Part shown: positions 1-64,000 of the stretch, piece after piece
Numbering within the stretch: position 1 is the stretch's first letter
Layout of the letters: every line of letters begins with the position of its first letter
Assembly (NCBI GenBank): GCA_944323625.1
Contig: CALUTD010000006.1
Coordinates: forward strand, 1 to 64,000
Origin: Candidatus Gastranaerophilales bacterium
GTDB lineage: Bacteria > Cyanobacteriota > Vampirovibrionia > Gastranaerophilales > Gastranaerophilaceae
Direction of reading: 5' to 3'
DNA: 64,000 nt
Notes under the pieces: generated by a model
What the model was told of the DNA's origin: nothing
Database searches by the model: none
Seen by the model: the letters and a program-made list of their open reading frames with translations, nothing else
Position numbers and translations under genes: made by a program

Positions 1-206
1 CTTGTCGCTTACCGGGCTGCGCCCGTCCGAAAATTCGCTCATCCACGCCGAAAAATTGGGGCTCACCTTTTAAAGCGTCCTCACCTAGCAGCTACGCTGC
101 GTCGGATACAAGCTCACAAGCATCGCCTTTGGCTCTGCTGTTCGTTTTGTAACAAAAAGTTACTCACACCCTTCGGGCTTATCGTAACTTTTTGCTCGGA
201 CATATT
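1..206. repeat. GC-rich modular hairpin repeat, copy A (cut by window edge)
   Basis: This stretch is nearly identical to 49588-49790 and partly matches 41303-41638 (inverted) and 60672-60740. It is visibly richer in G and C than its surroundings. It consists of small perfect hairpins with three-base loops: CGGGC-tgc-GCCCG, GCAGC-tac-GCTGC and CCC-gaa-GGG. Its right end, reading CTCGGACA, lies 25 bases before mnmE. The left end is outside the window. I see no convincing gene in it. Confidence 0.85.
154..193. terminator. Bidirectional terminator-like hairpin at repeat end
   Basis: AAAAAGTTAC at 154-163 pairs perfectly with GTAACTTTTT at 184-193. The loop contains a smaller CCC-gaa-GGG hairpin in the complementary sense. 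A T-run follows the stem on both strands, so it could stop transcription either way. The same hairpin recurs in copy C and is interrupted in copy B. Confidence 0.55.
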
Positions 207-218
207 ATATTTACGTAG

Positions 219-230
219 TATAATAGCGTT
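219..230 (+). promoter_or_regulatory. Possible leaderless promoter of mnmE
   Basis: A perfect TATAAT (219-224) ends six bases before the mnmE ATG, and no Shine-Dalgarno sequence is visible. Transcription starting seven bases after the -10 box would begin at the ATG itself. No good -35 box is seen at normal spacing, so the call is weak. Confidence 0.35.
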
Positions 231-1568
231 ATGAAGAATCAATTTACGGAAGATACAATAAGTGCAATTGCGACTCCTGTAGGAAACGGAGGAGTTAGTA
301 TAATCAGGATTTCCGGGCCTGATTCTTTTAGCATAATTGATAAAATGTTTTCAAGTAAAAACTTAACGGCAGGTAAAATATACCATGGTTTTATTATTGA
401 AAATACCGACAAACTTGATGATGTTATAGTACTTCCGTTCAGAGCTCCAAACAGTTATACCGGTGAGGACGTTATAGAAATACAATGTCACGGCGGAGTA
501 CATATAACAAATAAGATACTTGATTTAACAATAAAAAACGGAGCAAGGCATGCCGAGCGCGGAGAATATACTAAAAGGGCATTTTTAAACGGGAAAATGG
601 ATTTATCTCAAGCCGAAGCAGTACTTGATTTAATTCAGGCCCAAACCGAGGAATTTGCCGTTTCAAGTGCAAAAAATCTTTTCGGAAAATTGTCACAGGA
701 AGTTAGTATTATTCGTTCGGAAATAATGGATTTACTTTCTAGAATCATTGCCGCTGTTGATTTTCCTGAAGATGTTAAAGAACCTGAATATTCTTATATT
801 GAACAAACTATTGAAAATATACTTGATAAAATTAACCGTATATTAAGTTTTTCCAAAAGTTCTAATATATTCAGACAAGGAATAAAAATTGTGCTGGCGG
901 GAAGACCTAATGTAGGTAAATCATCATTGTTTAACACTCTTTTAAATTTAGAGCGTGCGATTGTAACCGATATAGCAGGCACTACACGTGATGTTATTCA
1001 GGAAACACTTGATATTAACGGGATCGCAGCTACAATTATTGATACTGCCGGTATTCGTGATGATGAAAATATAAATGAAGTTGAAGCTATCGGTATAGAT
1101 TTTTCAAAAAAATATCTTAAAGAAGCAGATGTTGTTCTTTTTCTTTATGATTTAAATGAAGGATTTACAGAAGAAGACTCCGAAATATTTAATGAAATCA
1201 AAGAAAAAACTTATATAAAAGTAGCAACAAAATCGGATTTAACACAAAGAAAAGATGATAGTGCCGTATGTATTTCTTTAAAAACCGGTGAAAATATTGA
1301 TATTTTAAAACAAAAAATCAAAGCTGCTGTTTTAAATAAAAATCTTACGGAAATTGAATTTATAACAAATAAAAGACAGCAGAAATGTTTGGAAGAAACA
1401 AAATCATCACTGATTAATGCGCTATTTGCCGCTCAAAACAGAGAAATACAGGACTTAATTTCAATAGATATCAAATCTGCATTAATGTTTATCTCCGAAG
1501 TATCGGGAGAAGTAATTACCGATGATATTTTAAATAATATTTTTGATAATTTCTGTATCGGTAAATAA
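231..1568 (+). CDS. mnmE: tRNA modification GTPase MnmE
   Basis: MnmE works with MnmG to install the carboxymethylaminomethyl group on wobble uridine 34 of certain tRNAs, using a folate C1 unit and GTP. The 445-residue length is normal. The N-terminal folate-binding domain is followed by an inserted G domain with P-loop GRPNVGKSS (about 224-232), TDIAGTTRD (247-255), DTAG (271-274) and TKSD (about 335). The protein ends in the family's CIGK tail, whose Cys is needed for modification. MnmG is not in the window. The ATG lacks a Shine-Dalgarno sequence and sits just after a TATAAT. The following glycosyltransferase starts 23 bases downstream. Confidence 0.97.
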   Translation: MKNQFTEDTISAIATPVGNGGVSIIRISGPDSFSIIDKMFSSKNLTAGKIYHGFIIENTDKLDDVIVLPFRAPNSYTGEDVIEIQCHGGVHITNKILDLTIKNGARHAERGEYTKRAFLNGKMDLSQAEAVLDLIQAQTEEFAVSSAKNLFGKLSQEVSIIRSEIMDLLSRIIAAVDFPEDVKEPEYSYIEQTIENILDKINRILSFSKSSNIFRQGIKIVLAGRPNVGKSSLFNTLLNLERAIVTDIAGTTRDVIQETLDINGIAATIIDTAGIRDDENINEVEAIGIDFSKKYLKEADVVLFLYDLNEGFTEEDSEIFNEIKEKTYIKVATKSDLTQRKDDSAVCISLKTGENIDILKQKIKAAVLNKNLTEIEFITNKRQQKCLEETKSSLINALFAAQNREIQDLISIDIKSALMFISEVSGEVITDDILNNIFDNFCIGK

Positions 1569-1590
1569 TTATTATGATATTATAAACTGT

Positions 1591-2577
1591 ATGGATAATA
1601 TAAAAAAGATATTAATAATAAGAACGGGGGCAATCGGTGATGTAGTGCACAGCACAAACCTTTATCGTTCAATAAAAAAGTTTTATCCGTCAATAAAAAT
1701 TCATTATATGACATCAGAGCTTGTAAAACCTTTATTAATTTCAGACCCGGATTTAGAAAAAATTATAACAATAAATCCTAAATTCAGTTTATTTTCCGCA
1801 TATACAAAAGAACTTGCAAATATTTTAAAGCAAGAATACTATGATTTAGTAATAAATTTGCATCCATCGTTCAAAGTACGCGGTTTAATTTTTCTGTCAG
1901 ATATAAAAAAACAACTTATATATAAGAAAAATTTTAAAGTACATGCAGTTACAAATTTTTGGCAAACCGGTTTAAAAGTGTTTCCTGATATGAAAGAGGA
2001 AAAAGAGTTAACTCTACACCTTCCGAAAGAAGCAGTTGAAATAGCAAAAGAACGCCTAAAAAATCTTCCTCGGCCTCTTATCGCAATTAATGCAGGAGGA
2101 GTTATGTCTAAACGGCAGGGAAGAACTTATCCTGTTGATAAATGGGTTGAACTCGGAAATAAAATTCAAGAAAAATATAATGGAACAATTATTTTAAATG
2201 GGGCGAAAGAAGATAAAGAAATTCTGTCACCTTTAAACAATATAAAAAACAGTATAAATTTTATAGGTGAATTATCACTTGTTGATTCTTGCGCTGTTAT
2301 TTCTCTATGTAATCTTATGATATCGGGGGATTCGGGTCCTTTACATATTGCTTCTGCGCTTAAGGTTAAATCTATTGGGCTTTACGGTTCTATGCCGGTA
2401 AATAGAACAGGTTGTTATTCTTCCGGAGTAAATATAGTATCAGAAAAATATTGTGTTCCCTGTAACAGAAGAAAATGTAAATATTTGAAAAATTCAGGAA
2501 AAATATATGCGCCCTGTATGGAGGAAATACAAACAGATACTGTGTTAAATACGGTCATTGATTTTCTTAAGACATAG
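1591..2577 (+). CDS. Glycosyltransferase family 9 (heptosyltransferase-like)
   Basis: The protein resembles ADP-heptose:LPS heptosyltransferases of family GT9, which add sugars to lipopolysaccharide core. The N-terminal IIRTGAIGDVVHSTNLY and the C-terminal SGDSGPLHIASALKVKSIGL are the two nucleotide-sugar signatures of the family. Near the C-terminus is a Cys-rich stretch (CVPCNRRKCKY, then a further Cys) seen in many relatives. I place the start at ATG 1591, giving 328 residues, because the longer frame from 1543 would overlap mnmE and adds only a non-conserved tail. The last 33 bases overlap the convergent acyltransferase. The sugar donor and acceptor cannot be told from sequence. Confidence 0.85.
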   Translation: MDNIKKILIIRTGAIGDVVHSTNLYRSIKKFYPSIKIHYMTSELVKPLLISDPDLEKIITINPKFSLFSAYTKELANILKQEYYDLVINLHPSFKVRGLIFLSDIKKQLIYKKNFKVHAVTNFWQTGLKVFPDMKEEKELTLHLPKEAVEIAKERLKNLPRPLIAINAGGVMSKRQGRTYPVDKWVELGNKIQEKYNGTIILNGAKEDKEILSPLNNIKNSINFIGELSLVDSCAVISLCNLMISGDSGPLHIASALKVKSIGLYGSMPVNRTGCYSSGVNIVSEKYCVPCNRRKCKYLKNSGKIYAPCMEEIQTDTVLNTVIDFLKT

Positions 2578-3627
2578 TTTCTCATTTACATATTTCAAAA
2601 ATACACCTGAATAAGTGCTCAAAATCATTGTAATCAGAAAATAAAAATATGTATTTTTTAACGGGTTATAAATCCAATAAATATCGTGTTCTTCTCTTAT
2701 TGAAACGGGAATATTGTTTATATACAAGAATACTGACGTAATTAAATACATTATAAAAAGATGATTAGCCATAATATGGTATGTATTTTGCCCCATTTGA
2801 CGAAGAAAAGTATTGTCTTTTACAAAAGGATAAAGCATTTTGATTATAAATAATGACATCCAAATCCCTGTTAAACTTGTTAATACAGGTATTATAGGGG
2901 TATCAAATTCTCCCCATACAAGTATATAGCTTAGTCCTATTCCGTCTTGAGGAGTATAATCTTTGTTTGTTAACCAAAGAATACATTGTAGAGCAATAAC
3001 CCCCAAAAGCCATTTTGAATTTAATATATTAATTTTCTCTTCAATACAGTTTTTATAAAAATATCCCAAATATATGAAAAACATTGAAAACATAGTTCTT
3101 ATAACAACAAGCATGAACTCATCATATCTAAAATTTGTAAGAAATGTCGATAAAACGGCTAAAGTCAAAAACACACAAAAGTGAACCAATTTATTAGTTT
3201 TTGTTTGTTTTAATTTTCCGAATATAAAGACAAACATTGTTAAAGATATAAACAGTTGAGTTACAAACCATAAAGGGCAAGATAAATCCAATTGATGAGA
3301 GTTCAAAAACGGGGTAAGAATATAATTCTTAAATGTTACAGGCATGCCCCAAAATTTTCCCGTAAGTTCTGCAATTATTATTGTAACAACAAAATAAAAT
3401 GCCGTATACAAATAATAAGGAACGAGCATGCTTTTTGTCTTTCTTTCCAAGAAACCTGTAATATCGGTTAGATATTTTTCTTTAAACAAATATCCCGAAA
3501 TAAAAAAGAATAAAGCAATATGAAATGAATAAGGCGGAAACATAGGAATAAGTGAAAATTCTAAATGCCCCGATACAATAAGCATAATCCCGAGCGCTTT
3601 TAATAAATTTATTTTGTTATTAAACAT
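2545..3627 (-). CDS. Acyltransferase family 3 membrane protein
   Basis: This 360-residue polytopic protein has about ten hydrophobic segments and belongs to the acyltransferase-3 (OafA/NolL-like) family. These proteins O-acylate surface sugars using acyl groups carried across the membrane. The N-terminal NLLKALGIMLIVSGH with its conserved His and the FFFISGYLFKEKY segment are typical. The ATG at 3627 is preceded by AAGGAT. It overlaps the convergent glycosyltransferase at its 3' end and lies downstream of a hexapeptide acetyltransferase, so both may decorate the same surface glycan. The acyl group and acceptor are unknown. Confidence 0.85.
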   Translation of the reverse strand: MFNNKINLLKALGIMLIVSGHLEFSLIPMFPPYSFHIALFFFISGYLFKEKYLTDITGFLERKTKSMLVPYYLYTAFYFVVTIIIAELTGKFWGMPVTFKNYILTPFLNSHQLDLSCPLWFVTQLFISLTMFVFIFGKLKQTKTNKLVHFCVFLTLAVLSTFLTNFRYDEFMLVVIRTMFSMFFIYLGYFYKNCIEEKINILNSKWLLGVIALQCILWLTNKDYTPQDGIGLSYILVWGEFDTPIIPVLTSLTGIWMSLFIIKMLYPFVKDNTFLRQMGQNTYHIMANHLFIMYLITSVFLYINNIPVSIREEHDIYWIYNPLKNTYFYFLITMILSTYSGVFLKYVNEKLCLKKINDRI

Positions 3628-3651
3628 TTTGCAATCCTTACTGATTTATAA

Positions 3652-3690
3652 TGTACGAGCAAAAAATGTGAGCGACACTAGATTAGATTT
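3652..3690. repeat. Remnant of hairpin repeat: both ends joined
   Basis: The sequence here is the left end of the repeat (ATGT-x-CGAGCAAAAA, as at 41304) fused directly to its right end (AAAATGTGxGCGACACTA then GATTAGATTT, as at 41607-41637). About 300 internal bases are missing, and the joint falls in the shared run of A. The right end supplies the last codons and stop of the acetyltransferase at 3678. Confidence 0.7.
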
Positions 3691-4235
3691 CTGACAGGTT
3701 TACAAGGATTACCCACAGCAAGAGAATTTACCGGAATATCTTTTACTACAACACTTCCTGCCCCTATTACACAATTATCCCCTATTGTAACCCCCGGAAG
3801 AACGGTAACATTTCCTCCTATCCATACGTTATTACCGATTGAAATCGGTTTTGCCGATTCAAGCCATAAATTTCTTGTTTTTACATCAAGAGGATGAAGC
3901 GCGGTATAAAATCCGCAATTAGGGCCTATTAAAACATTAGCACCAAACTTTACTTTTGCACAGTCTAATATTACACAATTGTGATTTATGTAAAAATTAT
4001 CACCTGCTTCAATATTATATCCGTAATCACAGAAAAAATTTGATTCAACACAAATATTTTCACCTGTTTTCCCGAATATCTTTTTTATGAAATCCTTTCT
4101 TTCATCAGGTTTTGATGGTGGAATTTGATTGTACTTATGGCATAATTCTTTAACTTTTTGTCTGTCATTTATTAATTCTGAATCTGTCATCGGGTTATAA
4201 AGTTCGCCCTTAATCATTTTTTCTTTTTCACTCAT
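3678..4235 (-). CDS. Sugar O-acetyltransferase, left-handed beta-helix (LacA/Maa-like)
   Basis: The 185-residue protein matches maltose/galactoside O-acetyltransferases, which move acetyl from acetyl-CoA to a sugar hydroxyl. The N-terminal Mac domain (EKMIKGELYNP, then many charged residues) is followed by hexapeptide repeats such as IGNNVWIGGNVTVLPGVTIG. The expected catalytic His is in YTALHPLD (about 113). The final residues (NLI) and the stop codon lie inside the conserved end of a repeat remnant, so the C-terminus was probably reshaped by that element. The physiological sugar is unknown. Confidence 0.9.
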   Translation of the reverse strand: MSEKEKMIKGELYNPMTDSELINDRQKVKELCHKYNQIPPSKPDERKDFIKKIFGKTGENICVESNFFCDYGYNIEAGDNFYINHNCVILDCAKVKFGANVLIGPNCGFYTALHPLDVKTRNLWLESAKPISIGNNVWIGGNVTVLPGVTIGDNCVIGAGSVVVKDIPVNSLAVGNPCKPVRNLI

Positions 4236-4310
4236 ATAATAATCTCCTTAAAAAAATTATAGGATAAAATATTTTTTTGCGTTAAATTAATTTAAAGAGG
4301 AGAATTAAAA

Positions 4311-4976
4311 ATGAAAAAAATTACATTTATTATTGCATTTACTTTGTCATTAATTGCGGGCATAAATATGTGCTTTGCTCACAGTGACAATATTTCCGCT
4401 AATGATGCACTTGAAAAACTAATAGAGGGTAATGAAAGATTTGTACAATTACATCTAAAACATCCGGATAGCAGTGAAAAACGAAGACAAGAAATGTTAA
4501 AAGGCCAACATCCGTTTGTTGTGATTTTGTCTTGTTCCGATTCGAGAGTACCGCCTGAATTGATTTTTGACCAGGGTTTAGGTGATATTTTTGAGATAAG
4601 AAATGCCGGAAATGTTTTAGATGAACATGTTATAGGCAGTATAGAATATGCTGTTATGCATTTGGGTGTAAAACTTATTGTAATAATGGGGCATCAGGAT
4701 TGCGGTGCAATTGCCGCAACTTTGTCAGGTGAGTCTGATACAAAATATATTAAATCTTTAGAGGATTCAATACAGCCTGCTATTGATGACTGTAAAGAAA
4801 ACGGACTCAAAATAACATCCGATAATGTCGTAAAAGCACATATTATGCAAGATATTGAAGAACTGATAACCAAGGATTCAGAACTTGTTAAATATATGAA
4901 ACAAAATAATGTAAAGATTGTTCCGGCATATTACCACTTAGATAGCGGCAAAGTTGAATTCTTAAAATCCATATAA
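4311..4976 (+). CDS. Exported beta-class carbonic anhydrase
   Basis: This enzyme interconverts carbon dioxide and bicarbonate. Zinc ligands Cys75, His128 and Cys131 and the Asp77-Arg79 pair are all visible in CSDSRVPPE and GHQDCGAI. Residues 1-23 form a clear Sec signal peptide ending in CFA, so the protein should act in the periplasm or be lipid-anchored, unlike most beta-class enzymes. The 221-residue length is normal with a signal. AAAGAGGAG precedes the ATG. A strong hairpin terminator follows the stop, so the gene is probably transcribed alone. Confidence 0.93.
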   Translation: MKKITFIIAFTLSLIAGINMCFAHSDNISANDALEKLIEGNERFVQLHLKHPDSSEKRRQEMLKGQHPFVVILSCSDSRVPPELIFDQGLGDIFEIRNAGNVLDEHVIGSIEYAVMHLGVKLIVIMGHQDCGAIAATLSGESDTKYIKSLEDSIQPAIDDCKENGLKITSDNVVKAHIMQDIEELITKDSELVKYMKQNNVKIVPAYYHLDSGKVEFLKSI

Positions 4977-4984
4977 TCAAATAT

Positions 4985-5024
4985 AAAACCCTAAAACTAA
5001 ACAAAAAATTAGTTTTAGGGTTTT
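4985..5024. terminator. Hairpin terminator between convergent genes
   Basis: A 16-base stem (4985-5000 with 5009-5024) with an 8-base loop is followed by T-rich sequence on both strands. It can end the carbonic anhydrase transcript on the plus strand and the prepilin transcript on the minus strand. Confidence 0.85.
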
Positions 5025-5075
5025 AGTTCACATAATATTTTACCTTTTATTTTTTATTTATTAAATTTAAATTTT

Positions 5076-5793
5076 TTATATTTTTAACGGATAATCTTTT
5101 GAAAATTTCCAACCATCCCTATAAATAAGTTCAGTACAATATCTTCCGTTATTTTTATATGAACACATAAATTTTACTTGATTTCTTGTCAGATTTTTTG
5201 CATTAGGAAAAGTACCAAAACTATCTACACTAACTTGTTTGCCATTGTAATCAAAACCATTAAATTTGGTGCATAAAAAAAAGTTAAATATATCTTTTCC
5301 ATCTGTATTTGGTCCTCTTGTATCATTCGTATCATAATACATTTCAACACAACTTGTGGATCCTCCGTCAGCGAATCCTATATAATGATTGTACATTGTA
5401 AAAGTAGAACCGTCATTCATATAAACTTTGCAGCGTTCTTCACCACTTTCATTTTTATATTTACAATCTATTTTCATATAATTTAAATAAGGTGCAAGAT
5501 ATTCTTTAAAAAACTTTTCTCCGGCATCTTTTCCACCAAAAGCATTAAACCCAACTTCGGCTGTAGATATTCCATTTTGTATTTCTGATAATCTTGCAGC
5601 ATTACTCATTGTAGAATAAAATTTTTTTAGTTGAGTTTCAACTCTAGTTCGTTTATTTTGCTGTATTATATTCGGTACTGTTATTGCAGCAATTATACCA
5701 ATGACCACAAGTGTAATTAAAACTTCGGACAAAGTAAAGGATTTTTTACTTAAAAATACCCCCCCCCGTGACAATTCTCTGTCTAATTAACAT
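5076..5793 (-). CDS. Prepilin-like protein with poly-G tract, frame OFF (copy 1)
   Basis: The protein has the class III prepilin N-terminus KKS-FTLSEVLITLVVIG with Glu at +5, then a globular domain. The C-terminal marks are GPNTDGKDIF, two Cys near the end and GWKFSKDYP. The ATG at 5793 has a strong AAGGAG six bases upstream. Between it and the prepilin segment lies a run of nine G (5759-5767 on the plus strand as C). With nine, translation from this ATG ends after about 15 residues. Eight or eleven G would join it in frame, giving an 18-residue leader. A TTG at 5774 is in frame but has no ribosome site. The gene follows the prepilin peptidase gene on the same strand. Confidence 0.8.
5759..5767 (-). 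repeat. Poly-G tract of nine, coding strand (prepilin copy 1)
   Basis: Nine G on the coding strand, in the leader region of a prepilin gene. Frame is restored by losing one or gaining two. Such runs are known slipped-strand sites, as in neisserial pilC. Confidence 0.9.
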
Positions 5794-5858
5794 AATATTC
5801 TCCTTATATATTCCACATTAAAATTATAATAGGTATTTTTATTTATTTCAATAATTTT

Positions 5859-6968
5859 TTATAACACCGAAAGCCAAATATAACTTTTTATAAATTTAAC
5901 TATAACCGGACCCCAAAAAAGCATTATAAACATTGAAACCAAAATGGCAGGTCCAAAAGGAATTGTGCTAAAACCCTTTTCATATATAGTGTTTCTTAAA
6001 AGTTTAAGTACGTAAAAAGCAATTGCCGCAAGTATTACAACAAACACTATTGCTCCTGTTGTATTCATCGGAATTATATTAAACATAATCCAATAAAGCA
6101 GCGACAATCCTAGAAAAACCGATAAAGAAACGAGTAATTTATACTGCTTTTGTTCATAAAGTCCTTTTAAAAAAGAAGGAACCAAACACACAGCCTGAAG
6201 TACAATTGCAAAAATAATTGCGACAACAGCATATTTCCAGCCCAAAAGTGCACCCGCAGCAGCAGTTAAATATGTATCACCTTCTCCAAATACTCTTTTC
6301 TTTTTTTTAATATACTCTTTTATTTCATTTTCTTCATTTTCTTCATTTTCTTCATTTTTTTCATCTTTACTTTGAACTTCATTATCAGTATTTGTTTCAT
6401 TTGTTGTTTCGTTTTTTTCATCATTTACGGGCGCTTTCTTAAGAAAATAGTATGCGCCGCGTGCTATTATTTCCATTACAACTATACCGGCAATAAGTCC
6501 TAAAACAGTAAATGACCAATTTTTTAAGCCATGAAGATATAAAGATGTAACAATAGCAGCACCAATAAATATCCAAAGATGAACATTAAATGTAATATGT
6601 TCTTTTATATCAGTTATTGAAAGTACAATGGACAAACATAAAAGTATTAGTATAAAAAGAGTTTTTAATGTAAGTCCGAATGCAATAACGCAAGCTAAAA
6701 ACAAAATGGCAGTTAACGCTTCAACAATCGGATATTGAATACTGACTTTACAGCCGCAGCTTCTGCATTTACCTTTAAAAGTCAGAAAATATGATAGAAC
6801 GGGAATATTATCATACCATTTAATCGGTGTAGAGCATGAGGGGCATTTTGAATTAGGAAATACAATTGACTCATCAGACAAAGCCCTTAATGCAACTACA
6901 TTCAAAAAGCTGCCGATACATGCACCGACAACCAAAACAAAAAAACTTATTAAAAAAATTTCATACAT
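5859..6968 (-). CDS. pilD: Prepilin peptidase (PilD/GspO-like) with acidic insertion
   Basis: This membrane aspartyl protease cleaves class III leaders of prepilins. The N-terminal GACIGSFLNVV and the zinc Cys set C42-C45-C68-C71 match PilD. The catalytic Asp residues are D120 (in SITDIKEH) and D231 (in GEGDTYL, the GxGD motif). At 369 residues it is longer than usual because of a charged insertion (about 182-222) just before GxGD, rich in Asn and Glu and partly encoded by a 9-base tandem repeat. It lies 13 bases after the sigma factor gene and is followed by a prepilin gene, so it probably processes the prepilins of this window. Confidence 0.93.
   Translation of the reverse strand: MYEIFLISFFVLVVGACIGSFLNVVALRALSDESIVFPNSKCPSCSTPIKWYDNIPVLSYFLTFKGKCRSCGCKVSIQYPIVEALTAILFLACVIAFGLTLKTLFILILLCLSIVLSITDIKEHITFNVHLWIFIGAAIVTSLYLHGLKNWSFTVLGLIAGIVVMEIIARGAYYFLKKAPVNDEKNETTNETNTDNEVQSKDEKNEENEENEENEIKEYIKKKKRVFGEGDTYLTAAAGALLGWKYAVVAIIFAIVLQAVCLVPSFLKGLYEQKQYKLLVSLSVFLGLSLLYWIMFNIIPMNTTGAIVFVVILAAIAFYVLKLLRNTIYEKGFSTIPFGPAILVSMFIMLFWGPVIVKFIKSYIWLSVL
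6324..6359. repeat. 9-bp tandem repeat inside pilD
   Basis: Three perfect copies and one near copy of TTCATTTTC. Because the unit is nine bases, changes in number keep the frame and only lengthen or shorten the Asn-Glu stretch of the peptidase's cytoplasmic loop. Confidence 0.85.
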
Positions 6969-6981
6969 CTCTTCTACTCAC

Positions 6982-7758
6982 CTATTTTTCTGACAATATA
7001 TTTAAAAGCATATTTAAAGCTTTTTTAAGCCTTCTTGAAACCTGCATTTGCGAAATCCCCAGTTTTGTTGCAATCTGCGTTTGACTCATATCCTGGAAAT
7101 AGTTTAAAACAATAACTTCTTGCAATTTAACATCTAATTTTTTAATAGCATCATTAAGAAGTATTTTATCCTCTTGAAATGACTCAAGATTATAATGATT
7201 ATCATCGGCAATTTTATCAAACAAAGATAAAGATTCGTCGTTACCAATATTAATAACCTGATCCAAAGAAATTGTTTGTTTTCTTCTTTCTACATCAATG
7301 ACTTCTTTTATTTTGACAACAGAAGTTCCAAGTTCTTCCGCCAAAACTGTTTCAGACGGTTCATTACCATTTTCGTCCTTCATTTTTTCCATTAATTTGT
7401 TAACCCGATATGCAAGCTCATATATTTCTCTCGGCGCTTTAATCATAGATACTTTATCTCTGAGATAATGCCTGATTTCTCCGGTTATTAAATAAGTTGC
7501 GTAGGTTTTAAAATTCTCGCTTACTTTAGGATTATAAAGTTGAATAGCTTTAACCAAACCTACACTGCCAACCTGTATTATATCTTCTACAGGGTCGGTA
7601 TTTCTTCTTGCAAGACCTCTCGATATTTTTTTCACTAAAGGCATTGTTGCCAAAACTATGATATTTTGTAAATGTTTTTTTTGTTTTTCATCATTAGTTG
7701 ACTTATACAGCTTAAGCCATTCTGAAACTTCTTCATAATTAATGGTATAATCAGCCAC
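6982..7758 (-). CDS. SigF/SigB-like alternative sigma factor
   Basis: This 258-residue protein is a sigma-70 group 3 factor. Region 2 is seen in EDIIQVGSVGLVKAIQLYN (about 58-76) and in the FKTYATYLITGEIRHYLRD stretch. Region 3 follows, and region 4 ends in an HTH (SQTQIATKLGISQMQVSRRL). It lacks the region 1 of housekeeping sigmas. In cyanobacteria the group 3 factor SigF is needed for type IV pilus gene expression. Here the gene directly precedes pilD and a prepilin gene on the same strand, so the same link is likely but is inferred. No anti-sigma gene is next to it. Confidence 0.88.
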   Translation of the reverse strand: MADYTINYEEVSEWLKLYKSTNDEKQKKHLQNIIVLATMPLVKKISRGLARRNTDPVEDIIQVGSVGLVKAIQLYNPKVSENFKTYATYLITGEIRHYLRDKVSMIKAPREIYELAYRVNKLMEKMKDENGNEPSETVLAEELGTSVVKIKEVIDVERRKQTISLDQVINIGNDESLSLFDKIADDNHYNLESFQEDKILLNDAIKKLDVKLQEVIVLNYFQDMSQTQIATKLGISQMQVSRRLKKALNMLLNILSEK

Positions 7759-7799
7759 TAATGTATCCTCTTTCTTCTCTCTTCCTTAATTATATCATA

Positions 7800-8195
7800 T
7801 CATAACAATTTAAAAGAATACGGTAAAAGGTCGTTGATAAAAAATGAACAACATTCATGATTTTCATCTTCAAGAATAATTTCTACATTGTTACAATTTG
7901 AAAATTCTTGAATCCACTGACGGCATGCTCCACAAGGAAAACATTTTACAGTATTCGGTGAATATATTGCTATTTTTAAGATATCAGATGTTTCACCTTG
8001 AGCTATTGCAGTTGAAATTGCATTTCTTTCCGCGCATAAAGACAATCCGTAACTGGAATTTTCAATATTACAGCCTGTATAAATATTTCCGTTCTTATAC
8101 AAAACACAAGCCCCCACCGCAAATTTAGAGTAAGGGCAATATGCGTTATTTGATACTTGTTTTGCCTTTTCTAACAGTTCTTTATCCGATACCAT
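7800..8195 (-). CDS. cdd: Cytidine deaminase
   Basis: This small zinc enzyme deaminates cytidine and deoxycytidine to the uridine forms in pyrimidine salvage. The 131 residues match the short tetrameric class. The catalytic CAERNAI (Cys54, Glu56) and PCGACRQ (Cys88, Cys91) carry the zinc ligands and proton shuttle, and TGCNIENSSYG is the substrate loop. It lies 41 bases upstream of the sigma factor gene on the same strand. AGAGGA precedes its ATG. Nothing about it is unusual. Confidence 0.96.
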   Translation of the reverse strand: MVSDKELLEKAKQVSNNAYCPYSKFAVGACVLYKNGNIYTGCNIENSSYGLSLCAERNAISTAIAQGETSDILKIAIYSPNTVKCFPCGACRQWIQEFSNCNNVEIILEDENHECCSFFINDLLPYSFKLL

Positions 8196-8378
8196 ATAAA
8201 ATCCTCTTTATACCTTATTTTAGCTTGAAAATCTTACTAATAATATAGTTCATTTAAATGATATAATATTATAAAGTTTACAATAGTTAATCTATTTACC
8301 TCTAAATGTGTAAATTATATTATTATAAATATAGAGTAAATAATAAATTTTGATAAAACATCATACTTTGGAGGAGCA

Positions 8379-9707
8379 TTGTCAGAGAAAATTAAAATAA
8401 TCGGAGGAAGGCAGCTAAAAGGCGAAGTCCGGATATCAGGCGCTAAGAATGCAGTGCTTAAACTTATGGCTGCAGCGCTTCTTGCTAAAGGTGAAACAAA
8501 AATATACAATGTTCCCGAGTTAACAGACGTTGTAATTATGCTCAATGTTATAGAACAATTGGGTATAAAAACAAAATACGATAAACAAGAGAAATCCATA
8601 ACAATAGATGCCGAAAATATTACTAATGTTCGTGCAAGTTACGAGCTTGTAAGCAGGATGAGAGCTTCTTTTATAATACTGGGAGCACTTGTCGGAAGAT
8701 GTAAAGAAGCAATAGTTGCCCTCCCCGGAGGTTGTGCTATCGGTGAAAGGAAAGTGGATTTTCACATAAGAGGTCTTGAAGCTTTAGGAACTTCAATAAA
8801 AATTGAAAACGGATATGTACATGCCAAAGCAAAAAAATTAACGGGTTCTGATATTTATCTTGATATTCCGTCAGTAGGTGCAACCGAAAATATAATGCTT
8901 GCAGCAGTGCTTGCAGAAGGTTCAACTACAATCCAAAATGCAGCGCAAGAGCCTGAAATTGTCGATTTAGCGAATTTCCTTAATGCAATGGGGGCAGAAA
9001 TTATCGGAGCCGGGACATCCGAAATTGTTATAAACGGTGTAAAACAGGAAAATCTAAAACCTATAGAATACACAACAATACCCGACAGAATTGAAGCCGG
9101 AACTTATATGGCCGCTTTTGTTGCAACAAAAGGGAAAGGGATTATAAGAAATATTTTCCCAAATCATCTTACATTTTATACTTCAAAACTTACAAAAATG
9201 GGGGCGGATATTAAACTTATTGACCCGACGTCACTTGAAGTTAGTTGTAAAAAACGTTTGGATGCAATAAATATAATAACTCAGCCATACCCGGGATTCC
9301 CTACAGACCTTCAATCTATGGCAATGGCTCTAGCTACAACTGCCGACGGTGTAAGTATAATTACAGAAAGTTTATATGAAAACAGATTTATGCAGGTTCC
9401 TGAATTAAGGAAAATGGGAGCAGATATTCATCAGGAAAGAAATCATGCACTTGTAAAAGGAGTCAAAAGCCTTACAGGAGCCCAACTCAAAGCCAGTGAT
9501 TTAAGAGCCGGCGCATCACTTGTTATTGCAGCCCTGATTGCAGACGGAGAAAGTACTATTGATAATATATATCATATAGATAGAGGTTACGAACTCTTAG
9601 AAAATAAGTTTAGAATGATAGGTGCGGATATTCAAAGAATATATCAAGATGACAATGATATAATTAATCAACAAAATAAAGGAAATTTAAGTGAGTCACA
9701 ATTATAA
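8379..9707 (+). CDS. murA: UDP-N-acetylglucosamine 1-carboxyvinyltransferase MurA
   Basis: MurA makes the first committed peptidoglycan precursor by adding enolpyruvate to UDP-GlcNAc. The 442-residue protein has the N-terminal SGAKNAVLKLMAAALLA, the catalytic Cys119 in LPGGCAIGERKVDFHI, and the C-terminal LRAGASLVIAALIADGE. The Cys is present, so the enzyme should be fosfomycin-sensitive in principle. I accept the TTG at 8379 because GGAGGA sits at good spacing and the start matches the family. The next small gene overlaps its 3' end by 17 bases, suggesting translational coupling. Confidence 0.96.
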   Translation: MSEKIKIIGGRQLKGEVRISGAKNAVLKLMAAALLAKGETKIYNVPELTDVVIMLNVIEQLGIKTKYDKQEKSITIDAENITNVRASYELVSRMRASFIILGALVGRCKEAIVALPGGCAIGERKVDFHIRGLEALGTSIKIENGYVHAKAKKLTGSDIYLDIPSVGATENIMLAAVLAEGSTTIQNAAQEPEIVDLANFLNAMGAEIIGAGTSEIVINGVKQENLKPIEYTTIPDRIEAGTYMAAFVATKGKGIIRNIFPNHLTFYTSKLTKMGADIKLIDPTSLEVSCKKRLDAINIITQPYPGFPTDLQSMAMALATTADGVSIITESLYENRFMQVPELRKMGADIHQERNHALVKGVKSLTGAQLKASDLRAGASLVIAALIADGESTIDNIYHIDRGYELLENKFRMIGADIQRIYQDDNDIINQQNKGNLSESQL

Positions 9708-10020
9708 AAGATGGTATGATCATGATCCCGTTTTGCTTGAAGTAATTAATTTACTTCAAAACTATCAAGATGAGCTTAAAGCACAGGCTGAAATTTTCTT
9801 GCAAGAAATAGAAAAAAAAGTTTCAAAAGAAACTATTGATAAATTTTATGAAATGGTAAGGCCAAAAGTTTGTAACCGCTGGTATGACAAAGACCCGGTA
9901 ATATCAAGAACAGTAGAGTTATTAAGAGTTGTTCCGCCTGATGTTCAAAAAGCAACCGCACAAAGCTTTTTGAAAGCACTTGAAGATATGGGGATTTATC
10001 ATAAAGAAACGGCAGATTAA
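9691..10020 (+). CDS. Small protein with internal RWYDxDP duplication, unknown function
   Basis: I do not recognise this 109-residue protein. It consists of two tandem copies of a helical module of about 40 residues. Each begins RWYD-H/K-DPV and continues with an amphipathic helix (about 7-45 and 62-105). No signal peptide or membrane segment is seen. Its GTG start overlaps the 3' end of murA by 17 bases. It also overlaps the convergent SLH gene by four bases at the stop codons. The tight coupling to murA hints at a cell-wall or regulatory role but proves nothing. Confidence 0.75.
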   Translation: MSHNYKRWYDHDPVLLEVINLLQNYQDELKAQAEIFLQEIEKKVSKETIDKFYEMVRPKVCNRWYDKDPVISRTVELLRVVPPDVQKATAQSFLKALEDMGIYHKETAD

Positions 10021-11171
10021 TCGAGTATTTCACCTGTAACTATATTTACTCTCATAGGACTATATAGTTTTATATAAATTATTTGGCCGTCTTTTGCAAC
10101 AAAATTTCTGCCTTTAAATATGGTTTTAGCCGCTTTTTTAAATTTGTTTGCCTCAACTGTCGGTGCTTCACAATGCGCAACCGCTAAAATTCGTGTTAAC
10201 ACATTATCATTATTTGCTGCCGATAATTCAAAAAGAAGTTCTCCATTATTTATAAGACTTTTTGCTTTTTTTGTATCCAAAATTTTTCCAATGAGCACTA
10301 TATCTTTTGAAAGTAAAATATGATGTTCATGGTCAATTATATTATCAGAAAATCTTGCCTGAAACATTTGACCGGGAGTTGAATCTTTTGAACTTAAATG
10401 CCCCATAACCGTAACCGGTAAAACAGTTTGCGCAGGAATTGTAACAACATCCTGATATTGAATTGTATTTTCAATAACAAGTCCGTCACCAATTTTGGGG
10501 CTTGTTGCTTCTTTTAGAGCTTCTTTTTTGTATGAATCAGTTTCTCTTAACATATTATACAAAAACACTGCCGCCTGAGCTTTTGTAACATTTTTATCAT
10601 AATCAATATAATGCTCGCGGGGCGGTTCTTTGGCTATAACATTTATTATTTCCGCCTTTCCGGCCGTAACTTTAAACCAATCGGGAACTTCAAAAAAATC
10701 CTTATAATTATTTTGTAATGTCTTTATGGCATCTTGTTTTGTAATATCTTCAGTTCTTAAAAGATTAACTAAAAAAGTTATCATTTCACTTCTTGTTACA
10801 AATTCATCAGGATAAAAATAATTATTATCGGCAGGTTTCAAAATATCCATATTTACCGCCCTTATAATATATTTCCAGTCCGGATGAGAGTTATTTACAT
10901 CTTCAAATGAATACATTACATTAACAGGCATATTTTCAAGTTTTAAAGCTTTTATAATCATTTCAGAAAATTCAGCACGTGTAATATATTTCCCCGGATG
11001 AAACAAATTCCCCGAATCACTTATAATACCTTTTTCCGTTAAGGATTGTATTTCTTTATATGCCCAAAATCCTACAGGTACATCATTAAAATTCGCAGAA
11101 TATACATAAGGAACAAATAATATTATTAAAACTAATGTTAAAATCAGATTTTTTATTAATTTTTTTATCAT
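10017..11171 (-). CDS. Exported protein with three SLH domains
   Basis: A signal peptide (about 1-25, ending VYS-A) leads into three S-layer homology domains, roughly 27-85, 86-145 and 157-213. They are marked by FNDVPVGFWAYKEI, ITRAEFSEMI, VTRSEMITFL and VTKAQAAVFLYNML. SLH domains tie proteins to wall-linked polymers, and in cyanobacteria they anchor outer-membrane proteins to peptidoglycan. The remaining C-terminal 150 residues look beta-rich and match nothing I know. The 384-residue length is too short for a cyanobacterial SLH porin. It overlaps the convergent small gene by four bases. Confidence 0.88.
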   Translation of the reverse strand: MIKKLIKNLILTLVLIILFVPYVYSANFNDVPVGFWAYKEIQSLTEKGIISDSGNLFHPGKYITRAEFSEMIIKALKLENMPVNVMYSFEDVNNSHPDWKYIIRAVNMDILKPADNNYFYPDEFVTRSEMITFLVNLLRTEDITKQDAIKTLQNNYKDFFEVPDWFKVTAGKAEIINVIAKEPPREHYIDYDKNVTKAQAAVFLYNMLRETDSYKKEALKEATSPKIGDGLVIENTIQYQDVVTIPAQTVLPVTVMGHLSSKDSTPGQMFQARFSDNIIDHEHHILLSKDIVLIGKILDTKKAKSLINNGELLFELSAANNDNVLTRILAVAHCEAPTVEANKFKKAAKTIFKGRNFVAKDGQIIYIKLYSPMRVNIVTGEILD

Positions 11172-11277
11172 AAACTCACTCTTTCTTAATAAATTATTAC
11201 AAATTTTGATTAAAATTTCAATTTTATATTTTTTTGCATTATAATAATAAAGTGTTTATTATTAGGAGAGAAGAATT

Positions 11278-11544
11278 ATGCAAGTTAGAGCTATTTCTGC
11301 GCCTTTGAAGTGCAGTTCTTTTAAGTCAGAACAAAACAAAGATATGTTAAAACAACAATCTGTTTCAATTCCTTTAGAACCCGATCAGGAAATCAGTCTT
11401 TGGGGCGGCATGCCTGTTCCTGTCACTAAAGTAGTTATTGTTCCTGTTGCGGTAGAAAAAGAATATCGTAATGTTGTAAATACAAAAGAACCTGAAGAAG
11501 AATATTTAGCACGAAAATTATGGTCTCCTGAATTTTGTGGTTAA
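11278..11544 (+). CDS. Small unknown protein with SFKS N-terminal motif
   Basis: I do not recognise this 88-residue protein. It has SFKS at 14-17, a variant of the FKG-like motif found near the start of several proteins here. The middle has alternating Val and Pro residues, and the tail is charged. GGAGAGAAG precedes the ATG at good spacing and a strong terminator follows, so it is probably a real single gene. It is divergent from the SLH gene with about 106 bases between them. Confidence 0.65.
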   Translation: MQVRAISAPLKCSSFKSEQNKDMLKQQSVSIPLEPDQEISLWGGMPVPVTKVVIVPVAVEKEYRNVVNTKEPEEEYLARKLWSPEFCG

Positions 11545-11570
11545 AAAATCCGGCTTAAAGCCGGATTTTT
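11544..11570. terminator. Rho-independent terminator, bidirectional
   Basis: A stem of AAAAATCCGGCT with its complement, a three-base loop, and a T-run on both strands. It separates the convergent genes ending at 11544 and 11579. Confidence 0.9.
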
Positions 11571-11578
11571 AATGTTGT

Positions 11579-11935
11579 TTAATTTTTTTCATTAAATTCA
11601 CTATTTTTACTATGTTCATCAATCTTTTTTACTTTATTTGTACTGATTTTCTCAGCATAATCTTCATCATCAAATAAAATATTGCGTTTTTTATTTTGAA
11701 GCACAGAGACAACATTTAACAAAGCAAGTGAAGCTAAAGACGCCTTTAGCTGTATACTTCTGTCAATGAAAGATTCATTCTGAGTATTAGGCTCTTCGCC
11801 TTCTTGCATAAAGTATTCAGTTCCCTGACTTGCCCTATCGTCGGATGTTTTAGCTGCAGTACCCGATATATCTCCGCTTTTAAAATTTATACTGCTGCTA
11901 AGTCCGATAGGGCCAAAAGCCCTGTTATCAACCAC
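11579..11935 (-). CDS. Small unknown protein with NFKSG N-terminal motif
   Basis: I do not recognise this 118-residue protein. INFKSGDISG at 16-25 is a variant of the FKG-like motif. A hydrophobic helix of about 16 residues (LKASLASLALLNVVSV, about 68-83) could be a membrane segment or a buried helix. The tail is very charged. AGGAGAAAAG precedes the ATG. The gene ends at the shared terminator and stands alone. The ribosome site, terminator and motif support it as real. Confidence 0.65.
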   Translation of the reverse strand: MVDNRAFGPIGLSSSINFKSGDISGTAAKTSDDRASQGTEYFMQEGEEPNTQNESFIDRSIQLKASLASLALLNVVSVLQNKKRNILFDDEDYAEKISTNKVKKIDEHSKNSEFNEKN

Positions 11936-12055
11936 TTACTTTTCTCCTTTATTTTCTCGTGTTTATTGAATTCGATTTATTATATAACACTTTTGAGTTT
12001 TTAACAACTCACCATGTGCTACAAACCAAGATTTTAATTTTTTTTGCTTATTTTA

Positions 12056-13792
12056 CTATTTTGTATTAACTTTTGTTAAGCCCCTAAAAATATTGGGGGT
12101 ATTTTTATCACTTACAACTTTTGAAAAATCGCCTGCTTGTTTCTTTTGAGCTTCCTCAAGTTTTTTAGCTTCAGCAACTTTCTTTTCTGTTACTTTTCTG
12201 TTGTATTTCGGAAGTAAAATACCGAGCATACCGATAGAAAATGCTATATCTGCGACTCTGCATATATTTCTTAAATTGCGTACTTTAACACTTGAAACTT
12301 CGGCAGCAGTTTTTAATTCCGTATTTTTAACCCAGTTGCCAAATTGTTTTGCACGATATCCGACTTGAGATAAAGCTTTTTGCCCAATTGAAGCACCTTC
12401 ATTCAAAACAATCTGAGGTACTATTTTCTTTCTGTTTAGCAGTACTATATTTTCACCTAATAAAGAAGCACCTTTTTTAGTTTTTGACAATGCTTCAATT
12501 CCTGAAGCTACACCTTTTTTTACATAATCACCAAGGAAATAAAGTCCGCAGAAAGAAGCAATATCTCTTACTGTTGTTTCTCTTAATTCATTTTCATCTT
12601 CAGAGGCAATCATTCTGCTTGCAAAAGTTGAAGCGGCAATCCAGCGGCACTGGTCTAAAGTCGGGAATATACCCGAGAATTGGAACATTTTCAATGATGG
12701 TTTTTTCATCATTGATGCAGCAGCTAAACCATACATACCTATAGCAGAAGCCATTTTCTTTGCAAAAAATTTCTTTTTCTGTTTCTCATCCATTTTTTGA
12801 GTAGTATCTTTTTTACCGAAATCCTTATAAATAGGAGCACCTTCCGCATTAAACTGTTTTCTTGTAATTGCTCTGTTTATGGACTGAATACTAACTGCAA
12901 TTGCAACGACAATACCAAGCCCGATTAAACTCTTTTTATTTACAAAACTTTTTAAAGATGACCCGTATTTGTCTATTTCTTTCATAACATTTTCGGAAAT
13001 TTGTTTTTCATCGACAGCATCTGAAATTTTGGATACTGTTTTTTCTTTAACATAATTAAACTTAGACCCTAAATCCGCAACATCACGAAGAGTTTCACTC
13101 AAATTAGCCTGTGGTTTTCCGTCAAATTTCAATATATTTTCAGCTTTTGTCAGACCGGCAAGAGAAGTTTGAGCTTTTTTAAGAAGTTCTTTTCTTGCCG
13201 AACCTTTTTTTGAAATAGCTTCAGTTACATAAGATACGGCATTTTTATATTCAGGGGCTGCGGCACTATCCGCATATTTTATCCAATGTTCACCGTTTAA
13301 TCCTTCTAAAGAACCTATTGCTTTTTCAACATAAGCTTTTGTTTTATCGGCAGCGCCGGATTCTTGAGCCTGTCTGTAAACACCTTTTAGTTTATCAATT
13401 GCATCACTGTTTGCCCATGAACCCGCAACATTTGTTCCTTTCAATGTTTCGGATTTAGGCATGATTTTTGCTAAACCTTTTACCAAAAGCCCGGGCATCA
13501 AGCAGTTTACGAATAAACCTGAAAATTCACGTCTTGCCGTTTCAAAAGCAGCCGCTAAACTTGTTTTGGAATCCACAATAATCCTGGGAATATCTGTTGA
13601 TACACTATCTATAAAAGATACTTGTATCATTGCATTTTTATCAAGTACGCTAAACCCTTTATCAAGCGCATTAAATAAAAACTCACCTGCCGAACCTTTA
13701 AAATTAGGGTTTTGCTGTTTTGCTTGTTTATTGCTATATCTATTTTGATTTTTTGTTACTAATGTTTGATTACTTAACTCTGATATTTTCAC
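12056..13792 (-). CDS. Large unknown membrane protein with NFKG motif (paralogue of 56426-58414)
   Basis: The 578-residue protein has a polar N-terminal stretch and NFKG at 30-33. An amphipathic region with TDIPRIIVDSKT follows, then an ARREF segment. It has hydrophobic helices (for example SLIGLGIVVAIAVSIQS) and a charged C-terminal tail after GILLPKYNRKVTEKKV. The 662-residue protein at 56426 has the same order of elements, including TNLPRPF, a single long hydrophobic helix in the same place and GILLPRTRQ. The two are therefore paralogues. I know no function for the family. The gene stands alone with long AT-rich flanks. Confidence 0.75.
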   Translation of the reverse strand: MKISELSNQTLVTKNQNRYSNKQAKQQNPNFKGSAGEFLFNALDKGFSVLDKNAMIQVSFIDSVSTDIPRIIVDSKTSLAAAFETARREFSGLFVNCLMPGLLVKGLAKIMPKSETLKGTNVAGSWANSDAIDKLKGVYRQAQESGAADKTKAYVEKAIGSLEGLNGEHWIKYADSAAAPEYKNAVSYVTEAISKKGSARKELLKKAQTSLAGLTKAENILKFDGKPQANLSETLRDVADLGSKFNYVKEKTVSKISDAVDEKQISENVMKEIDKYGSSLKSFVNKKSLIGLGIVVAIAVSIQSINRAITRKQFNAEGAPIYKDFGKKDTTQKMDEKQKKKFFAKKMASAIGMYGLAAASMMKKPSLKMFQFSGIFPTLDQCRWIAASTFASRMIASEDENELRETTVRDIASFCGLYFLGDYVKKGVASGIEALSKTKKGASLLGENIVLLNRKKIVPQIVLNEGASIGQKALSQVGYRAKQFGNWVKNTELKTAAEVSSVKVRNLRNICRVADIAFSIGMLGILLPKYNRKVTEKKVAEAKKLEEAQKKQAGDFSKVVSDKNTPNIFRGLTKVNTK

Positions 13793-14095
13793 TTTTTTTC
13801 ACTTTGACCTTATAATGTATTCCCTAACCATTTGCAATAATATCAATTTAAAAAATAAAAACAAATTTATTTGCGTATTATCAGCTTTTTTATTTTAACC
13901 GAAAAAAAACTTATTTACTTGTTTTTTGTCAATTTAATTACATTTTGTATCTTTTTTTATTTTTTCAAAAATAAATTTTTAAAATTTTTCATTTTTTTTA
14001 AAAAAATCACATCTTTTAGTTACACAAAATTCATCTTTACATTTGTTAACTTACATTAGCAAATTATTATATTTTAAGGTTTCATATAAATAAGT
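13793..14095. other. AT-rich divergent intergenic region
   Basis: About 300 bases between divergent genes, dominated by runs of T and A. No hairpin, tRNA or convincing ribosome site is seen. A 62-codon reading frame here is Phe/Lys-rich noise without a ribosome site. It presumably holds the promoters of both neighbours. Confidence 0.6.
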
Positions 14096-15295
14096 ATGAA
14101 AATAAATGCAATTAGCCAAACTATTATTCCAAAAATATACTCTAAAAAAGAGGATAATGTTTTTATTGCAAACAACAAAGAAAATTTTAAACAAAACTTG
14201 CTTTTAAATACATACTTTTATCCTGTTAATTTTACATCAAGAAAAAGAACCGCTAATTCAACAATTCCTTCTTTAAGATTAAGATCAAGTAATTTTCTTC
14301 CAAACAGATTTCAGGATTTACCCTGCTGTTCTTGTGGGAAAAAAATGCTTACAAAAAAGAAATACTATGAAATTAAGCAAGAACTTGAAAATATTGACCC
14401 CAATAAATATTTGGAATACTTAGGCCAATATAAAGAATATATGAGACCTGTTGAAGAAAGTGTTTATAATCAGCTTTGCGAATTATCAAAAAAAGAAGGT
14501 GAAACTGATTTAAGAACTCTTATTGTATCCTTGAGAGAAAATGAACTACCCGAGTTGCAAAAAAAGCAGATGAAACAAGTAAAAAAAATGAATAAATTTG
14601 CAAAATATCTTACGCTTAACGAAAAAAAGGAACTTTTAAAAAAGACTTTAGAGCTTGAAAATGAAATTTATAAAAAGAATTCTATAGCTCCTTTTAGACG
14701 AAAAATAATGTTAGATAATATACGTAATATTAAAATAAGCAATAAAAAGAAACATGAAAAACTTATACAAATAGCAGAAGGTTTCCCAAGTTCAAAAGAT
14801 TTAAGTTCTGCTTGGATTGTTAAATACTCAGGCTCAGATAAAGAAAATAAACCTTGGAATTCTCTTGACATTGCGCAAAGATTTTTAATGTCTTCAGTTG
14901 CAACCACAGACCATATTCTTGCATATACCATAGACCCTAATCACAATGACATAACAAATTATATCGGAATGCATTCAGGGTGTAATGAGATTAAACAAAA
15001 TAAAACTTTTATGCATTGGCTCCATGAAGATAAAGAAAATAGAATACAATATATGAAAAATTATTTTCTTGCAGTTCAAAATCTTATTGATTCAAAAAAG
15101 ATAAATAAACCAATGTATAAAAACTATGTTGCATATGCAACATACAGAATATATAAACTTTCAAAAGATACAGTAAAATTGTTTGACGACAATGAATTTC
15201 CGTTAACTGATGATGAAAAAGCGCTTATAGACACCCCAAAGCCTGTAAATAATCAAAGCCAAAACAACCAGTTATTATGCAATAATGTCGTATGA
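14096..15295 (+). CDS. HNH-endonuclease-like protein with NFTS N-terminal motif
   Basis: The 399-residue protein appears to be a split HNH nuclease. A Cys cluster (PCCSCGKKM, 76-84) would be the first zinc half. The second part, with TTDHILAYT and GMHSGCNEIKQNKTF, begins about 185 residues later and contains the DHI and CNxxK marks. Between them is a very charged, Lys/Glu-rich helical stretch, which is unusual for HNH proteins. NFTS at 45-48 is a variant of the FKG-like motif. No strong ribosome site precedes the ATG. It overlaps the convergent TPR gene by 21 bases. Substrate and role are unknown. Confidence 0.7.
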   Translation: MKINAISQTIIPKIYSKKEDNVFIANNKENFKQNLLLNTYFYPVNFTSRKRTANSTIPSLRLRSSNFLPNRFQDLPCCSCGKKMLTKKKYYEIKQELENIDPNKYLEYLGQYKEYMRPVEESVYNQLCELSKKEGETDLRTLIVSLRENELPELQKKQMKQVKKMNKFAKYLTLNEKKELLKKTLELENEIYKKNSIAPFRRKIMLDNIRNIKISNKKKHEKLIQIAEGFPSSKDLSSAWIVKYSGSDKENKPWNSLDIAQRFLMSSVATTDHILAYTIDPNHNDITNYIGMHSGCNEIKQNKTFMHWLHEDKENRIQYMKNYFLAVQNLIDSKKINKPMYKNYVAYATYRIYKLSKDTVKLFDDNEFPLTDDEKALIDTPKPVNNQSQNNQLLCNNVV

Positions 15296-16273
15296 TTTTA
15301 TTCCCTGGCTTGCAGCGGATTTTTTAGATGATTTAAAAAATTTAAATCCCTTTTGAGGCGGATGATTTGGAGATGTTTCGGCTATTGAAGGATCACGAAG
15401 TTTATATATCTCTTCAACTCTGTCTTTCAAAGAAGAAGGTGATTTTTTGTATAGTTCGGCTGCATAATCCATTTCAGGGTCTTTTATATCATTTGAATTT
15501 TTTATCCAAAACTTAGCGGCAGCTTCATAAGCATCTTGTTCTTCTCTTATTGAAGTATAAGGATCATTATCATGAGCATGTATTGATTCATGCACAGTAT
15601 AAGCTGCTATAACCTCAGGGGCTGCATAAATATAAGAATCAGAAACCGTTATTGAATTTTTTGAGTTCTCATACTGAGCAATATTTGGAGTTCCTCCCAT
15701 TTCGGAGGTTTTTCCAAATTGGATTGTTACATCTTTAAGTTTACTCATGTAATCTGCGCCAAGGTAGTTTACCGTCATATCAAGCGCTGCCTTTAGATTT
15801 TCCGCAGCATATTGTGTTTTTTCTCTGTATGCTCTTTCCGGTGCATAAACACTTAAAAGATTATTTTTTGTTGTCAAAATATTTCTTTTAGCTAAATCAT
15901 TAGAATTATCAAGTTCGTATGCTTTTTCAAAATCCTGAAGTGCAAGTTGATACAAACCTTGTTTTTGTCTGCTCGCACCAAGTTCTATCAGACAGTCCGC
16001 ATCATCGGGATTTTTTTCCAAATATTTTTTAAAATTTTCATCTGCATTCTTATAATCTTTTAAATTGTAATATGCTTTACCGAGTTTTCTATATATACTA
16101 TAATCTTCAGGGTTTTGATTGTTCGCCTCCTGATATGATTTTAATGCATCTGAAAATCTGTTTTCATTCAAAGCCTTATCTCCTTCCTGAATAAGACCGG
16201 AGACATCACTGCCTTTGAAGTTTACAGGTTTTATATATTTAAGAGAATTTATATTTGATGATACCGAAATCAC
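15275..16273 (-). CDS. TPR protein with HExxH metallopeptidase-like domain and NFKG motif
   Basis: NFKGSD at 18-23 is followed by about three tetratricopeptide repeats (roughly 30-135; for example NPDDADCLIELGASRQKQGL). A C-terminal domain holds VHESIHAHDND, a zinc-binding HExxH. EEQDAYEAA, about 15 residues further on, may supply the third ligand as in small gluzincins. The 332-residue protein has no signal peptide or membrane segment. Repeat plus protease-like domain suggests a chaperone-linked peptidase such as the BepA type, but that is inference. It is convergent with the HNH-like gene. Confidence 0.75.
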   Translation of the reverse strand: MISVSSNINSLKYIKPVNFKGSDVSGLIQEGDKALNENRFSDALKSYQEANNQNPEDYSIYRKLGKAYYNLKDYKNADENFKKYLEKNPDDADCLIELGASRQKQGLYQLALQDFEKAYELDNSNDLAKRNILTTKNNLLSVYAPERAYREKTQYAAENLKAALDMTVNYLGADYMSKLKDVTIQFGKTSEMGGTPNIAQYENSKNSITVSDSYIYAAPEVIAAYTVHESIHAHDNDPYTSIREEQDAYEAAAKFWIKNSNDIKDPEMDYAAELYKKSPSSLKDRVEEIYKLRDPSIAETSPNHPPQKGFKFFKSSKKSAASQGIKSYDIIA

Positions 16274-16359
16274 TTATTTAACCTTTTTATTCTGTTCTAA
16301 ACAATAAGAAAAAAAATTATTGATAAAAAAAATGCTTTTGTTAAGAAATTTAAAATTTG

Positions 16360-16385
16360 AAAAGGAGTGAATTATCACTCCTTTT
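16360..16385 (-). terminator. Hairpin terminator of ppdK
   Basis: AAAAGGAGTGA pairs with its complement around a four-base loop, and the stem itself ends in T on the minus strand. It lies 26 bases after the ppdK stop codon. Confidence 0.8.
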
Positions 16386-16410
16386 CACTTTGTATATAAA
16401 AGAATCCGGA

Positions 16411-19059
16411 TCATTTAGACTCTTCAACAACAGCCTGTGCCGCTGCCAATCTTGCCTGCGGAATTCTGAAGGGTGAACATGAAACATAATCCAACCCTAT
16501 TTTATGACTAAATTTAACACTGTCAGGATCTCCGCCATGTTCGCCGCAAACACCGCCTACCAGTGAAGGATTAACTTTTTTCCCTTTTTCCATAGACATT
16601 TCTATTAATTGTCCCACTCCTTTTGTATCAAGAGTTTCAAACGGATTTGAAGAAAGTATTTTTTGTTCGACATATCTGTTCAAGAATTTACCTTCCGCAT
16701 CATCTCTTGAATAACCAAATGTCATCTGAGTAAGGTCATTTGTACCAAAGGAGAAAAATTCCGCATATTCTGCTATTTCATCAGCTGTTAAAGCAGCACG
16801 AGGTATTTCAATCATTGTACCAAACTTATAATCCACTTCAACACCTTTTTCTGACATAACTTCTTTTGCTACACGTACTAAAATCTCTTTAGCAATCTTA
16901 AGTTCATTTACATGCCCGATTAAAGGAATCATAACCCAGGGTTTAACTGCAATACCTTCTTTTTTTAGGTCACAACATGCTTCAAATATAGCTCTTACCT
17001 GCATTTCATTAATTTCGGGATATGTAAGCCCCAAACGGCAGCCTCTAAGCCCCATCATAGGGTTAGATTCCGATAAACCTTCAACAACATGCAAAAGTTC
17101 TTCTTTTTCTTTTGAATCTTTTCCCAAAGCCTTTAATGTTGCAACTTCTGCTATTAAAGATTCTTTATCGGGCAAAAATTCATGAAGCGGCGGGTCAAGT
17201 AATCTTACCGTTAATGGTTTATCACCAAGAGCTTTAAACATTGCATAAAAGTCTGAATATTGCATTGGTAAAAGTTTGTCCAGAGCTTCTTTTCTAGCCT
17301 CGGGGGTACCTGCAATAATCATTTTTTGTACCCACGGCAATCTTTCAGGATCCATAAACATGTGTTCCGTTCTGCAAAGTCCTACACCTTCTGCGCCAAA
17401 TTTCAAAGCATTTTCAATATCTTTAGGTGTATCGGCATTAGCTTCAACTTTTAATTTTTTAATTTCATTTACCCACGTAAAGAATTTATTCCAATTATCA
17501 TCAATTTTTGCTTCCACAAGTTTAACTGCACCGGCCATAACAATACCTTTGCCGCCGTCTAAAGATATAATGTCATCTTTATGATAAACAGTGCCGTCAG
17601 AACCTGTTAATGTTTCATTCGCAAGGTCAATTTTAATATCTTCACAACCTGATACGCAAGGTTTTCCCATACCTTTTGCCACAACTGCAGCATGTGATGT
17701 TGCACCGCCTCTTAAAGTTAACACACCTTGTGAAACTGCCATCCCATGAATATCATCAGGGCAAGTTTCAACACGAACAAGTATAACTTTTTCTCCTGCT
17801 TCACCTCTTTGAGCTGCTTCTTCAGTATCGAATACAATTTTACCAACAGCCGCCCCGGGTGATGCATTAACACCTTGCCCGATTTTATGTGCTTCTTCTA
17901 CTGCTCTTGAATCAAAACAGGGTAATAATATTTGATTAACAGTATACGGGTCAACAAGTTGAATTGCTCTTTCTTTTGTTATGATGCCTTCTTCACACAT
18001 ATCAACGGCAATTTTAACAGCTGCAACTGCTGTTCTCTTTCCGTTTCTTGTTTGAAGAATATACAATTTACCTTTTTCTATAGTAAATTCCATATCCTGA
18101 ACATCTTTATACCCAAGTTCAAGTTTTTTTGCTATATCAACATACTGTTTATATAAATCAGGCATTTCAGTTTCAAGTTCAGCAATAGGCTTTGGAGTTC
18201 TAATACCTGCAACAACGTCTTCACCCTGTGCATTTGTCAAATATTCACCATAAAATTTATTTTCACCGGTTGCCGGATTGCGGGTAAATGATACACCTGT
18301 AGCACAATCATCACCCATATTCCCAAATACCATTGTCTGTACATTTACGGCTGTTCCGTAATTATGGTCAATTTTATTCATATTCCTATATGTAACAGCA
18401 CGGGGTATATTCCAGGAACGAAATACGGCTTCAATTGCTTCTTGAAGCTGCACAAACGGGTCTTGAGGAAATTCTTTTCCCGTAACTTCTTTAATAACTT
18501 TTTTATACACCGGAATCAAAGACCTCCAGCCCTCCGCCGAAACTTCGGTATCCGACTTAACACCTTCTTTTGCCTTGACTTTTTCTACTTCAGACTCAAA
18601 ATATTTTTGTCTGTCCATTTCCCAGGCTACAGAACCAAACATAGTAAGAAAACGTCTGTATGAATCATAACAGAATCTCGGGTTGTTGGTTAGTTTTACC
18701 ATTGCTTCTACAGTTTCATCATTTAAACCCAGATTCAAAATTGTTTCCATCATTCCGGGCATGGAAACTCTAGCCCCTGAACGAACAGAAACAAGCAATG
18801 GATTTGTTTTATCACCAAATTTTTTTCCTGCTTGTTTCTCAACTTCTGCTAATTTTGTTTTTACTTCTTCCATAAGCCCATCAGGCATTTTATTACCATT
18901 ACTTATATAATCCATACAAGTTTCAGTAGTAATTGTTAATCCCGGAGGCACCGGAAGGCCTAAATTCGTCATTTCAGCTAAATTAGCGCCTTTTCCGCCT
19001 AACAGATTCCTCATCGAAGCATTACCTTCTTTGAACAACCAAACTCTTTTTTCTGTCAT
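16411..19059 (-). CDS. ppdK: Pyruvate, phosphate dikinase
   Basis: The enzyme interconverts pyruvate, ATP and phosphate with PEP, AMP and pyrophosphate, and is common in anaerobic glycolysis. The 882 residues match the full family length. The N-terminal ATP-grasp domain starts GGKGANLAEMTNLGLPVPPG. The swinging phosphohistidine is in GGATSHAAVVAKGMGKP, and the C-terminal PEP/pyruvate barrel ends with GGVCGEHGGDP carrying the catalytic Cys. AAGGAG lies upstream. It appears to be a single gene with its own terminator. Its presence fits a fermentative organism that can use pyrophosphate. Confidence 0.97.
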   Translation of the reverse strand: MTEKRVWLFKEGNASMRNLLGGKGANLAEMTNLGLPVPPGLTITTETCMDYISNGNKMPDGLMEEVKTKLAEVEKQAGKKFGDKTNPLLVSVRSGARVSMPGMMETILNLGLNDETVEAMVKLTNNPRFCYDSYRRFLTMFGSVAWEMDRQKYFESEVEKVKAKEGVKSDTEVSAEGWRSLIPVYKKVIKEVTGKEFPQDPFVQLQEAIEAVFRSWNIPRAVTYRNMNKIDHNYGTAVNVQTMVFGNMGDDCATGVSFTRNPATGENKFYGEYLTNAQGEDVVAGIRTPKPIAELETEMPDLYKQYVDIAKKLELGYKDVQDMEFTIEKGKLYILQTRNGKRTAVAAVKIAVDMCEEGIITKERAIQLVDPYTVNQILLPCFDSRAVEEAHKIGQGVNASPGAAVGKIVFDTEEAAQRGEAGEKVILVRVETCPDDIHGMAVSQGVLTLRGGATSHAAVVAKGMGKPCVSGCEDIKIDLANETLTGSDGTVYHKDDIISLDGGKGIVMAGAVKLVEAKIDDNWNKFFTWVNEIKKLKVEANADTPKDIENALKFGAEGVGLCRTEHMFMDPERLPWVQKMIIAGTPEARKEALDKLLPMQYSDFYAMFKALGDKPLTVRLLDPPLHEFLPDKESLIAEVATLKALGKDSKEKEELLHVVEGLSESNPMMGLRGCRLGLTYPEINEMQVRAIFEACCDLKKEGIAVKPWVMIPLIGHVNELKIAKEILVRVAKEVMSEKGVEVDYKFGTMIEIPRAALTADEIAEYAEFFSFGTNDLTQMTFGYSRDDAEGKFLNRYVEQKILSSNPFETLDTKGVGQLIEMSMEKGKKVNPSLVGGVCGEHGGDPDSVKFSHKIGLDYVSCSPFRIPQARLAAAQAVVEESK

Positions 19060-19162
19060 TCTTCTCTCCTTACTGTTTATTTTTGAGTAGTCAGATTATT
19101 TATATTAAAATATCATATTTTTATGTTTTACTCAAATTTATTACTAATCACATATTATATTC

Positions 19163-19798
19163 TCACTGCATTCTGCCGCCAATTAAGTAGCTTTCAGAAC
19201 AAAAGAGACCATTTCCGATAGGCGAGCAGCTCATTTTTACTTTTGAATTAGATTTACCCGCACCTAACGGAGTTATATGATATTTATATATATTTATAAA
19301 AAATATATCTCTGCCTATTTTATTGGGTTTATCCAATCCGTTTATATCTATAAACATATAAAAATCCGGTTCACTTTCATCTTTGTATAATGACAAGTTA
19401 CGCTTTACAGATATTAAAACTCCTGATTTTGTTTTTACAAATTCATCAAAACGGAATTGGTTTTCGGCTTTCAATTTTGTACCATTCATTTTGCGATATG
19501 AATATTTTAAATATTGCGAAGGATGAATAGTCTCCAAATTAAAATAAGGTTGAAATCTTTTATAAATATCATCCCGGGAAATATGCTCTCCTTTTTTCTT
19601 GTCAGGGATTATACTTCCTTCATATAGTTTGACGAGTGCAAAAGAATATGCCAATTTTTCGTATTCAGACTTCCATTGAGCAATTCTTTGAGCCTGCTCT
19701 AAATCAACGGGATTATATGGAGCAACAAAAACTAAAGCAGCTATAACAGCCGTTATAAATAGCGCAATAAAAAAAGTATTAAACAATAACTTTCTCAC
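19163..19798 (-). CDS. Membrane-anchored protein with pilin-family C-terminal signature
   Basis: The 211-residue protein begins with a hydrophobic helix (about 8-27) but lacks the FTLSE prepilin sequence. Its C-terminal half contains FIDINGLDKPNKIGRDIF and then two Cys seven residues apart, the same order as in the six prepilin-like proteins of this window. I read it as a relative of those pilins that keeps an uncleaved anchor. It overlaps the PHP phosphoesterase gene by four bases and probably forms an operon with it. No enzyme motif is seen. Confidence 0.6.
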   Translation of the reverse strand: MRKLLFNTFFIALFITAVIAALVFVAPYNPVDLEQAQRIAQWKSEYEKLAYSFALVKLYEGSIIPDKKKGEHISRDDIYKRFQPYFNLETIHPSQYLKYSYRKMNGTKLKAENQFRFDEFVKTKSGVLISVKRNLSLYKDESEPDFYMFIDINGLDKPNKIGRDIFFINIYKYHITPLGAGKSNSKVKMSCSPIGNGLFCSESYLIGGRMQ

Positions 19799-20640
19799 CT
19801 TGCAAGTTCCATTCTTCTTTTTTCTTTTATTAATTCATCATAAATCCAATCAGGAACAAAGTTTTTACCCATAATTATATTTCCGTTATTAGGATTCGGA
19901 GCATGAAAATCCGAACCGCCTGTAATTATAAGCCCGTATTTTTCCGCAAGAGTGGAAAAATATTCAATAATTGCGGGTGAATGTTTTCTGTGATATGCTT
20001 CTAAACCTCTTAGTCCAAAATTCATCATTTCTTTTGTAAGCTGTTCTGCAATATCAACATCAAAAGGGTGGGCGAAAACAGGAATGCCGCCTGCATCGTA
20101 TATTACTTCAACAGCATCAAAGGGCGTAACGGTTTTTCTTTGTACATAAACATTTGAGTCATCATTTATATACTTATTATAAGCCTCAATTACGCTTGAA
20201 GTACCTCCTGCATTGGTAATTGCCTTTGCAATGTGAGGTCTTCCGATACTTCCTCCCGGGGCAACCTGTTTTGTTATAGAGTCATAAGTTATTTTTATAC
20301 CTTCTTTTTTTCCGAGCAAAGCTATAATTTCTTTTGTTTGTTTTACACGTGCTTGCTGCTGTGTTTTTATAAGTTTTTGAAAATCACTATTGTTTAAATC
20401 CATAAAATAGCCAAGAATATGAACCTCATATCCTTTATAAATTGTATTTATTTCTACTCCCGGAAGTATTTCAACAGGTTTATCTTTTGCATATTCTAAG
20501 GCAATATTATGCGATAAAATATTATCATGGTCTGTAATAGCAATCGCACCAAGCCCTGCATCTATTGCGGTGTCGACTATTTTCTCAGGAGAAAAAGCCC
20601 CATCCGAATAAGATGTGTGGATATGTAAATCGACTTTCAC
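19795..20640 (-). CDS. PHP-domain phosphoesterase (RNase AM / YciV-like)
   Basis: The 281-residue protein has the four PHP motifs: DLHIHTSYSDG, AITDHDN, a middle EVNTIY/HILGY region, and FAHPFDVD with GGSDFHAPN near the end. The family includes YciV (RNase AM), a trinuclear-metal 5'-3' exonuclease acting on short RNA and on 3',5'-bisphosphonucleotides, and the PHP domain of DNA polymerase III. Length and layout match YciV best. It lies 19 bases downstream of ymdB on the same strand, close to rny, which suits an RNA-turnover role. Confidence 0.88.
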   Translation of the reverse strand: MKVDLHIHTSYSDGAFSPEKIVDTAIDAGLGAIAITDHDNILSHNIALEYAKDKPVEILPGVEINTIYKGYEVHILGYFMDLNNSDFQKLIKTQQQARVKQTKEIIALLGKKEGIKITYDSITKQVAPGGSIGRPHIAKAITNAGGTSSVIEAYNKYINDDSNVYVQRKTVTPFDAVEVIYDAGGIPVFAHPFDVDIAEQLTKEMMNFGLRGLEAYHRKHSPAIIEYFSTLAEKYGLIITGGSDFHAPNPNNGNIIMGKNFVPDWIYDELIKEKRRMELAR

Positions 20641-20659
20641 TTTCCTTATCCTTTCATAA

Positions 20660-21475
20660 TCATTTTTCCTCTTTTATTTTTATTTCTTCATTAATTCTTT
20701 TTATAGATTCGGCTTTACCTGTTAAAACATCAACATCAATAATTACTCCGTTGATTTGAGAAACACCCGAATCAGAAATATCAAGCCTTTCAGGCATTAA
20801 AGTTTTTAACCTGTTTATTGATACTTCATAATCCATACCTATTACGCCGTTAACATCTCCGCAAAAACCTGCATCCGTTATATACGCACAAAAATTTTCA
20901 TATATTTTTTCATCTGCTGTTTGTACATGCGTATGGGTTCCGAATATTCCTGAAACCCCTTTTTTGGCATAATACTTTCCAAGACATATTTTTTCTGCAC
21001 TTGCTTCTGCATGGATATCCATTATTATTATATTCGTATCTTTTTTAATTTCACTAATTGCATATTCTAACAATTTCCATGGTGCTTCATAAGAATTCAT
21101 AAATGTTCTGCCAAGTACATTTATTACTCCTATTTTACCTTTTAGAGAATCAAAAACACCATACCCTCTACCTTTTGTATTTACAGGATAATTTATCGGA
21201 CGAATAAGCCTATCTGCAGTATCTATATAAGTAAAAATTTCACGTTTATCCCAAATATGATTGCCCGACGTAAAACAATCAATTCCATATGATAATAATT
21301 CATTATAATTTTTTTGTGTCAAACCAAATCCGTGCGAAGCGTTTTCAACATTCGCTATTATAAAATCAGGTTTGTTATTGTTTTCAAGTTTTTCAATATA
21401 ATTTTTTACGGCAAGCCGTCCGGGTTTACCTACTATATCACCTAAAAACATTATTTTTATTGTATTATCTGACAT
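20660..21475 (-). CDS. ymdB: YmdB-family metallophosphoesterase
   Basis: Members hydrolyse cyclic nucleotide 2',3' or 3',5' phosphodiesters; in Bacillus YmdB affects biofilm and motility choice and is encoded next to rny. Metal-binding motifs are LGDIVGKPGR, IANVENASHGFG, SGNHIWDKRE, MDIHAEASAEK and GTHTHVQTAD. I choose the ATG at 21475 over a TTG nine bases earlier, giving 271 residues. It lies downstream of rny here too, with an inverted repeat in the gap. Confidence 0.92.
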   Translation of the reverse strand: MSDNTIKIMFLGDIVGKPGRLAVKNYIEKLENNNKPDFIIANVENASHGFGLTQKNYNELLSYGIDCFTSGNHIWDKREIFTYIDTADRLIRPINYPVNTKGRGYGVFDSLKGKIGVINVLGRTFMNSYEAPWKLLEYAISEIKKDTNIIIMDIHAEASAEKICLGKYYAKKGVSGIFGTHTHVQTADEKIYENFCAYITDAGFCGDVNGVIGMDYEVSINRLKTLMPERLDISDSGVSQINGVIIDVDVLTGKAESIKRINEEIKIKEEK

Positions 21476-21548
21476 AAGATTCAATTATTCTTTTTTAGCC
21501 CCGAAACATCTACTTCAGAGTCTATTGTTATGTATATGATAAAATCAT

Positions 21549-21600
21549 TTCGGACTCAATTAGGAATCTATTACACAACGACCCCCAAAATGAGTCCGAA
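21549..21600. repeat. Inverted repeat between rny and ymdB
   Basis: TTCGGACTCA (21549-21558) is repeated in inverse as TGAGTCCGAA (21591-21600) around a 32-base loop. There is no T-run after it, so it is not an ordinary terminator. It could be an mRNA processing or pausing site between the two RNA-metabolism genes. Confidence 0.6.
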
Positions 21601-21632
21601 GGATATTTATTTTTACCGGCAAGACAAAAGTT

Positions 21633-23183
21633 CTACTTTGCCAACTCAGTAGTTCTTATCTCTCTTACAACGGTAACTCTAATCTGACCCGGATAGTCAA
21701 GTTCATCTTCAATACGTTTTGCTATATCTCTTGCAAGTCTTGCACTTGCAACATCATCAAATTTATCGGGTTGAACAATAACTCTTATTTCTCTTCCCGC
21801 TTGAACTGCAAATGACTGTTTTATTCCGTCATAACTTAAAGCTATTTCTTCAAGTTTTTGCAATCTTTTAATATAGATTTCCAATGTATCTCTTCTTGAC
21901 CCGGGTCTGCCCGCCGATATTGCATCAGCGATTTTGACAAGTACAGCCTCTATTGTATTTGCCGTTACATCATCATGATGTGCCTCTATTGCATGAATTA
22001 TCTCTTCTTTTTCGCCGTATTTTCTTGCCAGTTCAACCCCTAGTTCTATATGTGTACCTTCTTGAGATTGATCAATCGCTTTTCCGATATCATGCAATAA
22101 ACCCGCACGTTTTGCCACTTTTACATTGGCTCCGATTTCTGCGGCTATCATGCCTGCAATATTGCCAACTTCTAAAGAATGCAATAGAACATTTTGTCCG
22201 TAACTCGTTCTGTAATAAAGCCGTCCCAATGTTTTTATAAGTTCTTTATGGATATTTACAATACCCATTTCCATAACGGCATTCTCGCCTTCCTGCTTTA
22301 TTTTCTGTTCTATTTCAACACGTGCTTTTTCTACCATCTCTTCAATTCTGACAGGATGAATACGACCGTCCGACACAAGCTTTTCAAGTGCTAATTTTGC
22401 AATTTCTCTTCTTACAGGGTCAAAACAAGATAATACTACTGCCTCAGGTGTATCATCTATTATTAAGTCTACTCCTGTAAGTGTTTCAAGTGTTCTAATG
22501 TTACGACCTTCGCGTCCTATTATTCTGCCTTTCATTTCATCTGACGGCAGACTTACAGAAGAAACTGTAGACTCAACCACATGTTCAATTGCACATCTTT
22601 GCATTACCGTTGTAAGTATTTCTTTTGCTTTTTCATTCGAAACTTCTCTTATATGGTTTTCATTTTCCCTTATAAGATTATTAGCTTCCTGCTGCAAATC
22701 GACTTTTAACTGTTCAAATAAAAGCTTTTTAGCTTCTTCTGAACTTAACCCCGAAATACGTTCAAGTTCTTCAGTTTGCTTTTGTATTGTAACCGCAAGA
22801 TAATCTTCTTTTTCAAGAATCTCATCAGCTTTCTTTTGAAGTTCATATTCTTTATCGGCAATATTTTGTTCTTTTTGTTCTAAATTTTCTTCTTTTTTAT
22901 TAAGTTTTGCCTCAAGCCTCGAAAGTTCCTGTCTTCTTTCTTTTGTTTCTTCCTGAAATTTCTCAATATCTTTTTGAACAGCTTCTTTAGCAGCAAGCAT
23001 TGCCTCTTTTTTGTAAAGACTGTTCTTTTCTTCTAATCCTTGCAATAACTCATCTTTTTCCTTCTGCCCTTTTTTTGAATCTCGCCACAGAAGAAAACAT
23101 GCAAAAATTAATATTGAAAAAAGTATTATTAATGTATTGTAATCAATGTTAATTTTCCTGTACCTCGTTCTTTCTACAGGCAT
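21633..23183 (-). CDS. rny: Ribonuclease Y
   Basis: RNase Y is the membrane-anchored endoribonuclease that begins mRNA decay in many bacteria without RNase E. The protein has an N-terminal membrane helix (about 17-35) and a long Lys/Glu coiled coil to about 200. A KH domain follows ([21 protein letters not shown] region). The HD domain carries [10 protein letters not shown] and the AHHDD metal ligands. I take ATG 23183; a GTG at 23198 is also in frame. The length of about 516 residues is typical. ymdB follows downstream. Confidence 0.96.
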
Positions 23184-23397
23184 TAAAAAATAATGCACTT
23201 TTATATTAAAATAACTATTAATTACTTATTATTAAACCATTTATATATAATTCTGTTTATTTTGTTACTTATAATTGTAATTCTATCATGATTTGGTTGT
23301 TTTTAACAACTTTTATTTTTATACATTTTAAAATAAATTTAATTTTCATATTTTACTTTACAGAAATTTTTTTTTATATTAAGATTACAAGTTGTAA

Positions 23398-23483
23398 GCC
23401 TTGGTGGCGGAAGTGGTAGACGCGTTGGACTTAAAATCCAATCAGGCTCACCCCTGGTGCCGGTTCAAGTCCGGCCCAAGGCA
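23398..23483 (+). tRNA. tRNA-Leu (TAA)
   Basis: The acceptor stem GCCTTGG pairs with CCAAGGC followed by discriminator A. The D arm contains GGTAGACGCG, and the anticodon stem TTGGA/TCCAA encloses CTTAAAA with anticodon TAA. A long variable arm and GGTTCAAGTCC T arm follow, as expected of a class II leucine tRNA. CCA is not encoded. A hairpin terminator begins eight bases later. Confidence 0.97.
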
Positions 23484-23490
23484 AATTCTA

Positions 23491-23518
23491 CAAAAGACAC
23501 TCATTTGAGTGTCTTTTG
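23491..23518. terminator. Terminator after tRNA-Leu
   Basis: CAAAAGACACTCA and its complement form a perfect stem around a two-base centre, ending in TTTT. Confidence 0.85.
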
Positions 23519-23597
23519 TGTTGTAATGAAAATAAACTACATCCTTTTTTTGCAGCCATTTAGCTTTATAATTAAATCCTACAAATAAATCTGTTAA

Positions 23598-23807
23598 TTA
23601 CTCCGATATATCAATTTTTATACTGTAACCGAGAATTTTACATATCATTTTCATTTCTGAATACTTCAAGGATTCTTTTGACAGCTTATGGGATAATAAA
23701 CTCTGTGAATAATTTTTTCCGCTTATTTCGCTCATCCGCTTTGCTAATTCCGTCATAGTCATACACTTTGACACAAGCATTATTTTTACTTCTTCCCTGA
23801 TATTCAT
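23598..23807 (-). CDS. Small XRE-like HTH regulator
   Basis: The protein from ATG 23807 has about 69 residues and is almost entirely one helix-turn-helix domain. MTMTELAKRMSEISG carries the first two helices, SQSLLSHKLSKESLK the recognition helix, and MKMICKILGYSIKI the end. It resembles the short phage-like XRE regulators of Firmicutes. Longer in-frame starts (ATG 23822, TTG 23846) exist. TATAAT lies six bases before the ATG, suggesting a leaderless message. It faces away from the prepilin gene at 23932 across a cluster of palindromes, so it may regulate that gene and itself. Confidence 0.75.
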   Translation of the reverse strand: MNIREEVKIMLVSKCMTMTELAKRMSEISGKNYSQSLLSHKLSKESLKYSEMKMICKILGYSIKIDISE

Positions 23808-23861
23808 AAAAACATTATACATTTCATTTCTTTTGCAGCTTGACAATTTATGATAATTTTT

Positions 23862-23903
23862 ATATATTCATGAATATATTTCATAATAATGAATATTATT
23901 CAT
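23862..23903. promoter_or_regulatory. Operator-like palindromes between HTH gene and prepilin gene
   Basis: A perfect 18-base palindrome, ATATATTCATGAATATAT (23862-23879), is followed by ATGAATA-T-TATTCAT (23889-23903). Between them TTCAT-AATA-ATGAA (23880-23893) uses the same half-site. The repeated ATGAA/TTCAT half-sites in a divergent promoter region look like binding sites for a dimeric regulator, probably the adjacent HTH protein. In an AT-rich genome some palindromes arise by chance, but three sharing a half-site is more than expected. Confidence 0.55.
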
Positions 23904-23931
23904 AATATATTTACAAAGGAATAAAGAAGTT

Positions 23932-24624
23932 ATGAAAAAAATAAACTCATTTACTTTATCGGAAGTCCTGATTACACTTGTAGTTATAGGAATAGTTGCC
24001 GCAATAACAGTTCCTGCTATTGTTGCAAATTATACAGAAAAAGCAAGAATTTCAAGAATTAAAAAAATTTATTCAACACTTGCAAATGCAATGACTTATG
24101 TTAAAGCAAACGGAGGAGATTATGATTTTGAAGCTGCTGCAAACAATAAAGATGAAGCGGAAAGATGGTTTAATTCATATATAAAACCTTATCTTTCTCT
24201 GTCAAAAATTTGCTATAACGATAGTAAAGGCTGCTGGAGTAATGATAATACAAGAGCTTTAAACGGCAAAGTTCTTTTTAATACGGGAATTTATGGTGAT
24301 GGACTTGTCGGTTCCGGAGTAATTACAGCCGTTTTAAATGACGGAAGCTTTATTAACTTTAATATTTGGGGTAAAAATACTGCAAAGACAATTGCAAAAA
24401 TTAATTATACCGATTTCACAATAGCTATTCACTTTGATATTGACGGAGAAAACGGACCTAATACTATGGGCAAAGATGTATTTTTAGTATTTTTTATTCC
24501 TAATAGAGGACTTGTTCCTGCATACATAGATGCTTCAATCGCCGAAAAAGAAAAAAATTGTTCTCAAACAGAAACAAGCAACACTGCAGGTTTTTCATGC
24601 CTGTTAAAATATTTAAATATGTAA
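23932..24624 (+). CDS. Prepilin-like protein without homopolymer tract
   Basis: The 230-residue protein starts with a six-residue leader (MKKINS) and the prepilin segment FTLSEVLITLVVIGIVAAIT, with Glu at +5 after presumed cleavage. The globular part has FDIDGENGPNTMGKDVF and two Cys near the C-terminus, but it lacks the GW-DYP tail. It is the only prepilin-like gene here with no G or C run, so it should be expressed steadily or be controlled by the HTH regulator facing it. A poly-G relative follows 82 bases downstream. It probably encodes a type IV pilin-like or minor pilin subunit. Confidence 0.85.
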   Translation: MKKINSFTLSEVLITLVVIGIVAAITVPAIVANYTEKARISRIKKIYSTLANAMTYVKANGGDYDFEAAANNKDEAERWFNSYIKPYLSLSKICYNDSKGCWSNDNTRALNGKVLFNTGIYGDGLVGSGVITAVLNDGSFINFNIWGKNTAKTIAKINYTDFTIAIHFDIDGENGPNTMGKDVFLVFFIPNRGLVPAYIDASIAEKEKNCSQTETSNTAGFSCLLKYLNM

Positions 24625-24706
24625 GTTTATCATTACACTATTGTTTAAAACAATTTGTCAAAAATAAAGAATATATGATAATATTAATTAAGAAGGAGAT
24701 AAAATT

Positions 24707-25451
24707 ATGAATAAAAAATCAAATTGCTACGGGGGGGGGTAAAAATAGCTTAAAATTTAAAAGTTCTTTCTCTCTAAACAAGTCTTCATATACGCTTGCA
24801 GAAGTTTTAATTACCCTTGTTGTTATAGGGATAGTTGCCGCAATAACAATTCCTTTAATTATAAGTAATTACACAAAAAAGTCGACAGCCGTTAAACTTC
24901 AAAAAACATATTCCGCAATAGAAAATGCTTTCAAACTTGCCGCTTTGGATTATGGAAATTCTTTAGATTGGGATTGGTCCAATAAAGAATATGCGCTAAA
25001 AACTTATTTAGGAAACTATTTTAATGTTATTAAATATTATGGTCCCGAAACGTATCGCACTCCAATGTGCCATGAAGAGCAGGTCACTTTTTATAATACT
25101 AATTTCACATACGGATGGCTTACAAATGTATATATAAGTTCTCCGTTTCATCCGCAAAATAATTATTCATTCTTAACAAATGACGGAGTTTGTATAGGTT
25201 TAGGACAATCTCAAACAGATGGTAAACATTATATTTATATAGACATAAACAGTTCTATAAAAGGTCCTAATAAGGCAGGTAAAGACTTATTTATTTTTGT
25301 TTTTGTCAATGGAACAATAAAACCATGGGGATATGATAAAGAAGACGTAAGCAGTCCATCAATAGCAAAAGCTTGCAATAAAAAAGCGCCCTCAGGCGGT
25401 GGTTACTGTGCAGAAAAAATTATACGTAATGGCTGGGAAATACAATACTAA
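24707..25451 (+). CDS. Prepilin-like protein with poly-G tract, frame OFF (copy 2)
   Basis: The ATG at 24707 follows AAGGAG. After eight codons comes a run of nine G (24731-24739) and then an immediate stop. In the other frame, open without a stop from 24741, lie SSYTLAEVLITLVVIGIVAA and a full pilin-like domain with INSSIKGPNKAGKDLF, two Cys and GWEIQY. Eight or eleven G would join the ATG to it with a 27-residue leader. A gene caller would only report the part from about 24945. The presumed cleavage is before Tyr, with Ser at -1. It lies directly downstream of the tract-free prepilin gene. Confidence 0.8.
24731..24739 (+). repeat. Poly-G tract of nine (prepilin copy 2)
   Basis: Nine G right after codon eight of the Shine-Dalgarno-linked frame. 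Loss of one or gain of two restores the prepilin frame. Confidence 0.9.
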
Positions 25452-25780
25452 ATAAATTCTTAATATAATTTTTACAAAAAACTTAATCTTTTCCCTATCT
25501 TTTTACAAAAGAAAAAAGCTATGATTTTATCATAGCTGTAGATTAGGGATATGTGTATCATCGTTTATTATTTCCAAGGAATATAGTGTAATATTAGCAA
25601 TTCATATCTTTTTTTAAATCATACATAATTATGAATAAATTTCTCATACTTTTTGCAATTTTCGTATAAAAGAAGTATGTACGAAATTATTATTAGGCTT
25701 CCAATTAATAATTTCAGACAACTTTACACTACATAATAAAATTCTTTTGTGTTATATAATATGAAAATAAGGAGAAACAA
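25452..25780. other. Intergenic region with a minus-strand hairpin
   Basis: About 330 bases with no supported gene. It contains the hairpin at 25517-25537 and then AT-rich sequence leading to the TPR gene. A TATAAT-like box lies near 25756. No tRNA or repeat is seen. Confidence 0.5.
25517..25537 (-). terminator. Terminator-like hairpin on the minus strand
   Basis: AGCTATGA pairs with TCATAGCT around a five-base loop. On the minus strand it is followed by TTTTTTCTTTT, so it would stop leftward transcription. No minus-strand gene lies to its right within 1.7 kb, so it may end an unseen small RNA, or be chance. Confidence 0.35.
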
Positions 25781-27193
25781 ATGAGTACAAATGCGCTTTT
25801 AATGCAGGCACAAATGCTTATAGATAATGAGCAGTATGACAGAGCTTATGAATTACTTGAAAATGCTTATGAAAAATTAAAAGATAATGAAGAGTATCTT
25901 GAAAAAACGGCACTTCTTGCCAAAACAATGGATAAACAAGAGGAAGCAGCTAAATATTGGGAAGAGCTTGTAGTTGTAAATCCGAATTCTTTAGTCGGAT
26001 ACTCCGAACTTTTAGACATTTATATACATAAAGATAATTATAAATATTATATTACACGTGCAAAGTATAAAATTCTTAACGAAAAAGTTACTCAATCAAT
26101 TGACGATTACAAAAAAGCTATATCTTCAACAAGTGATGAAAATGAAATTATAAATGCAAGATTTCTGCTTGCAAAAGCATACGAACATACAGGTAAAACT
26201 CAAAATGCAATTGATGAATACTACAGAATAATTGAACATAAAGATGACATTGCAATTTATCATAAATTAGCGGATTTATATGTTGAAATGAATGACCGTT
26301 TTTCTGCCATCAATGTCCTTGAGCGTGCCGTTAAGGCATTTCCCGGGGCAGATGACCTTGCAGAATATCTATGTGCTTTATATTTAAAAGAAGGGCGTTA
26401 CGATAAAGCGCTGGAGAATGCCCGCAGTGTATATGCAAAAGTTAAAGCACTGTTAATGCTCGGGAAAAATGATAAGGCTTTTGAACTCCTTTCAAAAAAT
26501 GAAGATACAACTAATGCAAATTATTATGCTCTTATGGCGGAATATTATTTTAATTTGAAACAATGGGATAAATGCAGTGAAAATATTGATAAATTTAATG
26601 AATTATCGCCTCAGAATCCTCTTGTATACCAAATGCGCGCACTTGTTTGTGATTCAAATGATGATTCATACGGATATCATTACAACATGGGAAAATGCTA
26701 TTCATATAAACAAGATTACGAATTGGCACTGGCTGAATATTTAAATGCGCACAGGTGTGATTCAAGTAAAAGTGAAGCAGTAAAAGAAATCATTAAAATA
26801 AATGAAGCTACGGGCGATAAGACAAGTCTTATGGAGTTTTATGAAAAACTTGCAAGGCAAGAACCCTATAATACTATTGCATTAAAAGGCTTAGGCGATA
26901 TATATGCCGATATGTATGAGTTTAGAAATGCACTTGAGTATTATAATAAATTAATAAAAATTAACCCCAACGCTTATGAAGTTTATCAAAAAATGGGCTT
27001 TTGTTATGAGAAAATAAAAGATACAAGTTCTGCAAAAGAATGTTATGAAAAATATCTTGCAAAAGCACCTTTATCTCCCGATACCGAAAAATTAAAAGAA
27101 AAAGTTTCCAAAATGGTTACAGATGGTAATTCTTTGTCTGATTCTTCAGAAGAAGGGTTTATCGATAAAATAATGAGATTTTTCGCGAAATAG
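25781..27193 (+). CDS. Tetratricopeptide repeat protein
   Basis: The 470-residue soluble protein is built of TPR units along nearly its whole length (for example YDRAYELLENAYEKLKDNEE near the start and NPNAYEVYQKMGFCYEKIKD near the end). TPRs form a helical scaffold for protein-protein contacts. No catalytic domain, signal peptide or FKG-like motif is present. AAGGAG precedes the ATG. It is a single gene between a pilin gene and a convergent glycosyltransferase, so a link with pilus assembly is possible but not shown. Confidence 0.85.
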   Translation: MSTNALLMQAQMLIDNEQYDRAYELLENAYEKLKDNEEYLEKTALLAKTMDKQEEAAKYWEELVVVNPNSLVGYSELLDIYIHKDNYKYYITRAKYKILNEKVTQSIDDYKKAISSTSDENEIINARFLLAKAYEHTGKTQNAIDEYYRIIEHKDDIAIYHKLADLYVEMNDRFSAINVLERAVKAFPGADDLAEYLCALYLKEGRYDKALENARSVYAKVKALLMLGKNDKAFELLSKNEDTTNANYYALMAEYYFNLKQWDKCSENIDKFNELSPQNPLVYQMRALVCDSNDDSYGYHYNMGKCYSYKQDYELALAEYLNAHRCDSSKSEAVKEIIKINEATGDKTSLMEFYEKLARQEPYNTIALKGLGDIYADMYEFRNALEYYNKLIKINPNAYEVYQKMGFCYEKIKDTSSAKECYEKYLAKAPLSPDTEKLKEKVSKMVTDGNSLSDSSEEGFIDKIMRFFAK

Positions 27194-27253
27194 TCTGTTC
27201 ACACAAAAAGTGAATTGCTGCTCAAAATAATAGACTACAGGCACAAATTCGGA

Positions 27254-28705
27254 TTAGTTAAGCTGTAAATTTTCTTTTTTATAGATACTGAAAACTTCCT
27301 GCTCCATAATTCCGCTTAAATTTTCTTTTTGAGTGGAGAAAACTTTTTGAAACCCCATATCTTCTTTTAGTTCATAATTATTTTGAACTATATAATACTT
27401 AGACTCTTCGGGAAACCCGGCTGTTGCCTGAGTATCTTCTTTATTAAAATTATAAAAAGTTAAATATTTTCCTGTTTGATATAAATATAATTTCTTATCG
27501 GGAATATAAGCACTCAAAGTTGTAAATGTGTATGGCAAACCGATTATAATAAATGTATCTTCACTGTTTAAGTTTTTTCTTATATATTCAGAAAGCTGCT
27601 TTGCCCCCGAAAAATTATACTTAATATCCATTCCTACTGAACCGTAAGAAGTTATAAAGCTTATTATAAACAATATACTTACAGTAAATTTTAAGAGTTT
27701 TTCTTTAGCAAAAACAGAATTATTTAAATTATTGTTCTTTATTACCCATAAACAAAATACCAAAATTAAAAAAGGAATAAAAACCTTTTGGTATGGTATA
27801 CCGCCAAACCAAAACTTATTTAAAACAGCAATTATATATACAAAGCCCCCAAAAAATGTTAAAAACATTTTTTTATCAAGAACAAATAATCGAAATAATA
27901 TAACAAAAAAAGAAAAATACAGGATTAAAGTTAAAATCGGAATATATGCCACTAAATTCCAGTATGTATACATAAATGTCATTATAGTATTACTTATGGA
28001 ATAACCTCTGTTTGTATAGTTGGTTATTATTTTATTTTCACCGGGTACACTGTAAAATAACAAAAGCATTACAAGAAAATATACTGCCAAAATTAAGGGC
28101 GGTATTAATTTTTTATAGTTTTTATTTTCAATACACTCTTTTAATTTTTCAATACCGAACAAAATAAACAGTATTGCACAAAACCCAAGCATTAATATAT
28201 GTGTTTGAGATAACAGTATCAATAAAATTGTGTAATTCCACGGCTTAGAAGTCCTTTGTGGATAAGCCTCTGCCAGTATAAATAAAAATAACGGTATAAG
28301 CGCATAATTTCTTGTTATTATTGGCAAATAATAAAGCATGCCGGCACTTAATACAAAAATTGTTTTAAAAAAATTACTAAAAGGTGATTTAAAAACAAAA
28401 TATACAACAGAAACAAAAACAAAAATTAAACTTATAATTTGAAGAGAAAATACATTAACCCCTAATTTAGAAAACGGAGTAACAATCAAATACCAAAGAA
28501 AAGGATGACCTTCAATTCTTGAAGTATTAAAAATTTCAAGGAAATTTAAATCTCTTGTTAAACACCATACCTGTGCTTCATCTCTCCATATTTCATGATG
28601 AAACATTGTAATTGTAGTGATTATAAAATATATAAACAATAAAACAATATTATACTTATTTTTCGAAACAAATTGTTTTACAGCTTCAATTCTATTCATA
28701 TCCAT
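27254..28705 (-). CDS. Polytopic GT-C glycosyltransferase-like membrane protein
   Basis: The 483-residue protein has about ten membrane helices. An acidic first periplasmic loop, HHEIWRDEAQVWCLTRD, followed by SRIEGHPFLWYLI, resembles family 39/83 lipid-linked sugar transferases such as ArnT. These move a sugar from a polyprenyl phosphate to a surface acceptor. The C-terminal soluble part is about 90 residues. It stands alone on the minus strand, convergent with the TPR gene. Donor and acceptor are unknown. Confidence 0.75.
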   Translation of the reverse strand: MDMNRIEAVKQFVSKNKYNIVLLFIYFIITTITMFHHEIWRDEAQVWCLTRDLNFLEIFNTSRIEGHPFLWYLIVTPFSKLGVNVFSLQIISLIFVFVSVVYFVFKSPFSNFFKTIFVLSAGMLYYLPIITRNYALIPLFLFILAEAYPQRTSKPWNYTILLILLSQTHILMLGFCAILFILFGIEKLKECIENKNYKKLIPPLILAVYFLVMLLLFYSVPGENKIITNYTNRGYSISNTIMTFMYTYWNLVAYIPILTLILYFSFFVILFRLFVLDKKMFLTFFGGFVYIIAVLNKFWFGGIPYQKVFIPFLILVFCLWVIKNNNLNNSVFAKEKLLKFTVSILFIISFITSYGSVGMDIKYNFSGAKQLSEYIRKNLNSEDTFIIIGLPYTFTTLSAYIPDKKLYLYQTGKYLTFYNFNKEDTQATAGFPEESKYYIVQNNYELKEDMGFQKVFSTQKENLSGIMEQEVFSIYKKENLQLN

Positions 28706-28792
28706 ACAAATATAATAATTTAAAAAAATTAAAATATCCTGTTTTTAGCAAAAATATACATTTTCAAACTTTAAACATATAAAGGCGAAATT

Positions 28793-29164
28793 ATGAAAAT
28801 AAGTTTGATAATAAATAATAATACGTGTTTTTCATCAAGAAAAACTTTTAAAAAAATGTTTAAAAAATGTTCATATTCAGGTGAACCCTTTACCGATAAC
28901 AGAAAAAAAACAATTGAACACATAATTCCTTCGATAAGAGAGGGGAAAAATGATTATGCAAATTATTTGGTCGTTGACGCACAATGGAACTCATTAAGAA
29001 GTGCAATGCCTTTAGGTGAATTTATTCAAAAATATCCCTTTGTCAAAAAAAATATAATCGATAATGTAAATCAACTTGAAGGAAAAGAAATAGAAGGAAT
29101 AATATGGTCTGACGAGGTTAAAAAAACATTAAAAAAAGAAATAGGGATTGATATATTTTCTTAA
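28793..29164 (+). CDS. Small HNH-like protein with CFSS N-terminal motif
   Basis: The 123-residue protein has KCSYSGEPF followed by KTIEHIIPSIREGKNDYANY and QWNSLRSAMPLGEFI, which follow the layout of an HNH nuclease. The CNxxK part is replaced by WNSLRS and only one Cys remains, so it cannot bind the usual four-Cys zinc and may be inactive or metal-free. CFSSRK at 12-17 resembles NFTSRK of the longer HNH-like protein at 14096. The two probably belong to one family. AAAGGCG precedes the ATG. Confidence 0.65.
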   Translation: MKISLIINNNTCFSSRKTFKKMFKKCSYSGEPFTDNRKKTIEHIIPSIREGKNDYANYLVVDAQWNSLRSAMPLGEFIQKYPFVKKNIIDNVNQLEGKEIEGIIWSDEVKKTLKKEIGIDIFS

Positions 29165-29228
29165 AGAATTGATGTATTTTATTTTCAATTGTGGTTTAAT
29201 GATTTAGTAAACAGTTAAGGGAGCATAT

Positions 29229-30500
29229 ATGAAATCACTGAATATAGGAATAATCGGCTTCGGAACGGTAGGAACAGGCGTTTATAATGTTTTAAAATCT
29301 TTTAAAAATATAAAAATTAAAAAGATTGCCGTTAAGAATATCAATAAAAAAAGAAATATTGAAAATTTTGATGAATCATTATTAACCTCAAATGCTTATG
29401 AATTGGCAAATGACCCTGAGATTGACGTAATAGTTGAAGTGGCAGGCGGACTAGACCCCGCATTTGATTTATTAAAAACAGCTATACAAAACGGAAAACA
29501 TATAGTTACGGCAAATAAAGAACTTTTAGCAAAAAAAGGAAGCGAATTATTTAAGCTTGCAAAAGAAAAAAAAGTTGTAATTCTTTATGAAGCTGCAGTT
29601 GCCGGGGGAATCCCAATAATTTTCCCTATAAAAACAATATTATGCGCTAATAAAATAAACAAAATAGCCGCAATACTTAACGGAACAACAAATTATATTT
29701 TAACAAAAATGGCGGAAAAAGAGCTGTCTTATGAAACAGCTCTAAAACAAGCGCAAGAACTCGGCTACGCAGAAACAGATCCTACAGGTGACGTTGAAGG
29801 CTTTGATGCTGCATACAAAATAGCCATACTTTCCACGATTTCCTTTAATAAAAAAGTTGACATAAATAAAATTTACAGAGAAGGAATAACAAAAATAACT
29901 TCTCAGGATATAAAATCGGCAAAAGAATTGGGTTATACAATAAAACTTATTGCAATGGGACAGTTGCTTGAAAACGGCGAAATTGATGTAAGAGTCCATC
30001 CTATGCTTGTTGCTAAAAAACACTTGCTTGCTAAAATAGACAATGCAACAAATTCGATAATGTTATCTGGGTATCCTGTCGGGGATTTAGTATTTACAGG
30101 CGCAGGCGCCGGTGCTGAACCCACTGCAAGTTCTGTTGTAGGTGATATTTTAGTTTTGGCTTCTGAACTCGAAACAACAGATATGCCGCTTCCTCAAACC
30201 GTTTGCAATCATAATGAATATGCAAAACAAATTCCTATAGGCGAAACTTATAACGAATATTATATTGCAATAAATGCAAGTAACAGTCCCGGAGTCATAG
30301 GGCTTATAGGTACTATATGCGGACAAAATAATATTAATATTTCAACAATCATGCAAAAAGGCATAAACAATGATAATACTGCAGAAATTGTTGTTATTAC
30401 GGAAAAAAGCAAAGAATCCGATGTGCAAAAAGCACTTGAGGAGCTTTTAAAATCAAATTGCATAAAAAATATAGATAACTTACTCAGAGTTATGAACTAG
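29229..30500 (+). CDS. hom: Homoserine dehydrogenase
   Basis: It reduces aspartate semialdehyde to homoserine with NAD(P)H for threonine and methionine synthesis. The 423-residue protein has the Rossmann GFGTVGTGVYNVL, the catalytic region ILNGTTNYILTKM and GYAETDPTGDVEGFDAAYK, and a C-terminal ACT domain (SNSPGVIGLIGTICGQ) that usually gives threonine feedback control. GGGAGC precedes the ATG. Threonine synthase follows nine bases later, so the two form an operon. Confidence 0.96.
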   Translation: MKSLNIGIIGFGTVGTGVYNVLKSFKNIKIKKIAVKNINKKRNIENFDESLLTSNAYELANDPEIDVIVEVAGGLDPAFDLLKTAIQNGKHIVTANKELLAKKGSELFKLAKEKKVVILYEAAVAGGIPIIFPIKTILCANKINKIAAILNGTTNYILTKMAEKELSYETALKQAQELGYAETDPTGDVEGFDAAYKIAILSTISFNKKVDINKIYREGITKITSQDIKSAKELGYTIKLIAMGQLLENGEIDVRVHPMLVAKKHLLAKIDNATNSIMLSGYPVGDLVFTGAGAGAEPTASSVVGDILVLASELETTDMPLPQTVCNHNEYAKQIPIGETYNEYYIAINASNSPGVIGLIGTICGQNNINISTIMQKGINNDNTAEIVVITEKSKESDVQKALEELLKSNCIKNIDNLLRVMN

Positions 30501-30509
30501 GAGGCATTA

Positions 30510-31577
30510 ATGGAAAAAAATCATTATCAGGGCTTAATTAACAAATACAGAGAATACCTTCCCGTAACGGATACAACCCCCGTTATTACATTGAATGAAG
30601 GTAATACTCCTTTAATAAAAGCTGATAATTTAGCAAAAAAAATAGGTTTAAAAGCAAATTTATACTTGAAATATGAAGGTGCAAACCCGACTGGCAGCTT
30701 TAAAGACCGCGGAATGACAATGGCCGTCACAAAGGCGGTTGAAGAAGGCTCTAAAGCAATTATATGCGCTTCAACCGGAAATACAAGTGCTGCTGCAGCG
30801 GCATATGGTGCAAAAGCAGGATTAAAAGTTTTTGTGCTTATTCCGGATGGATATATAGCACTGGGGAAACTCTCTCAAGCAATGATGTATGGGGCCGAAA
30901 TCATAGCTATTCAAGGAAATTTTGATGAAGCTCTTGAAATGGTTATTGAAATATCAAAAAATGCGCCGATTACACTGGTAAATTCAGTAAATCCATACAG
31001 AATTGAAGGCCAAAAAACAGGTGCATTTGAGATTATTGAGGCATTAGGTGATGCACCCGATTACCATTTTATACCTGTCGGAAATGCAGGAAATATAACA
31101 GCATATTTTAAAGGGTATGAAGAATTCTTTAAACTCGGGAAAATTACTCATCTACCGAAGATGATGGGCTATGAAGCAGAAGGAGCTGCAGCCATAGTAA
31201 GAGGTGAAAGAATTTTAAAACCTGAAACCATTGCGACGGCAATAAGAATTGGGAACCCCGCAAGTTGGAAATACGCAGAACGCGCAAGAGATTTATCTGA
31301 CGGAGTTATAGACTGCGTATCAGACCCTGAAATAATTGAAGCATATCAATTAATGCCTTCAACAGAAGGTATACTGGCGGAACCCGGCAGCGCCGCATCG
31401 GTTGCAGGCTTGATTAAAGCAAATAAACAAGGTTTAATTAAAGAAGGTTCAACCTGCGTTTGTATTTTGACGGGTAACGGATTAAAAGACCCTGACAGCG
31501 CTATAAAATACTCTCATTCAAACGTTAAAAAAACAAAAGCCGATTTACACGAAATTTTAAAAGTAATGAATATATAA
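30510..31577 (+). CDS. thrC: Threonine synthase
   Basis: This PLP enzyme converts O-phosphohomoserine to threonine. The 355-residue length matches the short bacterial class. The PLP lysine lies in [14 protein letters not shown], and the phosphate loop [16 protein letters not shown] and [15 protein letters not shown] are clear. It follows hom by nine bases with AGGAGG before the ATG, and a strong terminator ends the operon. No homoserine kinase gene is next to it. Confidence 0.96.
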
Positions 31578-31581
31578 AACT

Positions 31582-31610
31582 AAACGGAGAGAATAAACTC
31601 TCCGTTTTTT
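31582..31610. terminator. Terminator of hom-thrC, also facing the prepilin gene
   Basis: AAACGGAGAG with CTCTCCGTTT and a six-base loop, followed by TTTTTT. On the minus strand it can also serve the prepilin gene that ends at 31614. Confidence 0.9.
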
Positions 31611-31613
31611 ATA

Positions 31614-32368
31614 TTATAACTTATAAGGATAATCATCGTTAAATTCCCAGCCTGCATTTTCCAATATACGTGTACAGCTTTTTATTTCACCCCCGTCTTC
31701 ATAATCCCAAATATTTCTTACATACGTATTAAAAGTGGGAATAGTTTGGTCGTATGCAGATGAGTTATAACCGTTGCAATTGTTTTGCGTAGAACAAATT
31801 CCTTCCGTATAAAGATAAAATACAAAGATATCTCTGCATAGCTTATTTGGTCCTTTTTCTCCGTTAACATCATAATGTACTGTGTCTGAATAAGGAGATA
31901 TCCAAAATATTGAACCGTCATTTAAATAAACGGCAAATTTGTTGTCGCCATAACCGTAGGAATCAACTTCATTATAATAATTTATATTATCTGCTAAATT
32001 TTCGGTTTTTAAATAACTAATTTTATTTAAGAATCCTATACTTTCGAGCAATTCTTTTTCTTCTTCATAAGTACAATCTGTTGCCTCGCAATTAGTATTC
32101 ATTTCAAAGAATCTCATTCCGTTTTCAATTTCTGTAAGTCTGAACGCTTCTGACATGGTTGAATAAAATTTTTTCAATTTTGCCGCTGTTTCCGTTTTTT
32201 TGTGGTTTGCCATTATTACAGGTACCGTTATTGCGGCAATAATTCCTATAACAACGAGGGTGATTAATACTTCCGCAAGCGTAAAAGACTGAAACTTTAG
32301 AGAAAAACAGTTATTAAAATTTAATCTGTTTTTACCCCCCCCCTGTGGCGATTTAATGATTTATACAT
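31614..32368 (-). CDS. Prepilin-like protein with poly-G tract, frame OFF (copy 3)
   Basis: The ATG at 32368 has AAGGAG upstream. After eight codons it meets nine G and soon a stop. The prepilin frame (QS-FTLAEVLITLVVIGIIAA, then ITVPVIMANHKKTE and a globular part) is one base off. Ten or seven G would restore it, with a 28-residue leader. The C-terminus has VNGEKGPNKLCRDIF, a Cys and GWEFNDDYPYKL. The first 181 bases or so after the ribosome site are shared with copy 4 with one mismatch, while the rest has diverged. It faces the hom-thrC operon. Confidence 0.8.
32170..32350 (-). repeat. 181-bp block shared with prepilin copy 4
   Basis: It matches 39282-39462 with one difference (GCGGCA against GCAGCA in the + strand text). 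It covers the poly-G tract, leader and membrane helix up to AAKLKKF. Outside it the two genes diverge. Confidence 0.9.
32335..32343 (-). repeat. Poly-G tract of nine, coding strand (prepilin copy 3)
   Basis: Nine G on the coding strand. Gain of one or loss of two restores frame, the opposite direction from copies 1 and 2. Confidence 0.9.
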
Positions 32369-32567
32369 AGTTTTATCTCCTTTTTTAATTTATATTATAA
32401 TATATTCCAAATTTTTAACAAGTTATTCACATTATTAAAAGAATCGTTGTAAAAAGTTTTATGTTTAAATTTTAGGCTAATTTTTATCCCCTTCTAAATG
32501 GGAAAAGGTCAAATAAAAATTTAAAAATAGCATTTAAATTTTTTAATGTTAGAATAGGAATATAAAT

Positions 32568-32648
32568 GTCTGAGTGGCGAAATTGGTAGACGCGTACGAT
32601 TCAGGTTCGTATGGCTTAGCCATGTGGGTTCGAGTCCCATCTCGGACA
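32568..32648 (+). tRNA. tRNA-Leu (CAG)
   Basis: Acceptor GTCTGAG pairs with CTCGGAC (one G-T pair), discriminator A. GGTAGACGCG marks the D arm. The anticodon stem TACGA/TCGTA encloses TTCAGGT with anticodon CAG. The variable arm folds as TGGC-tta-GCCA, and the T arm is TGGGTTCGAGTCCCA. CCA is not encoded. Confidence 0.96.
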
Positions 32649-32666
32649 TTTTTTATATCAAAGAGT

Positions 32667-33056
32667 TTAAAGATAATCTTTAAATTCTTTTTTTATAACT
32701 TTATATCCGCAGCCTTCTATCATTTGTTTATTTTCAAAAATTTTCTTTACGGGATAATTACGGCAGATATTTGGTCTTTTATCATAAATTGCACATTGTG
32801 AGTCTTCTGTTATATATTTACAACAAAGTATAAGGTTACCGCTTTCATCTTTTCCAGTAATATAAAAATTTCTGTAATACGAAAAAAACAGACTCATAAA
32901 CTTAAGTTCTTTTTCGTTTTTCATTCCGTATGAGCGAACTTGAGTGCAGCATTTAGCGCATTTTTTACACTCTCCCTCTATTTGGTACTCAATTTTTTGA
33001 GGCACAAAATAAGATAAAAATTCAAAATATAACGATTTTATAAAATCTATAGACAT
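32667..33056 (-). CDS. YkgJ-family cysteine cluster protein
   Basis: The 129-residue protein carries the YkgJ signature: CKKCAKCC (about 30-37), then Cys residues in ILCCKY and QCAIYDKRPNICRNYP. These Cys probably bind zinc or an iron-sulfur cluster. The family's biochemical role is not settled. The start at 33056 is an ATG without a strong ribosome site. It lies between tRNA-Leu(CAG) and the divergent penicillin-binding protein gene. Confidence 0.85.
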   Translation of the reverse strand: MSIDFIKSLYFEFLSYFVPQKIEYQIEGECKKCAKCCTQVRSYGMKNEKELKFMSLFFSYYRNFYITGKDESGNLILCCKYITEDSQCAIYDKRPNICRNYPVKKIFENKQMIEGCGYKVIKKEFKDYL

Positions 33057-33131
33057 TTGTTTACAATTTGTTATTCGAAATTTATTTATTTGTTACAATT
33101 AACATAATTACATAAAAATTCGGAGAAAAAA

Positions 33132-35177
33132 ATGAGTTCTAAAAAAAGAAAAGGTTCTAATCCGTTTGTTACATTTATAAAAGTATTATTTATTATTGTT
33201 TTTGCAATAATTTTGGCAGGATATGCAGCAATAAAAATGTATTTGAATGATTTAGAACCTATTACTCAGTTGAATGATTATAACAGAAATATAGTTACTC
33301 AAATATATTCTTCAGATAACCATCTTATAAAAACATTCCAAACTTTTCATTATCAGGAAGCAACAATTGATGAAATTCCACAGTATTTGAAAGATGCTGT
33401 AATTTCAACCGAGGATAAAAACTTCTATTATCATGACGGTTATGACATATTTGGAATAGCACGCTCAATAATTGTAAACATAATAAACAAAAAAGCGACA
33501 CAAGGGGCAAGTACAATTACTCAGCAGCTTGCAAGAATACTATTTTTATCTAATGAAAAAACAATAACAAGAAAAATAAAAGAAATACAAGTTGCGGCAA
33601 GAATAGAAAAAACTCTTTCCAAAGATAAAATTTTAGAGATGTATCTTAATAATGTATACCTGGGGTCAGGAGCATACGGAGTTGCAGCTGCGGCATCAAC
33701 ATATTTTGACAAAAATCTTTCCGATTTAACTTTGGCGGAATGTGCGCTCATTGCAGGGCTTCCTCAGGCACCGTCAGTGTATTCTCCATACAAAAATATA
33801 GATCTTGCCGAAAAAAGACGAAATAAAGTTCTTAAAAGAATGTATATTATGAAAACAATTAATAAAGAACAGTATGAAAATGCACTAAATGAAAAAATTG
33901 TTTTAAGAAAAAATAAAGGAACATCAAGAACAAATGTTGCGCCATATTTTATAGACTATGTTTTAAAAGAACTTGAAGATTTGGGCTTTGATGAAACAGA
34001 AGTTTCTCAAGGCGGATATAAGATAATAACTACACTTGATTATGATGCACAAGTTGCTGCAAATGAAGCAATAGAAAAGACAATGAAGGCATGGAAGCTT
34101 ACGAAACCAAAACAACAGGCAGCACTATTTAGTTTTTCACCTGAAACCGGTGCAATTATTGCATATTGCGGAGGAAAGGACTATAGTGAAACTCAATATG
34201 ACAGGGTAACTCAAGCAATAAGACCGCCGGGTTCATCATTTAAACCTATTGTGTACGCGGCTGCAGTTCAAAAAGGTTATCTTCCGACAGATATAGTTGA
34301 AGATTCTCCCGTTACAATAGGTGATTGGAGCCCTCATAACTATGCAAACAAATATAAAGGCAAAATGCCGTTATACAAGGCTCTTGCCATTTCATCAAAT
34401 GTTGTTGCCGTAAAATTAATAAGAGAAATTGGTATAGACTCTGTCATAAATATGGCAAAATCTTTAGGGATTACAACTCCTTTGACAAAAGATTTCACAA
34501 TAGCTTTAGGTTCTAATGGTGTTAAACTCTATGATATGGTTGTTGTATACGGTAATTTTGCAAACGGCGGCTACAGGGTTAAACCTTATGCGATAGAAAG
34601 AATTGAAACCTCAAGAGGAAAAGTTATTTATCAGGCAAGAAGAACAAAAATAACAAAGGCTTTAGATCGTGATACTGCAGGTATTATGACTGGTATGCTC
34701 AAAAAAGTAATAACTTCCGGAACGGGAAGATCTGCAAATATTGACAGACCAATGGGCGGAAAAACCGGAACAACAAATGAAAACAAAGATGCTTGGTTTA
34801 TAGGATATACTCCATACCTTGTTACGGGTGTTTTCATGGGAAATGATGATAATACAAGTATAGGTCTAACAGGTGGCAGTGCACCGGCCAGGATTTGGAA
34901 AGAAATGATGAAGGTTGCCGTAAAAAAATATCCTGACACTGATTTTGACTACCCCGAAATTGATTTTACTTATACTTTATCTCTTCCGTCAGGAGAAACC
35001 ATAGATACTGAAGAAACAGGAGATTTAGAGTCTTCGGAAACCGACCAAAAACAACCTGATGCAAATGTACAAACAGACGGGCAAAATCAGGCTCAACCGG
35101 GCGGTAATAATAACGAGTTTAGCGCAATTCCGGTTCAATTAAATAACATTCCGTTTGATTTAAATCCAAATAACTAA
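33132..35177 (+). CDS. Class A penicillin-binding protein (PBP1A type)
   Basis: This bifunctional enzyme polymerises and cross-links peptidoglycan. After a basic N-terminus and one membrane helix (about 15-35) comes the GT51 transglycosylase, with EDKNFYYHDG and GASTITQQLAR. The transpeptidase has PPGSSFKP (SxxK), SSN in ALAISSNVVAVKL, and GGKTGTTNENKDAW (KTG). The 681 residues are typical, and the tail is a Gln/Asn/Pro-rich low-complexity stretch. CGGAGAAA precedes the ATG. It overlaps the convergent bioD by four bases. Confidence 0.95.
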   Translation: MSSKKRKGSNPFVTFIKVLFIIVFAIILAGYAAIKMYLNDLEPITQLNDYNRNIVTQIYSSDNHLIKTFQTFHYQEATIDEIPQYLKDAVISTEDKNFYYHDGYDIFGIARSIIVNIINKKATQGASTITQQLARILFLSNEKTITRKIKEIQVAARIEKTLSKDKILEMYLNNVYLGSGAYGVAAAASTYFDKNLSDLTLAECALIAGLPQAPSVYSPYKNIDLAEKRRNKVLKRMYIMKTINKEQYENALNEKIVLRKNKGTSRTNVAPYFIDYVLKELEDLGFDETEVSQGGYKIITTLDYDAQVAANEAIEKTMKAWKLTKPKQQAALFSFSPETGAIIAYCGGKDYSETQYDRVTQAIRPPGSSFKPIVYAAAVQKGYLPTDIVEDSPVTIGDWSPHNYANKYKGKMPLYKALAISSNVVAVKLIREIGIDSVINMAKSLGITTPLTKDFTIALGSNGVKLYDMVVVYGNFANGGYRVKPYAIERIETSRGKVIYQARRTKITKALDRDTAGIMTGMLKKVITSGTGRSANIDRPMGGKTGTTNENKDAWFIGYTPYLVTGVFMGNDDNTSIGLTGGSAPARIWKEMMKVAVKKYPDTDFDYPEIDFTYTLSLPSGETIDTEETGDLESSETDQKQPDANVQTDGQNQAQPGGNNNEFSAIPVQLNNIPFDLNPNN

Positions 35178-35890
35178 TCTTTATTAAGTTTGGGAATTTT
35201 CATTCTGAAAACATCTTCAAAGTCAATGCCGTTTAAAATTTCATCAATTAAGACATTGGCTTTGATACTGCTGCCTTTAAAATTTCTAATAAGTCCTATG
35301 ACTTTTGCATCGCTGTATTTTTCAATAAGTTCGGGGAAAAGCTTTATTTCGGGATTATCCGAATATACTGAAAATTTGTTTATAATAACACCTGCGACAT
35401 CAAGCCCTGCCGTTTTGGCTGTATTAAGTTCATTAAGATATTTGTTTATATTCTCGGCTTGCGGAGTAATTATAAATAATACCGGAAGGTTAAGCAATAT
35501 TGGGATATTAAAAGAGAAAAAACTGTCTTTTAAAGGAGTCATAAGTCCTCCTGCCGCTTCAATCAAAAGAGTATCTGTTTGCCTTGAAAGTATTGTATAA
35601 TCTCTTAAAATATCTTCTTTTGTTATATTTATATTTTCAAATTCACATGCAATTGAAGGTATTGTTTTGGATTTAAACATATAAGTACAATGAGTTGTTA
35701 TATAAGGGTCAACCATTTTTACAAAGGTTAAATCGGGGGATATAAGAAATTTGCCTTTATCTATAGCACCTGTTTCTATGGGTTTATATACTCCGGCGTT
35801 GTATCCTAACGACTGCATAACAGCCGCAATTCCCGCAGAAATTACTGTTTTACCGTTCCCTTTATCCGTACTTGTTACATAAATATTCAT
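35174..35890 (-). CDS. bioD: Dethiobiotin synthetase
   Basis: BioD closes the ureido ring of dethiobiotin from diaminopelargonic acid, carbon dioxide and ATP. The 238-residue protein has the variant P-loop TSTDKGNGKTVISAG, the substrate lysine in GVYKPIETG, and IEAAGGLMTPL. No other biotin gene is in the window, so the rest of the pathway must be elsewhere. It is convergent with the PBP gene, overlapping by four bases. Confidence 0.93.
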   Translation of the reverse strand: MNIYVTSTDKGNGKTVISAGIAAVMQSLGYNAGVYKPIETGAIDKGKFLISPDLTFVKMVDPYITTHCTYMFKSKTIPSIACEFENINITKEDILRDYTILSRQTDTLLIEAAGGLMTPLKDSFFSFNIPILLNLPVLFIITPQAENINKYLNELNTAKTAGLDVAGVIINKFSVYSDNPEIKLFPELIEKYSDAKVIGLIRNFKGSSIKANVLIDEILNGIDFEDVFRMKIPKLNKD

Positions 35891-36063
35891 ATTCGAATTA
35901 TATCAAAATTTTTTTTTAATTCTACCTTCATAAGGTTGAAAATGTAAAAATATTAATTAAATATAAATTTTTTTAATTTTTATTAAAAAACACATTAAAC
36001 TAAGAATATGAATAATACGAATGAAAAAATTTGTTTTATTTTTTATGAAAAGAGGTGTTCTAA

Positions 36064-38679
36064 GTGATAGATTTTAACAGACTTACTGATTATACAAAAG
36101 AAATAATATATGCAGCACAGCAAATAATGTACAGATATAAAAATTCTCAGTTGGAGCCTGTACATGTTATGTTGGCAATTGCGGAAGATAATGAGGGTAT
36201 AGCTAAAGATTATTGCGCCGAACTAAAAATCAATAATGATAATTTTAAACATCAACTTGTAAATGAAATATCAACACTGCCTCAGATTCAGACAACTAAC
36301 CCAAATCAACAGCTTTATATGTCGCAATCGGCAAATACAATGTTTGATATGGCACAGGAGGCTGCCGATAACTTAAAGGATTCTTTTATAAGTATTGAAC
36401 ACATTTTAATTGCAATGTCTGAGCTTACGGGCTCAAATATTCAACAAATATTAAATAAAAATAACGTTAATAAAAATACAATATTAAACGCTATGAAGAA
36501 AGTAAGAGGTAACAGAAAAGTGGATTCGAAAAACGCAGAAGATTCATATAAAGCACTTGAAAAATATTCAACAGACCTGACGGCGATGGCAAGAAAAGGC
36601 AAGCTAGACCCAGTCATAGGCCGTGATGAAGAAATCAGGCGAGTAATACAGGTATTAAACAGAAAAACAAAGAATAACCCCGTATTAATAGGTGAGCCCG
36701 GTGTAGGTAAAACCGCAATTATAGAAGGCTTGGCACAAAGAATTATACGAGGTGATGTTCCTGAAAATCTAAAAGAAGCTAAATTGATTTCATTGGATTT
36801 GGGTGCACTAATTGCGGGTGCAAAATTCAGAGGAGAATTTGAAGAACGTTTGAAAGCTGTTTTAAAAGAAGTTGAAGATTCAAACGGTGAAATAATAATG
36901 TTTATTGATGAACTTCATACAGTAGTAGGGGCAGGTGCCACCGAAGGTTCAACTGATGCCGGAAACCTTTTAAAACCAATGCTGGCAAGAGGTACTTTAA
37001 GGTGTATCGGCGCCACAACTATAAATGAATACAGAAAATATATAGAAAAAGACCCTGCACTCGAAAGACGTTTCCAGCCCGTAATGGTTGATGAACCCTC
37101 TGTAGAAGATACAATAAGTATATTAAGAGGTTTAAAGCAAAGATATGAAGTACATCACGGTGTAAGAATTAAAGACTCCGCTCTCGTTGCAGCCGCAAAA
37201 CTTTCAGACAGATATATTACCGACAGGTTTTTGCCCGATAAAGCTATAGACCTTGTTGATGAAGCTGCTTCTTCTTTGAGAATAGAAATAGATTCCATGC
37301 CCGAAGAACTTGATTGTCTTGTTCGTCAAAAAATGCAGCTTGAAATTGAACGTGAAGCTTTAAAACAGGAAGAAAATCCCGATAATGCGGAAAAAATTCA
37401 AAATATAGAAACAATACTAAAAGATCTTGATGAAAAAATAAATAAGCTTAAAACACAATGGGAACTTGAAAAGAAAAGTATTCAAGGGGAAGCTTCAATA
37501 AAAGAAGAAATAGAAAAAGTCAAAGTTGAAATTGAAGAAGCCGAAAGAAATATGGATCTTCAAAAAGCTGCCGAGCTTAAATACGGTAAATTAATGGCGC
37601 TTGAAAAACAATTAAAAGAAGCCGGCGAAAATGCACAAGAACATAAAAATACTCTTTTAAAAGAAGAAATTGATGAAGATGATATTGCTGAAATTGTAAG
37701 CAAATGGACAGGAATTGCAGTAAATAAACTTCTTGAAAGTGAAAAACAAAAACTTGTTCAAATGGAAGACTTCCTTCATAAAAGAGTTGTCGGACAGGAT
37801 GAGGCTGTTGAAGTTGTGTCTGATGCAATAAGACGTGCACGTTCAGGGTTAAAAGATCCTAATCGTCCTATAGGTACATTTATATTCTTAGGACCTACCG
37901 GGGTCGGTAAAACTGAACTTGCTAAAGCACTTGCGGAATTTATGTTTAATGATGAAGATGCACTAATCAGAATAGATATGTCTGAATATATGGAAAAACA
38001 TACGGTTGCAAGACTAATAGGCGCACCTCCCGGATATGTCGGCTATGATGAAGGCGGTCAACTTACAGAACATGTAAGAAGAAAACCTTATTCCGTTGTA
38101 TTGTTTGATGAAATCGAAAAAGCACATCCCGATGTATTTAACATAATGCTTCAGATATTTGATGACGGTAGATTGACCGATTCAAAAGGCAGAACGGTAG
38201 ATTTTAAAAATACGCTTATTATACTTACAAGCAACATAGGCAGTGAAATTATTCTTAAAAATACTTTGGAATCAATGCTGTCTGAAAAACAAGCCGAACA
38301 AACAAAAGAGGAAGTTATGGCTATAATGCAGCAAAGGTTTAAGCCTGAATTTTTAAACAGAATTGATGATATAGTATTCTTTAAGGCTCTAACTATGCCA
38401 CAGCTTGCCAAAATAGTTGATATTCAGGTTTCACATTTGCATAAACTGCTTGAAGAACAAGATATTAAACTTGAAATAACCGAGGAAGCGAAAGAATTTT
38501 TAGCTCAAAAAGGATATAACCCTATATATGGTGCACGACCTCTAAAAAGAACAATAAGACAATTAATTGAAAATCCGCTTTCAAAGAAGATTTTGAAACA
38601 GGAAATTGTTCCGCATTCCAAAGTTATTATTGATACTGATAATGATGAATTGACATTCAAAAGTCAAGCTTTAAACTAA
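36064..38679 (+). CDS. clpB: ATP-dependent chaperone ClpB
   Basis: ClpB is a hexameric disaggregase that works with DnaK. The 871-residue protein has an N-domain with two Clp repeats, then AAA-1 with GEPGVGKTA and [14 protein letters not shown] long coiled-coil M domain (about 400-530) follows, and AAA-2 has GPTGVGKTE and [14 protein letters not shown]. The M domain identifies ClpB rather than ClpA or ClpC. I accept the GTG at 36064, since AGAGG lies upstream. A terminator follows. No heat-shock element such as CIRCE is seen upstream. Confidence 0.96.
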
Positions 38680-38699
38680 ATCTCACTCATATAAAACTT

Positions 38700-38730
38700 A
38701 TTCCCGCCTGACAAAGACGGGAATTTTTTT
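38700..38730. terminator. Terminator after clpB
   Basis: ATTCCCG and CGGGAAT around an 11-base loop, followed by a T-run. It also lies just beyond the stop of the convergent prepilin gene. Confidence 0.8.
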
Positions 38731-38740
38731 GTGTAAATAT

Positions 38741-39480
38741 TTATAATCTTAAAGGATAATCATCTTTAAATTCCCATCCGTCTATTTCTAAAAGCTTTGT
38801 ACATGAACCTCTTGATGTTTTTAAACTTTGACCACAATTTTGTTTTGCTTGTTCTCGTGATATATTTCTAAAAGAAATATTATCGCTGGTAATAACATGT
38901 GGTAGTGTTAAAAGTTCATTTTCTGTATAATATCCTTTTGTACTTGGGGCAAGAATCATAAATCCAAACATATCTCTCCCATATTCATTTGGGCCTTTAT
39001 CACCATTGATATCAAAATAAATACTATCATTTGACTCTAAAGTAAACATTGTGCCATCGTTTAAATAAATTCCCGTAACGCCACATACAGTATGCGATCC
39101 ATCTACATGAATACCATCAGGATCTTCATCACCGCATAGATAAATAATTTTTGTATAATTAAAATATTTAGCTAAATATCTGTTAAAAAAACTATCTAGA
39201 TGAATATTTTCCCACTCATACGATGGTAACCCTTCTTCAAGTTCTGCAAGTTTGACAGCATTAGACAGATTAGAGTAGAACTTTTTCAATTTTGCCGCTG
39301 TTTCCGTTTTTTTGTGGTTTGCCATTATTACAGGTACCGTTATTGCAGCAATAATTCCTATAACAACGAGGGTGATTAATACTTCCGCAAGCGTAAAAGA
39401 CTGAAACTTTAGAGAAAAACAGTTATTAAAATTTAATCTGTTTTTACCCCCCCCCTGTGGCGGTTTTCTGTTTTAATCAT
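38741..39480 (-). CDS. Prepilin-like protein with poly-G tract, frame OFF (copy 4)
   Basis: The ATG at 39480 follows AAGGAG, and after eight codons reaches nine G and a stop soon after. One more G (or two fewer) would connect it to the leader, QS-FTLAEVLITLVVIG and the pilin domain, with a 28-residue leader. The C-terminus carries FDINGDKGPNEYGRDMF, two Cys 13 residues apart and GWEFKDDYPLRL. The first 181 bases match copy 3 with one mismatch, while the globular parts differ widely. This suggests recent duplication or gene conversion of the 5' part. Confidence 0.8.
39282..39462 (-). repeat. 181-bp block shared with prepilin copy 3
   Basis: Matches 32170-32350 with a single mismatch, covering tract, leader, membrane helix and the following basic segment. 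Confidence 0.9.
39447..39455 (-). repeat. Poly-G tract of nine, coding strand (prepilin copy 4)
   Basis: Nine G on the coding strand. Gain of one or loss of two restores the prepilin frame. Confidence 0.9.
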
Positions 39481-39646
39481 ATTTTTTCTCCTTTTTTGTT
39501 ATTTTAGCACATTTTATTTCTGTATTACAATTTATATTTAAAAATTTATTTAAACAATACTTTAAAGAATACTTTATACTTAGTTTGAAGTTATAATAGC
39601 AGGTTTAATTGTCAATTTAACACTCTTTTATACTGATGAAACCTAC

Positions 39647-40387
39647 ATGAAAAAAATGTTTAATAAATATGTCCGAGATATTTTTTGGGTTGAATTTGCG
39701 ATGAAACATGTAAAATTATTATCAATAGTATTGATTTTGTTTGTTTCAGGGGTAAGCTCGCTTACACTTAATGAAACGGTTTATTCGAGAGATAATGAAT
39801 ATAAAGGTGAAGAATTCATAAACGTCACAGTATACGAGCGTATTAATCCTGCAATCGTACTTGTAGAAGCTCAGCTTCCCGATGGGCTTTCAAGCGGTAC
39901 GGGTTGCATTATTAATAAGAGTGGAATTATTTTAACAAGTTCTCATGTTGTTGGCGACTCTACACATATAGAAGTAACAACGTCTAAAGGCGAAACTTAT
40001 AAGGCCGAAATTTTACCCTCGGACGGCAAAAACGGTGATTTGGCTTTATTAAAAATAAAACCCGTAAAACCTTTGCCGACAATAAAATTCGGAGATTCTT
40101 CAATGGTAAAAGTAGGGCAAAAAGTTTTGGCAATAGGAAATCCTTTCGGTTTTAACGGTACTTTAACAACCGGAATAGTTTCAAGAATAGATTATGAAAG
40201 AAACAAAATTCAAACCGATGCGGCAATAAATCCGGGCTCATCCGGTGGTCCTATTTTAAATGCTTCAGGTGAAGTTATCGGTATAAGTCAATCCATTTAT
40301 AATCCTGATAATAACAAATCCAATATTGGTATAGGGTTTGCAGTACCTGCTAACGAAGTTAAAAAGGTTGTAAGCAATTTTATCTGA
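39647..40387 (+). CDS. HtrA-like serine protease without PDZ domain
   Basis: The 246-residue protein is a trypsin-fold protease of the DegP/HtrA type. An N-terminal hydrophobic segment (about 22-38) can export or anchor it. The catalytic triad is visible: His in TSSHVVGD, Asp in NGDLALLK and Ser in NPGSSGGP. HtrA proteins normally have one or two PDZ domains after the protease; this one ends right after GIGFAVPANEVKKVV, so control by PDZ peptide binding is absent. An alternative start is ATG 39701, nearer the hydrophobic segment. MscS follows after 66 bases. Confidence 0.88.
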   Translation: MKKMFNKYVRDIFWVEFAMKHVKLLSIVLILFVSGVSSLTLNETVYSRDNEYKGEEFINVTVYERINPAIVLVEAQLPDGLSSGTGCIINKSGIILTSSHVVGDSTHIEVTTSKGETYKAEILPSDGKNGDLALLKIKPVKPLPTIKFGDSSMVKVGQKVLAIGNPFGFNGTLTTGIVSRIDYERNKIQTDAAINPGSSGGPILNASGEVIGISQSIYNPDNNKSNIGIGFAVPANEVKKVVSNFI

Positions 40388-40453
40388 TTTTCCTATTGAC
40401 ATAATAATTATTTGGTTGGTTAATAATAAAAATGACTTAATAAAGGAATAAAT

Positions 40454-41299
40454 ATGGAAGAAATTTTAAAAGAAATTATTATTAACCATGCCAGTAAAAT
40501 CAACTTTTTTACTATCGGTAAAATAATTTTAGAGATAATTGCGTTTATTATTATAATGCGTATTGTCAATAAAGCATTATATTTATTTTTTAATAAACTT
40601 ATTTTAAAGATAGAAGATTACGAAGTAAGAAAGCATTATATGACTTTGAGGCAGCTCGGAGTTTATATTATTGATGCAATAATAATACTGTTTTTTGCAA
40701 CAAACATTCTTGAAGGACTCGGTATAGATATGAAGCCTATTTTGGCAACCGCCGGAGTTTTAGGTGTTGCCGTAGGTTTTGGTGCTAAAAAAATCGTAGA
40801 AGATATTTTTACAGGTCTTTCAATTATATTATCGGGTCAATTACGCCTTGGCGATTATGTTACCGTAAATAATTCAACAGGTACGGTTGAAAAAATTACT
40901 TTAACTATGATTGTTATAAGAACTTTTAACGGAGATGTTCATTACCTGAGAAACGGACAAATAGATACAATCGTTAACCAAACTAAAGATTTTTCGTATC
41001 CGCTTTTTAATCTCGGAGTATCATATAAAACAGATGTTGCTCATGTTGTAAGAGTACTTAAAGAAATAGGAAAAGAATTAAGACAAAATCCCGAATATTC
41101 AAAATTTATACTTGCGGATATTGAAGTATTCGGCTTGAACGAATTTCAGGATTCATCAATAGTTATACAATTCAGAATTAAAACAACTCCGCAGGAACAA
41201 TGGATGGTAAAACGTAAACTCAATCAAATGATAAAAGAAAGATTTGAACAAGAAGGTATTGAAATCCCTTATCCGCAGCTTGTTTTACACAATGGTTAA
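40454..41299 (+). CDS. MscS-family mechanosensitive channel
   Basis: The channel opens under membrane tension to release solutes. The 281-residue length equals that of E. coli MscS. After three N-terminal hydrophobic helices comes the pore helix region PILATAGVLGVAVGFGAKKI, rich in Gly and Ala, then the beta domain LGDYVTVNNSTGTVEKI and an alpha/beta end. AAAGGAAT precedes the ATG. The stop is followed after four bases by a GC-rich hairpin repeat, which probably ends the transcript. Confidence 0.94.
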   Translation: MEEILKEIIINHASKINFFTIGKIILEIIAFIIIMRIVNKALYLFFNKLILKIEDYEVRKHYMTLRQLGVYIIDAIIILFFATNILEGLGIDMKPILATAGVLGVAVGFGAKKIVEDIFTGLSIILSGQLRLGDYVTVNNSTGTVEKITLTMIVIRTFNGDVHYLRNGQIDTIVNQTKDFSYPLFNLGVSYKTDVAHVVRVLKEIGKELRQNPEYSKFILADIEVFGLNEFQDSSIVIQFRIKTTPQEQWMVKRKLNQMIKERFEQEGIEIPYPQLVLHNG

Positions 41300-41302
41300 C
41301 TA

Positions 41303-41638
41303 TGTCCGAGCAAAAAGTTACGATAGCGGATTTGCGGACGGACGAAGTTCCGGAAAGCGAAAGCCGAAATGAGGACAGCCGAAGACGAACGAATGACAGG
41401 CTTGAGCGCAAAGCAAATCAAAGAAGCAGCCCAAAGGGTGTGAGTAACTTTTTGTGAGTGGCGCTTCAAAAGGTGAGCCCCAATTTTTCGGCGTGGATGA
41501 GCGAATTTTCGGACGGGCGCAGCCCGGTAAGCGACAAGCAAAAGCCGGCAGAGGCAAAGCCTCAGAGGCGATACGCTTGGAGCGTAAAGAAAATTCAAGA
41601 CACACGGCGAAAAATGTGGGCGACACTAGATTAGATTT
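41303..41638. repeat. GC-rich modular hairpin repeat, copy B
   Basis: It lies between two convergent genes, from ATGTCCGAGCAAAAAGTTAC to CGACACTAGATTAGATT. The right two thirds match the inverse of 49503-49660. About 95 bases near 41326-41420 are not found in the other copies and lie inside the loop of the AAAAAGTTAC/GTAACTTTTT hairpin (41311-41320, 41445-41454). Another 75 bases present in copies A and C are missing. Small hairpins CGGGC-gca-GCCCG, GCCTC-a-GAGGC and TACGCT-tgg-AGCGTA are perfect. Open frames inside are by-products of the composition. Confidence 0.85.
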
Positions 41639-43724
41639 TTACTTTTGAAAATATTACATAATCATGCAGATTTATATCTGTAGTTTTATTAAATCCGTTT
41701 TGAATAATATAATCAAACGGAATTTCACATCTGACAACTGCTGGTTTTTTGTTATCCGTTATTTCAATTATTCTGCCTTCATAATCAAGGTAAGTACATT
41801 TTGAAACAGATTTTTCACCATCCTTAAAAGAATCAAATTTTACAACCATTGTAGAGCGCATTGTTTTATTGTCGGTAATAATATGGTCAAAAAGCCGCAA
41901 ATTATAGTCCTGTATATTTTCCGCAAGTATTTTATCAATATGGAATCCAAATAATTTTAATTTTTCAATATCAAAAAGAACAGGGTATTCATTAAAAGAC
42001 ATTAAGGCTATTCTTACGGGCTTTTTTTCTGATTGGTTTGATATAAAATATTTAAAAATAATATTCTCTTCACGTACATTATTGTTAAATCTTTCCCATC
42101 TTTCGTTTTTAGAAATATCAGGATTATTGTTTAAGAATTTGGCATAATTTAAAAAGAATGAGGCGGGAGTTGTAAAACCTGTTACAAAAAGGTAAGTAAA
42201 CATAAAATAAATAAAAACCCATTTAAAAATATTTTTATTTGATTTTATATACGAGAATACAATTACCGGAGAGGCTAAACATACAAATGTTATAAGATAG
42301 CGCATATTATATTTTGTAAAAACCATTACCCTTGAAAATATAAGAATATTCAAAATAAGAGATATTGCCAGTATTGATAAAATTTTTGCCTTAACTGAGA
42401 TATTCTTTTTGGTAATAAGGACAGTGGAATAAACCAGTGAAGGTAAAAAAATAAATAAGCCTAAAGCACCTAAAAAAGAACAATCCAGTCCAAGAAGAGA
42501 ATTATACTCAAAGTTATTATCAAATAATACGGAAGTATAGCTGTCAGGCTCAAGCCCTATTATACTTAATACCTTTATTTGGGCTTTATTTATAAAATTG
42601 TTATAAGAATCTATATTTTCTATTCCCGACATATCAAATATCGAAAAAATGTATTTAATAAGATTAGACAAATAACCTTCAATTCCGCCTCTAAACTTAT
42701 TTAGTAATAATTGTTCGGGGCATGAAATCGGATTTAAATATTGAATAAAATTTAAAATATAGTTATAAGAAGAGAAAACAATAAAATTAAAAAATAAAAA
42801 CCCCGTAAATAATAAAAGATTCTGTTTAAATTTTTCTCTTTTACAAAGAAACAATAAAACTCCGATTATTAAAAATATACTCAGAATTGCAATAACTGCA
42901 GTTGTTTTTGTTCCAATTGCAAGTGCAATTGCAAGAGTTGAGAAATATAAAATAACTTTCTTATTTGTTTTAACAAATCCATAAAACAAATAAATACCCG
43001 TTAACAATAAAGACCCTGTAAATAAGTCTGCGCAAGGAGTGTATGCCATTATACCTATTAATGGAAAAGAAGAAAAAACAAATATACTCCAAAGCCTTTT
43101 TCTCCTTGAAAACCCGAGTTCACCCAAAAAATTATATATTACGTATAAAATATTCAGAAATGAAATATATGAAAATATTGCGCAAGCTTGCTGTGTTTTG
43201 GTAAACAGTAACAGCCATGTATAAAGAAATTCCATATTCACCGGCATGATAAGCTCTCTTGTATCGGGAGTTATAAAATGATTTATATCTCCGTTTTGTA
43301 TCCAGCTTGTACATCTTGTAAGATAATATGTAAGTGCATCGGCAAATGTTACGGGTAAATATAAAACGCTAATAAGTGTTGATATAATAAAAATAACAAA
43401 ACATAATGAAATAAAAAGCAGTAATTTGTCACGTTTTAAAGCTTTTAATATTTTTTTTAATTCTGTGTTTAAAGCAGGTTTGTATATTGGCAAGTTATTC
43501 AACTTCAAAACAACAAATGCTGCTAAACAAAAAAATATATTGCAAAATAAAAAGGAATTTTTTGATATTGCACTCAACAAAGATAATACTTCAAAAGATA
43601 AAACAATCTGAGCAAATGCAATTAGTAAAAAGAAAATAAAACCCAAATTATTTTTACAACGATTTGAAAAAACGGAAGTAAAAATATAAGAGGATAAACA
43701 TATTAAAATTATTGAAAGAATCAT
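41631..43724 (-). CDS. GT-C-type membrane glycosyltransferase-like protein (paralogue B)
   Basis: The 697-residue protein has about twelve membrane helices and a C-terminal soluble part of about 160 residues. The first external loop has FADALTYYLTRCTSWIQ with an Asp in the usual GT-C position, followed by INHFITPDTRELIMPVN. The upstream gene encodes a clear paralogue with the same motifs, and the two overlap by four bases. They probably transfer lipid-linked sugars to surface polymers or proteins, but no substrate can be named. The stop codon lies within the end of hairpin repeat B. Confidence 0.75.
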   Translation of the reverse strand: MILSIILICLSSYIFTSVFSNRCKNNLGFIFFLLIAFAQIVLSFEVLSLLSAISKNSFLFCNIFFCLAAFVVLKLNNLPIYKPALNTELKKILKALKRDKLLLFISLCFVIFIISTLISVLYLPVTFADALTYYLTRCTSWIQNGDINHFITPDTRELIMPVNMEFLYTWLLLFTKTQQACAIFSYISFLNILYVIYNFLGELGFSRRKRLWSIFVFSSFPLIGIMAYTPCADLFTGSLLLTGIYLFYGFVKTNKKVILYFSTLAIALAIGTKTTAVIAILSIFLIIGVLLFLCKREKFKQNLLLFTGFLFFNFIVFSSYNYILNFIQYLNPISCPEQLLLNKFRGGIEGYLSNLIKYIFSIFDMSGIENIDSYNNFINKAQIKVLSIIGLEPDSYTSVLFDNNFEYNSLLGLDCSFLGALGLFIFLPSLVYSTVLITKKNISVKAKILSILAISLILNILIFSRVMVFTKYNMRYLITFVCLASPVIVFSYIKSNKNIFKWVFIYFMFTYLFVTGFTTPASFFLNYAKFLNNNPDISKNERWERFNNNVREENIIFKYFISNQSEKKPVRIALMSFNEYPVLFDIEKLKLFGFHIDKILAENIQDYNLRLFDHIITDNKTMRSTMVVKFDSFKDGEKSVSKCTYLDYEGRIIEITDNKKPAVVRCEIPFDYIIQNGFNKTTDINLHDYVIFSKVKI

Positions 43725-45787
43725 ATTTCCCTTTTTAGAATTAAATAATTATTAAATTTAACATCATCAACAGGTTTAAATCCTTTTTTCGCAAGGTAAT
43801 CAAAAGGAACCATACATTGAACTGCAGCAGCTTCATCAAGATTGTCGGTTACCTGTTTTTTCCAATCAAGATAAAGACAATATTTTGAATTTGTTTTCAT
43901 TATGTTTGAAGACGAATAACTGTTTTTACTTGAAATAATGTAATCATAATTATTTAAATCATAATCTTCAATATTTTCAACAAGAAGTCTGTCTAAAATA
44001 AATCCGTGGAGTCTCAATTTTAATATATGGAAAATTGCTTCTTCGTGCCTGAAAGAAAATACGGCAATTTTAGACTTATCTTTTTTTATAAAATAATCAA
44101 AAATATCAGGTTCTTCACCTTGAATAGACATAATTGATTCTATATTTTTAACTTCAGGGTGTACTGTTTTGTATTTATGATAAAACAAGAATATAGAAAC
44201 CGGCTGTGTATGCGCAACAAGAAATAAATACACAAACATAAAATAAACAATAATCCATTTAAACAGGTTTTTATTTGACCTTATATAAGATATAACAACA
44301 ATCGGAATACTTATAACAATAAAAGTAACTATATATCTTAAATTAAAGGTTGTAAACAGCATAACCCGAGAAAAAATTAATATATTAAATGCCAAAGACA
44401 GAGCAAGTGCCGCCAAAAGCTTATATTTGGGAGATGAATTTTTTTTGAATCCTTTTACAATAGAGCGGAAAAACGACGGAATAAAAGTTAATATTCCAAC
44501 AGCTCCCAGCCCGCATTTTGCTACGGTAAAATCATAATCATAATTAAAAGTTCCGTCAAAATATTCGGATTTATAACTTAAACTGCTTTCCCCGATTAAA
44601 TTCAGTACTTTTTCCTGCAATGCAGTAATAAAATAATGGTATGAATTTATGTTTTTAATTGCCGAAATATCCAAAAAAGTAAATATATATTTTATAAGAT
44701 TACATAAGTATCCTTTAAATCCGCCTCTGAATTTATTTAACAGAAATTGTTCGGGGCATGATACAGGATTGTGAAATTGAATAATATTCAAAATATAGTT
44801 ATATGATGAAAAAATCATAAAATTTATAAACAAAAAGAAAATATAAAGAATAAGCCCTTTTTTTAACTTTTCTTTTTTGAATAATAATGCAGTTATAATA
44901 AGCAAAATAAAAACAGAAGGAAAAGCAATTATTGCAGTTGTTTTAATTCCGACGGCAAGTGCCGTGCAAAGAGTTGAAAAATATATAGAAATTTTATCAT
45001 CATATTTCAAATAAACGTAAAACAGGTATAAAGAAGCCAATAATAAAGCTCCTATAAGTACATCCGCACATGGGGTATAAGACATCACCGCAAGTACTAT
45101 AAAAGAAGATATTACAAATACGCTCCAAAGTCTTTTTCGCCTTGAAAACCCGAGTTCGCCCAAAAAATTATAAGTAACATATAAAAGAAACAAAAAGCCC
45201 GTGTAAGGAAACAGTGCAAGCCCGAAATCACTTTTTGTAAACATTAATGCCCACATGTATAAAAATTCCAAATTAACAGGCATTATAAGTTCCCTTGTAT
45301 CAGGCGTTATGAAATGATTAATATTCCCGTTTTGAAGCCATGCCGTTACCCTTGGGAAATAATAAGACAGCGCATCTCCAAAGATAACGGGATTATAGCG
45401 GGCAATTAAAAATTCTGATACGATAAAAACAATAAAACATAATGATAAAAATATTAAAAGTCTATCACGCTTTAATGCCTTTAATATGTTTTTAAATTCT
45501 GTAATCATTTTAGGCTTATATAAAGGAAATCTTTTAACAATCCAAAAAATGACTGAGGCGGCAAGTATAACTCCATTACAAATTATAAAAGGTTTTGGAA
45601 ATATAAGATTTAATAATGATAAAATTTCAAAAGACAAAATAATTTGCGAAAATGCAATAAGAAAAAAATATATTATTCCCAAATTATTCTTGCTGTTTTT
45701 AGAAAAAAATGATGTTAATAAATAAGAAGAAATAAATATTAATAATCCGGACAATAAAAACATAAGCCCTACCTTATAAACATACAA
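43721..45787 (-). CDS. GT-C-type membrane glycosyltransferase-like protein (paralogue A)
   Basis: The 688-residue polytopic protein shares with its downstream neighbour FGDALSYYFPRVTAWLQNG, HFITPDTRELIMPVNLEFLY, GFSRRKRLWS and PVSCPEQFLLNKFRGG. It is thus a tandem duplicate that has diverged substantially. Its start overlaps queA by 19 bases and its end overlaps paralogue B by four, so all are translated from one message. A sugar-transfer role at the outer face of the membrane is inferred from topology and the loop Asp. Confidence 0.75.
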   Translation of the reverse strand: MYVYKVGLMFLLSGLLIFISSYLLTSFFSKNSKNNLGIIYFFLIAFSQIILSFEILSLLNLIFPKPFIICNGVILAASVIFWIVKRFPLYKPKMITEFKNILKALKRDRLLIFLSLCFIVFIVSEFLIARYNPVIFGDALSYYFPRVTAWLQNGNINHFITPDTRELIMPVNLEFLYMWALMFTKSDFGLALFPYTGFLFLLYVTYNFLGELGFSRRKRLWSVFVISSFIVLAVMSYTPCADVLIGALLLASLYLFYVYLKYDDKISIYFSTLCTALAVGIKTTAIIAFPSVFILLIITALLFKKEKLKKGLILYIFFLFINFMIFSSYNYILNIIQFHNPVSCPEQFLLNKFRGGFKGYLCNLIKYIFTFLDISAIKNINSYHYFITALQEKVLNLIGESSLSYKSEYFDGTFNYDYDFTVAKCGLGAVGILTFIPSFFRSIVKGFKKNSSPKYKLLAALALSLAFNILIFSRVMLFTTFNLRYIVTFIVISIPIVVISYIRSNKNLFKWIIVYFMFVYLFLVAHTQPVSIFLFYHKYKTVHPEVKNIESIMSIQGEEPDIFDYFIKKDKSKIAVFSFRHEEAIFHILKLRLHGFILDRLLVENIEDYDLNNYDYIISSKNSYSSSNIMKTNSKYCLYLDWKKQVTDNLDEAAAVQCMVPFDYLAKKGFKPVDDVKFNNYLILKREI

Positions 45788-46806
45788 TCACCGTAACTGT
45801 AAAATCTGTAATTATTCTTTATTGCTTCTTTATAAGCTTTAAAAATATATTTCTTTGAAGCAAAAGCACTTACAAGCATTAATAAAGTTGATTTTGGAAG
45901 ATGAAAATTGGTTATTAATTTATCAACAATTTTAAATTTATAACCGGGGTAAATAAAAAGCTCGCTTGAGTCTTTAACAGGAACAATTTTTCCATATTTA
46001 TTCATAACAGTTTCAAGAGTTCTGACAGAGGTTGTACCGACCGCAACAATATTTTTACCGTCTTTTTTCGCCTGATTTATGATTTTTGCCGTTTCTTGCG
46101 TTATTTCAAATGATTCCGAATCCATTTTGTGGTCTAAAATATTTTCACATTTAACCGGTTTAAAAGTACCAAGCCCGACATTTAAAGTGACAAAACAATG
46201 CTGTGTACCTTGCTTTTCCAATTTATCTAAAAGTTCTTTTGTAAAATGAAGTCCGGCAGTAGGTGCTGCAACCGCCCCTTCTTTACTTGCAAAAACTGTT
46301 TGATATCTGTCAAAATCTAAATTTTTGTATTCATCATCAGTCATTTTTCGCTCAATATATGGCGGCAGCGGTATATGCCCCGCCTTATCAAGTACTTCAA
46401 ATATATTCCCTTCATATATTAAACGGACATGCCATTTATCTTCATCTTTTGTTAAAATTTCAACAGAAAGCTCATCTGATACTTTTAACAGCATACCTTC
46501 TTTGACCCTTTTTGAAGGTTTAATTAAAGAAATCCATATATCTTTTTCAATTTCTCTTACAAGAAAAATTTCAATCAAAGCACCCGTTTCTTTATGCGAA
46601 TATAATCTTGCAGGTATAACTTTTGTATCATTTAAAACAAGAAGATCATTTTCCGTAAGGAATTCTGTTATATCACAGAAATGTTTATGAATAAAAGTTT
46701 TATTGACTCTGTCAAGTACCAGCATTTTAGACATATCTCTTTTTTGTGCCGGTACTTGAGCAATTAATTCTTCGGGCAGATTATAGTTAAATTCTTCAAG
46801 AAGCAT
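45769..46806 (-). CDS. queA: S-adenosylmethionine:tRNA ribosyltransferase-isomerase QueA
   Basis: QueA adds the ribosyl part of SAM to 7-aminomethyl-deazaguanine in tRNA to make epoxyqueuosine. The 345-residue protein has the family's LPEELIAQVPAQKRDMSKML start, NDTKVIPARL, APTAGLHFTKELLDKL and the C-terminal NFHLPKSTLLMLVSAFA. Its start overlaps the end of yidC by one base. Together with mnmE it is one of two wobble-position tRNA modification genes in the window. Confidence 0.97.
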   Translation of the reverse strand: MLLEEFNYNLPEELIAQVPAQKRDMSKMLVLDRVNKTFIHKHFCDITEFLTENDLLVLNDTKVIPARLYSHKETGALIEIFLVREIEKDIWISLIKPSKRVKEGMLLKVSDELSVEILTKDEDKWHVRLIYEGNIFEVLDKAGHIPLPPYIERKMTDDEYKNLDFDRYQTVFASKEGAVAAPTAGLHFTKELLDKLEKQGTQHCFVTLNVGLGTFKPVKCENILDHKMDSESFEITQETAKIINQAKKDGKNIVAVGTTSVRTLETVMNKYGKIVPVKDSSELFIYPGYKFKIVDKLITNFHLPKSTLLMLVSAFASKKYIFKAYKEAIKNNYRFYSYGDCMFIR

Positions 46807-47909
46807 TATTTTTTATCTGTTTCTATTGTTTTTGTTTCAATCGGATTAATTGTTTTTGTATTTGATAAATCAACATTATTTTTTGCCGATTTATGTGCAT
46901 CTTCAGCTTCTAATTGTTTATTAATAACAATAGTTTGAATTATTTGGAAAATATTACTTACAACAAGATATAAAAGTACACCTGCAGGAATAGGAGCAAT
47001 AATGAACATAAATATAATCATTAAGGGCATCATTGTTCCCATCATTTTTTGCATTTGAGCCTGAGTGGGATCTTGCGGGATATTTTTATTTGAAGCCATC
47101 ATTACTTTTTGAGTAACAATCATAGTTGCAGCAAACAAAAGAATTAAAACCAATACATCATAATGGAACTGATTTTGAGGTCTGTTTGTAGGCATTGATG
47201 CCGCCATTATGTTGCCGATTTTCTCAAACTTAACAGTTTCAACTTCTCTTGTTTTCATATTTTGTATATCAATTTCGGCGGAAGTAATTTTTTCAAGCTG
47301 GCTGTATTTAAGATTAAAATTATCTAATTCTATTTTTAAATCAACCGTTTCGCCGGGCACAACGCTGCCTTGAATTTTTACGGGGTCTTTACCCGTGATT
47401 TTAACATTATCAAGTGCTTCATCTCCCATAAAAACTTTTACTTTTTTATAAACGGTGAATTTATCATTATCAGAAACACTAAAAACACCGTCATAAGAAT
47501 TTCCGGCACTTCCTCTTAAAGTTGTATCGAGTCTGTTAATAAACAAGAAATTAGAATTTCCGGCCTCCTGAATAAATTGAGGACTTATTAATGCAGTATA
47601 AAGCAAAATGAATATAGGCATTTGAATTAATAAAGGCAAACAACCGGCCATCGGGTTAAATTTATGCTCTTTATAGAATTCCATAAGTTTTCTTTGAGCG
47701 GTTTGAGGGTCATTTTTATATCTTTCCTGAATTAATTTCATTTTAGGTTGAAGTATCTGCATAGCCCTCATTGAGCGCTGTTGAGAAACACCCAAAGGCC
47801 AAAGACATAGTCTTACAATTACTGTAAGTGCAATTATTGCAAGACCATAACTTCCCGTAATGAAATTAAGTCCTTTTAGTAATTCTATAGTTAATGCTGT
47901 AAAGTCCAC
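46806..47909 (-). CDS. yidC: Membrane protein insertase YidC
   Basis: YidC inserts and folds inner-membrane proteins with or without SecYEG. The five core helices are present: the first after the short N-terminus (GSYGLAIIALTVIVRLCLWPL), a hairpin with QERYKNDPQTAQRKLMEFY, then PMAGCLPLLIQMPIFILLYTAL and two final helices. A periplasmic insertion of about 120 residues lies between core helices two and three, not at the N-terminus as in Proteobacteria. The position is unusual. The positively selected groove Arg is in IVRLCLWPL. It is coupled to queA. Confidence 0.93.
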   Translation of the reverse strand: MDFTALTIELLKGLNFITGSYGLAIIALTVIVRLCLWPLGVSQQRSMRAMQILQPKMKLIQERYKNDPQTAQRKLMEFYKEHKFNPMAGCLPLLIQMPIFILLYTALISPQFIQEAGNSNFLFINRLDTTLRGSAGNSYDGVFSVSDNDKFTVYKKVKVFMGDEALDNVKITGKDPVKIQGSVVPGETVDLKIELDNFNLKYSQLEKITSAEIDIQNMKTREVETVKFEKIGNIMAASMPTNRPQNQFHYDVLVLILLFAATMIVTQKVMMASNKNIPQDPTQAQMQKMMGTMMPLMIIFMFIIAPIPAGVLLYLVVSNIFQIIQTIVINKQLEAEDAHKSAKNNVDLSNTKTINPIETKTIETDKK

Positions 47910-47927
47910 TTTATATTTTCTCCCTTC

Positions 47928-49274
47928 CTAAACTTTTATTAATGTTCCCTGTTCCTGTTTTTCTGTTTCAATTTTTGTTTTAGTCATTTTTGCATTTCCA
48001 TGCTGCGTTTTCCCCCAGGCCAGTGTGTTTTTCATAAATATTATTTTAAATATAATAAATATCGCAAGCGGAAACCATAATACAACTATATAAATTGCCG
48101 TTTCCACAGATTGAATAAAATTATCCAACGGTTTTAGTTTGACATATTTTCTTAAACTGTAAAACAGCGCAACAATAAAGAAAACACACATCAAACTTGA
48201 TAATGCCATAGAAGAAAGTATCCAATTCGGGTCATCCTTTATGAATCTGTAAGACTGAATTAAGACCTCTGATACCATCCAAACAGGAAGAATAAATTCG
48301 GTAATATAAGCTGTCATGTCAAGACTAACTCTTAAAGACATATCTTTTGAAGTTAAAACATCTGAAAAATGTTCCAAATAACGTCTTATACTCCCTTCAA
48401 TCCAGCGTCTTCTTTGTCTTAAAAGCGGAATATAAGCAACAACTCCCTCTTCATATACACAAATATCGGGGCAAAAACGAACGTCCCATCCTTTTATTTG
48501 CATTCTTGTTGACAAATCAAGGTCATCGGTAATTGTATATATATTCCAGCCTCCGACATCTTCTAAAGCTTCTCTTTTTATTAATTCACCATTACCTCGT
48601 AATTCGACGGCGCCTTTAACCGAATCTCTTCCGACCTGAAAGTGAGTATCAACCGCCATCTCATTATCTTGACATCTTGTAAGGAAATTTTGTTCCCTGT
48701 TTATAATAACTTTTCTTGCCTGAACGGCCCCAACTTGCGGCGGTTCTAATGAAGGAACAAGTTCTTTCAAAAAGTCAGGCTTAACCCTTGCATCGGCATC
48801 AAATACAAGAATGGCTTCTCCCTTTGCTATTTTTAATGCATCATTTAATACTGCGGATTTTCCGGGGAATGCATCTTGTGTTCTTGAAAAATATTTAATT
48901 TTTGGATTAGCCTTACATATTTTATCTAAAACTTCTGCAGTATTATCCGTACTTCTGTCATCAATAACTATTATTTCATATTTAGGATATTCGATTTTAG
49001 AAATATTTTCTATTGTATTTTCTATAACACATCCTTCATTATGAGCAGGGATAAATATACTCACAAAAGGAATATAGTTATAATTTTTTTCAACCGGATG
49101 TTTTTTTTGTTTTCTTACTCTATGTTTAAACGCAATTTGCATATAGGCTGTGTATATAATCATAAAGCCTAATATAGTTAAAAATGCACATGGCGTATTC
49201 ATGTTATTTTGGAAAAAATATAATAAAATTAATAAAGAAGTAATTATAGTTAAAAGGACGATTCTCTCTTTCAT
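47928..49274 (-). CDS. Processive family 2 glycosyltransferase
   Basis: The 448-residue membrane protein resembles PgaC/BcsA-type synthases that polymerise and export polysaccharides. After two N-terminal helices comes the GT2 domain with FIPAHNEGCVIENT, IDDRSTDN, FDADARVKPD, the TDDLDLS acidic site and QRRRWIEGS (the Q/RxxRW mark of processive enzymes). Three C-terminal helices follow. It is the first gene of the yidC-queA-GT-C run, 18 bases before yidC. The polymer made is unknown. No PilZ domain is fused. Confidence 0.87.
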   Translation of the reverse strand: MKERIVLLTIITSLLILLYFFQNNMNTPCAFLTILGFMIIYTAYMQIAFKHRVRKQKKHPVEKNYNYIPFVSIFIPAHNEGCVIENTIENISKIEYPKYEIIVIDDRSTDNTAEVLDKICKANPKIKYFSRTQDAFPGKSAVLNDALKIAKGEAILVFDADARVKPDFLKELVPSLEPPQVGAVQARKVIINREQNFLTRCQDNEMAVDTHFQVGRDSVKGAVELRGNGELIKREALEDVGGWNIYTITDDLDLSTRMQIKGWDVRFCPDICVYEEGVVAYIPLLRQRRRWIEGSIRRYLEHFSDVLTSKDMSLRVSLDMTAYITEFILPVWMVSEVLIQSYRFIKDDPNWILSSMALSSLMCVFFIVALFYSLRKYVKLKPLDNFIQSVETAIYIVVLWFPLAIFIIFKIIFMKNTLAWGKTQHGNAKMTKTKIETEKQEQGTLIKV

Positions 49275-49499
49275 TTCCCCAATCCGTTATGATTCACTTA
49301 CTACATTTTACCAAAAACAAAGAACTTTTCACCAATTATTACTTTTCGTTAACAGCTCATTTTCGATGTTACCCAATTTATTTTCATCACAGCGGGCGGT
49401 TCATAGTTTAAGATTAAACTATTTTTAACGCCGAAGAGGTTAAAGCGGAAATAAAAATAGCTGATACGGACGAATGAACTATCTCAAAACAATTAATCC
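49275..49499. other. Intergenic region upstream of the GT2 operon
   Basis: About 225 bases of AT-rich sequence turning GC-richer towards repeat copy C. It presumably holds the operon promoter. No gene or clear hairpin is seen. Confidence 0.5.
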
Positions 49500-49500
49500 A

Positions 49501-49790
49501 GTGTCGCCCGCATTTTTCGCCGTGTGTCTTGAATTTTCTTTACGCTCCAAGCGTATCGCCTCTGAGGCTTTGCCTCTGCCGGCTCTTGCTTGTCGCTTAC
49601 CGGGCTGCGCCCGTCCGAAAATTCGCTCATCCACGCCGAAAAATTGGGGCTCACCTTTTAAAGTGTCCTCACCTAGCAGCTACGCTGCGTCGGATACAAG
49701 CTCACAAGCATCGCCTTCGGCTCTGCTGTTCGTTTTGTAACAAAAAGTTACTCACACCCTTCGGGCTTATCGTAACTTTTTGCTCGGACA
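49501..49790. repeat. GC-rich modular hairpin repeat, copy C (most complete)
   Basis: Runs from CAGTGTCGCCCGCA to TTTTTGCTCGGACA. It holds, in order, TACGCT-cca-AGCGTA, GCCTC-t-GAGGC, CGGGC-tgc-GCCCG, GCAGC-tac-GCTGC, GCC-ttc-GGC and the AAAAAGTTAC/GTAACTTTTT terminator-like hairpin (49742-49781). Bases 49588-49790 match copy A almost completely and 49503-49660 match copy B inverted. It ends 15 bases beyond the stop of the DUF3137 gene. Confidence 0.9.
49742..49781. terminator. Bidirectional terminator-like hairpin in repeat copy C
   Basis: A ten-base perfect stem with T-runs on both strands, with a small CCC-ttc-GGG hairpin in the loop. Placed to end the lemA-DUF3137 transcript. Confidence 0.55.
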
Positions 49791-49805
49791 ATATTTTATA
49801 TTTTG

Positions 49806-50879
49806 TTAAAGTCCTATGTTTTGTTCCAATTTTAATGTATCAATAATTTGCAAAACTGAATGTAAATCCCTTATGAGAGTTTTATAGTTTTCTATATCGG
49901 TTGCGGGCTTGCATAGTGGTATCTCAAGCCAATCTTTATTTAAAGAAACCGCAATATTAATATAATCCTTTTCAAAAGAAACAAGAATTCTATTTCCTAT
50001 TCCCTTTTGTGACAAAGACACCATTCTATCCATAAATGCCGTTGTCAAAAGATATCTTGCCTCGATTTGATCCGTTGAGTACGTATCATATAATTTTTCA
50101 AATTCGGGATCTTCAAGATTTACCTTTTTTTCTTCTGAATAACCGTGATGAGCTTTTTCCGCTTTTATTATTGTTCTTCCTTTATATTTTTTTATACTTG
50201 GTACACGGATAAAAATTCCCGAAAAAACCTTTTCCCCTATTTTAATTGTTTTACTTTGTTTTGTTATTATAGTAAAGACATTTTCTATCAAATCAAAAAC
50301 AAGTTTCCATTGCGCTGATATCACAACAGAACCGCTTGAGGATTTAATTCCGGTGTTATTATTTCTTTTTGAACCTATATTCTTTTTTCTGTCCGCATTT
50401 TCAAGACGGATTTCTTCAATTAATATATCAAGCCCCTTGTATTTGCCTTTTAATCTGTCATCATAAATATATTGGTTGTAATAATTAAACAAATGCAAAT
50501 CATCCGCATATTTATTCAGTATTTCATTGTCTTTATTAATTTCAAATGTTCCGAGAAAAGAAAGAATTTTAGGGATTATTTGTGCTTTTGCTTTTTCTTT
50601 AAAAAGTTTTTGAATTATTTTTGCTGCCGAAAATGCAATCATTTCTGCAGCAATAATTACGGATAAATTAACAGATGATTTCAGTAAACAGATAAAAACA
50701 CCTATTAACGTAGCAATTATAAAAAACAGAATACATATAAATAAGTATATTTTTCTTTCTTTTTCCACTGTTTCAAGCTTGGGTAGAATATTTTTTTTGA
50801 AAAATGCACTATATTTTTGAGAAAAAGAAAGTTTTTTTGGGGTTTTTGTTGTCAGGTCTTTATTTTCCATGTTCACCAT
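49806..50879 (-). CDS. DUF3137 membrane protein, LemA partner
   Basis: The 357-residue protein has a basic N-terminus, two membrane helices (about 47-95) and a large cytoplasmic domain typical of DUF3137. Members are usually encoded next to lemA, as here, with three bases between. Function is unknown; the LemA pair is tied by context to envelope or protein quality control. I take the second Met as equally possible. Hairpin repeat C follows the stop closely. Confidence 0.82.
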   Translation of the reverse strand: MVNMENKDLTTKTPKKLSFSQKYSAFFKKNILPKLETVEKERKIYLFICILFFIIATLIGVFICLLKSSVNLSVIIAAEMIAFSAAKIIQKLFKEKAKAQIIPKILSFLGTFEINKDNEILNKYADDLHLFNYYNQYIYDDRLKGKYKGLDILIEEIRLENADRKKNIGSKRNNNTGIKSSSGSVVISAQWKLVFDLIENVFTIITKQSKTIKIGEKVFSGIFIRVPSIKKYKGRTIIKAEKAHHGYSEEKKVNLEDPEFEKLYDTYSTDQIEARYLLTTAFMDRMVSLSQKGIGNRILVSFEKDYINIAVSLNKDWLEIPLCKPATDIENYKTLIRDLHSVLQIIDTLKLEQNIGL

Positions 50880-50882
50880 AAA

Positions 50883-51443
50883 TTATAGATAATCTTTTGC
50901 ACTAATAGGTGCTCTTGCTACCGCATCAGTTTCAAAATAACTAAAATTTGCCACTTCTCCTGCATTCGAAGCGAATAAAGAACCCGGAAATATCTGTATA
51001 GTATTTCTTAATTGTGTTAAAGCAGAATTATAAAATCTTCTTGCAGCAGATATATGTTCTTCAACTTCATTATAAGTCTGCATTGCCTGTACCATTGTTG
51101 CATCGGATTTTAAAGCGGGGTAATTTTCCACATTTACCATTAATGCTTTCATTTGGGTATCCAATGCCGCTTCCGCCTCAAATTTTTCCTTAGACCCGAG
51201 TTTTGAATTTATAGCTTTAGTTCTTAATTCTGTTATTTTCCCGAACAATTCATTTTCATGTTCCATAAATTTTTTAGCTATTGTCAATACATTAGGAATT
51301 AAATCATATCTTTTTCTAAGCTGTACATCTATTCCCGATAATGCTTCCAAAACAGCATTTTTGTTTTTTATAACAGAAGCATATAGCGAATACAAAAACA
51401 AAAATACTACAGCAATTAATATAATTAAAGTCAAAAAAATCAT
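50883..51443 (-). CDS. lemA: LemA family protein
   Basis: The 186-residue protein starts with one membrane helix and continues with long helices containing NAVLEALSGIDVQLRKRYDLIPNV and YNSALTQLRNTIQIFPGSLFA in separate places, the two LemA signatures. Its topology is a short outside N-terminus and a helical bundle. Its exact function is unknown. It forms a two-gene operon with DUF3137. AAGGAACTAAG precedes the ATG. Confidence 0.93.
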   Translation of the reverse strand: MIFLTLIILIAVVFLFLYSLYASVIKNKNAVLEALSGIDVQLRKRYDLIPNVLTIAKKFMEHENELFGKITELRTKAINSKLGSKEKFEAEAALDTQMKALMVNVENYPALKSDATMVQAMQTYNEVEEHISAARRFYNSALTQLRNTIQIFPGSLFASNAGEVANFSYFETDAVARAPISAKDYL

Positions 51444-51525
51444 TCTTAGTTCCTTCTTTTTTATATCAATGTAAATAATATAACATATTTTTTATCTAAT
51501 GACAATTCTATAGAAAATAGAATAA

Positions 51526-52179
51526 TCAAAGATTCTCAAGTATATTAATAATGTCATGAGGTGTTGCTGCAAATATAGTTGCGCCATTTTGTTTTAAAAA
51601 CTCCTTATCTCTAAAACCCCAAAGAACGCTTATACAATCCATATTTATATTTTGCGCCGTTTTTATATCCACATCAGAATCACCGACATATATTGATTCT
51701 TCTATTGATGAATTAAGTTCTTTTATTGCTTTTAATACACCATCGGGCTTTGGCTTTTTCTCTATTCCGATACCTTCTCCTATAGCAATATTAATATAAT
51801 TACCAAAATACTTTTTTGTCAGTTCTTTAACTGCCATATCATATTTATTAGATACTACAGCCATTTTAAAACCTCTTTTTTTTAGTTCCTCCAACATAGG
51901 AATTATACCTTCATAAGGCTGCGTTTTTTCATGCATGTGGTCTTTGTAATAAATTTTAAAATAGCTTACGACTTTTTCCAAATCTTCTTCTTGGATTGTA
52001 CTTGGCAATGCTCTTTCTATTGCAAGTCTTATACCGTTACCCACAAAACTTTTTATTTCTTCAAAGGTTCTTGCGGGGAATCCGAAGCTTGTTATTGCAT
52101 AATTAAAAGAACTATGTAAATCTGCCAAAGTGTTTAAAAGTGTTCCGTCTAAATCAAAAATTATTGTATTTTTTTTCAT
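51526..52179 (-). CDS. gph: HAD hydrolase, phosphoglycolate phosphatase-like
   Basis: The 217-residue protein has the HAD nucleophile motif FDLDGTLLNT, the small cap domain, motif II VVSNKYD, Lys in KKPKPDG and motif IV YVGDSDVDIKTAQN. It is closest to Gph, which removes 2-phosphoglycolate made during DNA repair, or to pyrophosphatase PpaX. The exact substrate cannot be fixed from sequence. It stands alone between lemA and a GNAT gene. Confidence 0.85.
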   Translation of the reverse strand: MKKNTIIFDLDGTLLNTLADLHSSFNYAITSFGFPARTFEEIKSFVGNGIRLAIERALPSTIQEEDLEKVVSYFKIYYKDHMHEKTQPYEGIIPMLEELKKRGFKMAVVSNKYDMAVKELTKKYFGNYINIAIGEGIGIEKKPKPDGVLKAIKELNSSIEESIYVGDSDVDIKTAQNINMDCISVLWGFRDKEFLKQNGATIFAATPHDIINILENL

Positions 52180-52228
52180 ATTTGTAAAATTCCATCATAA
52201 AATTATAAAACAAAGAAAATATAAAAAA

Positions 52229-52720
52229 CTATAGCTTATACTCCATAATATAATCGTCCATAACAAAATTGTTTCCTATATCTGTTATAACCGAATCAAT
52301 GGTTTGGAATCCCCATTTTTCATAAGCTTTTATTGAGTTTGTATTATTTTTGTTAACGGTTAATTGTATTAAATTTTTATTGCATTGCTGCGCAATCTGT
52401 TTAATTTTATTAAAAGATTGTTTCCCACAGCCTAAACCTCTGAAATCATTTTTTATATATAATTTTGATAAAAACAGGTAGTTTTCTTTCGGACATACAC
52501 CAAAATATCCTATTGTATTACCATTATCTTCCAAAATATTATAAAAGTATCTTTCTTTTTCAATTTGCTCTTTTATTGCATTATAAGATTGAAATTTTTC
52601 AACCATATAATTTATTTGTTCTTCAGATAACAGGCATGGCCAATATTCATGCCAAATTTCGGAAGCAAGTACGGCTAATTGATTTATTTCTTCATCTGTT
52701 TTTATATTTTTATAATTCAT
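52229..52720 (-). CDS. GNAT family N-acetyltransferase
   Basis: The 163-residue protein has the acetyl-CoA binding motif in LYIKNDFRGLGCGKQSFNKI and the C-terminal NTNSIKAYEKWGFQTIDS. The substrate is unknown; relatives acetylate small amines or protein N-termini. It lies nine bases after the histidine phosphatase-like gene on the same strand, so the two are probably co-transcribed. Confidence 0.88.
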   Translation of the reverse strand: MNYKNIKTDEEINQLAVLASEIWHEYWPCLLSEEQINYMVEKFQSYNAIKEQIEKERYFYNILEDNGNTIGYFGVCPKENYLFLSKLYIKNDFRGLGCGKQSFNKIKQIAQQCNKNLIQLTVNKNNTNSIKAYEKWGFQTIDSVITDIGNNFVMDDYIMEYKL

Positions 52721-52729
52721 AACTATCCT

Positions 52730-53353
52730 TTATAAAGGCAAATAGGCAGAATATACCAAGCTCGAAAAGTCTTCAAAATAACTTATTTGTGTAGCACTTC
52801 CCGTTGGTATATATATTTTATATTGACTTTCCGGTGGAATAGAAAGTGCACTTGCAACTGCCGACTGTATTATTTCTCTGTTTGTTACTATTATAAGTCT
52901 TTTTGAAAGGTTAGACTCAACCGCTTCAGAGATTGATTTATCAATCCTCTTATTAAAGTCAAAAAGAGTTTCACCATTTTCAGGACAAAATTTTTCCGGA
53001 TTTGAAAAGTATTCATCAAGAGAACCGGGAAATTTTTCTTCAATATCTCCGTATGAAAGCCCTGACCATATACCGGCTTTTCGGCCGGTTAAATTCTCTT
53101 TTACTTCAAACTCTTTATCACAAATTTGAGCAAGTATTCTTGCGCTTTGAGTCGTTCTTAATGCAGGGCTTGAATATATTTTATCTATTTTCAAGCCTTT
53201 GCTTTTTACCCATTCTGAGATTTTTTGCATTTCATATTTACCGGTTGCATTAATTGCCGGATATGATTCATCATCAAAAAATCTGTTTTCTTCAGTATTT
53301 ATTGTTGAACCGTGACTTATAAACGTTATTTTACATTTTCTTTTAAATATCAT
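52730..53353 (-). CDS. Degenerate histidine phosphatase-like protein
   Basis: The fold is that of the phosphoglycerate mutase/histidine phosphatase family (YSSPALRTTQSARILAQI, GIWSGLSYGDIEEKFPGSL, FDFNKRID). The catalytic RHG reads SHG (FISHGSTIN), and the second catalytic His, normally in VSHGGVI, is replaced in VTNREIIQSAV. With both Arg and second His gone the enzyme is probably inactive on phosphate esters. I choose ATG 53353 (207 residues), which has AGGAA before it; the longer frame adds a Phe/Ile-rich stretch. Confidence 0.75.
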   Translation of the reverse strand: MIFKRKCKITFISHGSTINTEENRFFDDESYPAINATGKYEMQKISEWVKSKGLKIDKIYSSPALRTTQSARILAQICDKEFEVKENLTGRKAGIWSGLSYGDIEEKFPGSLDEYFSNPEKFCPENGETLFDFNKRIDKSISEAVESNLSKRLIIVTNREIIQSAVASALSIPPESQYKIYIPTGSATQISYFEDFSSLVYSAYLPL

Positions 53354-53425
53354 ATTCTTATTCCTACTTTTTATATTATATATTATTTTTGTATTTATAC
53401 AAAATAAATTTATATGAAAACGTAA

Positions 53426-53453
53426 GTTGGGGTACACTTCATTCCACCCCAAC
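53426..53453 (-). terminator. Hairpin between wecB and the phosphatase-like gene
   Basis: GTTGGGGT pairs with ACCCCAAC around a 12-base loop. There is no T-run directly after it on the minus strand, so it is a weak terminator or an RNA structure in the leader of the next gene. Confidence 0.4.
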
Positions 53454-53545
53454 AAATACAAAAAACTCAAATGCAAATTTCCTTATCAAAATTATAACGG
53501 AACAAGCAATATAAACAGCTGGTATTTAATACCCGAATAATTTCA

Positions 53546-54652
53546 TTACAAGTTTTTAAGAACTTCAACAATCCGCTTTGAGGCTAAACCATCGCCGTAA
53601 GGGTTAATTGCTTCTGACATTTTTTTATACTCATCTTCATTATTTAAAAGAGTTTCAACAGATGAAATAATTATTTCCTTATTAGCTCCTGCAAGTTTAA
53701 CAGTACCATATTCAACCGCTTCAGGACGTTCAGTCGTATCTCTTAACACAATTACGGGTTTACCCAAAGAAGGCGCTTCCTCCTGCACTCCGCCTGAATC
53801 CGTTAATATAATATTTGACTTTTTCATAAGAGTGCAAAATTCAGCATATTCAAGCGGCTTAATTAAATGTATTCTGTCTTTTCCTCCCAGTATTTCATAT
53901 ACCGGTTTTTGTACATTCGGATTCGGATGTACAGGGTATACAACTTGAATATTTTTATTATTTTTAACAAGTTCATCTACTGCTTTACATATTTCTTTGA
54001 TAGGCTCGCCAAAATTTTCTCTTCTGTGGGAAGTCAAAAGAATTGTTTTTAAATCGGGATTCAAATTTAAACCTTCAATATCCTTTTCATAATTTTTAAC
54101 AGTATACAATAATGCATCAATAACCGTGTTACCCGTTTTATAAATATGTTCTTTAGGTATTTGAGATTTTATAAGATTTTCACATGACTTATCAGTAGGT
54201 GCAAAATGATATGTACAGACAGCATCTGCAAAAACTCTGTTTATTTCTTCAGGAAACGGATAATATTTATCAAAAGTTCTTAATCCCGCTTCAACATGTC
54301 CTATGGGAATTTTTGCATAAAACGCAGATAAAGCCGCTGCCATTGACGTTGTAGTATCACCATGTACTAAAACAATATTTGGTTTTACTTCTTCTATTAC
54401 CTCTTTTGTTTTTAAAAGTACTTCACTTGTTAAAGACCATAAATTTTGGTTATTTTTCATTATGTTTAAATCATAATCGGGCTCAACTTGAAATAAATCC
54501 AAAACCTGATCCAAAATTTGGCGGTGTTGAGCAGTTACACAAACTACACTTTCGAGAGTATCTGTATTTTTTTCAATTTCTTTAACTAATGGCGCCATTT
54601 TTATTGCTTCAGGCCGTGTTCCGAATATAGTTAAAACCTTTGTTCTCTTCAT
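53546..54652 (-). CDS. wecB: UDP-N-acetylglucosamine 2-epimerase (non-hydrolysing)
   Basis: The enzyme interconverts UDP-GlcNAc and UDP-ManNAc for surface polysaccharides. The 368 residues match the family. Signatures are TIFGTRPEAIKMAPLV, VHGDTTTSMAAALSAF, GHVEAGLRT and TDSGGVQEEAPSLGKPV with DTTERPE. I start at ATG 54652, behind AGAGAGG, rather than at 54676. It lies ten bases after the ATPase gene. No ManNAc dehydrogenase gene is adjacent. Confidence 0.95.
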   Translation of the reverse strand: MKRTKVLTIFGTRPEAIKMAPLVKEIEKNTDTLESVVCVTAQHRQILDQVLDLFQVEPDYDLNIMKNNQNLWSLTSEVLLKTKEVIEEVKPNIVLVHGDTTTSMAAALSAFYAKIPIGHVEAGLRTFDKYYPFPEEINRVFADAVCTYHFAPTDKSCENLIKSQIPKEHIYKTGNTVIDALLYTVKNYEKDIEGLNLNPDLKTILLTSHRRENFGEPIKEICKAVDELVKNNKNIQVVYPVHPNPNVQKPVYEILGGKDRIHLIKPLEYAEFCTLMKKSNIILTDSGGVQEEAPSLGKPVIVLRDTTERPEAVEYGTVKLAGANKEIIISSVETLLNNEDEYKKMSEAINPYGDGLASKRIVEVLKNL

Positions 54653-54662
54653 AACAACCTCT

Positions 54663-55343
54663 CTACCAAAGTGCATTAGGCATCATACGCTCGTAAAACC
54701 AAATAGGAACACCATCATACACGGGTTGTTCAAATTCTTTTTCAAGAAAATCAGCGACTCCTATGGCTTTTATTGGAATATTTACCTGAAGGGAAACGTT
54801 TTTAAGAATCTCATATCCCTTTATAACATCTTCTTTTGTCGTTTCACTTCCAAAATGGGTATTACTTATAAAACCTGAAAATTTTTTCCATTGTCTTTTT
54901 TCAATTCCTTCGGAGAAAGTAATGTACTCAAGTATATTTTCTTCACTTGAAGTTTCAAATTTTGAAGTATTTATAACAAGATATATTTCAAGGTTTTTTT
55001 CCATATCTATATTTGTAATAATATCAAGAATATCAAGCCCTGAAGCGCCATAACCTACATCTATAATAATATCTCCTTCATTTGACAGGCAGTTAATTTG
55101 TTTAGAAGTAACATAAGTTGCAGCTTCCCCCAGCCCGAATGCATCTTCTTGAGTAATTACGTTAATACCTTTTTCTCTTAATGGTTTTACAATCGGCCTG
55201 AGAGTATATGCAGGTTCAACTGTATCTAAATCGACAAGAGTAATTTTTTTACCTTCTCTTGCAAATTGTATTGCCCTATTTAGTGCGGTTTCGGATTTTC
55301 CGCTCGCGTATGCTCCGGCATATACCTCTGTTTTTCTAGTCAT
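54663..55343 (-). CDS. P-loop ATPase of the SIMIBI/MinD-like type, unknown role
   Basis: The 226-residue protein starts with a P-loop-like EVYAGAYASGKSETALNRA and has VDLDTVEPAYTLRP (switch-like) and IIIDVGYGASG (Walker B), a layout like CobB/MinD-type NTPases. The C-terminal GVADFLEKEFEQPVYDG is distinctive. I do not recognise a named family. It lies between trpS and wecB with gaps of about ten bases each, so it is in their operon. Confidence 0.65.
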   Translation of the reverse strand: MTRKTEVYAGAYASGKSETALNRAIQFAREGKKITLVDLDTVEPAYTLRPIVKPLREKGINVITQEDAFGLGEAATYVTSKQINCLSNEGDIIIDVGYGASGLDILDIITNIDMEKNLEIYLVINTSKFETSSEENILEYITFSEGIEKRQWKKFSGFISNTHFGSETTKEDVIKGYEILKNVSLQVNIPIKAIGVADFLEKEFEQPVYDGVPIWFYERMMPNALW

Positions 55344-55352
55344 AGTTTCTTT

Positions 55353-56372
55353 CTATATGTTTACTGCATCACGGACTTTTTTCATCACTTTTTCCGCTTC
55401 AAGCGCCGCTTTCTTGCTGCCTTCATTAATAATATCATAGACTTTATCGGTGTCTTTTTTATATTCTTCTCTTTTCTCTCTTATCGGAGCAAATTTTTCA
55501 TTTATTATTTTGCCCAGTTGACGCTTGCAATCCGCGCAGCCTCGTTTACCTGCTCTGCATTCACATTCAACTTGTTGAACGGTTTCTTCATTTGCAAAAG
55601 CCTGATAATATTTAAATGCAACTTCACACTGTTCGGGATGACCCGGGTCATCTTTTCTTGCCCTCGTTCTATCCGTTACACACTGCATTATTCTTTTTGA
55701 GGTTGTTTCTTCATCATCGGATATTTTTATGTCATTATTAAATGATTTTCCCATCTTTTGACCGTCTACACCTAAAAGTAAAGGTATTTCCGTTAACTTT
55801 GGTTTCGGTTCATTAAATAAATCCGTTTTATATATATTATTGAACCTTCTTGCAATGTCGCGTGTAATCTCCAAATGTGCAAGCTGGTCTATTCCAACAG
55901 GCACTATTGCTGCATTTAAAGCCATAATATCAGCCGACATCAATATAGGATATCCGAGCAAACCGTATGTCATTTGCGGCATATTATCACTTGTGTCATT
56001 TTCTTTATTTTTGAGTATTTTAACCATGTCTTTAAGCGTAGGGTCTCTTTCTGCCCAGTTATTAGGTGTTATCATACTCAATAATATATGTAATTCTGCT
56101 ATTTGCAGTACTTTTGACTGAAAATATATCACGGATTTATCAGGGTCTATACCGCAAGCAAGCCAATCCAAAACGACATCAAGTTTATCCTGTCTTAAAT
56201 TTTGAGTATTATCATATTTTGTTGTAAGAGCGTGCCAATCCGCCACAAAATAAAAACAATTGTATTCATCCTGCAGTTTAACCCAGTTTGTTATTACGCC
56301 CATATAATGCCCCAAATGGAGCCTTCCCGTTGAACGCATGCCTGATATCAAATTGACTTTTTCCATATACAC
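55353..56372 (-). CDS. trpS: Tryptophanyl-tRNA synthetase
   Basis: The class I synthetase charges tRNA-Trp. The 339-residue protein has the HIGH-equivalent HLGHYMGVI and the KMSKS-equivalent KMGKSFNN, plus PVGIDQLAHLEITRDIARRF for the substrate. Near the C-terminus is a Cys-rich CECRAGKRGCADC, as found in some bacterial TrpRS. The second Met at 56366 is an alternative start. It leads an operon with the ATPase and wecB. Confidence 0.96.
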   Translation of the reverse strand: MYMEKVNLISGMRSTGRLHLGHYMGVITNWVKLQDEYNCFYFVADWHALTTKYDNTQNLRQDKLDVVLDWLACGIDPDKSVIYFQSKVLQIAELHILLSMITPNNWAERDPTLKDMVKILKNKENDTSDNMPQMTYGLLGYPILMSADIMALNAAIVPVGIDQLAHLEITRDIARRFNNIYKTDLFNEPKPKLTEIPLLLGVDGQKMGKSFNNDIKISDDEETTSKRIMQCVTDRTRARKDDPGHPEQCEVAFKYYQAFANEETVQQVECECRAGKRGCADCKRQLGKIINEKFAPIREKREEYKKDTDKVYDIINEGSKKAALEAEKVMKKVRDAVNI

Positions 56373-56425
56373 CTTTCAACAAAATTTTTTACATATATAT
56401 TATACATAAAATATTTTAAGATGTA

Positions 56426-58414
56426 CTATTCAATAAATTTGTTCATATCGGAAAATACCGTAGTCGATTTATCATTATTCAATATGAAAGTCATATCCGC
56501 GGATTTGTTATTATTCAAGGCCTGTTCTTTATTTATTCGTTTTTTTGTAGCTCTTTCATTTATCCAAGGCAGCATGAAGCCAAGGAAAACAGGAACTAAT
56601 ACAAGTACCGAGAATGTTGTAAATCTTGAATTAATTGTTTTTGCTTTCTTTACCCAGGGATTATCTTTATTTTCAAATAATTTAACAAGTTTTTGAACCT
56701 GTTCGGAATCTTTTGCCTTGGTCAATATATCTTTTATAACAGAATTATCGGCATTTTTTATATTTTTGCCTTCTTGTTGAAGCAAATCGTCAACTAAATT
56801 TTTCGATTCATCGGTTAAAGAAAAGACCTTAGATAAATTTCCGCCCTGTCCGTCAATAAATTCGCAAAAGCCTGTTATTCCGTCTTTATATTTGTCTATA
56901 CCCGAATATTTAGAAATAATTTGCGAAGTTGATAGTGTCTGTACTCCTTTTATAGGTTTAAAGTAGTCAAATATTTTTCCGAATATATTTTTATTTTTAA
57001 ATTTTTCATCTTTCAATGCAAGTACCAAACCTGAAGTTTTTTCATTAAGTTTTGAAAAACCTTTTCTCAATTCTTTTTCGGCAAAACACATTGTTGTACA
57101 TGTAACCAAATCACGTCTTATAATTTCTTCTCTGTCATATTTATCCTTTGCCTGTCTTGTCCTGGGCAACAAAATACCAAACCCCATAATACCGAGAAGA
57201 AGCGGGAAAGAAAGATTCATGCCCTCAAATTCAATACCCTGCGCCATTCGACCAATCAAGCCGTTTCCCGTTAATTTATTTACAACGCCCGAAGAACCGA
57301 AAGACGGATTTGATTTATCCTTTTTTTCTTCCTGTTTATCTTTTGTTTTTGGTTCTTTTTGTACCTGAGAATTTAAACTTTTATCATTTAAAGTTTCTTC
57401 TTTCATTAAACCTTTTAGTCCGGCATTTTCTTTACCTTCAGCTTTATTATAAAGTTTTGGAATTATTTGCAAGAATGCCATAACAGCACCATACATAGCT
57501 AAATTTGCACCCAAGCGGCCGATTACTTTTTTATTTGTCATTTTATTTACAAATTTTTGGACATTTTCAGGATTTTTTATTTTAACTTTTTCAACAACAT
57601 CATCTGCATATGACATAGCAAATGATACGGCATCATCAAAGGAACCCGAAGTTGTTTTTGAAACAAATGCACGTGTGAAATCCGTATATACAGGGTCTTT
57701 TGAATGTCTTTTAGCTATATCCGTAAATTCATCGGCAAGTTTACTTATAGTATCCTTTTTAGAAGCCTTGTCTTTTATATTCTCAGTAATTTTCTTTGCA
57801 AACTCAGCTGCTTTATTTATGGTTGCTTCGGAAGGCTCTGTTTCGTTTTTTGCATTTTTTAAAATTTCCGTGAATGTATTTTTGTAGAAATCCTGTTTCC
57901 CTATTACTTTACCTTCCGCATTAACGGGATTTGCAGCATGAATATCACCGAATGCTTTAATAAACTTCATAGGTACTTCGGTTGACTTGCCAAAAATTTT
58001 ATTACCGACAGCAAGCATGCCACCGGGGATTAAAAACATACTGGGGCCTGTAAGCATTTCTCTTACAAACTCTTTTGCCGCGAAACTAAAATTCTTCTTT
58101 CCTTCATTTTCCTTAGAATTTCTTTTTAACCCCATAAAAGGACGCGGCAAGTTTGTGCCTAACATATCTTGAATTGTGAAAGACACGAATAATCCGCCGT
58201 TTTCAATTAAATCAGCAACTTTTAAAGCAAATGTGTCTATAGGCCCCAAACCTTTAAAAGATACACTCTTACCGGTTTCTTGTTTTATATTACCGTTAAT
58301 ATTATAATGCTTTAATGAAACGGCTGGCTTATTATTTTTATTTAAACGATTTTGTCTGTATTTTGTACTATCGGCTGTTTTGTAACTTACTTGATTTACC
58401 TGCATATTACTCAC
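56426..58414 (-). CDS. Large unknown membrane protein with SFKG motif (paralogue of 12056-13792)
   Basis: The 662-residue protein has a polar 50-residue start, SFKG at 52-55, then GTNLPRPFMG, a FVREMLTGPSMFLIPGGM segment, a hydrophobic helix after KKVIGRLGANLAMYGA, and GILLPRTRQAKDK. The last helix is near LPWINERATKKRIN. Long parts are Lys/Glu-rich and helical. Its order of elements matches the 578-residue protein at 12056. No function is known to me. It is a single gene, 54 bases downstream of the trpS start. Confidence 0.75.
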   Translation of the reverse strand: MSNMQVNQVSYKTADSTKYRQNRLNKNNKPAVSLKHYNINGNIKQETGKSVSFKGLGPIDTFALKVADLIENGGLFVSFTIQDMLGTNLPRPFMGLKRNSKENEGKKNFSFAAKEFVREMLTGPSMFLIPGGMLAVGNKIFGKSTEVPMKFIKAFGDIHAANPVNAEGKVIGKQDFYKNTFTEILKNAKNETEPSEATINKAAEFAKKITENIKDKASKKDTISKLADEFTDIAKRHSKDPVYTDFTRAFVSKTTSGSFDDAVSFAMSYADDVVEKVKIKNPENVQKFVNKMTNKKVIGRLGANLAMYGAVMAFLQIIPKLYNKAEGKENAGLKGLMKEETLNDKSLNSQVQKEPKTKDKQEEKKDKSNPSFGSSGVVNKLTGNGLIGRMAQGIEFEGMNLSFPLLLGIMGFGILLPRTRQAKDKYDREEIIRRDLVTCTTMCFAEKELRKGFSKLNEKTSGLVLALKDEKFKNKNIFGKIFDYFKPIKGVQTLSTSQIISKYSGIDKYKDGITGFCEFIDGQGGNLSKVFSLTDESKNLVDDLLQQEGKNIKNADNSVIKDILTKAKDSEQVQKLVKLFENKDNPWVKKAKTINSRFTTFSVLVLVPVFLGFMLPWINERATKKRINKEQALNNNKSADMTFILNNDKSTTVFSDMNKFIE

Positions 58415-58616
58415 AACTATTTATATGTATTCACTCTTCTATTAATATCTCTAAATTAATAAATTTGCTATTTATCTGAATTATTTATTAATATTTTTTA
58501 CAAAACTTTAACAAGTGTACTTCATACTTTTATTTTAGATACTTATTAAATTTTGTAATTTTTATGCTAAAAGTTTTATACATATTTTTCAAACAAAAAA
58601 TGCTATAAATAGAACA

Positions 58617-59314
58617 TTACCAAGGATAATCATCGGGAATTTTCCAACCAACTGCTTGTATCCAGGCTCCGCATGTAGCGCCTGCATATTGTGCACCTGT
58701 TCCTTTTTTGCATGGATATACAGTTGATGAGGCATAATTTGTATCTCCCCAAAATCTGACTTTACCATTTCTATATATATCCAGCATAAAAATATCTTTG
58801 CCAAGCCTGTTTGGCGAGTTTGATGCATTTATATCTATTAAAATCCAACAGTAATTTATTCCGCCGGAAAACATTGTAAGACCTGTTCCGTCAGATAACA
58901 CATACCAAACAAGAATGTTATTTACCCTTTGACCGTCGATATTATTTACAGGATATTCAACTCGGTCAGGTGAATGAACACCATATTTTTTTGTACCGAT
59001 AATATAAGGCTCAAAATATTTTTTAAAAAATTCAGAATTTACTCCTTCTGAATTATAGGAAGTGTCGAATTCCCAGTCTTTCAAAGGCCCGTTATCAAGT
59101 TCTGACAACTTAACAATGTCGCATACAGATGCAAATCCCTTCTTGAGCTTTTGAACAGTTACTTCTTTTATGTAATTTGTATAAATTAAAGGGATGGTTA
59201 TTGCTGCAATAATCCCGATAATTACAGTAGCAATTAATATCTCAGAAAGTGTAAAAGACTTTCTAGACACTACGGGGGGGGGGTATTTTTGTTCTTATTT
59301 TGTAGTTTATTCAT
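58617..59314 (-). CDS. Prepilin-like protein with poly-C tract, frame OFF (copy 5)
   Basis: From ATG 59314 the frame runs ten codons, meets ten C on the coding strand and stops. The other frame holds RKS-FTLSEILIATVIIG and a pilin-like domain with LIDINASNSPNRLGKDIF, two Cys and GWKIPDDYPW. Eleven or eight C would join them with a 20-residue leader. A GTG at 59270 after the tract is in frame but has no ribosome site. The ribosome site of the ATG is weak (AGGATT). It is the only copy with C instead of G on the coding strand. Confidence 0.75.
59274..59283 (-). repeat. Poly-C tract of ten, coding strand (prepilin copy 5)
   Basis: Ten C on the coding strand. Gain of one or loss of two restores the prepilin frame. 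Confidence 0.9.
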
Positions 59315-59488
59315 AACTAATCCTATTTATTAATATATTTATTATATCCTTATTTTTGTTTTTGTAAACTAAAAAAGATGTATAGGTTAAGTAATTCGAT
59401 GACAAAGATTGAATTTCTAATATTTCAAAAAATACGTATTATAGATCAAATAAAAAAAATTTGACAGCCTATATTTCTTTATTTAAAT

Positions 59489-60001
59489 TTACTTAATTCT
59501 TTTTAGCCAAAACGGACTTTTGTTAACATCAAGACTCATTGGAATTCCGAAAATTGATATATCAAATGTTTTTGCGGGTAATTCCTTAAAATCCATTTTT
59601 TCATAGAACCCTTTAGGATTTTGTTGCATTTTATGCAATTTGTCGGCATTTAAAGTGACAACTCCTCTATTTCCTTTATCCATACTTCTTTCAACAGCAA
59701 CTTGCAAAAGGTTTGTTCCAATTCCTTTATATTTATGCCTGCAATATGATTCTAAGTTAATTACAAAAACAGAATCTTTATTTACTTCAATTTCTATGTC
59801 CCCTATGAGTTTACCGTCTTTTCGCATTTCATACTTTTCAAATGTATCTTTTTGCAGCGTTTTATATATTTCAGTTTCACAATATTTATCTTCTTTTTTT
59901 AAAGGCAAACTTTTCTTTTTAATTATGCAGGTTTTATAAAGGGTTTCAACATCTTTAATCCCTTTAAAACTAATAACATTTTTTACAGAGAAATTAATCA
60001 T
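59489..60001 (-). CDS. GNAT-like acetyltransferase with SFKG N-terminal motif
   Basis: The 170-residue protein starts at ATG 60001; the longer frame adds a Phe/Leu-rich stretch. SFKG at 11-14 is the FKG-like motif. The rest is GNAT-like: MRKDGKLIGDIEIEV, LESYCRHKYKGIGTNLLQVAVE (acetyl-CoA loop) and NPKGFYEKMDF. Substrate unknown. It shows that the motif is placed in front of an ordinary enzyme domain. Confidence 0.75.
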   Translation of the reverse strand: MINFSVKNVISFKGIKDVETLYKTCIIKKKSLPLKKEDKYCETEIYKTLQKDTFEKYEMRKDGKLIGDIEIEVNKDSVFVINLESYCRHKYKGIGTNLLQVAVERSMDKGNRGVVTLNADKLHKMQQNPKGFYEKMDFKELPAKTFDISIFGIPMSLDVNKSPFWLKRIK

Positions 60002-60045
60002 ACTACTTATAAAATACGTAAATAAAAAATTTGCTAAAAAATAAA

Positions 60046-60061
60046 GACCGCATATGCGGTC
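60046..60061. promoter_or_regulatory. Perfect 16-base palindrome upstream of the GNAT-like gene
   Basis: GACCGCATATGCGGTC is GC-richer than its flanks and lies 45 bases upstream of the GNAT-like start. It could bind a dimeric regulator, or act as a small hairpin for leftward transcripts. Confidence 0.4.
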
Positions 60062-60097
60062 ATAAAATAACAAACAATAATTTTGAGGAGAGGAAAA

Positions 60098-60121
60098 ATG
60101 AGCTACGATTTCAATCTGTAA
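60098..60121 (+). other. Seven-codon frame behind a strong ribosome site
   Basis: GAGGAGAGG sits just before an ATG that is followed by only six more codons and a TAA (MSYDFNL). No plus-strand gene follows for 820 bases. It may be the leftover start of a lost gene, or a leader peptide. Expression is not shown. Confidence 0.35.
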
Positions 60122-60159
60122 TAATACAGCATAAAAATTGCGCTCAATACTATATTTGA

Positions 60160-60543
60160 TTATGCTTCGTCGTATGAAGAATTTACAAATGCAAGTGCAA
60201 TACTTCCGGCCGCCTCTTCTGATAAATCCGGAAATTCCTGCATTGTTTCGTTTAATGCATAATCATAATCCGCTTGGAAATTGTTCATAAAATCAGATAT
60301 TCTTGCTTCTTGTTCAGGAGTGACATATTTTGATACATCCAGCGTTTTTTGTGTTTTTACCGGAATAATATCAATATTTTGTGACGCCATAAATCCCAGT
60401 ATTTCTGATGATTCATACTTTTTTTGCGCTCCTTGAGCCGACTCTGCATCCTTTTTTGTTCCTTGAGTTAAATCTTCCTTTTCTTCCTGTCTGAAAAATT
60501 GATTTGCATTAACTCCGAAATTGATTGGATTAATGTTTGACAT
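60160..60543 (-). CDS. Small unknown protein with NFG N-terminal motif
   Basis: I do not recognise this 127-residue acidic protein. INPINFGVNANQFF at the start resembles the FKG-like motif with one residue less. A charged linker follows, then two helical segments in the C-terminal half (TPEQEARISDFMNNFQADY). No membrane segment is present. AAGGAGAAAG precedes the ATG. It stands alone. Confidence 0.65.
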   Translation of the reverse strand: MSNINPINFGVNANQFFRQEEKEDLTQGTKKDAESAQGAQKKYESSEILGFMASQNIDIIPVKTQKTLDVSKYVTPEQEARISDFMNNFQADYDYALNETMQEFPDLSEEAAGSIALAFVNSSYDEA

Positions 60544-60942
60544 TTACTTTCTCCTTATTGTTTGTTACACACATGTATTCGACATATTTTTAATGAACTT
60601 TAGTGTTTTGTCATATTTTTTGTTTTGGTTGTAACAAAACTTAATATATTTCTCATCAAAACAAAATAATTAGCCGAAGGTGATGCTTGTGAGCTTGTAT
60701 CCGACGGAGCGTAGCTGCTAGGTGAGAGGGCGCTTTAAAAGCGGACTGCCGGCAGAGTGCGAAGGCTTGGCTGCGTTAGCAGACAACTGAAGGCACGTTT
60801 ATGCGGGAATGAGTTGCGCCATAGCTCCCGCTCCCGCAGCCGGCAACCAAGTAATGCAGGTGCCACTGTATTAATTACCTGTGGCAAATTTTTCTTTTAT
60901 ATGTTTTAAAATAAAAGAAAATACGATGGCCGGAGAATATAA
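60544..60942. other. Intergenic region containing repeat copy D
   Basis: AT-rich flanks surround the GC-rich repeat at 60672-60870. No gene is supported. The promoters of both divergent neighbours must lie here. Confidence 0.6.
60672..60870. repeat. GC-rich modular hairpin repeat, divergent copy D
   Basis: Bases 60672-60740 match the inverse of the AGCTCACAAGCATCGCC part of copies A and C, including the GTAGCTGCTAGGTGAG core. The rest (CTGCCGGCAG, GGAATGAGTTGCGCC and so on) is not in the other copies, so it shares one module with them and carries others of its own. Neither of the family's conserved ends is present. Confidence 0.7.
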
Positions 60943-61824
60943 ATGAAAATTCTATTTAATACATTTAATAACAACTATACAAAAAATACATCTTTTAAAG
61001 CAGGAAAAACTTCCCGGTCTCAAAAAGATTCTATAATTGAATATACTGATGAATTTATTAAAACTTCGAAAGAATTTGGACAAGAACAAAATCCCATTGA
61101 TTTAAAACTTGATTTTTGCATAAGAGAACTATATAAATTGAAAGCGGCTTTAGGTCAAACTGATAACATAAATGGCGATCTGATTTGTGATGAAGATAAT
61201 TGGTATATTATTGAAAATAATGAACAATCTCCGTTTGCACCTGAAAGTATTAGAAATATTAAAAAAATTAACGGAAATGTTATATTAAAAAATTCAAATT
61301 CTATTAAAACCCTAAGAGGTATTCAAAAAATTGCCGGAAATTTAAATATAGAAAATTGCCCATATTTGACAAATATTAAAGATGTTCTGTCTGTTGGCGG
61401 AGATTTAACAATAAAAGATTGTCCCGATTTCAATAATTTTGGTGATTTGGAATTTATAGGCGGAAGCCTTTATGAACAAGGAATTGATACTAATACATCA
61501 TTAGGAAGCTTATTATCTGTATGTGGCAATATTTTTTCGGAAAGTATATCTGATACCGGAAATTTGAAATACTTAGGCGGTGACTTAAATATGAAAAATA
61601 TATCATCTTTAGGCCAACTTTATTCAATAAAAGGCAGTTTAAATATATATACAAAGCTCAATGATTTTGGAGAACTTGAGAACTGTGGATGTATTTCATT
61701 TAAAGACAATCAGGATATAAACCCGCCAAAAAACCTGACAAATGTTAAGTTTTACATTAATTATAATACTCCTCAGCAAAAAGAAGCTCTAAAAGATGTC
61801 AAAATATGGCAGTTTAATCAATAG
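60943..61824 (+). CDS. Repeat-rich solenoid-like protein with SFKAG motif
   Basis: The 293-residue protein has SFKAG at 17-21, a mixed region to about 105, and then five or more repeats of about 20-25 residues (KINGNVILKNSNSIKTLRGI, IAGNLNIENCPYLTNI, VGGDLTIKDCPDFNNFGDL, GGDLNMKNISSLGQL, IKGSLNIYT). Regular hydrophobics with GN/GD-L-x-I suggest a beta-solenoid or receptor-L-like fold used for binding. No signal peptide is seen. It overlaps the SNF2 gene end by 11 bases. Confidence 0.7.
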   Translation: MKILFNTFNNNYTKNTSFKAGKTSRSQKDSIIEYTDEFIKTSKEFGQEQNPIDLKLDFCIRELYKLKAALGQTDNINGDLICDEDNWYIIENNEQSPFAPESIRNIKKINGNVILKNSNSIKTLRGIQKIAGNLNIENCPYLTNIKDVLSVGGDLTIKDCPDFNNFGDLEFIGGSLYEQGIDTNTSLGSLLSVCGNIFSESISDTGNLKYLGGDLNMKNISSLGQLYSIKGSLNIYTKLNDFGELENCGCISFKDNQDINPPKNLTNVKFYINYNTPQQKEALKDVKIWQFNQ

Positions 61825-64000
61825 AGAATATATCTTGTAAATCAGCGTATGTAAGGGTTTTACCTATATTCCTATCGACAGAAATGACGGAATCCACAAG
61901 ATTTCTCTTATCTTGTTTAAGTTTTTGAATTTTTTCTTCAACCGTATTTTTAGTAATAAGTCTGTAAACAAAAACTTTTTTTGTTTGTCCGATACGATAA
62001 GCTCTGTCTGTTGCCTGGTCTTCAACTGCAGGATTCCACCACGGATCATAATGTATTACATAGTCTGCACCCGTTAAATTCAAACCCGTTCCGCCGGCTT
62101 TTAAGCTTACAAGGAATATCGGAATAGAATCATCATTATTAAATCTTTCAACAACTTCCTGTCTGTTTTTTGTTGAACCTGTCAAGTACTCGTGTTTTAT
62201 GCCTTCTTTTTGCAGCCATTCTTTTATAATATCAAGCATATCTACAAATTGAGAGAACAACAATATTCTATGCCCCTCAGAAATAATTTCTTCGAGCATT
62301 GATTTTAACTGTTCAAATTTACCCGATGTTGTTATGCCTTTTTTGTTTTCCTTATCATATAACATAGGATGACAACATATTTGACGTAGTCTTAAGAGTG
62401 CAGAGAATATAGACATTCTGCTCTTTTCAAGTCCGTTTTGCTCAATTGACTTAAATAATTCTTCTTTTGTTGAATCTAAAACTTCAAGATAAAAATCTTT
62501 TTGTTCGGGGGTTAGTTCACAATATGCAACGTTTTCAACTTTATCCGGCAAATCTTTTGCAACATCACGTTTCATACGGCGCAAAATAAACGGATAAATC
62601 TGTGATTTTAACCGTTTTTCTACTATTTTTTCTCCCCTGTCTACAATAGGAGTAACATATCTGTAGTTAAATTCTGACCTGCTCAATAGAAAGCCAGGCA
62701 TTAAAAAGTCAAATACAGACCATAATTCTTCAAGTTTATTCTCTATGGGAGTACCCGATAATGCTAATTTATGTTGACCGTTCAATGTTTTTATACATTG
62801 TGCCGTTATGGATTCGGGGTTCTTTATGTTCTGCGATTCATCAAGTATTATATATCTGAATTCATATTTTTTTAGTTTTTCAACATCTCGTCTTATAAGC
62901 GCATAACTTGTGATTATAATGTCATATTTAGGAATATCTTTGAAATGTTCTTTTCTGTCTGTACCGCTCAATTTAAGACATTTTAAAGTTGGAATAAACT
63001 TTTGAACTTCAGATTCCCAGTTAAATACGACGGAAGTAGGACATACAACCAAATTAGGAGCTTTTTTATCTTTTTCTTTTGCCTTTTGAAGCAATGTCAA
63101 AGCCTGAAGTGTTTTTCCCAACCCCATATCATCAGCCAGTATACCGTTCAAACCGTACTTATATAAAAACCATAACCAACTGTAGCCTTTAGCCTGATAT
63201 TCTCTAAGCTCGGCATTAACTCCTTTGGGAAGAGGCGCATTGTCCATTGTTGAAAATGTTGAAATCTGTTTCCAAAACATCGAGAATTTACGGCTCATTT
63301 TAAGTTTAATTCCCAAATTCTGCATTTCAGAAAGCAATCCGGCTCTGAATGTTTTTACAATATATCTGTTTTCTTCATTTTTATAAACGTCAAAAGTATT
63401 AAACGATTTTAACAACGAAAATATATCCGCCCCCGGAACTTCAACAAATCCGTAATTTTTTACACGTAAATATTTATCACCTTCTACTATTAAGTCATAA
63501 ATTTCTTCAAACTTAATTTCTTCATCGCCGACTTTCCCATAAAGATAGACTTCAAAACTATCTGTAGTATCAATGGCAAAATCGATTTCTGCTATAAGTT
63601 CAAACGGTTTTGGAGAAAGTTTAAAGAAAGACATGTCGTCTTTTTCTTCAAAAACCCAACCTTCGCCTGCCTGTTTCAAATAATAATTGTAAAAATCAAT
63701 AGCATTTTCTTTTTCTATAGCAAGATTATTTGTTTGCATAGGAGCAAATTTACAAGCAAGCAGCATTTGATAGGCTTTTTCTTCATGCGCAACATTTCTT
63801 TTTACCCAGTATAATAAGTCTTCTTTAGGTTTTTTTATTGTTACATAAGGGCTTTTTGAGGCGGCTTTGGAATATGCAACCCTCGTACCGTCATAGTCAA
63901 ATTCCAATTCCGCTTTTAGTGCACCATCATAATCAAGTCCCATTGTAACAACATTTAACGGCGGCTTTTGTTCCAAAGTAAGTTTATCTATTATTTCAGA
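61814..64000 (-). CDS. SNF2-family helicase (5' end beyond window)
   Basis: The frame is open to the window edge, so the start is outside; the TTG at 63976 is not a believable start. The visible 728 residues include the Swi2/Snf2 ATPase with DDMGLGKTLQALTLLQ, the DEAH-like DESQNIKNP, SGTPIENKLEELWSVFDFL, and helicase motif VI in DQATDRAYRIGQTKKVFVYR. Such bacterial proteins remodel protein-DNA or RNA polymerase complexes (like RapA) and often have an N-terminal SWIM zinc domain, which would be in the missing part. Confidence 0.93.
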   Translation of the reverse strand, partial: SEIIDKLTLEQKPPLNVVTMGLDYDGALKAELEFDYDGTRVAYSKAASKSPYVTIKKPKEDLLYWVKRNVAHEEKAYQMLLACKFAPMQTNNLAIEKENAIDFYNYYLKQAGEGWVFEEKDDMSFFKLSPKPFELIAEIDFAIDTTDSFEVYLYGKVGDEEIKFEEIYDLIVEGDKYLRVKNYGFVEVPGADIFSLLKSFNTFDVYKNEENRYIVKTFRAGLLSEMQNLGIKLKMSRKFSMFWKQISTFSTMDNAPLPKGVNAELREYQAKGYSWLWFLYKYGLNGILADDMGLGKTLQALTLLQKAKEKDKKAPNLVVCPTSVVFNWESEVQKFIPTLKCLKLSGTDRKEHFKDIPKYDIIITSYALIRRDVEKLKKYEFRYIILDESQNIKNPESITAQCIKTLNGQHKLALSGTPIENKLEELWSVFDFLMPGFLLSRSEFNYRYVTPIVDRGEKIVEKRLKSQIYPFILRRMKRDVAKDLPDKVENVAYCELTPEQKDFYLEVLDSTKEELFKSIEQNGLEKSRMSIFSALLRLRQICCHPMLYDKENKKGITTSGKFEQLKSMLEEIISEGHRILLFSQFVDMLDIIKEWLQKEGIKHEYLTGSTKNRQEVVERFNNDDSIPIFLVSLKAGGTGLNLTGADYVIHYDPWWNPAVEDQATDRAYRIGQTKKVFVYRLITKNTVEEKIQKLKQDKRNLVDSVISVDRNIGKTLTYADLQDIFSID

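Follow-up and report, generated by a model that had tools for sequence, protein, structure and literature searches.

We found that a small helix-turn-helix (HTH) protein, encoded head to head with a type IV prepilin gene, very probably controls that gene through ATGAA/TTCAT sites lying between the two. From the arrangement of these sites, we consider it likely that the protein represses the divergent prepilin as a dedicated regulator with this single target, and that it also regulates itself. In sequence comparisons the regulator, its operators, and both promoters behaved as a constant unit, shown by their conservation, and the prepilin body downstream as an exchangeable cargo, shown by its replacement between close relatives. 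It was unexpected that the regulator and operators were conserved while the prepilin was replaced.

Organization of the HTH-prepilin locus

The locus lies in a stretch of 64 kb that was analysed as a whole (the window). The HTH gene was taken from the ORF list (23598..23807, minus strand); it starts at ATG 23807 and encodes a 69-aa Cro/CI-type protein, the proposed regulator. In-frame starts upstream of this ATG were without conservation in orthologues. The proposed controlled gene, or cargo (23932..24624, plus strand), matched the Pfam family N_methyl (PF07963) at 24.5 bits against a cut-off of 21.2, indicating that the type IV prepilin N-methylation motif was present. The two start codons were 124 bp apart. 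Other neighbours of the HTH gene in the window were prepilins, tRNA-Leu, and, beside the tRNA gene, a ribonuclease Y-like ORF that we take to be rny.

The predicted prepilin promoter consisted of a -35 box TTGACA (23840..23845, plus strand) and a -10 box TATATT (23863..23868, plus strand) with a 17-bp spacer, and a Shine-Dalgarno sequence AAAGGA was seen at 23915..23920 on the same strand. On the minus strand, a -10 box TATAAT for the HTH gene (23814..23819) was located 6 nt from its ATG. Three putative operators were placed around the prepilin promoter. O3, a half-site reading ATGAT in the window (23850..23854, plus strand), lay within the -35/-10 spacer. O1, ATGAATATATTTCAT (23870..23884), was an inverted pair of ATGAA (23870-23874) and TTCAT (23880-23884) that directly followed the prepilin -10 box and was therefore over the predicted start site. 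O2, the 15-bp palindrome ATGAATATTATTCAT (23889..23903), was 19 bp from O1. The three sites thus covered the promoter spacer, the start site, and the leader of the prepilin gene.

An 18-bp perfect palindrome, a 15-bp palindrome, and an ATGAA/TTCAT inverted pair had been reported between the two genes in an earlier note on this DNA, and all were found as described. When the 98-bp intergenic stretch was shuffled with dinucleotide content kept, a perfect palindrome of at least 18 bp appeared in 78/5000 shuffles, an 18-bp palindrome with a second one of at least 14 bp in 15/5000, and as many ATGAA/TTCAT words as observed in 7/5000. On the first two counts the composition test was non-decisive, and conservation across loci decides. 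Because the window had further palindromes, 15 to 27 bp long, at other places, palindrome length alone was also weak proof.

Conservation of the operators and promoters

The operator survey covered 37 loci, namely the window and L128-L163. Compared with ATGAA-N5-TTCAT, O1 matched all ten fixed bases in 31 loci, nine in 5, and six in 1, and each of these bases was conserved in 35-37 of the 37 loci. Within the N5 spacer, the first two bases were kept in 34-35 loci and the middle in only 19-27. O2 retained at least 8/10 bases in 31/37 loci and 7/10 or fewer in the other six; at a control offset, the same best-of-seven search reached at least 8/10 in 1/37. The left half-site of O3 was a perfect ATGAA in 31/37 loci, matched at 4/5 bases in 5 (window included) and at 3/5 in 1. 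The spacing was also maintained, at 20 bp between O3 and O1 in 33/37 loci and at 19 or 20 bp between O1 and O2 in 35/37. The 18-bp palindrome ATATATTCATGAATATAT (23862..23879) was ruled out as an operator, as its symmetry was not conserved in relatives and it was made up of the prepilin -10 box together with the left O1 half. What relatives kept as units were the inverted pair and the 15-mer.

The promoters followed a common layout, with a prepilin promoter like TTGACA-17-TATATT in orthologous loci. TTGAC was kept 19-32 nt from the HTH ATG in 35/37 loci; the exceptions were L160, which lacked it at the usual place, and L162. On the HTH side, TATAAT ended 6, 7, or 8 nt before the ATG in 28, 8, and 1 loci respectively, that is, in 37/37, and the HTH mRNA is therefore probably leaderless. 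Shine-Dalgarno-like words preceded the HTH gene in 4/37 loci and the prepilin in 26/26 examined. In relatives, O3 fell at the expected place of the HTH -35 box and O1 had its centre some 57 bp ahead of the HTH ATG; in the window, a 12-bp insertion displaced O3.

A divergent prepilin was found in 34/37 loci, the misses being L134, L142, and L162. At L134, both O1 and O2 were degraded. L142 had perfect O1 and O2 sites before a non-prepilin partner, a DUF2085 protein. At L162, where 522 nt were available on the prepilin side, all three operators were matched at 9/10 bases. The exact ATGAA-N5-TTCAT pattern occurred at 15 sites in the window genome, and only this locus had two of them side by side; a genome-wide regulon was rejected on this ground.

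Fold and selection of the HTH protein

An AF2 model of the HTH protein, built with 34 family members, had a mean pLDDT of 91.5 and four helices (3-13, 18-29, 35-43, 49-59), in agreement with a lambda-repressor-like helical HTH fold of the Cro/CI (XRE) type. Its fold neighbours in the PDB included HipB, C.Esp1396I, SinR, and 434 repressor, with a TMq of about 0.64-0.70 and weak E-values; no PDB match was below E 0.001, the best was 0.032, and human POU domains ranked first by E-value. A sequence search of solved structures gave 13 weak matches, none of which was accepted as a whole-protein relative. The window protein scored 13.5 bits (E 0.092) against Pfam HTH_26, below the gathering cut-off of 22. 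Of the 34 family members, 13 matched HTH_26 (best 8.4e-5), 9 DUF6471 (best 1.4e-5), and 1 HTH_3 at E<=0.01, and one matched a single NCBIfam family, weakly. The phage transcriptional repressor family phrog_3 was matched by the window protein at 5.1e-5 and by 23/34 members. The median pN/pS of the HTH gene was 0.16, uncorrected, over 44 unsaturated pairs with pS between 0.05 and 0.6, showing purifying selection at the sequence level.

Proposed mechanism and alternatives

We propose that dimers of the HTH protein bind the array of ATGAA-N5-TTCAT sites, whose period of about 20 bp corresponds to two helical turns, so that binding would probably be cooperative. With O1 on the start site, O2 in the early leader, and O3 in the spacer of a near-consensus promoter, the occupied sites would be expected to keep RNA polymerase off the prepilin gene by steric repression. 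The protein would also set its own level, as expected from the position of O3 at the HTH -35 place in relatives. Binding, repression, cooperativity, the leaderless start, and autoregulation are what we infer from sequence. It had been suggested earlier that the HTH protein may switch the prepilin; control through the sites is very probable, whereas the layout speaks for a self-regulating repressor and gave no sign of reversible switching. At 69 aa, the protein has no room for a sensor domain. For uncultured gut Gastranaerophilales, which are related to cyanobacteria, a testable regulator and a predicted binding site are thereby provided for one pilin among more than 100.

The locus shared features with several known systems. 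HipB acts as the antitoxin to a partner toxin, and SinR has SinI. The fold of the HTH protein was common to HipB and SinR, but neither a toxin nor a SinI partner was present at the locus, the partner being an N_methyl prepilin. In lambda OR, the repressor operator lies between divergent promoters. The HTH locus resembled lambda-type CI/Cro switches (PY54, lambda OR) in having operators between divergent promoters and a repressor mRNA predicted to be leaderless; it differed from them in its single regulator, which had neither an opposing repressor gene nor a CI oligomerisation domain, and in the lack of recognised prophage genes adjacent to it. The Cro and CI mRNAs of PY54 are given as leaderless in the accessible part of PMC4488713. 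By analogy, the controller proteins of restriction-modification (R-M) systems appeared closest in working to the HTH unit. C.Csp231I and C.Esp1396I are likewise small XRE proteins, and C.Csp231I also has two dyads of the 5-N5-5 kind and regulates itself, as proposed for the HTH protein. Unlike in these systems, no restriction or methylase gene was seen, and the target was a divergent prepilin with its own strong promoter. Membership of the R-M controller family was rejected, as no R-M genes were linked.

These likenesses bear on an alternative in which the HTH protein would be a dual regulator of the R-M controller kind, activating its own promoter from O1 and repressing itself from O3, with a delay or pulse as the effect on the prepilin. 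C.Csp231I is described as using the repeat CTAAG-n5-CTTAG twice and as having a regulator transcript that seems to be leaderless (PMC4824078), C.Esp1396I was among the fold neighbours, and an O1 centre about 57 bp from the HTH ATG in relatives is a geometry that suits an activator-repressor equally. We nevertheless regard this alternative as unlikely, since a near-consensus prepilin promoter under three sites should need no activator and R-M genes were absent among the surrounding ORFs.

If the HTH protein mainly served its own operon (rbfA-truB in relatives) with the prepilin as a passenger, its commonest address between infB and rbfA would fit, but the other addresses and the placement of the operators on the prepilin promoter would not, and we give this reading very little weight. 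That the palindromes are RNA or terminator structures, or chance products of an AT-rich region, acting through no protein, is scarcely credible. The region is indeed AT-rich and shuffling produced an equally long palindrome at the frequency given above; against this, the fixed bases of O1 were conserved while its middle spacer varied, and O3 was upstream of the predicted start site, so that not all of the sites are transcribed.

Slip tracts and the prepilin repertoire

The window genome held 117 prepilin-like matches in 2.0 Mb, with 93 in G104 and 78 in G259, two genomes of another genus. Its prepilin repertoire is exceptionally large and largely phase-variable-looking. Five of the six window prepilins carried a run of nine Gs (four) or ten Cs (one) no further than about 55 nt ahead of their matched N-terminus. 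The prepilin at 23932, with no homopolymer slip tract in its leader or start, was the only exception, as had been noticed before. On contigs C1-C3, the 450 nt upstream of 23/29 prepilin matches included a G8 tract, which in one case was on the other strand. Such a tract accompanied 23/27 prepilins without a paired HTH gene on these contigs versus 0/4 HTH-paired prepilins in the whole genome (Fisher p 0.0022). The view that a slip tract and HTH control are alternatives was supported by this difference, but was weakened by the 4/27 other prepilins that were also tractless. At the other 36 orthologous loci, no G or C run of at least 7 was found in a stretch of at most 1400 nt past the HTH start, the sequence being shorter at some of them. 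Tracts were less common in the other genus, with a G7 tract within 300 nt upstream of 36/71 prepilins in G104 and 20/69 in G259. Two modes of pilin control, slip tracts and dedicated repressors, can thus be contrasted in one genome.

The nearest relatives of the window cargo were prepilins of its own genome and genus, at 43-52% identity. Both of its own-genome relatives had G10 tracts, and a tract was present in 1/7 of the genus-mate relatives with a readable start. Downstream (3') of the cargo, the prepilin at 24708-25451 had a nine-G tract after its ATG; it reads as phase-off in this assembly, because the frame from the upstream ATG stops directly after the G9 tract. Two minus-strand prepilins (32088-32297 and 38966-39409) shared their first 30 residues, and each was preceded by a nine-G tract. 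Among papers on this lineage, the accessible part of PMC5877343 reports a type IV pilus gene set, and that of PMC4040986 contains no word beginning 'pili'. In one open-access collection, no paper joined Gastranaerophilales and phase variation, and the titles listed included none on this locus.

Distribution and chromosomal addresses of the module

Orthologues of the HTH protein (E<=1e-20) were detected in 37 of the 383 genomes sampled from the order, the window's own included, with one match per genome. All were in one family, in 10/52 genera, and were 66-82% identical to the window protein over the same start. A scan of a further genome set returned 17 loci, 15 of them with HTH proteins 70-81% identical; these were labelled Candidatus Gastranaerophilales (4), Melainabacteria (3), bacterium or uncultured bacterium only (7), and Muribaculaceae (1, probably a mislabelled bin).

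None of the 36 other orthologues came from the window's genus, and 22 genus mates gave no match above 50% identity. On the earlier question of whether the palindromes are conserved in related genomes, the operators were kept in other genera, though no such locus turned up among the window's genus mates. We compared the rny locus, examining 30 of the 38 rny matches. In the 20 genus mates with about 1 kb beyond rny-tRNA-Leu, the first ORFs were other genes, never the HTH gene, and the HTH-prepilin module was therefore probably gained in the window genome beside the tRNA gene, with loss elsewhere as the alternative. The stretch beyond tRNA-Leu (L188-L217) varied between genus mates, making it a variable site beside a tRNA gene.

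The commonest address of the module was between infB and rbfA, with rbfA observed in 22, infB in 19, and both in 17 of the 37 loci. At this address (L116-L124; 17/37 orthologous loci), the prepilin was antisense to infB and rbfA. Other addresses included lepA, ferritin, and others, besides tRNA-Leu/rny in the window.

Replacement of the prepilin body

Among the 30 complete prepilins paired with an orthologous HTH gene (435 pairs), the median identity was 81% for the HTH protein and only 29% for the prepilin beyond residue 30. At the infB-rbfA address (16 loci, 120 pairs), the medians were 84% for HTH, 89% for rbfA, 89% for the infB end, and 30% for the prepilin. Compared with the remaining 29 complete cargos of orthologous HTH genes, the window cargo showed 21-37% identity. 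The bodies were replaced in four close pairs at the infB-rbfA address, L133/L151 (40%), L139/L153 (31%), L141/L147 (27%), and L153/L156 (28%). DNA homology in these pairs ran through the HTH gene, the operators, and about the first 18-45 codons, was then lost in the body, and reappeared at points from 66 nt ahead of the stop to 41 nt past it, with flank blocks 75-95% identical. A fifth close pair, L136/L143, had no break and a body identity of 76%. The HTH protein did not tightly track its neighbours, as L133/L151 were 100% identical in rbfA and 83% in HTH. In L145 and the related pair L150/L159, a second in-frame prepilin start was observed, e.g. MKKGFTLAE...AAFTLAEVLITL; the L145 gene looks broken, because its reading frame stops soon after the second start. 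These double starts are likely scars of gene exchange, as expected from misjoining.

As a control, we paired the prepilins of G104 and G259 (71 and 69) where both flanks were alike, which gave 26 syntenic addresses (loci L177, L182, L218-L327) in a small sample from one genome pair. Identity was bimodal, at 25-47% in 15/26 addresses and 70-99% in 11/26; some of the 15 belonged to tandem arrays (L290/L260, L308/L266) and may have been mispaired. As the two genomes were chosen for their replaced-looking HTH address (40%), that address was set aside, leaving 14/25. In the 15 replaced addresses, the 5' break was 65-93 nt after the first FTLAEV codon in 8, at 140 nt in one, and before the motif in six. 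Homology resumed 0-8 nt past the stop in seven, inside the gene's final 92 nt in five, and 52-304 nt past the stop in three.

With 15/26 syntenic addresses replaced, replacement is, on sequence comparison, genome-wide and belongs to the prepilin repertoire; this regulator is not its cause, and the idea that cargo replacement is peculiar to this HTH protein was accordingly rejected. Rapid point divergence was disfavoured, since 11/26 addresses kept 70-99% identity and the flanks were 75-99.9% identical. For the replaced G104/G259 cargos, matches elsewhere in the prepilin set of the other genome did not exceed 65%, and a donor for the G104 cargo was not found in 12 genomes (8 of its genus), the best match being 43%. 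In Neisseria, pilE/pilS underlie pilin variation, and pilins also undergo slip-tract phase variation. Like pilE/pilS, the present system combined a constant promoter and N-terminus with a pilin body that varied. Unlike there, bodies differed wholesale between species, a dedicated repressor took the place of the slip tract, and no resident copy accounted for the window cargo; gene conversion from a resident copy was unsupported for it, with the best own-genome paralogue at 52%.

These results suggested that this lineage of the animal gut has a large repertoire of exchangeable pilins. It is an evenly balanced proposition that about a hundred prepilin addresses each have fixed control, by a slip tract or a dedicated repressor, and a body replaced wholesale by foreign DNA, from close to where the conserved N-terminal helix ends to about the stop codon, with the HTH unit a regulated expression site of constant promoter and repressor whose pilin changes between close relatives. 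With regulator and operators constant and the prepilin body replaced, the divergent repressor becomes a marker of surface-filament diversification.

The wider HTH family

All 4 HTH family members of the window genome were head to head with a prepilin. In the wider family, 85 distinct members were examined, of which 8 faced a prepilin by motif; the other partners among those tested were TupA-like ATP-grasp, radical SAM, and DUF2085 proteins and small proteins without a clear family. A promoter scan was limited to the 72 distinct members with enough upstream DNA. A near-consensus promoter resembling TTGACA/TATAAT and directed away from the HTH gene was found in 49/72, versus 7 on the opposite strand and an expectation of 5 from shuffles that kept single-base composition only. 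No promoter was found by the scan rule in the other 23/72, including L010 of the window genome. Long dyads of other sequence were present at the equivalent place in several members (e.g. L031, L088). Given the promoters toward the partner side and the differing dyads, the wider family looks like a set of private repressors, each with its own operator. L142 and L080 belonged to different HTH subfamilies, and both faced a DUF2085 membrane protein. One genome of the order (G024) contained 21 matches to the HTH family, several of them close together.
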